The position numbers and the translations under genes were made by a program. Shown one piece after another: positions 1 to 32,489 of a DNA stretch of 32,489 nt. A model generated the notes under the pieces. The model saw only the letters and a program-made list of their open reading frames with translations, was not told the DNA's origin and ran no database searches. Origin of the DNA: Bacteroidota bacterium (lineage in GTDB: Bacteria > Bacteroidota > Ignavibacteria > Ignavibacteriales > Ignavibacteriaceae); NCBI GenBank assembly GCA_021824565.1, contig JAKAKL010000130.1, positions 1 through 32,489 of the forward strand, read 5' to 3'. Each line of letters starts with the position of its first letter. Positions within the stretch are counted from its first letter, which is position 1.

Positions 1-1
1 T

Positions 2-37
2 TACTCTGAAGTTGAAACAGAAAATCTTGAAGTATAA
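2..37 (+). CDS. Possible C-terminal end of an upstream gene (partial)
   Basis: Read from base 2 this stretch gives an acidic tail (YSEVETENLEV) ending in TAA at 35-37, 23 nt before the next gene. The frame beginning at base 3 is also open and would end at TAG 69-71, overlapping the next start. Both are too short to choose between by composition. An upstream gene of the same polysaccharide operon is expected here, but its identity cannot be read. Confidence 0.3.
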   Translation, partial: YSEVETENLEV

Positions 38-60
38 TATTAACGCAGGAAAAAGTTTAT

Positions 61-861
61 ATGAATATTAGAAGTCTAAACAGACAATACATACTTGGTG
101 TAGGTGTAGATAATATTTGTAAAGATACTGCACTATCTGCCGTAGAATATTTTATAAAACACCGGCAGGCAGGAAATGCAAAAAAGATTTTCTTTATCAA
201 CGTTCATACAATTCATCTTGCAAGAAAAGATCCGGATTTCAAGCTAACAATTAATAACGCTGACCTTGCATTGCCAGACGGAAGCGGGTTGAAAATAGCC
301 GGTTCTATTTTCTCACATCCTATTAAAGAAAATTTAAATGGGACTGATTTTACTCCGACTATTTTAAGATTAGCTGAACTAAATAAATGGAAAGTCTATC
401 TGCTTGGTTCGAAAGAAAATATTTTGAGAGAATGTATTAATAATATTGAACAGGACTATCCGCGCCTTCAAATAGCAGGGTTTCACTCCGGTTATTTTTC
501 AAAGGAAGAAATACATTTGCTTTTACAAAAGATAAATGAAGCTTCGCCGGACATCCTTCTTGTAGGAATGGGCTCGCCTACGCAGGAAGATTTTATTTAT
601 AAATATTCGAATCATCTTAACGCAGCGTTGTGCTTTGCTGTCGGCGGGTTATTTGATTTTCTTTCCGGAGATAAAAAAAGAGCGCCGGTATTTATTAGAA
701 AAGCAGGATTTGAATGGGCGTTCAGATTCTTTAGTGATCCAAAAACTAAGTGGAACAGAATTTTTGTTGAGATACCTTCATTCCTAACCTTGATTTTTAT
801 AGCGAGACTATTTCCAAACTTATTGCATCCAGTAACAGAAAGGAAACCAATATACAGATGA
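61..861 (+). CDS. WecG/TagA/CpsF-family glycosyltransferase (GT26)
   Basis: This 266-aa protein is full length for GT26 enzymes, which add a sugar (often ManNAc or ManNAcA) to an undecaprenyl-diphosphate-linked acceptor on the cytoplasmic face of the membrane. The family signatures occur in order: NADLALPDGSG (66-76) carrying the conserved Asp region of the active site, NGTD (93-96), LLGS (114-117), GMGSPTQE (169-176) and the C-terminal VGGLFDFLSGDKKRAP (194-209) followed by a basic, aromatic tail thought to touch the membrane. The ATG at 61 has an AGGAAAAAG stretch upstream. The gene ends in a 4-nt ATGA overlap with the flippase, so the two are translationally coupled. The donor sugar cannot be read from sequence. 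It probably performs an early step in assembling the repeat unit made by this locus. Confidence 0.93.
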   Translation: MNIRSLNRQYILGVGVDNICKDTALSAVEYFIKHRQAGNAKKIFFINVHTIHLARKDPDFKLTINNADLALPDGSGLKIAGSIFSHPIKENLNGTDFTPTILRLAELNKWKVYLLGSKENILRECINNIEQDYPRLQIAGFHSGYFSKEEIHLLLQKINEASPDILLVGMGSPTQEDFIYKYSNHLNAALCFAVGGLFDFLSGDKKRAPVFIRKAGFEWAFRFFSDPKTKWNRIFVEIPSFLTLIFIARLFPNLLHPVTERKPIYR

Positions 862-2360
862 TACGCGGATACGCAAAATCGGTAGCTCGCAATACGGCTA
901 TTATGATGATAGCGCAAATCATTACGTGGGCGTCAAGCTTTGTCCTAATGATGTTCCTTCCGAAATATCTTGGGAGCTCAAGCTACGGTGAGCTTTATCT
1001 TGCCATTTCAATTGCAACGATGTTCCAAGTTATAATCGAATTCGGCGGACAATATCAGATAACGAAGGAAATTTCTCGTTCAAGAGAGACTGCCCCGCAT
1101 ATTCTTGTTAATTCTGCATTAACTAGAATTTTTCTATGGTCTATCTCAATTGTTCTTATGCTTGAATTTTGTCGAGTCGCTAACTATGCATGGCCTGTTC
1201 CATTGCTGGTTGTAATACTCGGAACTTCAAAGTTGTGGGAGAGCATTAATAGCCTTCTTCGCAATTGTTACCAAGGTTTCGAGCTGATGGAATACCCGTC
1301 GATTGGTTCAGTTGTAGAAAGAACTTTCCTAATGGTGGCTGCCATAATAGTGCTGCTGGCAGGTTCTGGCCAGGTTATGATAGCAGCAATTATGGCGGTA
1401 AGCACATTATTGAATTTTATGGTCTCAGCTTCTTTCTCAAAGAAAATTATTCATTTCATTCCCAAAATTAATTTTAGAAAGGCAAGGTTGCTGCTGAAGG
1501 AAGGTATACCATACTTTATGTGGTCAATCTTTGCAACTATATATTACCGAGTTGACGTAATAATGCTATCCTTAATGACAGCTTATTCAGTTGTCGGGTG
1601 GTACGGCGCAGCTTATAAACTATTTGACGTTCTGATGTTTTTCCCGTCGATATTTTCTCAAGCTTTGTTTCCGGTGCTTTCACGAATAACAGAAACAACT
1701 AAAGAAGGCTTAACATCGGCTGTCCAGAAAAGTCTTGACATAATTTTATTTGTCGGAATTCCTATTGCAGTTTTGCTCTTCCTATTCGCACAGCATATAA
1801 CAAGTTTCCTATTCGGTCTTCATGACTATCAGAACTCTATAATAATTATGAAAATTTTTTCTGTCGGTCTCCTTCTTGTATATGCAGACTTCGTTCTCGG
1901 AAGCACGGTGTTAGCGTTGGACAAACAAAAATTCTGGTCTGTAATTGCCGGGATAGCGGTAGTTGTAAACATCGCATTGAATTATTTTTTAATACCATTC
2001 TATCAAAAGTCAACCGGCAACGGAGGAATTGGAGCAGCTATCGCCACCTTAGTGACGGAATTATTTGTAATGTGTTCAGCAATCTTCATGCTTAAAGGTA
2101 GAGCGTTAGGCAAAATTAATTTTGACTTAATAATTAAAGAGGCGCTTGGCGGCAGCATAATGGCTGGAACAATAATCTTGATGAGAGGAATTCCTATCCA
2201 CTGGGTTATCCAGGCTTTGATTGGTTCGTTAGTTTATCTTGTTATCCTATTCTTGCTTTACGCTTATGAGGAAAATCTGGAAATTTTTTCTATCGACTAT
2301 GCAGCCGTCATTAAAAATTATTTTTATGCGATTCTTTACCGCGGAGAAGCTGAAACATGA
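858..2360 (+). CDS. Wzx-like polysaccharide flippase / MVF-type transporter
   Basis: This 500-aa, strongly hydrophobic protein has roughly 12-14 predicted membrane segments spread over its length, and the N-terminal layout (RNTAIMMIAQIITWASSF) and internal charges (TKEISRSRE) typical of the polysaccharide biosynthesis protein family within the MOP superfamily. Such proteins flip undecaprenyl-diphosphate-linked oligosaccharides across the inner membrane. The length is usual for Wzx and MVF proteins. It begins in an ATGA overlap with the GT26 gene and ends in an ATGA overlap with the GT4 gene. A GT26 gene before it and a GT4 gene after it support O-unit export. No Wzy polymerase is visible in the window; it may lie upstream. 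The exact cargo is unknown. Confidence 0.92.
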   Translation: MIRGYAKSVARNTAIMMIAQIITWASSFVLMMFLPKYLGSSSYGELYLAISIATMFQVIIEFGGQYQITKEISRSRETAPHILVNSALTRIFLWSISIVLMLEFCRVANYAWPVPLLVVILGTSKLWESINSLLRNCYQGFELMEYPSIGSVVERTFLMVAAIIVLLAGSGQVMIAAIMAVSTLLNFMVSASFSKKIIHFIPKINFRKARLLLKEGIPYFMWSIFATIYYRVDVIMLSLMTAYSVVGWYGAAYKLFDVLMFFPSIFSQALFPVLSRITETTKEGLTSAVQKSLDIILFVGIPIAVLLFLFAQHITSFLFGLHDYQNSIIIMKIFSVGLLLVYADFVLGSTVLALDKQKFWSVIAGIAVVVNIALNYFLIPFYQKSTGNGGIGAAIATLVTELFVMCSAIFMLKGRALGKINFDLIIKEALGGSIMAGTIILMRGIPIHWVIQALIGSLVYLVILFLLYAYEENLEIFSIDYAAVIKNYFYAILYRGEAET

Positions 2361-3589
2361 AAATTTTATTTCTTACACCTTATGTGCCTCTGCCTCCAAA
2401 TTTTGGAGGCGCTATGAGAGTCTACTATTTGTTAAAAGGTCTTTCGCAAAATCACGAAGTAACTTTTCTAACCTTTGGGAACAAGGATAAGGTTGATTTA
2501 TTAAATAAGAATGTCGGTCTATTATATAAAGATTATTATCTCGTCAAACCTACATGGGCATGGAAGTACAGGCGGCTTGCTCAATTGTTTGCTCTGCTGA
2601 CTTCAAAAAGTTTTTTCTCTCTTTTTACAAAAAGTAAAGAAATGCAAGCTAAGATAAATGAAATTTTATCTCTTCAAGACTTTGATATAATACAGATGGA
2701 GTTCCCAATTATGGGGTGCTTTCATTTTAGATCTAGAGCTATGAAAATTTTGGACGAGCACAACATTGAATACGATAATTTTTACAGGATGTGGAAGAAA
2801 ACAAAATCACCTTTGATAAAGCTACATTATAAAAGAGAGTTCACGAAATCAAGGATGGAAGAAATAAATGTCTGCAAAAAGATGGACGCTATTTTAACGG
2901 TATCAGGAAAAGACAAGTCGATCCTGCAAAAAGAAATACCAGGCATTCCAAAATTTATTATTCCTAATGGAGTCGACGTTGAATACTTCAAACCGTCTCC
3001 GCAAAAAATAGAGCCTTATTCAATGGTGTTCACGGGGATGATGGCTTACATGCCGAATCATGACGGCATGAATTATTTCCTCGATGAAATATTCCCTTTG
3101 ATTTTAAAACAAATACCGGAAGCTAAAATTTATATAGTCGGCAATAGACCGCCGAAGAATCTTAAAAAAAGATCATCAAAGAATATAATTATTACAGGCT
3201 TTGTTCCTGATGTCCGTTCATATGTGTGGCATGCTTGTTTATATGTAGTTCCGCTCAGAATGGGCGGCGGCACCAGGCTTAAAGTACTTGAAGCCTTAGC
3301 CATGAAGAAGACGGTTGTTTCTACAACAATTGGCAGTGAGGGAATAGAAGTAATCAATAATGAATCTGTCTTAATCGCAGACGAAGCGGAAGACTTTGCA
3401 AACAAATCAGTCCGTATCTTAAAGAACCCAGAGAGCGGGGAAAATTTGGCAGCTCGTGGTTTTGACCTGGTTTGCTCCAAATACAGCTGGGAAGTTGTAA
3501 CTCAAAAATTAGAAGAAGCGCATCAAAATATTTTATATGAAAAAACTGGAACGCTTAATACAAATATGTTAATTGAAAGGACCGGCTAA
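2357..3589 (+). CDS. GT4-family glycosyltransferase
   Basis: This 410-aa protein has the GT-B layout. The N-terminal domain opens with TPYVPLPPNFGGAMRVYYLL (7-26), where the Pro/Gly-rich acceptor loop is typical of GT4 enzymes. The C-terminal domain has IPNGVDVEYF (202-211), the GFVPDVRSY strand (281-289) and the nucleotide-sugar loop GGGTRLKVLEALA (303-315) with the conserved Glu. The N-terminal segment resembles the sugar transferases of PEP-CTERM/exosortase-associated polysaccharide loci, but no exosortase is visible here, so that link is only suggestive. The start overlaps the flippase stop (ATGA) and the next gene begins 2 nt after its stop. The protein acts in the cytoplasm or at the inner membrane face. 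Donor and acceptor are unknown. Confidence 0.93.
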   Translation: MKILFLTPYVPLPPNFGGAMRVYYLLKGLSQNHEVTFLTFGNKDKVDLLNKNVGLLYKDYYLVKPTWAWKYRRLAQLFALLTSKSFFSLFTKSKEMQAKINEILSLQDFDIIQMEFPIMGCFHFRSRAMKILDEHNIEYDNFYRMWKKTKSPLIKLHYKREFTKSRMEEINVCKKMDAILTVSGKDKSILQKEIPGIPKFIIPNGVDVEYFKPSPQKIEPYSMVFTGMMAYMPNHDGMNYFLDEIFPLILKQIPEAKIYIVGNRPPKNLKKRSSKNIIITGFVPDVRSYVWHACLYVVPLRMGGGTRLKVLEALAMKKTVVSTTIGSEGIEVINNESVLIADEAEDFANKSVRILKNPESGENLAARGFDLVCSKYSWEVVTQKLEEAHQNILYEKTGTLNTNMLIERTG

Positions 3590-3591
3590 AA

Positions 3592-4455
3592 ATGAATTAT
3601 GAAGAAAGAGTTAATGGTGTAGCAAACAGCGGAATTAAAGTTCTTATGTACCACAAAATTACCGACGACAAGAAACTTTGGAGATCGCATTGGACTTATG
3701 TTAGTGCAGAACAATTCGCAAAGCACCTTGCTCTACTTGATAGTTGGGGCTTTACTCCAATTACATTTAATGATTATCTGCTTTATAAGAAAGGTGAAAT
3801 TAATCTTCCTAAAAAATCTGTTATCATAACTTTTGACGACGGCTACGAAGGTGTATACAATATAGCCTTTCCGAAGCTGAAAGAATTCGGATGGAATGCG
3901 GTGCTTTTTGTTTTAGGAGACAGAGTCATAAAATCTGATTTCTGGGATAAAAAAATTGGCTTGTCCGAATCAAGGCTTTTGAACCAGGAGCAAGTAATAC
4001 AAATGTATGAAGCGGGTTTTGAAATTGGTTCTCACTCGATGAGACACTCAAACCTGGTCTCGGTTCCGCTTAGGATTGCCAGATATGAAATCATACAATC
4101 CAAAGAAAACCTTCAGTCGCTGTTGAAATCGCGGGTACGAAGTTTTTGTTATCCATACGGACTTACAAACACGACGGTAAAAAATTTAGTTGAGGAATGC
4201 GGTTACGACCTCGCATGCGGTGTATATACCGGTCCACCGAAATTTTGGGAAGACAGGTATGATATACGCAGAATTACAATTAAAAATTCCACGAACAGTT
4301 TTTCTTTTGGAATTAAAATGCTTGCTCCTTTTGAATATTATGAATGGATAGGATCCCGTGTTAAAAGAAGCGTTCGACACACGCTGAAAAAAAATCAGCC
4401 GCAAAAAGAATATATAACCGCTGCAACAACAGACGGGACGTACTTACATGCATAA
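3592..4455 (+). CDS. NodB-type polysaccharide deacetylase
   Basis: This 287-aa protein has the carbohydrate esterase 4 fold motifs: VLMYHKIT near the N terminus (17-24), motif 1 TFDDG (80-84, catalytic and metal-binding Asp), motif 2 HSMRH (148-152, metal-binding His pair) and motif 3 RSFCYPYG (183-190). All key residues are present, so it should be active in removing N- or O-acetyl groups from a glycan. There is no signal peptide or membrane helix, which suggests action on a cytoplasmic lipid-linked intermediate, unlike secreted peptidoglycan deacetylases. The C-terminal 40 residues are basic and rich in Lys/Arg. It starts 2 nt after the GT4 stop and its last 8 nt overlap the next gene. FemAB-like genes and NodB-like deacetylases commonly sit together in exopolysaccharide loci. 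Confidence 0.92.
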   Translation: MNYEERVNGVANSGIKVLMYHKITDDKKLWRSHWTYVSAEQFAKHLALLDSWGFTPITFNDYLLYKKGEINLPKKSVIITFDDGYEGVYNIAFPKLKEFGWNAVLFVLGDRVIKSDFWDKKIGLSESRLLNQEQVIQMYEAGFEIGSHSMRHSNLVSVPLRIARYEIIQSKENLQSLLKSRVRSFCYPYGLTNTTVKNLVEECGYDLACGVYTGPPKFWEDRYDIRRITIKNSTNSFSFGIKMLAPFEYYEWIGSRVKRSVRHTLKKNQPQKEYITAATTDGTYLHA

Positions 4456-7033
4456 CCAAAATCAATTTATATTGGAAAAAAGAAATGTCGACCTTGTTTA
4501 CGATGAAGTAAAACAAGGCGGCAGGTTTGTAGATTATTTAGAATCTTTTGGTAAAAAAGTTATTCCGTACGGTAACGCAACCCATGCCTTTGTAGACATT
4601 CTTTTTCACCTTAACTCCAATTCTGCAAACTCAAAGCCTAATATTATTATGCCGTCTTATATTCCTGCAAAATTATTCCGCATTATAATTACCGCCGGGT
4701 ATGTGCCTTTGTTTTATGAAATAAACAACAGGTGTGAGTTTGACATAAATGAAATCGCAGGTTTGATTGATGAGAACACGAAAGCAATTTTTGTTATCCA
4801 TTATTTTGGTCATCCGGCAAATATCCACAAAATAAAAAATCTTTCTGTTGAAAACAGACTTCCTTTGATAGAAGACTGTGCACATATTTTATACGCAAAC
4901 ATAAATAATCAAAAGTTAGGTTCATTCGGAGATTATTCAATATTCAGCGTAAGAAAAATGTTAACTTTGTCGGACGGAGGCTATTTAGTTCTTAATAACC
5001 ATCAAGAAAATTTTGAAGCAACATACACGCAGCGGGTAAGCAGTTTTTACACTTTACCAAGATTTTTAAAATCGAGATTCAAACAAGGTTATTTTAAATT
5101 GACTAGCGGCAGGGACTTTTTGAGCTTAGCCCAGCTTCCAGAAAGAGGCTTTGTAGATTTCAAGCGCGCGCGCAAAACCAATATAAAAAATATTTCAAGT
5201 TTATCTTATTTCTATTCTAACATTACCAACATTGACAGTCACGTTCAAAAACGCAGACAAAATTATAACTATCTTTTTGAAGCAACACAAAACAATTCAT
5301 TTTTTAGACCTTTGTATAGGGACAAACCGGATTCATGGACGCCATACAGCTTTCCGGTTTTAGTTGAAGAAAATTACCGCGACGAATTCCAGCTTAAACT
5401 TCTAAGTGCAGGCATTAGTTGCGGTGCGGGCTGGCCGGAATCTCCATTTGAAAAATATTTTGTACAAACGCAGGCGCTTGCAAATAGCTTGCTTGAGTTT
5501 CCTATTCATCCTTTGATGACTGAAAAGCAGCTTGAGAAAATATTAGATTCATGCCGCGAATTTGAAAAAAGTTTAAGCGGGCGAATCGACAATTCTCCGT
5601 ATCATAAATTAATGCTTAAAATAAACGGACTGAACGCTGATATAAATTACGCTAATGGAAATAATCATGAAGATATTTCTACCAAAATTGTTTTTACGGA
5701 TTCCGGCTTTGATGATATTAAAAAAGAATGGGCTGTATTATCCGAAAATTCCCAATCGTCAATTTTCCAAACTTTTGAATGGCAGCGGCTCTGGTGGAAA
5801 TATTATGGAGAAAACAATAAACTTAATTTGATTCTTTTTTATGATGACGGGAGGCTTGTAGGCATAGCGCCGTTTTTCGTTGATACTTTTAATTTCCATA
5901 ACGTAAGAATAATTCGCAGGCTGCGCTTAATTGGCAGCAGCGCAAGCATAAATAAGAACGGAAGTGCGACGCCCGATTATGGTGTAAGCGATTATCTTGA
6001 TATCATAAGCCTCCCGGGTTATGAAAATACTATTGCCAGAAGCTTGCTGCATTATTTTAAAAATAATCCCGGCAGCTTTGATATAATTGAACTGGATGAA
6101 GTTTCAAACGATTCCAATATTTTCAATTCCGTTCTACCGCTGTTAAATGAAGTAGAGTGGAGTTATAAAGTGATAAAAAGAGAAGTTTGTCCGAGAATTC
6201 TTGTACCGGGCACTTTGTCTGATTTTATGAAAAGCCTGAGTTCAAAGATACGATATCAGTTAACAAAGATTAGGCGTGAAAGAATTAGAGACACTGTGTT
6301 TGAAATAAACAAAGTGCAATCGGGACAAGAACTCGGACGCGAATTTGATGCATTCGTTTTTCTTCACCAGCAGCGCTGGAATGCTCAAGGTTTGCCGGGC
6401 GCTTTTGTAGATGCAAGGTTCAAGAATTTTTTGAGAGAAATATCGGAATCATTTCTTAAGAACGGATGGCTTTATCTTACCTCCGCATATTCAAAGAGCC
6501 AATGTCTTGCAATTGAATACGCGTTTAAATATAAAAATAACTACTATGATTATTTAAAAGCATTCGACGATCAGTCGCCTTACGCAAAGTACAGACCGGG
6601 AAGAGCACTGCTGCTGCAGCTTATAGAAGAAGCTATCGAAGACAAAGCAAGTGTCGTCGATCTATTGCGGGGCGGCGAGCCGTATAAATTTGAAATAGCA
6701 ACTGAATGGCTCTGGGTTCATAAAATTACCATTGGCAATCCAGTCTACGGCTGGGAATTCCGTTATAAAATTTTTCTTGTAATATTTTCTTTTTCGTTAT
6801 TGAAGCATCGTATCAAAAAAGAAGCACATATAGCCCGCGCCCAATTGTCTAATTTAGGATTATTGGGCTTTGCTGTGCATTATTTCCCTATGACAATGAA
6901 AAAACTAAAGAGTAAATATTTTGAGCCTAATCTAGTTCGCAGAAAGAAAGGCGAATCAAGTGAGGTTAAAACTCAAAAGATTGATAGTTCCCCAAAAAAT
7001 AAAATGAGCGAAGTGAGTGAGAAGATATTATGA
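4448..7033 (+). CDS. Fusion: DegT/DnrJ/EryC1-type aminotransferase + FemAB/CelD-like acyltransferase
   Basis: This 861-aa protein has two parts. Residues about 1-375 follow the PLP-dependent DegT fold: PSYIPAKLF (69-77), the cofactor-stacking strand PLIEDCAH (139-146, D143 for the pyridine nitrogen) and FSVRKMLTLSDGGYL (166-180), where K170 sits at the place of the PLP-binding lysine. After a linker (376-412), residues about 413-775 form a GNAT-fold domain of the CelD/BcsL type: FQTFEWQRLWWKYYG (440-454), LVGIAPFF, a basic SSKIRYQLTKIRRERI helix, and a late DLLRGGEPYKFEI block. A Lys/Ser-rich tail follows. Both halves are normally separate genes. The likely job is transamination of a keto-sugar followed by acylation of the new amine, though FemAB relatives can also use aminoacyl donors. 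It overlaps its neighbours by 8 and 4 nt. The aminotransferase half is quite divergent, so a non-sugar substrate is possible. Confidence 0.87.
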   Translation: MHNQNQFILEKRNVDLVYDEVKQGGRFVDYLESFGKKVIPYGNATHAFVDILFHLNSNSANSKPNIIMPSYIPAKLFRIIITAGYVPLFYEINNRCEFDINEIAGLIDENTKAIFVIHYFGHPANIHKIKNLSVENRLPLIEDCAHILYANINNQKLGSFGDYSIFSVRKMLTLSDGGYLVLNNHQENFEATYTQRVSSFYTLPRFLKSRFKQGYFKLTSGRDFLSLAQLPERGFVDFKRARKTNIKNISSLSYFYSNITNIDSHVQKRRQNYNYLFEATQNNSFFRPLYRDKPDSWTPYSFPVLVEENYRDEFQLKLLSAGISCGAGWPESPFEKYFVQTQALANSLLEFPIHPLMTEKQLEKILDSCREFEKSLSGRIDNSPYHKLMLKINGLNADINYANGNNHEDISTKIVFTDSGFDDIKKEWAVLSENSQSSIFQTFEWQRLWWKYYGENNKLNLILFYDDGRLVGIAPFFVDTFNFHNVRIIRRLRLIGSSASINKNGSATPDYGVSDYLDIISLPGYENTIARSLLHYFKNNPGSFDIIELDEVSNDSNIFNSVLPLLNEVEWSYKVIKREVCPRILVPGTLSDFMKSLSSKIRYQLTKIRRERIRDTVFEINKVQSGQELGREFDAFVFLHQQRWNAQGLPGAFVDARFKNFLREISESFLKNGWLYLTSAYSKSQCLAIEYAFKYKNNYYDYLKAFDDQSPYAKYRPGRALLLQLIEEAIEDKASVVDLLRGGEPYKFEIATEWLWVHKITIGNPVYGWEFRYKIFLVIFSFSLLKHRIKKEAHIARAQLSNLGLLGFAVHYFPMTMKKLKSKYFEPNLVRRKKGESSEVKTQKIDSSPKNKMSEVSEKIL

Positions 7034-8589
7034 GAAAAAACAAGAAATATAGAAATCATAATCGCAACTCAGCGCAAAAGCTTTTTGGCTTGAACATAAA
7101 AGAATATGGATGGTCGACAGCAGCGCTTAATATAAAAGAAAAAATGCCGTCATTAGTTTCATTAAAAATAATAATGAACGAAAATGATTTTCTTGCGTTG
7201 AAGGAAGAGTGGAACAGCCTGGTACAGAAATCTTCAGCAACAATTTATCAGACATTTGAATGGCTGTATTGTTGGTGGAAATATTTCGGCGGAGGGAATC
7301 AGTATACACTTCATATCGTACTTGTCTATTTAGAAAGTGATATTGTTAAATCGCAAGAAATTTTAGTAGAAAAAATAGATGGAGACAGTAAAAGATTAAT
7401 AGGTATAGCTCCATTTTATATACACAACAGATCCTTTGCCGGGTACAGAATATACAAACAAATAAGACTTATTGGAAGCGGCTTGCACTCCGGTCAATCC
7501 GGATCAAATGCAATAGAGCAGGAAGGGCTTAGCGACTATCTTGATATAATCAGCGCTCGCGAATACGAAGACAGAACTGCAGAAGCGTTGACTTCTTACT
7601 TTTCTGCATTCAAATATTTTTTTGATGAAATTGATCTGCAGAATATTTCTAACGACAGTTTCATTTTTACTAAACTGCTTCCGCTGCTGCAGAAGAATGA
7701 ATTTAATATTGAGATGAAAAGGTCAGACATTTGTCCAAGGCTAAATGTTCCGGAATCTTTTGACAATTTTATAACAGCGGTAAAGTCGAATACGCGGCGC
7801 AGACTCAAACAAGCATTGAAGAACGTTGAAGATGGTTCTTCGTGCCGGATTGAAGATGTAAATTTAAAAAGCTTTGTTTCATCATTTCAATCACTTCGCC
7901 AGTTGCACCAGAAACGGTGGAATGAAATAGGCTATCCCGGTTTGTTTACCGATGAGCGCGTGGGGAAATTTCAAAATGAAGTTAATAATGAATTTTTAAA
8001 ACGCGGATGGCTGTGGTTTAAAATCTTAAGAGTCGATCATAAAATTATTGCAGCAAGACTTGGATTCAAGTTTAATAATAGAGTTTACGATTATTTGAGC
8101 GGCTTCGACAGTGTTCCATCATCGGCATCTTTGAGACCCGGTCTAATTTTAATTTTAGATATGATTAAAGATGCTGTTGGCTGGTCATTACAAGTTGTCG
8201 ATTTTCTTAGAGGAGCAGAAGAGTATAAGTTTGAATTATCTTCTACGGTGGGTTATAATTATCACGTCATTATTAAACATCCCGAATCGCTGCCAAAGCT
8301 AAAAGCAGCTTTGATTAAAGCCATAGAATTTAGAAGCTATATGCTGCACCGGATAAAAAATGAAAGATCAATAATTCTGCTGCATGCAAAAAGATATGGT
8401 AAAGTTTTATTCGTAAGGTCATATCTAAAATTTTGCTTTAAAAGATTGCAAACATATACGAGCAGATCAAAAGGAAATGTAAAAAGAAAAGAGAAAATTT
8501 TTATGATACAGCAATATGATGCAAAGCAGGTAGACGACAGGATAAAAGAAAAAAAACATAAACTTCATGAGATTGAAATAGATATTTAA
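7030..8589 (+). CDS. FemAB/CelD-like GNAT acyltransferase
   Basis: This 519-aa protein is clearly paralogous to the C-terminal half of the preceding fusion. Shared blocks in the same order are YQTFEWLYCWWKYFG, RLIGIAPFYIH, the LSDYLDIISA strand, the ISNDSFIFTKLLPLL segment, ICPRLNVPESFDNF, the basic helix SNTRRRLKQALKN and the final VDFLRGAEEYKFEL. The domain spans roughly residues 40-410; a basic tail of about 100 residues follows. Members transfer acyl or aminoacyl groups onto sugars or peptide stems in the cytoplasm. The ATG lies in a 4-nt ATGA overlap with the fusion gene, which fixes the start and implies coupling. A 49-nt gap separates it from the next gene. Pairing with the fused copy suggests a local duplication followed by divergence, perhaps to acylate a second position. 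Confidence 0.87.
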   Translation: MRKNKKYRNHNRNSAQKLFGLNIKEYGWSTAALNIKEKMPSLVSLKIIMNENDFLALKEEWNSLVQKSSATIYQTFEWLYCWWKYFGGGNQYTLHIVLVYLESDIVKSQEILVEKIDGDSKRLIGIAPFYIHNRSFAGYRIYKQIRLIGSGLHSGQSGSNAIEQEGLSDYLDIISAREYEDRTAEALTSYFSAFKYFFDEIDLQNISNDSFIFTKLLPLLQKNEFNIEMKRSDICPRLNVPESFDNFITAVKSNTRRRLKQALKNVEDGSSCRIEDVNLKSFVSSFQSLRQLHQKRWNEIGYPGLFTDERVGKFQNEVNNEFLKRGWLWFKILRVDHKIIAARLGFKFNNRVYDYLSGFDSVPSSASLRPGLILILDMIKDAVGWSLQVVDFLRGAEEYKFELSSTVGYNYHVIIKHPESLPKLKAALIKAIEFRSYMLHRIKNERSIILLHAKRYGKVLFVRSYLKFCFKRLQTYTSRSKGNVKRKEKIFMIQQYDAKQVDDRIKEKKHKLHEIEIDI

Positions 8590-8638
8590 AATATGGTTAA
8601 ACTAAATAAGCCGGCAAAAAATTATATGAGGAGAGCTA

Positions 8639-10960
8639 ATGGCAAGTGAACTAAGTAACATCGGCGAGTTAGCTGTTGCAGTAGATGACATTGGATCTAA
8701 AGAAGAAATAACGGTTAATCATCCATCACTTCAGCGTGATGAAGAAACACCTGCTGTAGTATTAAAGCTTGAACATTATGGAAGCCTTGGAATAATCAGA
8801 AGCCTCGGCAGACTCGGAATACCTGTATACGGCGTGGATAATGCAAGCCAGCCGCCTGCTGCTGTTTCTCGATACTGTAAAAGATATTTCAAATGGGATA
8901 TAGATAATTCATTCGAAGAAGAGACTTTGGAGTTTTTGATAAAATTAAGTCGCCACATAAAAAAAACTTCCTTGTTGATAGCCACGAGCGATGAAACTGC
9001 TTTGTTCATTGCTAGAAACTCCGAAGTGCTTAAAAAATATTTTCTCTTTCCCGATATATCGCATGAACTCATAAGAAAGCTTTGCAGCAAAAAAGAAATG
9101 TACATTCTGGCATTGAAATACAATGTGCCTGTACCGGAAGCGTTTTTCCCTTCCTCACTAAAGGAAGTGATTGACTATGTGGACAAAGCAAAATTTCCAG
9201 TTATGCTGAAGGGAATTGACGGTGGCAAACTCGAAAATAAAACGGGGAAAAAGATGGTTATAGTTTATGAAAAATCGACGCTTATTAATCTTTATAAAAA
9301 AATGGAAGACGATAAAGAAAAAAATCTTATGATCCAGGAATATATCCCAAACACAAAAAATCATATGTGGATATTCAATGGATATTTTGATTCGTCTTCA
9401 CAATGTCTTGTTGCTTTTACCGGAAAAAAGCTGAGGCAAAATCCGATTTTTACTGGAATGACCTCATTAGGAATTTGTCAATGGAACGAAACTCTTGCAG
9501 AGCTGGCAAAAAAATTTTTAAGAAATATTAATTACACCGGACCCGTTGATATTGATTTTGTATTTGATACGAGGGACCATAAGTACAAACTGCTTGATGT
9601 TAATCCAAGAATCGGAGCATCGTTTAGATTGTTTGTAGGTCAAAACGGAATTGATGTCGCCCGCGCTTTATTTTATGATTCTACCAGCCTGCAATTTTCT
9701 TTTGTACCTGCTTCCGGCGGTAGAAAATGGTTTGTTGAGGATAAAGATTTACTTTCAAGTTTCCTTTATAGAAAACATGATGACCTAAATTTAAAAGATT
9801 GGGTACGCTCTTTCAAAGGAGTTAAAGAAGCGGGATATTTTGCGTTTGATGATTTAATGCCATTCATTACGATGTCTTCTAATCATTTGAAAAAAAGTTC
9901 AAGTAAATTAATTAAGAAAATATCGTCGTCAATTATTAAATCAGGTGATCTCAAGAATGTTGATTCTATTGTAAAGCGGCAAAGTATTTATGATGAAATA
10001 GGGAACAACTATTTTAAAAGAGAATTGATTTCTGATGATAAAAAAGAGAGCCAGTCAAGTCACAACGTGTTTAAGGACTCCGAACAAAACAAGCAGGTAA
10101 AAAAATACTTCGATCAAAATGAAAACTGGCAGGGCGCCGTATATGAAACGAGTGCTGACCCGCATGCTGCCGGTGTACGGCGCAGAAGAGAATATATTTT
10201 TAAAATGCTTGGGAAAATTTCCGCTTTAAAAATCGGCAACGCAATTGACATAGGCTGTGGACCAGGAGCGTACATCTATGAACTTGAGAAACGCGGCTTC
10301 AACGTTTATGGAATTGATATTAGTGCGGAAATGCTTAAGCATTGTGCTGAGAATTTAAAAAGGGATGGCTCTAAATTAAATCTCTTGTGCGCCGATACAT
10401 CTACGCTGCCGTTCCCGGAGGGAATTTTCAACCTTGTACTTTGTATAGGCGTTTTGCAGTATGTTGTTTCCGCCGAAAGAACTGTTCATGAAATTAACAG
10501 GATAACTTCAAGGCGCGGACTCGTAGTATTGTGTTTTGAAAATATGATTTCTTTTTCAAACATTGGTTTTTACTTACATCATAAACTGTCGAAGCTGGTG
10601 AATAGTAAGAAAAAATTAGTCGATGCCGGCGGCAAGTCAGAAAAAAGCATTCTATCTAATTGGTTTTTGAACCATGTCGCGGTACCTCATCTTTACAAAT
10701 TATATAATCCTTTCTGGATTGAAGAATTAATGCTGATGAACAATATGAAAAAGATTAACGCTATTACATACGGCTACCCATTTAAATTTTTGAGAAGAGT
10801 AAATTTTATTCCCAAACAAATATTAAACTATTGTGAAAGGAAGATTGAATGGTTTGTTCACAAGACGAGAATGCCGCTTCTGTCTTACTCCGGAGAATTT
10901 TATATCGGAATTTTTCAAAAGACCGATCTTGAAGAAAATACTTTGAGTAAAGTTTCATAA
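8639..10960 (+). CDS. Fusion: ATP-grasp ligase + SAM-dependent methyltransferase
   Basis: This 773-aa protein opens with an acidic 35-residue tail, then a pre-ATP-grasp Rossmann-like segment (VVLKLEHYGSLGIIRSLGRL, 40-59; IPVYGVDN, 61-68). The ATP-grasp core follows: FPVMLKGIDGGK (186-197) for ATP binding, MIQEYIPN (231-238), and DIDFVFD plus LLDVNPRIGASF (305-329) with the Mg-binding Asp, Asn and Arg. After a Lys/Ser-rich linker (415-490) comes a class I methyltransferase: motif I AIDIGCGPGAY (535-545), YGIDIS (557-562), CADTSTLPFP (584-593) and LCIGVLQYV (601-609). ATP-grasp enzymes of this kind join a carboxylate to an amine or thiol. The context suggests attaching an amino acid or other acid to a sugar and methylating it; this is inference. 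An AGGAG sits 5 nt before the ATG and decides the start. The fusion is uncommon. Confidence 0.87.
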   Translation: MASELSNIGELAVAVDDIGSKEEITVNHPSLQRDEETPAVVLKLEHYGSLGIIRSLGRLGIPVYGVDNASQPPAAVSRYCKRYFKWDIDNSFEEETLEFLIKLSRHIKKTSLLIATSDETALFIARNSEVLKKYFLFPDISHELIRKLCSKKEMYILALKYNVPVPEAFFPSSLKEVIDYVDKAKFPVMLKGIDGGKLENKTGKKMVIVYEKSTLINLYKKMEDDKEKNLMIQEYIPNTKNHMWIFNGYFDSSSQCLVAFTGKKLRQNPIFTGMTSLGICQWNETLAELAKKFLRNINYTGPVDIDFVFDTRDHKYKLLDVNPRIGASFRLFVGQNGIDVARALFYDSTSLQFSFVPASGGRKWFVEDKDLLSSFLYRKHDDLNLKDWVRSFKGVKEAGYFAFDDLMPFITMSSNHLKKSSSKLIKKISSSIIKSGDLKNVDSIVKRQSIYDEIGNNYFKRELISDDKKESQSSHNVFKDSEQNKQVKKYFDQNENWQGAVYETSADPHAAGVRRRREYIFKMLGKISALKIGNAIDIGCGPGAYIYELEKRGFNVYGIDISAEMLKHCAENLKRDGSKLNLLCADTSTLPFPEGIFNLVLCIGVLQYVVSAERTVHEINRITSRRGLVVLCFENMISFSNIGFYLHHKLSKLVNSKKKLVDAGGKSEKSILSNWFLNHVAVPHLYKLYNPFWIEELMLMNNMKKINAITYGYPFKFLRRVNFIPKQILNYCERKIEWFVHKTRMPLLSYSGEFYIGIFQKTDLEENTLSKVS

Positions 10961-10974
10961 GATAAAATTAGAAG

Positions 10975-12075
10975 ATGATTCAGTTAATTGAAAATATTAA
11001 CGATCTGGAACAGATCAAAAACGGATGCAATAATCTTGCTGATAAAATTAAAATGCCGCTTTTGCGTTTTGAGTGGATTAAAAATTGTACAAGCATCTTG
11101 TCTCCCAATGAAAAGATAAAAGTTTTTGTCCTTATTGAAGAGAATGAAATTAGAGCGATTGCGCCGCTTGTCCTTAAGCGGAATTTTTTGTTTGAAAGAC
11201 TCGAAATAATAGGCGCTTCACTTCATAAAGAGCCGACAGGAATTTTATATGAAAATGAATATTCTCTTTTCAAGCTATTATCTGAAATAATAAACTTCGG
11301 ATATCCGGTTTACTTAAATGGAATAAGAGCCAATTGTACCGAAACAGCCTGGATCAATTCAATTTGCAATGATGCGGGAATTCATACATTAATGAAAAAT
11401 GCAGATATTCTTTATCTCCCTGTTTATGAAAGCTGGGAAAAATTTGAGAGCAGCATTTCTCCGAGCCGTAGATCGAGCTTAAGGCGTCTGGAACGCGTTG
11501 CAAACAATATGGGAAAACTAAAAGTTGAAATGATTTCTCCTGCCGTTGATGAAGTAGATAATTATTTAAATGAGATTTTTAACGTTGAGGCATCAAACTG
11601 GAAAAAAAGAATGGGAACAGCGATACAGTATAATTCAAAGCTTAACTTTTTTTTCCACAATTATATTAAAGATTCTGCCGAACTGGGTTTCCTTAGACTT
11701 TGCTATTTACGTATAAATGATATTGCGATAGCAGTTCAAGTTGGAATTGAATATGCCAACAGGTTCTGGCTGCTTAAAATAGGCTTCAACGAAGAATGGT
11801 CCAAATGCTCGCCGGGAATAATTTTGATGCACGAAGTTATCCGGACTGCTTTTGAAAAAAAATTGGACTCAATTGAATTTCTCGGGAGTGACGAACCCTG
11901 GCTTCATATATGGACGGATAAACTTCATGACCTGGTTTCATATACTATCTATCGTTCCCCAATTACTGCCGCTTCTGATATAGCAGTTGAATTTTCTAAT
12001 TCCATTTACGAAAGAATTCACTTTAAAATTGCTAAGAATTTTATTAGTCAGAACAGGAAATTATCACATGCTTAA
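10975..12075 (+). CDS. FemAB/CelD-like GNAT acyltransferase (third copy)
   Basis: This 366-aa protein has the CelD/BcsL-type layout: an N-terminal substrate-binding GNAT half (PLLRFEWIKNCTSIL, EIRAIAPLVLKRN), a basic helix SPSRRSSLRRLERVAN in the middle, the AVQVGIEYANRFWLLKIGFN strand pair, and a C-terminal IEFLGSDEPWLHIW block corresponding to the LLRGGEPYKFEI block of the other two copies. It is shorter and more divergent than the copies at 4448-7033 and 7030-8589, so it is probably an older paralogue with its own acceptor. It follows the ATP-grasp fusion by 14 nt and its last 8 nt overlap the proline-dehydrogenase-like gene. Acyl donor and acceptor cannot be deduced. Confidence 0.83.
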   Translation: MIQLIENINDLEQIKNGCNNLADKIKMPLLRFEWIKNCTSILSPNEKIKVFVLIEENEIRAIAPLVLKRNFLFERLEIIGASLHKEPTGILYENEYSLFKLLSEIINFGYPVYLNGIRANCTETAWINSICNDAGIHTLMKNADILYLPVYESWEKFESSISPSRRSSLRRLERVANNMGKLKVEMISPAVDEVDNYLNEIFNVEASNWKKRMGTAIQYNSKLNFFFHNYIKDSAELGFLRLCYLRINDIAIAVQVGIEYANRFWLLKIGFNEEWSKCSPGIILMHEVIRTAFEKKLDSIEFLGSDEPWLHIWTDKLHDLVSYTIYRSPITAASDIAVEFSNSIYERIHFKIAKNFISQNRKLSHA

Positions 12076-12931
12076 AAATAATATTATAAATTACATAGCA
12101 AAGAAGCACATTGCCGGAACTTATTTAGAAGATGCTTTAGCAATATGCAGACTTGCAGAAAGCAGCGGCTGGTCAACTGCAATTTCTGTATGGACCCGTG
12201 AAGGAGTGAGCTTTGAAGAAAATGCGAGCAAATATCATGAGATTATCTCCGCAATTATAAATGAGAAATTAAATTCATACTTATCGATCAAACCGTCTTC
12301 GATAAATTTTAATTTAAAAATGTTTGAACAACTTGCATGCTATGCATCGCAAGAGAAAATGAGAATTCATTTTGATTCTCTCTCGCCGGATTCGGCTGAT
12401 CGCTATTTAAAATTTTTGATGGAAGCGATAACAATCTATCCATTACTCGGTTATACATTGCCATCACGCTGGAGACGAAGTCTTCTCGATGCAGAGTTAA
12501 TAAGCGAGCTAAATATTCCTGTAAGAATAGTTAAGGGGCAGTGGCCCGATCCCGATTACAAACAAATAAATTCAAGAAAAAATTTTTTGGAAATTATCAA
12601 GATACTCGCCGGCAAAGTGCCGATGATTGGAATCGCAACTCACGAAAAATCTCTTGCCGAAAAAGCGATAGAGATTGCAAGTACTACAAATACTCAATAT
12701 GAACTTGAACAATTTTTTTCTCTTCCTTCAGTTGAAAAAAAACTCAGCCAAAAATACAATTTGAAGAAGAGGCTTTATGTCGTTTACGGCGAGCCATATT
12801 TACCTTATAATTTGAGAAGCGCAAACAAAAGACCTGCTATGATAGGATGGGTGCTCAAAGATATTTTCGATTTAAAACCAAAAACTTTCAATTATTTATA
12901 TGCCACTTCCATAAAAGATAGGAACACATGA
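12068..12931 (+). CDS. Proline-dehydrogenase-like flavoenzyme, divergent
   Basis: This 287-aa protein is about the length of single-domain bacterial proline dehydrogenases (FAD-dependent TIM barrels that oxidise proline to pyrroline-5-carboxylate). Family strands can be followed: LSIKPSSIN (72-80), RIHFDSLSP (99-107), VRIVKGQW (152-159), GIATHEKSL (188-196), ELEQFFSLP (212-220) and RLYVVYGEPYLPYNLR (235-250). In canonical enzymes the last block runs into an Arg-Arg pair that binds the substrate carboxylate; here the pair is R250-S251, so the substrate may not be free proline. The ATG at 12068 is chosen because AGGAAA lies about 8 nt before it and the reading frame upstream lies inside the previous gene. 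It overlaps both neighbours (8 and 4 nt). No P5C dehydrogenase partner is present. A biosynthetic role in modifying a glycan substituent is inferred. Confidence 0.8.
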   Translation: MLKNNIINYIAKKHIAGTYLEDALAICRLAESSGWSTAISVWTREGVSFEENASKYHEIISAIINEKLNSYLSIKPSSINFNLKMFEQLACYASQEKMRIHFDSLSPDSADRYLKFLMEAITIYPLLGYTLPSRWRRSLLDAELISELNIPVRIVKGQWPDPDYKQINSRKNFLEIIKILAGKVPMIGIATHEKSLAEKAIEIASTTNTQYELEQFFSLPSVEKKLSQKYNLKKRLYVVYGEPYLPYNLRSANKRPAMIGWVLKDIFDLKPKTFNYLYATSIKDRNT

Positions 12932-14736
12932 GTTTACACAATGCTAAAATATTGCTTGCGGTTGTAATACTTGCTGCTTTTATAAAAATAAATCTTAGGC
13001 GCATTCACGGGTATATAAATTTATTTGTACATCTTGCCGGTATTGAACGACAAATGCCCCCTAATAATGAACATCCAAAAATTTTAATTGATCAATTAGG
13101 GTACAGAGTTGACGATCAAAAAATTGCCTTATACAAAAACGCTGACCCTGGAAAGTTTGAGGTAGTAGATTCCAGCACCGGCAAAGTGGTCTTTGCAGGA
13201 AGTGCAGATCTTCCGGCAATGTATGATAAGGCTACGGGCGATAGTGTCTTTACATTAAACTTCTCAACCTTAACTAAGCAAGGTGAGTTTTATCTTTTGC
13301 TCCCTAAGCTTTCGTTAAAGTCTTCAAGTTTCTTTATTAATGATGGCGTGTATAATCAGTGTGCGACTTCTGTGTTGCAAAGTTTTTATTATGAGCGTTG
13401 CGGAATTAATATTAATAACGGCACTGTCTGGAAGCATCCTGCGTGTCATACGAAACCAGCTTGTTTTTATGATGATCCTAATAAACAAAAAGATGTATCA
13501 GGCGGATGGCATGATGCTGGTGATTATAATAAATTTGTTCCAACTACAGCTGTTAGTGCCGCATTTCTGTTATATACTTATGAAAACGACCCTGGTTTTT
13601 TTAAAGACGGTCAGTTGAATATTCCAGAAAATCATAATTCTATACCAGACATCCTAGATGAAGCACGCTGGGGCTTGGAGTGGCTTCTAAAAATGCAGCG
13701 CGCTGACGGAGCGGTTTATCATAAAGTCTCAATTAAAAAATGGACGGGAGAACATCTTCCAGACAAGGAAACAGATACACAATATATTTTCGGAATCAGC
13801 AGTGCGGCAACTGCTGATTTAGCTGCTGTTACTGCTTTAGGCGCTAACATTTTTTTTAAATATGATCAGCAGTTTGCCGCGGAACTTTTAAAGTCTGCTG
13901 CTGCGGCATGGGATTTTTTATTAAAGCATCCTGGAAATATTCCGTTAGGTGGATTTAAAAACCCTGCTGATGTTTCAGGCGGAGATTATAATGACAACGA
14001 TGATTCTGACGAAAGATTGTGGGCCTCGATTGAATTATACAGAGCCACGGGCACAGATGAATATCTAAAATATTTTCTTTCAAATTACTCGAAAGTCGGC
14101 GGACCCAACTACACGGTCAGCTGGAAAAATACTGCGAACTTTGCTTATTATTCTTTTTTAAAACTTCCGGTTTCCATTGGAACAGAAAAGGCAAGAAAAA
14201 ATATTGTCTCAAATTTAAAAACATATGCAAACTATATTGTAAGAAAGATTGAGCAAAGCGGGTATCGCTGCTCGCTGAATACGGATGAATATTTCTGGGG
14301 ATCTAACAGTATCCTTCTCGGATATGCATTCGATTTATTAAATGCATATTATATTATTGGTAAGGAAGTTTATTTTCAGGGCGCTCTCGATCAGCTGCAC
14401 TACATACTCGGTAGAAACACATTTGGAATTTCTTTTGTTACTGGTGTAGGTACAAACCCGGTGCGCTATCCATATCATCAATTCTCCATGCTGGCACACG
14501 AGGGAAATCCTGTGCCGGGAATGGTTGTTGCCGGTCCGAATAAATTTTCAAAGCTTAATGGAATACCAATTTCCAACTATCCGGGAAAAAGTTATGAAGA
14601 CAACCAGAAAAATTATTTTGTAAATGAACCTGCAATAAATTATACGGCGCCGCTTGTATTCGTGGCGTCATACTTTGCAGAAGCTGCTTCAAATAATGAA
14701 GTCCAAAATATAATGAAATCAATAAAGCAGAATTGA
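12928..14736 (+). CDS. GH9 family glycoside hydrolase (cellulase-like), N-terminally anchored
   Basis: This 602-aa protein starts with a hydrophobic segment (residues 7-20, then basic residues) that looks like a signal anchor. An Ig-like CelD_N domain follows (ILIDQLGYRVDDQKIALYK, 52-70; to about 136), then the (alpha/alpha)6 catalytic domain. SGGWHDAGDYNKF (191-203) carries the nucleophile/base Asp pair D196 and D199, and NEPAINYTAPLVF near the end carries the acid E567. The usual HHR substrate motif before the C terminus reads YHQ here (after NPVRYP). GH9 enzymes cut beta-1,4-glucans and mixed-linkage glucans. Inside an export locus it most likely trims or releases the exported polymer in the periplasm, as BcsZ does for cellulose. 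Its ATG sits in an ATGA overlap with the previous gene; the GT2 gene starts 12 nt after its stop. Confidence 0.92.
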   Translation: MSLHNAKILLAVVILAAFIKINLRRIHGYINLFVHLAGIERQMPPNNEHPKILIDQLGYRVDDQKIALYKNADPGKFEVVDSSTGKVVFAGSADLPAMYDKATGDSVFTLNFSTLTKQGEFYLLLPKLSLKSSSFFINDGVYNQCATSVLQSFYYERCGININNGTVWKHPACHTKPACFYDDPNKQKDVSGGWHDAGDYNKFVPTTAVSAAFLLYTYENDPGFFKDGQLNIPENHNSIPDILDEARWGLEWLLKMQRADGAVYHKVSIKKWTGEHLPDKETDTQYIFGISSAATADLAAVTALGANIFFKYDQQFAAELLKSAAAAWDFLLKHPGNIPLGGFKNPADVSGGDYNDNDDSDERLWASIELYRATGTDEYLKYFLSNYSKVGGPNYTVSWKNTANFAYYSFLKLPVSIGTEKARKNIVSNLKTYANYIVRKIEQSGYRCSLNTDEYFWGSNSILLGYAFDLLNAYYIIGKEVYFQGALDQLHYILGRNTFGISFVTGVGTNPVRYPYHQFSMLAHEGNPVPGMVVAGPNKFSKLNGIPISNYPGKSYEDNQKNYFVNEPAINYTAPLVFVASYFAEAASNNEVQNIMKSIKQN

Positions 14737-14748
14737 GACGAGGCAAAA

Positions 14749-15975
14749 ATGATAATCTATCTTCAGATTCCTTTCATTGCGGTTGTAAGTTTATTCACAG
14801 TTTATTTGTTCATGTTGACTGCTTTTGCTTTTTTATATCGCTCTGATTTTATCGACCTTGAAAAAAAACGTAACTACTTTGCTGTCGTAGTTCCTGCTCA
14901 TAATGAAGAGCTGGTTATCGAGCAGACAGTAAGAAATCTATTTAACATTGATTATCCCGTAGAACTATTTGACGTAATTGTTGTTGCGGATAATTGTGAT
15001 GATAAAACTGCGGTTATCTCGGCAAGAATGGGAGCTTTAGTCCTTGAACGCATCAACAAGAAATTTAAGGGAAAGGGATATGCTTTGAAATGGTGTTTTG
15101 ATCTGCTGATCAAAAGTTCGAGAAAGTATGATGCGTTTTTAGTAATAGACGCCGATACGATTGTTTCTGAAAATATATTGCAGATTTTGAACTCGTACGT
15201 AAATAAAGGCTCTGAAGCTATCCAGTGTTCTGATCTTGTAAAGCCGCAGCAAAATTCATGGAGTTCAGAAATTACAAGAGTTGGTTTAATGCTTTATAAT
15301 TATGTGAAACCTCTGGGGAAAAAAGTGATAAACTGCTCTGCTGGATTACGCGGCAACGGAATGTGTTTTTCTTCTAATACATTGAGGAAACATCCATGGC
15401 GCGCTTTTTCGCAGACGGAAGACCTTGAATATGGAATTAATCTTTTGATGAACGGAACGCAAACTATTTTTGCTCCTGAAGCACAGGTCAAGGCTATTAT
15501 GCCTGCTAATTCAAAGAATGCCGAATCGCAAAGAGCGCGTTGGGAGATTGGACGCTTTCCATTGATCTTTAAATACGGCGGCAGGTTATTTTCTGCTGCT
15601 CTTACAAAAAGATCGTTAGCATTGTTCGACGCATTTTTAGATTTAATATCGCCTGCATTCGTAAATCTTTTTTCATTTACCATAATGATGATTTTTGCAA
15701 ATGCGGTATTGTTCGCATTAAATCTTTCTGATGCAGGTATATTCTTGGTTTTGTGGTGCATTCTTTTATTGATGCAAATTTATCATGTGATCGGAGGTCT
15801 CTATATTGCTGGCGCAGATAAAGACGCATACAGGGCTTTATTTCACGTTCCTCGATACGCTGTCTGGAAATTAGTTTTGTATTTAAAGTTAGCTGTTAAG
15901 GGTCATACAAAACTTTGGGTACGAACGGCAAGAGAAACAGACTCTGATACTATCTTTCACAAGGTTGCAAAATAG
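14749..15975 (+). CDS. Membrane-bound GT2 glycosyltransferase (cellulose-synthase-like)
   Basis: This 408-aa protein has one N-terminal membrane helix (about 5-27), a GT-A domain and two C-terminal helices (about 298-322 and 328-350). The D,D,D,QxxRW signature of processive beta-glycosyltransferases is present: VVVADNCDD (77-85), VIDADT (132-137, metal binding), QTEDLEYG (222-229, catalytic base) and QRARWEIGRF (261-270). This combination fits synthesis of a beta-linked chain at the inner membrane. With only about three helices it is smaller than full cellulose synthases, so it could also be a single-sugar transferase. It lies 12 nt after the GH9 gene, a pairing reminiscent of cellulose synthase with its cellulase. 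A weak GAGG precedes the ATG. Confidence 0.9.
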   Translation: MIIYLQIPFIAVVSLFTVYLFMLTAFAFLYRSDFIDLEKKRNYFAVVVPAHNEELVIEQTVRNLFNIDYPVELFDVIVVADNCDDKTAVISARMGALVLERINKKFKGKGYALKWCFDLLIKSSRKYDAFLVIDADTIVSENILQILNSYVNKGSEAIQCSDLVKPQQNSWSSEITRVGLMLYNYVKPLGKKVINCSAGLRGNGMCFSSNTLRKHPWRAFSQTEDLEYGINLLMNGTQTIFAPEAQVKAIMPANSKNAESQRARWEIGRFPLIFKYGGRLFSAALTKRSLALFDAFLDLISPAFVNLFSFTIMMIFANAVLFALNLSDAGIFLVLWCILLLMQIYHVIGGLYIAGADKDAYRALFHVPRYAVWKLVLYLKLAVKGHTKLWVRTARETDSDTIFHKVAK

Positions 15976-16059
15976 AATTAGTTATATAATAACTCCAATT
16001 TAGGATATCTCTTACGCAGTCTATAAAAATAGTTTAAAAATAATTATCATTTTAATTTC

Positions 16060-18903
16060 ATGCACGAACAGAAACTCCATACGGCAAATATCATCCGGCT
16101 TTCCGAAAAGGATTTCTATAGTAATTACGATTGGTGCCTGAATCCTATTTTAACTTTAAGAGATATTTTTAAGAACCTTAATGAAGAGATTGAAAGAATA
16201 AGTTTATTACCCTACAACTGGCAGCGGGAAGAAGCAAAGATCAACATTTATATTTTTGTATGCGCCGTAGAATGTACAATTGAAGATTTTATTTCATGGC
16301 GACCGTTTGATCTGATGCCTTTAACAAAGGCTTATAAACATTTTAAAAGATTCATAATATTTTTTCAAACGATAATTAATTTGCCTTACCTATTCATTTC
16401 ATATCCCAAAATTATTTCAACATTAAGATGGAAAATAAAATGGACCGTGTTTGTAGATGATGTTTGCCGGCTGCTTCTTTCTAAAAAGGAAATTACACAT
16501 GTGGAATTTTTATCTTTAAAAAGCAAGTATAAAGAAACCGGGAGAAAAAAATTGCCGCAAGAAGTTTTAAGCCGGCGAATGAAACTGAATGAAGGTTTCC
16601 GTTGTCAGGATTTAACTCACTATGATATTATTACATTAGTGGATAAATTTCTTAATTTATCTCCCGGTAAAACTGATCAATATGCTGTAGTTGGCGCGCG
16701 GACTGCAGGCTCTTACTTTGCGCCTTTGGTAAAAACTTACTTGGAGATGAAAGGCTTCAATAATGTTTCAAGATTTTCTGTTCGTCCCAAGAAGGGTTTG
16801 TCATGGTTAGAAAAAGGACAGCTTAAGCGTCTACTATCAAAAAAAACAAATGTTATTTTAACTGACGATTATTCTAATACTGGGCAAAGCTTTCAGTTGC
16901 TGCAGAAAATTATCTGGAAATTTGGTACGCTGCAGGAAAAAACTACGATCTTAGCGCCAATTCATCCTATGAAGTCAAGCGTTATTATTTCTAAATCAAA
17001 AAAGGTAAAGATTTTAACGCTAGATCATGCCGAGCTTTTTAAAAATAAATTTCTTGATTCCTATGCTGCTGCGAAAATTGTCCGCAGCTATTTTGCCGAC
17101 GACGAGTGGGATAAAGTTTCGATTAATAAAAATATGTTTGTTGATCTTAACAATCTCGATTTTGAAATTCATTATGCAGACAGTTTCCAGGTAAGGCTTA
17201 AAAAATTGATTGAGATATCATTAGAAAATCAAAATGGTATCGTAATAAAGAAAAGGATTTTTTGTAAAAGCGCGGGCTGGGGATGGCTCGGCTACCATGC
17301 TTACTTAGCCGGTACAAAACTTAGCGAGTACGTCCCTGGAATAATCGGTTTAAGGCACGGCTTATTATTCATGGATTGGATTGAAGGAAATCATCTTGAT
17401 TTACAAACGCTCACTAGCAAAAATATTGAAAGCATTTCTTCATACACTGCTGCGCGCAAACAGAAACTATTTCTTAACGAAGATCCTCGGTTTAACAAAA
17501 TAGATACAGGCTGGGGATGGCAGGAAATAATAAGCATGCTGCGGCGGGCTTACGGCGTAAGAACAGGTTATTTAAAAAACAATTTGCTTAGGAAACAGTT
17601 GGGAAAAAGTATAAGTGTTACTCCAACACTTGTAGACGGGCGAATGAACATAGACGAATGGATCGTTACTAACAACAAAATGGTAAAAACAGATTTTGAG
17701 CAGCACAACTTTGGCGCTCCGGAGTTTGATATAGTTGACACCGCCTACGACCTTGCAGCAGCATCTTTCGAGTTTCATATTTCAGAAGAGGAAGAAAAAA
17801 AATTATTCGAAGGATATGTAAATGAAAGTGAAGACAAGTCTTTTTATGATCGAATCATTTTGTACAAATTGTTTTATGCTACAATTGCACGGCGTAAAGC
17901 CCATCTGGAAATTCTTGAAAATATTTTACCTAAAAAACCTGTTGAATTAAATCTTCGTTATTTATACGGCAGAAATTTTCTTATAAATACCATGAATCGT
18001 TTTTGCAGCAGCTTTTTAACAAGCAAAAACAATCCGGTTTTTAATAGAAAACATTTTTTTATGGACCTCGATGGAGTTTTTGACACGGAGATTTTCGGCT
18101 TTCCTCATACTACTTTAAGCGGTTTAAAGTCCATCTCTTTGTTAGCCAAAGAAAATTATTCTGTAATTTTGAATACCGGCAGAAGCATAGAACATGTACG
18201 AAACTATTGTGCTTGCTATAATTTTAACGGCGGCATCGCTGAATATGGAAGTGTACTGTGGGACAATTTAAATATATTTGAAGTCCCTTTGATCGGGCGA
18301 GAAGTAATCTCGCAGTTAGAAGAATGCCGAGAGATTCTTAAAAATATTAATGATGTTTTTATCGATCCGGATTATAAATATTCAGTCAGAGCTTATCGCT
18401 TCGATTTACGAAGGACTAAAGGTTTAAAATATGAAGAAGCATCGGATATTATTAGAAAATTTAAATTTGATAAATTAAAAATAATCTGCCGAGGTGAAGA
18501 CACATATTTTGTCGGCAAAGACACTAGCAAAGGTAATGCAGTACATGATTTTAAAAATTATCTCCGCTTATCAGGCAGCTCAGTGGCGGCTATCGGCGAC
18601 TCTGATGAAGATATATCCATGCTGAAAGCTGTTGAAAGGAGCTTTGCACCCGCCAACTGTTCCAAAAAACTCCGTGAAAGTGCAAGCCAGAATAACATTT
18701 TTATTACTTCTAAATATCGGCAGCGAGGTTTGCTTGAGGCGGTATTAGAATTAATCGGAAAAGACAAAAATGTTGCAATGAATCATTCGATTAATGCCCG
18801 TGAAATAAATACTGTCGAAGGATTAGTCTATCATTTGCTCGGCAGAGCAGAACAGCCTACATTGGAAAAAATATTTGTTCTATTAAACTGGAAAAAACTA
18901 TAA
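16060..18903 (+). CDS. Multidomain protein: phosphoribosyltransferase-like + kinase-like + HAD phosphatase
   Basis: This 947-aa protein is predicted cytoplasmic. Residues 1-190 are unrecognised, with a hydrophobic patch at 97-122. Residues about 190-345 resemble a type I phosphoribosyltransferase: VVGARTAGS (210-218) and a PRPP-loop-like VILTDDYSNTGQSF (265-278). Residues about 365-650 resemble an aminoglycoside-phosphotransferase-type kinase: VIKKR (395-399), LLFMDWIEGNHLDL (435-448) and DFEQHNFGAPEFDIVDTAYDLA (split 545-566), although the usual catalytic HxD loop is not obvious. Residues 664-900 are a Cof/trehalose-phosphatase-like HAD domain with motif I DLDGVFD (669-675), motif II LNTGRS (704-709) and motif IV GDSDEDISML (846-855). 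It follows GT2 by 84 nt with no clear ribosome site. A role in making or salvaging an activated (phospho)sugar for the locus is inferred. The kinase assignment is the weakest. Confidence 0.78.
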   Translation: MHEQKLHTANIIRLSEKDFYSNYDWCLNPILTLRDIFKNLNEEIERISLLPYNWQREEAKINIYIFVCAVECTIEDFISWRPFDLMPLTKAYKHFKRFIIFFQTIINLPYLFISYPKIISTLRWKIKWTVFVDDVCRLLLSKKEITHVEFLSLKSKYKETGRKKLPQEVLSRRMKLNEGFRCQDLTHYDIITLVDKFLNLSPGKTDQYAVVGARTAGSYFAPLVKTYLEMKGFNNVSRFSVRPKKGLSWLEKGQLKRLLSKKTNVILTDDYSNTGQSFQLLQKIIWKFGTLQEKTTILAPIHPMKSSVIISKSKKVKILTLDHAELFKNKFLDSYAAAKIVRSYFADDEWDKVSINKNMFVDLNNLDFEIHYADSFQVRLKKLIEISLENQNGIVIKKRIFCKSAGWGWLGYHAYLAGTKLSEYVPGIIGLRHGLLFMDWIEGNHLDLQTLTSKNIESISSYTAARKQKLFLNEDPRFNKIDTGWGWQEIISMLRRAYGVRTGYLKNNLLRKQLGKSISVTPTLVDGRMNIDEWIVTNNKMVKTDFEQHNFGAPEFDIVDTAYDLAAASFEFHISEEEEKKLFEGYVNESEDKSFYDRIILYKLFYATIARRKAHLEILENILPKKPVELNLRYLYGRNFLINTMNRFCSSFLTSKNNPVFNRKHFFMDLDGVFDTEIFGFPHTTLSGLKSISLLAKENYSVILNTGRSIEHVRNYCACYNFNGGIAEYGSVLWDNLNIFEVPLIGREVISQLEECREILKNINDVFIDPDYKYSVRAYRFDLRRTKGLKYEEASDIIRKFKFDKLKIICRGEDTYFVGKDTSKGNAVHDFKNYLRLSGSSVAAIGDSDEDISMLKAVERSFAPANCSKKLRESASQNNIFITSKYRQRGLLEAVLELIGKDKNVAMNHSINAREINTVEGLVYHLLGRAEQPTLEKIFVLLNWKKL

Positions 18904-18970
18904 TTCATTTTGAGTTTAAGATTGAACGCAAAAAATTTTGCCAAATCATTGTGTGCAAAATACACAGGGG

Positions 18971-18990
18971 AAAATATTTATAAATATTTT
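18971..18990. terminator. Perfect 20-bp AT palindrome, possible weak terminator
   Basis: The 10-bp arms AAAATATTTA and TAAATATTTT are exact inverse complements and run into TTTC. It lies 68 nt after the stop of the 947-aa protein and before the promoter of the phosphatase gene, where a transcript end is expected. All pairs are A-T, so the hairpin is weak; a protein-binding palindrome is an alternative. The rest of the 227-nt gap (18904-19130) holds no credible gene. Confidence 0.3.
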
Positions 18991-19096
18991 TCTTGCAGTT
19001 TTCTATAAATTTAATATAATCAATCAGAAATCATTTGGATCATTTTTATTTGACATTCTTTTTAATCATCCGTTAGCCAACTCCGCAGTCGAACAT

Positions 19097-19124
19097 TTGT
19101 TACATTTTATTTACCAACTATCAT
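19097..19124 (+). promoter_or_regulatory. Predicted sigma70-type promoter giving a leaderless start
   Basis: TTGTTA (19097-19102), a 16-nt spacer and TATCAT (19119-19124) form a plausible promoter. Transcription would begin about 7 nt after the -10 box, which is exactly the ATG at 19131, and there is no Shine-Dalgarno sequence before that ATG. Confidence 0.45.
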
Positions 19125-19130
19125 CAAACG

Positions 19131-20366
19131 ATGACTGATAATTTTTATATTATTACCTTGAAAGATATGGTTGAGCTGAAAATATTTTATAAAAAAATGG
19201 ACTATCTTTTAACAAAGATTGGCAAAGAACTTTCTAACGGCGATTACTTGTTTTCGATAGCAAAAGAAATAGAACATACATTTGGAAATGATCTTCACTT
19301 AAGTCATGCAAGAATTTATGAAAAAAGCATAGATGAATTTATTTTAGTTTCCTCTGGCTTTGAAATTGAAGAGATAAATCCAAACTCGCGTATTCCTTTA
19401 AAAGCTGCGACGATACAATTCGTCCTAACTTATCCAATATATATTTTTGACAATCCGGCGCACGGTTCGCACATTAGGATAAATCATCCGCATGAAGAAA
19501 CAATCCCGGTTGCCTTTAGTGTTGAAAGCCATCATAACCAGTGGATTTTTGTGTTTGAATTAAGAAGCGGCTGGATTAGAGAAGAAATAGAATTTTGTTT
19601 GAACTTGGTAAAGACTTTGCTGAATTACAGATTGTTCTCCGAATCTGTTCAAAATGAACTGGAGCAGGCAGTGAAAATTCAAAAGAGTCTTTTGCCGACA
19701 TCAATACCTCAGATTCCAGGGTTTCAAATTGCTGGTTATTCGCAGCCGGCGGTGCTTGTAGGCGGAGATTTTTTTGATTACTGCATGAACAATGAAAAGT
19801 CGATTGTATTTTATGTGGGAGACGCAAGTGGTCATGGGATTCCTGCTGCACTAATGGCTCGCGACGCCGTAATAGGCTTGCGAATGGGATTGGAAAATCA
19901 GATGAAGATGAAAATAATTCTGCAGAAATTAAATTTGGTAATCCATAGAAGCGTTTATTCGACAGGATTTGTCTCGCTATTTTTTGCGAAGATGAATATG
20001 CACGGAGATATATATTACGTTAACGCCGGTCATCCTTCAGGCTTAATAATACATAAAAACAAGGTTATAAAATTAGAATCAACAGGGCTGATTTTGGGCG
20101 CTTTACCTGAAATATCTTTAGAACAAGCTCACGCAAAATTGGAACCTTCTGATTTATTAATCCTATACAGCGATGGAATTTTAGAAAGGACAAATAAGAT
20201 AGGTGAATTTTTTGATTCACATCGATTGGAGCAATTGCTTCTTAAAATAAATTATAAAAGCGTAAATGAAATTTTAGAAGAAATATTTCTTGCCGCTGAC
20301 GAGTTCGGCGAAGGACTAAAATGGGATGATGATGCGACAATTATGGCAATTAAAAGAAATAAATAA
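19131..20366 (+). CDS. RsbU/SpoIIE-type PP2C serine phosphatase
   Basis: This 411-aa protein has an N-terminal half (about 20-165) that looks like a GAF-type sensor domain, a short coiled stretch (166-186), then the SpoIIE phosphatase domain. The coiled stretch leads into IQKSLLPTSIPQIPGFQIAG (183-202). Metal-binding and catalytic motifs are VGGDFFDY (210-217), GDASGHGIPAALMA (230-243), LYSDGILE and a terminal WDDDATIM. Such phosphatases activate anti-anti-sigma factors by removing a serine phosphate in partner-switching cascades. No sigma, anti-sigma or antagonist gene is adjacent, so the partner is elsewhere. The ATG at 19131 is preferred because a promoter-like pair ends 6 nt before it. 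An in-frame ATG at 19167 is an alternative start that would remove 12 residues. Confidence 0.9.
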   Translation: MTDNFYIITLKDMVELKIFYKKMDYLLTKIGKELSNGDYLFSIAKEIEHTFGNDLHLSHARIYEKSIDEFILVSSGFEIEEINPNSRIPLKAATIQFVLTYPIYIFDNPAHGSHIRINHPHEETIPVAFSVESHHNQWIFVFELRSGWIREEIEFCLNLVKTLLNYRLFSESVQNELEQAVKIQKSLLPTSIPQIPGFQIAGYSQPAVLVGGDFFDYCMNNEKSIVFYVGDASGHGIPAALMARDAVIGLRMGLENQMKMKIILQKLNLVIHRSVYSTGFVSLFFAKMNMHGDIYYVNAGHPSGLIIHKNKVIKLESTGLILGALPEISLEQAHAKLEPSDLLILYSDGILERTNKIGEFFDSHRLEQLLLKINYKSVNEILEEIFLAADEFGEGLKWDDDATIMAIKRNK

Positions 20367-20480
20367 GTTCGGCAATTTTGTTCTATTAAGATCTTTTGCA
20401 AATAGAGCTTTTTATGACATCATGCTAGAAACCGAAATTTTTAATGCGAAAGAAATTCAATTAAATTTTATAAGACGACA

Positions 20481-20891
20481 TTAATTATTTTTAGCACCTT
20501 CATTAACCCATGTCGCAACTCCCTGTATTTGGTTCTGAGTTAAAGGCGGGTATCCGGCAGGCGGCATTGGATATGCACCAGACAGTCCTTCAATAGATTG
20601 TACAAGCGAGCTATTATTTGCATGACCTTTTGAAACAAATTGCGGATTGGTGGCTCCCGCCCAGGTTGTAAGACTCAATCCGCCGGCGCTTGTTGCATCA
20701 TCATGGCAGCCTGAGTTAGCGCATTTAATATTAAAAACAGGCTGAATATATTTTGAGTACGAAACGTTTGAACTCGGGATTATTACTTTGTCAATTTGGT
20801 CGCCGGTTATTGTATCCTTGCAGCCGGAAAAAATTCCTGCCGCAAGAATAATCAGTGAAACGCAGAGTAAAGAGAAAAATATAAACTTCAT
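20481..20891 (-). CDS. Secreted c-type-cytochrome-like lipoprotein (Planctomycete cytochrome C-like)
   Basis: This 136-aa protein starts with a hydrophobic signal (residues 3-20) and a lipobox-like FSGC with C24 as the likely lipid-modified cysteine, so it would sit on a membrane facing the periplasm or outside. The single haem site is CANSGCH (57-63), a CX4CH spacing rather than CXXCH. This spacing recurs in the Planctomycete cytochrome C-like family. YPMPPAGYPP near the C terminus supplies a candidate axial methionine, and LTQNQIQGVATWVNEGAKNN is the usual closing helix. The start at 20891 is chosen because it places the signal peptide at the N terminus; a longer reading to 20960 adds an unlikely aromatic leader. 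It is the only clear minus-strand gene among its neighbours. It probably transfers electrons in the cell envelope. Confidence 0.8.
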   Translation of the reverse strand: MKFIFFSLLCVSLIILAAGIFSGCKDTITGDQIDKVIIPSSNVSYSKYIQPVFNIKCANSGCHDDATSAGGLSLTTWAGATNPQFVSKGHANNSSLVQSIEGLSGAYPMPPAGYPPLTQNQIQGVATWVNEGAKNN

Positions 20892-20990
20892 AATTCGTAT
20901 AACTTTTTTCCAAAAATATATTTCAGTACAAAACATAACAATGTAAATAAAAGTAATCAAATTTGACTAACTTAAATTTCTTCTCTATTT

Positions 20991-21018
20991 TTGAACAGAA
21001 TACATTTTAAATTAAAAT
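20991..21018 (+). promoter_or_regulatory. Predicted promoter of tRNA-Ala(GGC)
   Basis: TTGAAC (20991-20996), a 16-nt spacer and TAAAAT (21013-21018) would start transcription near 21025, four bases before the tRNA. Spacing and position fit a tRNA promoter. Confidence 0.45.
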
Positions 21019-21028
21019 AAAATTTTTT

Positions 21029-21101
<73 letters not shown>

Positions 21102-21140
21102 CGAAAAAGTAATTTACAAATCTTTTTATTCCATAGATAA

Positions 21141-21200
21141 GGCTTTGAGAGAGTGTTCCTTCAGCAATTTCGGGAAGGACGCGGTTCGATCCTATTAATT
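21141..21200 (+). other. Decayed segment with a T-loop-like motif after tRNA-Ala(GGC)
   Basis: A GC-richer patch ends in GCGGTTCGATCC, which copies a tRNA T arm, but no acceptor or anticodon stem can be drawn. A similar patch follows the second tRNA-Ala (about 21890-21950), sharing a GAG-rich part and AGCAATT in the same order. It looks like a degraded copy of tRNA-linked sequence. The rest of 21102-21366 is AT-rich and holds no gene; TATAAT at 21311-21316 may be the -10 box of the next gene. Confidence 0.25.
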
Positions 21201-21366
21201 ATTTTGTCCAATTTTATAAGCTATTCCAGATAAATTATACATTTTTACTAAAGCGCGAATCATTAAAATTTATTAATCTGTACTTAATTATTTATTAAAT
21301 ATATTATACTTATAATTACTACGTAAAAAAATTATTTATTAATAAATTTCATATAGGAGTTCTAAA

Positions 21367-21663
21367 ATGAAAGTTCGTAAATTATTCTTAGCGCTTTTAG
21401 CCGCTGTCTTATTCGTTAGCTATACAGCACCATCTTTTGCTCAGGAAGCACCAAAGAAAGAAAAGAAAGAAATGAAAGTTGCAAAGAAAGAGCATAAAGT
21501 AGCTAAGAAAGAAGCAAAAGTAGAGAAAAAAGAAAAGAAAGTTGCTAAGAAGGAAAAGAAAGTAGCTAAAAAAGAAGCAAAAGTAGAGAAAAAAGAAAAG
21601 AAAGTTGCTAAGAAAGAAAAAATGCTTCACAAGAAAACTGAAAAGAAAGAAACTAAAAAGTAA
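21367..21663 (+). CDS. Secreted lysine-rich repeat protein
   Basis: This 98-aa protein has a clear signal peptide (MKVRKLFLALLAAVLFVSYT with cleavage likely after SFA, before QEAPKK). The mature part is almost entirely Lys, Glu, Ala and Val arranged as KKE and VAKKE units, giving a very basic, charged, probably helical or coiled-coil chain. An exact AGGAG lies 7 nt before the ATG and a strong terminator follows, so it is a monocistronic, probably well-expressed gene. It carries a near-perfect 21-residue internal duplication. Function is unknown; binding polyanions such as polysaccharide, DNA or teichoic-like polymer, or acting as a periplasmic spacer, is speculative. Lys codons are mostly AAA and AAG, making the + strand extremely purine-rich. 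Confidence 0.85.
   Translation: MKVRKLFLALLAAVLFVSYTAPSFAQEAPKKEKKEMKVAKKEHKVAKKEAKVEKKEKKVAKKEKKVAKKEAKVEKKEKKVAKKEKMLHKKTEKKETKK
21499..21624 (+). repeat. 63-bp tandem repeat inside the lysine-rich gene
   Basis: Two consecutive 63-bp units (21499-21561 and 21562-21624) encode VAKKEAKVEKKEKKVAKKEKK-type sequence of 21 residues. They differ at only a few positions, until the last codon of the second unit. Such identity at DNA level points to recent duplication by slippage or unequal recombination, so copy number may vary between strains. Confidence 0.85.
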
Positions 21664-21685
21664 TTTTTCTTAGATGTTAAAAATT

Positions 21686-21716
21686 AGGCTTGCAGGAATT
21701 TCTTGCAAGCCTTTTT
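21686..21716 (+). terminator. Intrinsic terminator of the lysine-rich gene
   Basis: Arms AGGCTTGCA (21686-21694) and TGCAAGCCT (21704-21712) pair perfectly, extendable inward by a G-T and a G-C pair, and run straight into TTTTT. It lies 22 nt after the stop codon. Confidence 0.88.
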
Positions 21717-21781
21717 ATTTTTAAACGATGTTGAAAAATAATCTATAAAAACATAACTTTCGATATAGACAAAATATTTTT

Positions 21782-21854
21782 GGGGCTATAGCTCAGCTGG
21801 GAGAGCGCATCGTTCGCAACGATGAGGTCAGGAGTTCGATCCTCCTTAGCTCCA
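21782..21854 (+). tRNA. tRNA-Ala (anticodon CGC)
   Basis: The 73-nt cloverleaf has acceptor and D arms identical to the first tRNA-Ala. The anticodon stem is CATCG/CGATG with loop TTCGCAA (anticodon CGC), the T stem AGGAG/CTCCT, and the discriminator A, with CCA not encoded. It reads GCG. The identical acceptor and D arms and different anticodon and T arms suggest an old duplication of the neighbouring gene. Confidence 0.96.
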
Positions 21855-21974
21855 CGGAAATAAATTAAATTTTTATTTTTTTGTTAAACAGGATTTTGAG
21901 GAGATTCTCAATAGCAATTGAATAGACGGCTGTTCTATTAGATTGTTTAAGAAAAATATTTTTTCACTTTAACC

Positions 21975-22003
21975 TTGACATTTTTTCAGTATGGTAATAT
22001 ATT
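21975..22003 (+). promoter_or_regulatory. Strong sigma70-type promoter giving a leaderless start
   Basis: Consensus TTGACA (21975-21980), a 17-nt spacer and TATATT (21998-22003) are followed by six bases and then the ATG at 22010, where transcription is expected to begin. There is no Shine-Dalgarno sequence. Confidence 0.65.
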
Positions 22004-22009
22004 TTACCC

Positions 22010-22414
22010 ATGAAAATTACATTAAATAAGATTTTTGTATTTCTTTTGTTAATTGCTACTGTTTTTGCAGGAGCATACGTATATAATTTTAATGTAAGCA
22101 ACGAGGGTGATAATATAAAAATTGAATGGAACTCCGGTCAAGAAACCAACCTTAAAGATTATGTTATTCAGAGAAGCACCGCTCAGGCAAGTACGCAGTA
22201 TTCTGACATAGCAACTATTTTACCTCAAGGAAGCAACTCATACTATTCTTATGTTGACAAGGCGGCTTATAAAACCAACGATGTATTTTTCTTTTACCGT
22301 CTGAAGATAGAAGATAACGACGGCACCGTTACCTATCTTGATAACAAACCTATATCCCACAGTATATCTGCTGTTAAAAGAACGTGGGGCAGCATAAAAG
22401 CAATGTTCAGGTAA
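22010..22414 (+). CDS. Secreted single-domain FnIII-like protein
   Basis: This 134-aa protein has a signal peptide (residues 8-21, FVFLLLIATVFAGA) followed by one fibronectin-type-III-like beta sandwich of the kind used as repeats in large secreted Bacteroidota proteins. Signature strands are IKIEWNSGQETNLKDYVIQR, YSDIATILPQGSNSYYSYVD and FFFYRLKIEDNDGTVTY. Here the domain stands alone, and the C terminus ends in RTWGSIKAMFR, a compact basic and aromatic tail that may be a targeting or membrane-contact signal. It has its own consensus promoter and probably a leaderless mRNA. The role is unknown; an adhesin or an envelope assembly factor are possibilities. Confidence 0.82.
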   Translation: MKITLNKIFVFLLLIATVFAGAYVYNFNVSNEGDNIKIEWNSGQETNLKDYVIQRSTAQASTQYSDIATILPQGSNSYYSYVDKAAYKTNDVFFFYRLKIEDNDGTVTYLDNKPISHSISAVKRTWGSIKAMFR

Positions 22415-22482
22415 CTTCAGCAGTTTGACGTGCTTTTACAAAGAACACCTAAACTCATCATTCTTAATTTTTCCTTTTCAAA

Positions 22483-22488
22483 TATAAT
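22483..22488 (+). promoter_or_regulatory. -10 box (TATAAT) upstream of spoIID-like gene
   Basis: A consensus TATAAT ends 9 nt before the ATG at 22498, so the expected start of transcription is about 22495 and the leader would be about three bases. No good -35 box is visible at the usual distance. Confidence 0.4.
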
Positions 22489-22497
22489 CTCTCCAAT

Positions 22498-23739
22498 ATG
22501 AAAAGATATATTGTCAACATATCAGGACTAATTTTATTTATATTTTTTATATCCGGGTGTGCTGCAAACAGATATACGAATAAAAATAATTATGTTAGAT
22601 CAGAGAAGAATTTTACAGAAAACGCTAACTTAATTCGGGTGTTGCTGAAAAACGAGAATGAAAATATTTCCTATGTGGTCCGTGCACCGATTATATTGTA
22701 CGATGAAAATTCTCCTGTCGCTGAAGTTGATGCCGGTAACCGTTTGGATTTTTATAAAGAAGGAAATGGTTTAGCTTTAAATATTCGCAGCAGAAACTTT
22801 GCCGGTAAATTCTTTTTGCTTAAACCTGCAAAAAATAGTAACAGCCTTGAATATAACGGGAAAAAATATGCCGGGATATTAAAAGTGGTTTTGAGTGAAA
22901 ATAATATAAACGTTATTAATCAGGTTTCATTAGAAGATTATTTAAAAGGTGTACTCCCGGCAGAGATGCCTATAGGTAAAGGCGACGAGTACTTTGAAGC
23001 TTTAAAAGCATTTGCCATTTGCGCAAGAACTTACGCTGTTACCAAATTGAATTCTTTAAACTCTTTTGATGTTTACCTGGATACCCGCGATCAAGTTTAT
23101 GACGGCATTAATAGAGAAACTGAAATTTCAAACCGCGCTGTTGATGAAACAAAAAATATGATTCTTACGTATGACGGAAGACCAGCGACAGTTTTTTATC
23201 ATGCTTCGTGCGGCGGTCATACGGCGGATGTTAAAGATGTTTTCCCGGGCAATGATGAACCTTATCTTAAAGGCGTTCAGGATGGCGATCCGCCAAACTG
23301 CGCGATTGCACCAAATTTTAAATGGACTGAAAATTATTCTTCTGAGAAATTTATAAACCGGCTGCGGGCTTCCGGATATTTAAATAATGGGAATTATACT
23401 TTACAAAATGTTTCAGTTGAAAGCCGGAACTCATCGGGCAGAGTTGAAAATCTTTTAGTAAGCCTTAAATCAATTGAGGGAGACACGAAAAATATTACTA
23501 TAACCGGCAACAAAATACGAAGCGTTATACGGACTTCGGATAACAGAGAAATTTTGCGAAGCACGATGTTTGAAATTAATTTTAATGGCAGTGATGTAAT
23601 TATCAATGGGGTCGGCAATGGTCATGGCGTGGGCTTATGCCAGTGGGGCGCTATCTACCAATCAACTCAAGGAAAAAACTATATGCAGATATTGTCTTTC
23701 TACTTTCCCGGAACACAAATTGGAAAAATTAATGATTAA
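22498..23739 (+). CDS. SpoIID/LytB-domain lipoprotein (peptidoglycan lytic transglycosylase-like)
   Basis: This 413-aa protein has a signal peptide with lipobox ISGC, C21 being the lipidated residue. The SpoIID domain is complete: LEDYLKGVLPAEMP (145-158) with E156 at the position of the essential catalytic Glu of SpoIID, FEALKAFAICARTYAV (166-181), DTRDQVYDG (195-203), a His/Cys-rich loop YHASCGGHT (234-242) with a further Cys in PPNCAI that could bind zinc, and the closing GNGHGVGLCQWGA. SpoIID family enzymes cut glycan strands lacking stem peptides. In a non-sporulating bacterium this implies a general envelope or division role. The gene overlaps Maf by 8 nt, so the two are cotranscribed. 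Confidence 0.9.
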   Translation: MKRYIVNISGLILFIFFISGCAANRYTNKNNYVRSEKNFTENANLIRVLLKNENENISYVVRAPIILYDENSPVAEVDAGNRLDFYKEGNGLALNIRSRNFAGKFFLLKPAKNSNSLEYNGKKYAGILKVVLSENNINVINQVSLEDYLKGVLPAEMPIGKGDEYFEALKAFAICARTYAVTKLNSLNSFDVYLDTRDQVYDGINRETEISNRAVDETKNMILTYDGRPATVFYHASCGGHTADVKDVFPGNDEPYLKGVQDGDPPNCAIAPNFKWTENYSSEKFINRLRASGYLNNGNYTLQNVSVESRNSSGRVENLLVSLKSIEGDTKNITITGNKIRSVIRTSDNREILRSTMFEINFNGSDVIINGVGNGHGVGLCQWGAIYQSTQGKNYMQILSFYFPGTQIGKIND

Positions 23740-24310
23740 ATCTAACCTCCCGATTTATCTTGCATCAAAATCACCACGACGGAAAAAATTATTGGAACAG
23801 CTGAACTTAAAGTTTAAAATAATTAATGCTGAGATCGATGAAAAAGTTTTTCCCGGAGAAAGCCCGATTAAAGCTGTTAAACGTCTAGCCGCAGCAAAAT
23901 TAAATAAAGCAATGCTTCATATTAAAAATGGAATAATCATTACTGCAGATACCATAGTTGTAATTGATAAAAAAATAATCGGCAAACCTGAAAACAAAAA
24001 AGATGCAGTAAAAATTCTTAAAAGTTTAAGCGGACAAACGCACGCAGTTTATACCGGGTTTTCTGTTTACAACTCTTCAACAAAAAAAATAATTACAGAT
24101 TGTGAGCTAACAAAAGTAACTTTTCGTAATTTAACTAACGATGAGATTAAAAATTATGTTTTAACAGGCAGCCCGATGGATAAAGCCGGCGCTTATGGAA
24201 TTCAGGATGATTTCGGAGCGGTCTTTGTAAAAAAAATTAATGGCGACTATTACAATGTCGTCGGCTTGCCTCTCACAAAAGTTTATGAAGCTTTATTAAG
24301 GGTGCTGTAA
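23732..24310 (+). CDS. maf: Maf/YhdE-type nucleoside triphosphate pyrophosphatase
   Basis: This 192-aa protein has the usual Maf length and motifs: LASKSPRRKKLL (10-21), ITADTIVV (70-77), IIGKPENKKDA, LSGQTHAVYTGF, GSPMDKAGAYGIQDDFGAVF and GDYYNVVGLPL. The GSPMDKAGAYGIQ and YYNVVGLPL blocks fit the YhdE branch, which hydrolyses dTTP, UTP and modified nucleotides to monophosphates in the cytoplasm. The ATG at 23732 is chosen because the protein then begins right before the first conserved strand and GGAAAA precedes it; earlier in-frame codons lie inside the SpoIID gene. It overlaps SpoIID by 8 nt, and the following gene begins at the very next base after its stop. Confidence 0.93.
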   Translation: MIKSNLPIYLASKSPRRKKLLEQLNLKFKIINAEIDEKVFPGESPIKAVKRLAAAKLNKAMLHIKNGIIITADTIVVIDKKIIGKPENKKDAVKILKSLSGQTHAVYTGFSVYNSSTKKIITDCELTKVTFRNLTNDEIKNYVLTGSPMDKAGAYGIQDDFGAVFVKKINGDYYNVVGLPLTKVYEALLRVL

Positions 24311-25264
24311 TTGATTAAGAAGTTAAAAAAGAAAATTTTATTCTCACTAGCCGCAGCAGGGATTCTGTACCTCGGCTTCTCGTTTTACGCAAACTTTAAC
24401 AGCCTGCTGATTACATTCCAATCTTTTAATTGGTACTTAATTCCACTTTTACTGCTGCTGGCTTTTCTTAATTACTTCGTAAGATTTTTAAAATGGGATT
24501 ACTATCTTCATTTGCTAAACATTAATTTGAAAAGGATTGACTCATTCTCAATCTTCATGTCGAATTTAATAATGAGCGTTACACCGGGTAAAATGGGCGA
24601 GCTGCTCAAATCCTATTTAGTAAAAGAAATTTCCGGGACGCCGATCAGCAAAACATTTCCGATAATCTTTATCGAACGAATTACGGATTTTATTTCTCTC
24701 GTCCTAATAACATTAGTCGGCGCTTATCTATTTAATTTTGGGAGGGAAATAATACTTGGAGTTGGATTATTTTTCATAATTATTTCTATTGTCCTAAGCA
24801 GCAGAAAATTAGCGCTGCCGGTGATAAATATTCTTGAAAAAATTAATTTTTTTCGCAAGCACCTTCAAAGTATTCACAATGCTTATGAAACATCGTATAT
24901 GTTATTACAGCCGCTTCCTTTATTTTATATGACAATTCTCGGAATTGTTTCATGGTCGTTCGAGTGTTTTGCTTATTACCTAATCCTTATTAATTTTAAT
25001 ATGAAAATTAGTTTTGTGTGGGCGGCATTCAGCTATGGATTTGCAACCATTGTCGGTGCGCTTTCAATGCTTCCGGGCGGGCTCGGAATTACCGAAGGTT
25101 CGCTAACATTTCTGCTCGTTCAGAATAACTTTTCAAAAGATTTAGCTGTGGCGTCAACTTTTTTGATTAGAGCCGTTACGCTTTGGTTTGCAGTACTAGT
25201 TGGAATTGTAAGCGTAACGTTTTATCAAAATAGATACGGGAAAATAACAGTAGAAGCAATTTAG
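24311..25264 (+). CDS. YbhN/UPF0104-type membrane protein (lysylphosphatidylglycerol synthase TM region-like)
   Basis: This 317-aa protein has about eight hydrophobic segments. The family core is present: MSVTPGKMGELLKSYLVKE, FIERITDFISLVLI, and a late GALSMLPGGLGITEGSLTFL loop. The family includes the flippase domain of MprF and many stand-alone proteins proposed to move lipids. The start is TTG directly after the Maf TAA, with AAGGGTG at good spacing; the next in-frame ATG would cut away several helices. It belongs to the spoIID-maf unit. Substrate unknown. Confidence 0.88.
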   Translation: MIKKLKKKILFSLAAAGILYLGFSFYANFNSLLITFQSFNWYLIPLLLLLAFLNYFVRFLKWDYYLHLLNINLKRIDSFSIFMSNLIMSVTPGKMGELLKSYLVKEISGTPISKTFPIIFIERITDFISLVLITLVGAYLFNFGREIILGVGLFFIIISIVLSSRKLALPVINILEKINFFRKHLQSIHNAYETSYMLLQPLPLFYMTILGIVSWSFECFAYYLILINFNMKISFVWAAFSYGFATIVGALSMLPGGLGITEGSLTFLLVQNNFSKDLAVASTFLIRAVTLWFAVLVGIVSVTFYQNRYGKITVEAI

Positions 25265-25382
25265 ATCAAAAATTCTAAAAAATAACTAAATTATATGAAG
25301 TGTAAAGCCGCTCTTCCTTGATTTTCAAGAGTGCGGTTGTTATATTCATCAACAAAAATTTAACATAGAAAAGGAGATCTTT

Positions 25383-25799
25383 ATGTCTAAGGATAATGGT
25401 TCCGGCAAAGGTTTCTTAATTGGATTTTTAGCCGGAGGAGCGATAGGCGCTATTCTCGCTTTACTGTATGCTCCTAAAAGCGGAAAAGAATTGCGCAGCG
25501 ATATTAAATTAAAGACCGACGGAATACTTGACGATGCTGATAAGTATCTTGCCGATGCAAGAGACAAGGCTAAAGACTTGATAAACGAAGGCAAGAAAAA
25601 ATCGGAAAAACTAATTTCTGATGCAAAGGTAAAATCTGAAGAATTGCTTAAAGATGCTGAAAAAGTTTTTGGCGATGCTAAGGCGAAAGCAAACACCGTA
25701 ATTTCAACCGGCAAAGAAACGATTACAGCCGAAACTGAACGGTTGAAGACCGCATTGAAAGCCGGCGTTGATGCATACAAGAGCACTAAAGAATCTTAA
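25383..25799 (+). CDS. YtxH-like envelope/stress protein
   Basis: This 138-aa protein has the YtxH signature: a glycine-rich hydrophobic N terminus (GKGFLIGFLAGGAIGAILAL) followed by LYAPKSGKELRSDI, then a long Lys/Asp/Ala-rich amphipathic helix (about 50-135) of LEA-like character. Such proteins are anchored by the N-terminal segment and often pair with DUF948 proteins, as here. AAGGAG lies about 8 nt before the ATG. The 118-nt gap in front contains an imperfect hairpin (25307-25336) without a T-run. The exact role is unknown; stress association is by family. Confidence 0.88.
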   Translation: MSKDNGSGKGFLIGFLAGGAIGAILALLYAPKSGKELRSDIKLKTDGILDDADKYLADARDKAKDLINEGKKKSEKLISDAKVKSEELLKDAEKVFGDAKAKANTVISTGKETITAETERLKTALKAGVDAYKSTKES

Positions 25800-25817
25800 C
25801 GTAATTTTGAAAATATT

Positions 25818-26204
25818 ATGGAAATAGTCTCAGTATTTAATGTACTATTGCTGCTCTCTGCGAGTGCACTATGTATTGCTTTAATTATTTATTTAAATCG
25901 AGTTACAAAGTCTGTTAAAGGAATTGAAGATAGTCTAAAAGATATTTCATCCCAGATAAAACCTTTAATTTCATCCACTACTGTTTTAAGCGAAAAGTTA
26001 AATTACATTTCGGAAGAAATAAAGGAACAAGTTTATATAGGAAAAAATATTGTTACGGAAGTTAAAGATCGTGTAGATACAATTTTAGATCTCGAAGAGA
26101 AAATAAGAGGAGGATTTGAATCCTCGATTTTTGATTTGATAAAAAATATATCGGCAATCTCTAACGGTGTTAACGCTTTTTGGAGCGCCTTCAAAAAAAA
26201 ATAA
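25818..26204 (+). CDS. DUF948/YtxG-like membrane protein
   Basis: This 128-aa protein has a single N-terminal membrane helix (about 5-27) and a long coiled-coil-prone region (30-105) rich in ILKSV heptads, the DUF948 pattern. It follows the YtxH-like gene by 18 nt and the pair is probably cotranscribed. The role is unknown beyond envelope association. Confidence 0.8.
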   Translation: MEIVSVFNVLLLLSASALCIALIIYLNRVTKSVKGIEDSLKDISSQIKPLISSTTVLSEKLNYISEEIKEQVYIGKNIVTEVKDRVDTILDLEEKIRGGFESSIFDLIKNISAISNGVNAFWSAFKKK

Positions 26205-26235
26205 AATCATTAATTTTTGTCTCACCTTTGAATCT

Positions 26236-26242
26236 AAGGAGG
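26236..26242 (+). promoter_or_regulatory. Strong Shine-Dalgarno sequence fixing a TTG start
   Basis: AAGGAGG ends 7 nt before TTG 26250-26252. This near-perfect anti-16S match supports the rare start codon for the EF-G-like gene. Confidence 0.85.
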
Positions 26243-26249
26243 AAATCCC

Positions 26250-28343
26250 TTGAAAGAATACGGTGCTGAATCGATCAAGAACATTGCTTTGATCGGACAC
26301 GGAGGAAGTGGTAAAACTACTTTATCCGAAATTTTGCTCTACACTGCCGGCGCTATCAACAGAATCGGCACAGTTGCTGAAGGAAATACAACTTCAGACT
26401 ACAACCCAAATGAAATAGAAAAACAAATCTCAATCTCAACTTCACTGCTGCACTTCGAATGGAACAATTCAAAAATAAATTTACTAGATACTCCCGGTTA
26501 TGCTGATTTTCTCGGGGACGTTAAAACGGCGATGCGTGTTTGCGATACTGCCGTTATGCTTCTGAAATCTGCCGAAGGTGTTGAAGTCGGTTCTGAAACT
26601 ACAGGCAGATTTGTAGATGAATTCGGCTTACCATCAGCCATAATCATTAATAAAATCGATAACGAACATTCCGCATTTGCAAGAACTGAATTGCAGGCTA
26701 AAGACAGATTATCATCCGGCGCTATCGTGGTAACCTTTCCGGTAAACGAAGGCTTGAACTTCGACACCGTAGTTGACGTAATAACAATGAAAGCTTATCA
26801 ATACAGCCCAGCCGGCAGTCGGAAAGTTATCGAAAAGGAAATTCCGGCTGAACTAATTTCAACCGCCGAAAAATACCGGACTGAATTAGTCGAAAAAGTT
26901 GCTGAAACTACCGAAGAACTGATGAACAAATATTTTGATGAAGGAAATCTTTCTCAGGAAGAATTAGATAAAGGTATTACGCTTGCATTAATAAAAAGAA
27001 ATCTTTCGCCGGTCTTCGCGGTTTCCGCACAGAAGGGCGTTGGCATTAATAATTTTATGGATTTTGCTGCGAAATATTTTCCTACGCCTGCAGATAGAAA
27101 CGGTGAAGAAGTTGTACTAAAAGACAGCACCAATAAAATTTTGCTTAAGCCCGAAGCTAAAGGAGAAGCGGCTCTTTTTATATTTAAAACAATTTCTGAG
27201 CAGCACGTCGGCGAGCTATCATTGTTTAAAGTTTATTCTGGATCGGTTGCTGCTGGAATGGATATGGTAAATCAAACCAACAACAAATCCGAAAGACTGA
27301 GCCAGCTTTCTATTTTGAACGGTCATAACAGAACGGATGTATCCAAATTATTTGCCGGAGATTTGGGAGCTGTTGTTAAATTAAAAGATACTCACACAAA
27401 CAACACTCTAACTTCAAAAAATCTTTCCGTAGTAATTAAGCCGATAGAATTTCCCGAAGCTGTAATGCGCAGCGCTATCATGGCTAAAGCTAAAGGCGAT
27501 GAAGATAAAATTGCGTCCGGGCTGCATACCTTGCACGAAGAAGATCCTTCGTTCAGCGTAAAGTTTGATCCGGAAATCTCACAAACAATTATTTCGGGAC
27601 AGGGTGAGCTTCAATTGAATCTCGCTGTAAAGCGCTTGAAAGAAAGATACGATGTTGAAGTTGATCTTGTAGAACCGCGCATTCCTTACCGCGAAACTAT
27701 CAAAGGCAAAGTTGAAGATGCTGAATACAAGCATAAAAAACAATCTGGCGGTAGAGGGCAGTACGGTCATGTGCATTTTAAAATGGAACCGTTACCGAGA
27801 GGAAAGGGTTTTGAGTTTGTAAATGCAATAGTTGGAGGTGTGGTCCCTGGAAGATTTATACCTGCTGTTGAAAAAGGAATTGTCGAGACAATGCAGAAGG
27901 GAGTTCTATCAGGCAATCAAGTAGTTGATGTTCAGGTTACCTTATTTGACGGAACTTATCACGACGTTGACTCGGATGAAATGTCGTTTAAACTTGCTGC
28001 TTCTCAATGTTTCAAAAAAGGTTTTCTAGAAGCTAAGCCTTGTCTTCTTGAGCCGATATACATTATTGAAGTAACTGTGCCTGAAGAATATATGGGTGAT
28101 GTTATGGGTGACATTTCAAGCCGGAGAGGAAAAATTTTTGGAATGGATTCTGACGGTCATTTCCAAAAGATAAAAGCTTATGTTCCGCTTGCGGAGCTTC
28201 ATAAATACGCTTCAAATCTCCGCAGCCTTACGCAAGGCAGAGGCGGACATCGTATTCAGTTTGCGTATTACGAAGAAGTTCCCAAAGAAATTGAAGTGAA
28301 AATTGTAGATGAATATAAAAAGTCCAGAGAAGAAGGACATTAA
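26250..28343 (+). CDS. EF-G-2-type translational GTPase
   Basis: This 697-aa protein has the full EF-G domain order and length. GTPase motifs are G1 GHGGSGKTTL (16-25), G3 DTPGYADF (80-87) and G4 NKID (134-137), then G5 SAQKG; domain IV has SGGRGQYGHVHFKMEPL and domain V RRGKIFGM. The G1 motif differs from the AHIDAGKTT of canonical EF-G and the switch I motif reads EKQISIST instead of RGITI, matching the EF-G-2 paralogue group known from Thermus. There is no rpsL, rpsG or tuf nearby, so this is not the str-operon fusA. EF-G-2 can support translocation weakly; its physiological role is uncertain. The start is TTG with a strong ribosome site. A perfect terminator follows. Confidence 0.92.
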   Translation: MKEYGAESIKNIALIGHGGSGKTTLSEILLYTAGAINRIGTVAEGNTTSDYNPNEIEKQISISTSLLHFEWNNSKINLLDTPGYADFLGDVKTAMRVCDTAVMLLKSAEGVEVGSETTGRFVDEFGLPSAIIINKIDNEHSAFARTELQAKDRLSSGAIVVTFPVNEGLNFDTVVDVITMKAYQYSPAGSRKVIEKEIPAELISTAEKYRTELVEKVAETTEELMNKYFDEGNLSQEELDKGITLALIKRNLSPVFAVSAQKGVGINNFMDFAAKYFPTPADRNGEEVVLKDSTNKILLKPEAKGEAALFIFKTISEQHVGELSLFKVYSGSVAAGMDMVNQTNNKSERLSQLSILNGHNRTDVSKLFAGDLGAVVKLKDTHTNNTLTSKNLSVVIKPIEFPEAVMRSAIMAKAKGDEDKIASGLHTLHEEDPSFSVKFDPEISQTIISGQGELQLNLAVKRLKERYDVEVDLVEPRIPYRETIKGKVEDAEYKHKKQSGGRGQYGHVHFKMEPLPRGKGFEFVNAIVGGVVPGRFIPAVEKGIVETMQKGVLSGNQVVDVQVTLFDGTYHDVDSDEMSFKLAASQCFKKGFLEAKPCLLEPIYIIEVTVPEEYMGDVMGDISSRRGKIFGMDSDGHFQKIKAYVPLAELHKYASNLRSLTQGRGGHRIQFAYYEEVPKEIEVKIVDEYKKSREEGH

Positions 28344-28348
28344 CAACG

Positions 28349-28375
28349 AGAGCGGCGGAAAGCCGCTCTTTTTTT
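28349..28375 (+). terminator. Intrinsic terminator after the EF-G-2 gene
   Basis: AGAGCGGC (28349-28356), loop GGAAA, and GCCGCTCT (28362-28369) pair perfectly and run into seven or more T. It begins 6 nt after the stop. Confidence 0.93.
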
Positions 28376-28385
28376 ATGAGTAAAA

Positions 28386-28886
28386 ATGGAAAAACTTTGG
28401 TCTCCGTGGCGTTCACAATATATTGACTCGATAAAAGAGAAGCATTCAAGCAAAGGCTGCTTTCTTTGCGAAGCTTTAAGTCATGATGTAAATGAACTGA
28501 ATAATTTTCTAATTCACAAAGGAAGATTGACATTTACTATAATGAATCTTTATCCTTATAATAACGGTCATTTGATGGTGGTACCTAACAGGCATTTAAA
28601 TGATCTATCGCTTTTAACTACTGAAGAGAATAATGAGATTATGCTGAATCTTCAGAAAGCTCAGAGGGCTTTAAGCGAGGTTATGAACCCGGAAGGATTT
28701 AATATCGGCGCTAACATAGGGAAAGTAAGCGGTGCGGGAGTTGAAGAACATATTCATTTTCATATTGTGCCAAGATGGAACGGCGACACTAACTTTATGC
28801 CTGTTCTTGGAGAAGTAAAAATAATATCGCAGGATCTTATTCACACAAAGGAAAAACTTTTAAGTGCCTACTCAAAATTGGAATAG
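28386..28886 (+). CDS. HIT-family nucleotide hydrolase/phosphorylase (Ap4A phosphorylase-like)
   Basis: This 166-aa protein has the HIT triad EHIHFHIVPRW (121-131), with H122, H124 and H126 and the nucleophilic His in the last position, followed by NGDTNFMPV. The N-terminal LWSPWRSQYI motif and CFLC (25-28, a possible metal site) are typical of the bacterial and archaeal branch that includes mycobacterial Ap4A phosphorylase. It would degrade diadenosine polyphosphates or related nucleotides in the cytoplasm. It starts only 11 nt after the T-run of the EF-G terminator, so its expression must come from read-through or a promoter overlapping that terminator. The next gene starts 5 nt after its stop. 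Confidence 0.92.
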   Translation: MEKLWSPWRSQYIDSIKEKHSSKGCFLCEALSHDVNELNNFLIHKGRLTFTIMNLYPYNNGHLMVVPNRHLNDLSLLTTEENNEIMLNLQKAQRALSEVMNPEGFNIGANIGKVSGAGVEEHIHFHIVPRWNGDTNFMPVLGEVKIISQDLIHTKEKLLSAYSKLE

Positions 28887-28891
28887 AGAAA

Positions 28892-29398
28892 ATGAAAATT
28901 AATTCAGCAATTATATTTCTTCTTCTAAATTTTGCATTTTTAATTTCAGGATGCGGCAAAAGCGATTCTTCTAAAAGATTAATTCTTAAAGACGGTTTAT
29001 TTTATAAAGAAGGAAGCAGCGTACCGTTTTCGGGAGTAGACACCGTAAGAGGTTTAAGCAGAATAATGGTCTATACTTTAAATAAAGGAATGCGTACCGG
29101 GAGTTTTAAAATATTATATGAAGGTGGGCAGCCTCAAATAGTAGGGCAGCTTGTTAACAGCATAAATCAAGGCTTGTGGCAATATTACTATCCACAAAAT
29201 AAAATTGAAAGCGAAGGGTATTTCGTGGATAATTTAGCTGAAGGCACCTGGCGCTGGTATTATCAAGACGGTAAAATAAGCGAGCAGGGAAACTTTGTAC
29301 ACGGGAGCAAAGAAGGCTATTGGCAGCAGTATGATTCTACCGGTAAAGTTTCTAAGATTAAATTTTTCGTGCACGGAGTAGAAAAAAATAAGAAGTAA
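28892..29398 (+). CDS. MORN-variant repeat lipoprotein
   Basis: This 168-aa lipoprotein has a signal peptide ending in the lipobox ISGC (C21). From about residue 67 it carries MORN-variant motifs: GMRTGSFKILYEGGQPQ, GLWQYYYPQNKIESEGYF, GTWRWYYQDGKISEQGNF and GYWQQYDSTGKVSK, each with the G-x-W/F-x-x-Y core. These beta-hairpin repeats act as a binding or display scaffold on the outer membrane. It follows the HIT gene by 5 nt and precedes another repeat lipoprotein by 19 nt. Ligand unknown. Confidence 0.85.
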   Translation: MKINSAIIFLLLNFAFLISGCGKSDSSKRLILKDGLFYKEGSSVPFSGVDTVRGLSRIMVYTLNKGMRTGSFKILYEGGQPQIVGQLVNSINQGLWQYYYPQNKIESEGYFVDNLAEGTWRWYYQDGKISEQGNFVHGSKEGYWQQYDSTGKVSKIKFFVHGVEKNKK

Positions 29399-29417
29399 TT
29401 TATAAGCCGGCAAAGAA

Positions 29418-30173
29418 ATGAAAATGTGTGTTCAAGATATTAAAATTTTAATTATCGGCGTTGTTATTATTATAGTTAGCGGATGTTCTTCAATTAAAAG
29501 AATTTCAGGTGAAGAAAAAACTGTTGTAAAAAAGGAAGCGGTTAAGTCAAAGAACGTTGTTAAAAACAACGACCTGGTTGAAAGAAACTATATAAAATCT
29601 TCGAGAATTAAATCCATAGACAGAATAAGATTTATTTATATCTCAAGAGATCAGTTAAGCAGCGGGCAAAGATATTCTGAACAGAAATATGACAGCAGCG
29701 GGTATTTAACTGAGATGGATTTTTATGATAAAAGCGGCAAAGAGGATACTAAATATACTTACGAATACAATGGCTCCGGTCAACGCATTACAACTATTAG
29801 ATACAACGCCGAAGGTCAAGAAGATAAGAAATATACTTACGATTATAATAAATACGGCAACAAAATAAAGTCGGTCAGGTACGGCGTAGACGGCGAATTG
29901 GAGAAGTATTATTTATATAAATATGATTCGTCGGAAAATCTAATTGACGATTTATGGTACGATAAAAGCGGCAAGCTGGAATATAAAATTGTGAATTATT
30001 ATAATGGTGATGGGAAAAAAATCTCTTCGAAAAGCTATGATGGAAATAATAATCTTGATGAGGAAATTAAATATCAATATGATGACAAGAATAATTTAGT
30101 CGGCGAAGAAAGATACGATTCAAGCGGCGCTAAGACGGAAATCATTCAGTACGTTTATAAATATTATAACTAA
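29418..30173 (+). CDS. Lipoprotein with six exact-period 26-residue YD-like repeats
   Basis: This 251-aa protein has a signal peptide and lipobox VSGC (C23), a Lys/Val-rich linker (31-68), then six repeats of exactly 26 residues starting at 91, 117, 143, 169, 195 and 221. Each opens with a Tyr followed by a turn (YDSSG, YNGSG, YNKYG and so on) and has a second RY-DxxG turn halfway. The pattern is like RHS/YD repeats, which form beta-strand spirals, but shorter and without a toxin or core domain. A partial seventh unit may precede (70-90). It is the last gene of the HIT-lipoprotein unit. Function unknown; it is probably surface exposed. Confidence 0.85.
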   Translation: MKMCVQDIKILIIGVVIIIVSGCSSIKRISGEEKTVVKKEAVKSKNVVKNNDLVERNYIKSSRIKSIDRIRFIYISRDQLSSGQRYSEQKYDSSGYLTEMDFYDKSGKEDTKYTYEYNGSGQRITTIRYNAEGQEDKKYTYDYNKYGNKIKSVRYGVDGELEKYYLYKYDSSENLIDDLWYDKSGKLEYKIVNYYNGDGKKISSKSYDGNNNLDEEIKYQYDDKNNLVGEERYDSSGAKTEIIQYVYKYYN

Positions 30174-30242
30174 ACTGACATTAATGTAATATAGTTTTGC
30201 AAAAGGGAAGCGGAAGTATTATTTTTGGGCACAAAAATTTTA

Positions 30243-30316
30243 GGGCTCGTAGCTCAGTTGGTTAGAGCAGCTGACTCATAATCAGCGGGTCGGAGGTTCA
30301 AGTCCTTCCGGGCCCA
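30243..30316 (+). tRNA. tRNA with CAT anticodon (elongator Met, or Ile2)
   Basis: The 74-nt cloverleaf has acceptor GGGCTCG/CGGGCCC (one G-T), D stem GCTC/GAGC, anticodon stem GCTGA/TCAGC with loop CTCATAA, T stem GGAGG/CCTTC, discriminator A, no encoded CCA. The G1-C72 pair and a stem without three G-C pairs rule out the initiator. Elongator Met and lysidine-modified Ile2 share this anticodon and cannot be separated by eye; the arms look more like elongator Met. TATTAT at 30217-30222 may be its -10 box. It marks the boundary to an accessory-looking region. Confidence 0.93.
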
Positions 30317-30320
30317 CTTC

Positions 30321-30355
30321 AAAAGCTCGATTTTGAATAAAAATCGGGCTTTTTT
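30321..30355 (+). terminator. Intrinsic terminator behind the CAT tRNA
   Basis: AGCTCGATTTT (30324-30334) pairs with AAAATCGGGCT (30340-30350) with one G-T, loop GAATA, then TTTTTT. Flanking A and T runs extend the stem. Confidence 0.88.
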
Positions 30356-30567
30356 GTTTTATAGCCTTCCAAGAATCCCGATGATCTTTTGCTTTAAAGT
30401 AGGGACTGGGTAGGGACTTTTTCAGATAATCCGTTTTCCTACCGAACAATAATAACATGAATTCAACATTAAGAAAGTTGCGGGATGCTTTACCACTAAA
30501 ACTTAAAGATGGATTCATTAAAAATTTTGTTGTTGTTGTTAGGCTTTGAACTTTTTTCATACTCAAG

Positions 30568-30747
30568 TTAAGAATTTACTTTCTGATCTTCAATGATTTC
30601 AAGAACAATTTTATTTGGGCTGTAGATTACCTTAAACACCTTGCCAATGTCAAAGCCGGATTTTACAAGCTTGTAATTCTTGATTTTAATTTGCGGGACT
30701 TTTGAATAATCCCGCTTAGTTTGATGGCTGCTTTCATATACCTTCAT
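30568..30747 (-). CDS. SymE-like small protein (swapped-hairpin fold), 59 aa
   Basis: Reading the minus strand from the ATG at 30747-30745 gives 59 residues ending in TAA. Residues 17-52 (VPQIKIKNYKLVKSGFDIGK, then VFKVIYSPNKIVLEII) follow the SymE-toxin pattern: a P-x-I start, an L three residues before GF, the GFxxG turn, then V and a closing hydrophobic strand. The usual Trp before that Leu is replaced. SymE proteins have an AbrB-like fold; in E. coli SymE is an SOS-induced toxin held down by an antisense RNA. The start codon overlaps the stop of the upstream CxxC gene as ATGA, so the two are coupled. It is too short for common gene-length cut-offs. The gap from the tRNA terminator to this gene (30356-30567) shows nothing recognisable. 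Toxicity is not implied by sequence alone. Confidence 0.7.
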   Translation of the reverse strand: MKVYESSHQTKRDYSKVPQIKIKNYKLVKSGFDIGKVFKVIYSPNKIVLEIIEDQKVNS

Positions 30748-30941
30748 TTTATACCGTCCGGGTCTGATTCTTCAAACTTCTTTCCGCATATTCTGCACTG
30801 CTTTGTTTGAGCAATAACGATATTATGAAATGAATTTACAGAATGAGTTTGAGAAATTATTTTAAGATTCTTTTCGCAGTCGTGCGGAGGAATCCATTTA
30901 GATTCTTCGCACTGATCGAATAAGGTTTTTATTTTTTCCAT
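30744..30941 (-). CDS. Small CxxC protein upstream of the SymE-like gene, 65 aa
   Basis: This 65-aa protein has CRICGKKF near its C terminus (C49, C52) plus single cysteines at 11 and 22, suggesting a small zinc-binding or redox knuckle. The middle (EKNLKIISQTHSVNSFHNIV) is hydrophilic with beta character. GGAG lies 7 nt before the ATG, and the stop TGA overlaps the start of the SymE-like gene, which is good evidence that both are real and cotranslated. Function is unknown; as the first gene of a SymE-like pair it could be a regulator or an antitoxin, but nothing in the sequence proves this. Confidence 0.65.
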   Translation of the reverse strand: MEKIKTLFDQCEESKWIPPHDCEKNLKIISQTHSVNSFHNIVIAQTKQCRICGKKFEESDPDGIK

Positions 30942-30960
30942 AGTATTACTCCAAATTATA

Positions 30961-30979
30961 AGGGCAGAGAAGCTGCCCT
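30961..30979. other. Perfect 7-bp hairpin between two small minus-strand genes
   Basis: AGGGCAG, loop AGAAG, CTGCCCT. On the minus strand it lies just after the 55-aa reading frame and just before TATAAT (30960-30955) and the 65-aa gene. It has no long T-run, so it is either a weak terminator or a regulator-binding site at the promoter of the SymE-like pair. Confidence 0.4.
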
Positions 30980-30984
30980 ATGAA

Positions 30985-31152
30985 TTATATTAAGTTTGAA
31001 AAGTTAAACTGCCTAAGCAGAAAGTTTACATCCGACCAGTGTTTTTGAATACCGGCTAAATGTTGCAAGACTGCCTGAGCTAAAAGGAAGTAACCTTTTT
31101 TAACAAGCAGCCTATGTATAAGCATCAGAGCCATTTTTTGTTTAATTACCAT
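30985..31152 (-). CDS. Possible small hypothetical protein, 55 aa
   Basis: A 55-codon reading frame starts at ATG 31152 with GAGG 5 nt upstream and ends 5 nt before the hairpin at 30961-30979. The product is basic and hydrophobic with helical character (KQKMALMLIHRLLVKKGYFL, LLAQAVLQHLAGIQKHWSDV) and would fit a short amphipathic helix-turn-helix or membrane-active peptide. The frame is open further upstream to 31356, but that part runs through an inverted repeat and looks non-coding. No family recognised. Confidence 0.4.
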   Translation of the reverse strand: MVIKQKMALMLIHRLLVKKGYFLLAQAVLQHLAGIQKHWSDVNFLLRQFNFSNLI

Positions 31153-31211
31153 GTGAACCTCGATTTTTAGTTGTTTATAGTTTGGGCGATTTGCCCGCAA
31201 TAAAAAAAACA

Positions 31212-31392
31212 CGCAGCAAAACAACTTAGTCGATGTTTTAACCGGCGGGGGGCGGGAAAGTAAAGGCGAAAAAAAACGCCGGATACCAAAATTCAGCGAA
31301 ACGGAGTGGAGCGCATAAGAACAACATGGTATTTTGTTTTTGCCTTTACGCCGCACACCAACGATTTATTTTTACTTAGTTGTTTTGATGCG
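31212..31392. repeat. 181-bp imperfect inverted-repeat element
   Basis: The outer 19-nt arms at 31212-31230 and 31374-31392 (ACTTAGTTGTTTTGATGCG on the right) are inverse complements with two mismatches. Inner 13-nt arms GTAAAGGCGAAAA (31260-31272) and TTTTTGCCTTTAC (31337-31349) pair with one G-T, and innermost ATACCA (31283-31288) pairs with TGGTAT (31327-31332). The nested arrangement forms a long hairpin, typical of a MITE-like element or a folded RNA. No transposase is present and no target duplication was recognised. Confidence 0.65.
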
Positions 31393-31545
31393 TTTCATTC
31401 CTATTCATTGTTCCCTTTTGTTTTAAGCATCTTGCTGCTTGTCTGGCCGGAAGCGGCAGATATAAGTGGCAAGTTGCGTTGTCTTCTGCTCTACGAAAAA
31501 GCATTTTGTGATTGATTAGAGCGTAACGAACACAAGAGTAATGAA

Positions 31546-31563
31546 GCTGTGGCTTTCAACAGC
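31546..31563. other. Hairpin in the purine-rich array
   Basis: GCTGT (31546-31550) and ACAGC (31559-31563) pair around an 8-nt loop. It is flanked on the left by GCGTAACGAAC and on the right by AAAGCGAAATGAAAG, the same purine-rich words that follow the other hairpins of this stretch. Confidence 0.4.
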
Positions 31564-31801
31564 GTAGTATAACTGAAGAGAGTAAAGCGAAATGAAAGAG
31601 CAAATTGTTTAGGAGTCTGAACCTTTCAAAGTGCGGCGCATGTTTTTGATTCTGGCGGATTTTTTGTTAAGGGAATGAAGCAAGGAAAAAAGAAGCAATT
31701 TATTTTTCTATCTTCTTTTTTATTTGCGGAAAGTAGAAGCAAAAAATGTGACAGTTAAAAACCGTGCCGCACATAAGATTTTCTAATTATCTATAAATAG
31801 T

Positions 31802-32047
31802 AGTTATGGAATGTCAGAGACATAGCTACATTCTAGGGACGCAAATACTAAGATTATATGAGAGCCTTGCTGACTGAGCGGAATGGTTGACGGCGGCAGC
31901 CGTCAAGAAAATGGAGCGAAGGAAGCAGGGCGGAGGCAATGACAAGACTGCCAATACAAAGTGATGTACTCCGGCAGTTATGGAGAGTCAACGACATAGC
32001 TGCACTAAAGGACGCAAGTGTAAGATATGTAAGAGCCTTATTGAGTG
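31802..32047 (+). repeat. Two tandem copies of a stem-forming motif (period 174 nt), candidate structured RNA
   Basis: Copy A (31802-31875) and copy B (31976-32047) both start AGTTATGGA and share GACATAGCT, GGACGCAA, TAAGAT and AGAGCCTT in the same order. Each folds into three nested stems. Stem I: GTCAG (31813-31817)/CTGAC (31870-31874) in A, TCAA/TTGA in B. Stem II: CATA/TATG in A, ACATA (31994-31998)/TATGT (32026-32030) in B. Stem III: ATT/AAT in A, CACT (32003-32006)/AGTG (32017-32020) in B, with GGACGCA in the loop. Paired positions change together between copies (G-C to A-T in stem I; T-A to C-G in stem III). The strand is assigned by the loop and is tentative. Confidence 0.55.
31887..31906. 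other. Perfect 8-bp hairpin after tandem copy A
   Basis: TTGACGGC and GCCGTCAA pair around GGCA, followed by AAGAAAATGGAGCGAAGG. A near copy lies at 32212-32230 (TTAACGGC, GAA, GCCGTCAA), also followed by a GCGAAG word and preceded by a CTGAGC word in both cases. Confidence 0.55.
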
Positions 32048-32075
32048 AGAGTAGTGTTATGAAGTGAAGCATAGT

Positions 32076-32091
32076 TTTTACGATAGTAAAA
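32076..32091. other. 6-bp hairpin after tandem copy B
   Basis: TTTTAC and GTAAAA pair around GATA, in the position equivalent to the GGCA hairpin after copy A and followed by GCGTAACGAAATAAAGCGGA. The stem sequence differs completely from copy A while pairing is kept. Confidence 0.45.
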
Positions 32092-32211
32092 GCTTGCGTA
32101 ACGAAATAAAGCGGAACGAACGAAAATATGGCGGAGGTTTGAAAGAATATCAAATGCTTAGTACTGAATGAAAATATATTGCGTTTAAGGGTTTTGCACT
32201 GAGCATAGTAT

Positions 32212-32230
32212 TTAACGGCGAAGCCGTCAA
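32212..32230. other. Hairpin copy before the terminal terminator
   Basis: TTAACGGC and GCCGTCAA pair with one A-C mismatch around GAA, followed by ATAAACGAAGCGAAG. It is a diverged copy of the hairpin at 31887-31906. Confidence 0.45.
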
Positions 32231-32281
32231 ATAAACGAAGCGAAGTTAAGATATGTTTTAAGTTAACCGGAGTGGACAATA

Positions 32282-32311
32282 AAAAAGCTTCCTCGAAAGA
32301 GGAAGCTTTTT
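32282..32311. terminator. Perfect 13-bp bidirectional terminator
   Basis: AAAAAGCTTCCTC and GAGGAAGCTTTTT pair perfectly around a GAAA tetraloop. On the minus strand it lies 23 nt after the stop of the partial gene and runs into six T; on the plus strand it ends in five T and would end any transcript from the repeat-rich stretch. Confidence 0.92.
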
Positions 32312-32334
32312 GGAAGGAGGAAATAATGCAACAA

Positions 32335-32489
32335 CTATGCGCTGGCTTTGGGTGAAGTAGATGAGTACTGAACTACTTTACCGTCAGCGGTTTTGGAAGC
32401 AACACTGAGAAGCAAAATATTCTTGGTGTATTTTGCAGCGATGAGCTTCTGCTTAGCATCGAAGTCGATCTGAAGATCGTATGCCTGAG
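32335..32489 (-). CDS. C-terminal end of an unrecognised gene (partial, cut by window edge)
   Basis: The minus strand is open from the window edge to TAG at 32337-32335 and encodes about 50 residues: AYDLQIDFDAKQKLIAAKYT, KNILLLSVASKTADGKVVQY, then SSTSPKASA. Codon use and composition look genuinely protein-like, with alternating strands and a Ser/Pro/Ala tail. The strong terminator right behind it supports a real gene end. No family recognised from this piece. Confidence 0.75.
   Translation of the reverse strand, partial: QAYDLQIDFDAKQKLIAAKYTKNILLLSVASKTADGKVVQYSSTSPKASA

Follow-up and report, generated by a model that had tools for sequence, protein, structure and literature searches.

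The window, that is, the whole stretch of DNA that was analyzed, comprises the complete contig C22, 32489 bp in length, from a genome of 4.59 Mb, and the features described here lie near its right end (Table 1). An intact tRNA-Met(cat) gene is followed by three short genes on the minus strand, a tandem array within a predicted RNA of ~1.1 kb, a terminator hairpin, and a convergent gene for a 228-aa protein. The core motifs of the array, at 31802-31837 and 31976-32011, are 174 nt apart and have 78% identity across 36 nt. The four words that an earlier note on this DNA had listed as common to the pair (GACATAGCT, GGACGCAA, TAAGAT, and AGAGCCTT) were each found in both copies. A diverged paralogue of this entire end region, again with two motif copies, is found on a second contig of the genome, C23 (6350 bp).

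The array, the convergent 228-aa gene, and the genes for the SymE-like and zinc-finger-like proteins constitute a conserved end module. The homologue of the 59-aa protein in locus L036 matched the Pfam family SymE_toxin (PF08845) with an E-value of 1.3e-6 and 28.8 bits, against a cut-off of 29, and tblastn matches to the SymE-like protein were obtained in 7 of 10 loci. The L036 homologue of the 65-aa protein gave a match to zf-C2HC_2 with 16.1 bits (E = 0.0093, cut-off 27). The 55-aa ORF had no family match, and its L036 homologue had no Pfam match. The 228-aa protein belongs to a multi-copy family that is present in 53 of the 164 genomes of the order; the family is thus wider than the array, which occurs in 17 of them. 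The Pfam matches among 16 members, YscW in 6 (best E = 0.0019), DUF6266 in 1 (E = 0.051), and VirD5 in 1 (E = 0.0039), were not convincing, and a literature search on DUF6266 found no paper. The predicted structure of the 228-aa protein has a mean pLDDT of 56.2. Its better C-terminal half looks FN3/Ig-like (best E = 2.7e-3), and the structure search gave no match at 0.001. Searches with this protein against phage records and against plasmid records gave no match in either.

Table 1. Coordinates of the features at the end of the window and of the repeat-bounded elements
Feature	Position	Strand	Basis or remark
Intact tRNA-Met(cat)	30243-30317	+	ARAGORN, Rfam
SymE-like protein, 59 aa	30568-30747	-	L036 homologue: Pfam SymE_toxin
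Zinc-finger-like protein, 65 aa	30744-30941	-	L036 homologue: weak zf-C2HC_2
Conserved small ORF, 55 aa	30985-31152	-	tblastn conservation
Predicted whole RNA, both ends inferred	31183-32311	+	fold z -6.8; kept between C22 and C23
GGGC...GCCC short hairpin, just upstream of block A	31184-31196	+	pairs broken in 2/8 aligned rows
Block A, 5' structured domain; inverted-repeat arms 31199-31230/31374-31405	31199-31405	+	predicted pairs
~97-nt hairpin-like repeat	31654-31750	.	absent at matching place in C23 paralogue
Module copy 1	31796-31936	+	152.4 bits, covariance model
Copy 1 P1 5' strand	31800-31808	+	consensus fold, tree-aware test
Copy 1 P1 3' strand	31821-31829	+	consensus fold, tree-aware test
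Copy 1 P3 5' strand GCCTTGCT	31864-31871	+	consensus fold, tree-aware test
Copy 1 P3 3' strand AGCAGGGC	31924-31931	+	consensus fold, tree-aware test
Module copy 2, longer apical part	31970-32137	+	115.3 bits
Copy 2 P1 5' strand	31974-31982	+	consensus fold
Copy 2 P1 3' strand	31995-32003	+	consensus fold
Copy 2 P3 5' strand GCCTTATT	32035-32042	+	consensus fold
Copy 2 P3 3' strand AATATGGC	32125-32132	+	consensus fold
Weak partial third module, apical part only	32192-32251	+	19.2 bits, E 0.015
Two-sided terminator hairpin	32282-32311	.	hairpin + T counts
Convergent 228-aa gene, 3' end, cut by contig end	32335-32489	-	full paralogue L019:2815-3501
Element G001:C16	5568-55596		44 bp end repeats; 3' end of tRNA-Lys
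Element G090	362864-399126		47 bp end repeats; tRNA-Asp
Element G037	3264187-3288073		53 bp end repeats; tRNA-Asp
Element G064:C41	51989-87098		18 bp end repeats; tRNA derivation not established

Module architecture and covariation

The conserved unit had been delimited as 31802-32047, which is too small; the covariance model extends each motif copy to a module of its own. The module is ~140-180 nt long and consists of stem P1, a conserved GACGC...AAGA core, and the long-range stem P3. In the RNAalifold consensus of 18 MAFFT-aligned copies, P1 (formed around a variable loop) and P3 are the main stems. P3 is formed by pairing of GCCUUGCU or GCCUUAUU with AGCAGGGC, AAUAUGGC, and similar sequences, and it is capped by two 2-bp stacks that lie between purine internal loops. 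Some copies have palindromic insertions, located in the P1 loop or close to the apex, which leave the stems undisturbed. The alignment was drawn from 22 collected copies, without L031 and the third copies of L033, L039, and L040; in the third copies of L033 and L039, the P3 3' side was not found.

Three nested covarying stems had been claimed from the two copies in the window. P1 (T-A to C-G between the copies) and the long-range P3 (G-C to A-T) stood up to the comparison, but the inner stem CATT/AATG, with its supposedly repaired C-A mismatch, did not. Among the 18 copies, 79.6% of its cells were paired, and both sides changed at 1 of its 3 pairs. Since the inner stem is weak across these copies, the repair of the mismatch does not generalize.

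Both-sided change was found at 10 of the 19 consensus pairs in the 18-copy alignment. The number of compensatory cells, with the weak inner stem included, was 49, compared with 17.2 +/- 4.2 after shuffling (0/500 as high), and a sliding control was 28.9-50.9% paired as opposed to 95.1% for the true register. In an alignment of 42 matches that was fitted to the model, 124 compensatory cells were counted, compared with 42.8 +/- 6.6 after shuffling. A tree-aware test, which is a home-made imitation of R-scape, was passed at E < 0.05 by 4 of 19 pairs with 18 rows; with 40 rows (alignment A7, from which two of 42 rows were removed as partial), 7 of 19 pairs passed and 12 did not. The P1 pairs took ranks 1 and 2 among 9453 column pairs. 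The all-pairs form of the test was passed by 4 of 9180 pairs, namely, two P1 pairs, one P1-loop pair, and one out-of-register neighbor that lies outside the structure. Eight of the 15 P1/P3 pairs are invariant in the 18-row alignment. Two of the alignments, A5 and A7, were made by fitting to the model and are biased toward it; A3 was made without such fitting, although its structure was taken from the same sequences. When folded singly, the copies showed no excess stability over shuffles (z -0.63 and -0.50). Homologues with covariation, the check proposed in the earlier note, were found by the covariance model, the compensatory counts, and the tree-aware test. On the strength of these sequence comparisons, it is very probable that the structured-RNA family is real.

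The consensus fold agrees with the plus strand, as first proposed for the RNA; the consensus energy is -15.2 kcal/mol on this strand and -6.8 kcal/mol on the reverse complement. The model pairs include 35 G-U cells versus 9 A-C cells, an excess that is supportive, not decisive, because the structure was derived on the plus strand, which favors G-U. One position of P1 is U.G in 24, G.G in 14, and A.G in 1 of 39 lettered rows, and is never Watson-Crick. The sense strand of the array has no stop-free frame of at least 50 codons in any of 10 loci, and no sense ORF of at least 80 aa lies between the array and the window end. All 30 stop-free frames of at least 50 codons in the 10 array loci are antisense, many of them alike, at least in part, between loci, and the window itself has an antisense ORF of 141 aa. 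These frames would be explained if the array coded for a protein on the antisense strand. Such a protein is nevertheless very unlikely, as the stretches common to loci are mostly short and stand in differing frames and lengths, and the single-base gaps within the module alignment disfavor a kept reading frame. The purine-rich sense strand would by itself lower the number of antisense stops. The reading of the motif as selected RNA structure, not protein coding, is supported by the covariation across homologues and by the lack of long open frames on the sense strand in the 10 loci.

Distribution, 5' blocks, and terminator

The covariance model R2 detected the family in 17 of the 164 genomes of the order (15 of the 109 good ones), representing 9 of 68 genera and two families. 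This distribution, together with the two further copies on C23, indicates that the recurrence of the motif is not due to chance. From the 45 matches listed, two partial ones were excluded, and the 43 full matches were grouped into 28 arrays with one copy (16), two copies (9), or three copies (3). In 24 of the 28 arrays, the 228-aa gene converges on the array from its 3' side, at a distance of no more than 210 nt in 23 of these; two of the remaining four arrays are at contig ends, and the other two are weak copies. When the 228-aa protein was used as the query, 11 loci were found in public MAGs. In L039 (6860-9150), the array and the 228-aa gene are separated by a stretch of ~2.4 kb, which is probably an inserted gene.

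The region 31183-32311 has a predicted folding energy of -336.5 kcal/mol (z -6.79 on the plus strand, 0/40 dinucleotide shuffles as low). The minus strand of the same region gave z -6.87 (0/40 as low), and two coding control regions gave z +0.35 and -0.51. The P3 that covariation indicates for copy 1 reappears in the predicted fold of the whole region. We consider it likely that one long transcript spans the region, and if this is the case, the RNA is modular. Its 5' part differs among loci. Block A is carried by the window and its closest relatives, and other loci have the unrelated block B instead. Block A has 54 predicted pairs, 8 of which show both-sided change among 8 sequences, and its covariation term is unfavorable (+1.44 kcal/mol). 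Block B, which has an outer stem of 14 bp plus an inner one, lies upstream of the array in many loci; in 16 sequences, both sides changed at 12 of 30 pairs, and 4 of 30 passed the tree-aware test. These sequences represent 16 of 19 loci, the others being L081 and L086, in which no block B was seen, and L039, in which the 5' part is missing. As judged by eye, a hairpin resembling GGGC...GCCC precedes block B in many loci.

By blastn over 10 loci, block B was found in six and neither block in L081, L086, L088, and L089. The exact block-B pattern matched 10 of 391 genomes in a class-wide search, all within the order of the window (reversed control, 0); the genome of the window has 0 matches because it carries block A. 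In six loci, five from genus g37 and one from g35 (L124, L125, L127, L128, L132, and L134), block B is kept and the array is replaced by another conserved segment, AAGCAATTTATGAGTTTGG...GTGTGAGCAAGAGACAAACG; the covariance model gave no match in them at E up to 1. Given the four loci of 10 with neither block and the six loci with another segment in place of the array, the "one RNA" may be a mosaic. Block-A-like cores were also observed at 10000-11760 of L047 and 340-520 of L050, within long purine-rich non-coding stretches of the GCGGAACGAAGTGGAGCG type. No convincing array was found in these stretches (best 12.4 bits), which are perhaps further RNAs of the same style.

The ~97-nt repeat of the window looks like a small mobile palindrome. 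Relatives of this repeat lie beyond the 228-aa gene elsewhere (L031 870-967 and L019 824-920). Its absence at the corresponding place in C23, the palindromes inserted in some loops, and the mutual replacement of blocks A and B are all features that would fit a mosaic in which small palindromic repeats or MITEs have gathered beside tRNA-integrated islands without a selected function. However, order and orientation are constant in 24 of 28 arrays across nine genera, and the insertions lie in loops while the stems covary, which makes such a mosaic quite improbable.

The array had been described as ending at a strong plus-strand terminator. A hairpin is present at that place, but it is two-sided and its T-tract favors the minus strand. 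The T count was higher on that strand, where the hairpin serves the convergent gene, at 19 of the 21 loci compared; in this count, the hairpin picked in L104, and perhaps those in L116 and L118, may not be the terminator. The position of the hairpin is kept across loci while its sequence changes. This arrangement bears on the question of whether the array is a cis-acting riboswitch or leader that belongs to a gene downstream. A riboswitch would be in keeping with covarying stems and conserved loops, and tandem arrangement occurs in riboswitches as well. A cis-acting leader is, however, most unlikely because no sense gene follows the array, only the terminator hairpin and the convergent gene; a match to Rfam at cut-off was also not obtained.

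tRNA-integrating elements

Four elements of a 24-50 kb family are bounded by repeats at both ends, and three of these repeats were shown to be tRNA-derived. In 4/4 elements, the far end has a match to the G001 integrase and a second integrase match lies inside, and the RNA module occupies the opposite end, on the tRNA side. Two phage integrases and a primase-polymerase of G001 were confirmed by Pfam. The defense cargo includes a type III restriction-modification system in G037, a ThsB-like TIR protein and SIR2 in G090, and AbiE in G001. Two further G001 proteins were noted, one of them lysis-like (GH108/peptidoglycan-binding) and the other with domain matches to coupling proteins (TrwB/T4SS). 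No capsid or terminase was found among the 18 Pfam-scanned proteins, out of many more, from these elements and a neighboring one. Phage satellites and tycheposons are tRNA-integrated islands with a tyrosine recombinase, a primase, and variable cargo; the likeness holds at the level of the element only, and membership is not claimed.

Among 26 array loci, 17 had an intact tRNA within the flanking sequence retrieved, and six kinds were represented (Asp 6, Met 4, Thr 3, Gln 2, Lys 1, and Val 1); same or near-identical contigs, e.g., L037, L038, L083, L092, and L100, were excluded from this search. In the window, the tRNA-Met(cat) gene is likely to be the attachment site at the boundary between chromosome and element, the far end of the element being outside the contig. 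At G001:C16 1-5567, the right-end module of a second element was observed directly beside the complete element at the tRNA-Lys gene, so that the elements seem to sit in tandem. An explanation by a mobile family had been feared as one that would undo the RNA reading. The link to a mobile family does exist, but the motif forms a structured, conserved part of the element and is not a coding or repeat artifact. At the level of comparative sequence analysis, the module family, the covariation of P1 and P3, the one to three tandem copies, the fixed gene order, the repeat-bounded residence, and the structured 5' block in many loci are established.

The position near the attachment site could also suggest a function at the level of DNA, either as an origin of replication or transfer or as a site of recombination or packaging, with the inverted repeats acting as DNA hairpins. 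Blocks A and B contain large inverted repeats, one element encodes a primase-polymerase, and both strands fold well, all of which is in accordance with this possibility. The excess of G-U over A-C, the conserved U.G/G.G position, and the better consensus fold of the plus strand point to RNA instead, and purine internal loops between 2-bp stacks would suit RNA better. We therefore regard a DNA-level element as unlikely. The occurrence of related elements at six kinds of tRNA gene raises another possibility, in which the RNA guides the integrase to different tRNA genes. This candidate was not supported by a comparison limited to exact matches and is very improbable. In 17 loci, the longest run shared exactly by the RNA and its own tRNA did not exceed that shared with other tRNAs, the means being 6.2 versus 6.5 for sense and 5.0 versus 6.7 for antisense.

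Known RNAs and proposed role

In the Rfam scan that the earlier note had recommended, no Rfam 15 family reached its gathering score on the array, and the window gave three tRNAs only. Relaxed E-values gave nine sub-cut-off matches in the end region, none of them on module copy 1 or 2. The best was BTnc231 at 32187-32312, the terminator end (28.7 bits, cut-off 80.4, E = 0.0017); Phe_leader and others also matched at the terminator end, and MIR2118 and MIR6288 matched in or just after block A. L019 had two sub-cut-off matches, both outside the array (E up to 1), and eight other loci gave tRNAs only at E up to 0.5.

By analogy, GOLLD and ROOL are the closest in kind. GOLLD is described as a large structured RNA that is carried by phages and prophages, often close to tRNA genes, and has a conserved 3' region, a less conserved 5' region, and an unknown function; ROOL is described as a large RNA without a known function that occurs near tRNA islands in prophages and phages (PMC12286853). 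Compared with these descriptions, the predicted RNA resembles GOLLD as a large RNA of mobile elements near tRNA genes with a variable 5' part, and differs from it in having tandem modules; it resembles ROOL as a large RNA near tRNA genes in mobile elements, and its architecture is different. The GOLLD model (RF02032, 416 positions) was unmatched by the window end (E up to 10), L019 (E up to 1), and eight loci (E up to 0.5), and its search of the whole genome gave two sub-cut-off matches (13.9 and 13.8 bits; cut-off 150), neither on C22 nor on C23. The ROOL model (RF03087, 574 positions) had no match in the window end, L019, or eight other loci at the same E-value limits; the whole-genome search also gave none, a result that is weak alone as the control genomes gave no match either. 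Because neither model matches, the RNA is not filed as a member of GOLLD or ROOL. Among the features of a "large ornate mobile-element RNA," covariation, fold, and residence near tRNA were observed, and a single transcript is predicted. Abundant ORF-less non-coding transcripts are described for the phage ICP1 and its PLE satellites (PMC7567579). They share with the predicted RNA the residence in mobile elements and the lack of ORFs, and differ in their hosts, the comparison being one of description, not sequence.

Type III toxin-antitoxin systems (ToxI and kin) likewise have structured RNA repeats arranged in tandem next to a gene for a protein, and a SymE-like gene belongs to the same end module as the array. 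The RNA might thus be an antitoxin or regulator that controls the SymE-like operon, or the 228-aa protein might be the toxin of a type III-like pair. Several observations make either arrangement improbable. In the window, the array lies clear of the SymE-like ORF, whereas the RNA of a SymE/SymR type I system would be antisense to the toxin mRNA. The 228-aa gene is convergent (24/28) and not downstream on the same strand after a terminator, as type III systems require. The modules of 140-180 nt far exceed the much shorter ToxI repeats, and PADLOC gave no match for the 228-aa or SymE-like proteins.

Here, we propose that the locus probably encodes a large modular non-coding RNA on the plus strand, which is conserved in tRNA-integrating elements and may serve as a trans-acting multivalent scaffold. 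About 31183-32311 would be read as a single plus-strand RNA here, and a shorter one elsewhere. As no sense gene follows the array, the RNA would act in trans. The tandem modules would be repeated docking sites, which would make the RNA a multivalent scaffold or particle. This scaffold or particle would serve the element in its maintenance, in its transfer, or in the titration of a host or phage factor, a role pictured like that of GOLLD and ROOL, large RNAs near phage tRNA genes. The scaffold mechanism as such is put forward only tentatively, as one of several possibilities. A bolder and rather speculative version would see a giant modular RNA of a new class, with exchangeable 5' blocks and tandem 3' modules, as the core scaffold, cage, or packaging part of undescribed defense-carrying tRNA-integrating satellites, acting with the 228-aa protein.

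Large RNAs of the GOLLD/ROOL type, whose function is not known, rank with the most elaborate RNAs in nature. A further modular kind, unmatched by their models and tied to islands with clear ends and a fixed neighbor gene, would provide a comparative handle on function; genomes can be compared for copy number, domain swaps, and partner genes. The RNA also marks one end of an integrative element family. No description of this RNA was found in the literature searched, and novelty is claimed within that search only. The RNA of L104 against phage records and the window RNA against plasmid records gave no match. In IMG/VR, a single-protein query found no relative, and the profile and the block-B pattern each matched the same single contig, IMGVR_UViG_2778261489_000003, which also carries a module (70.8 bits).
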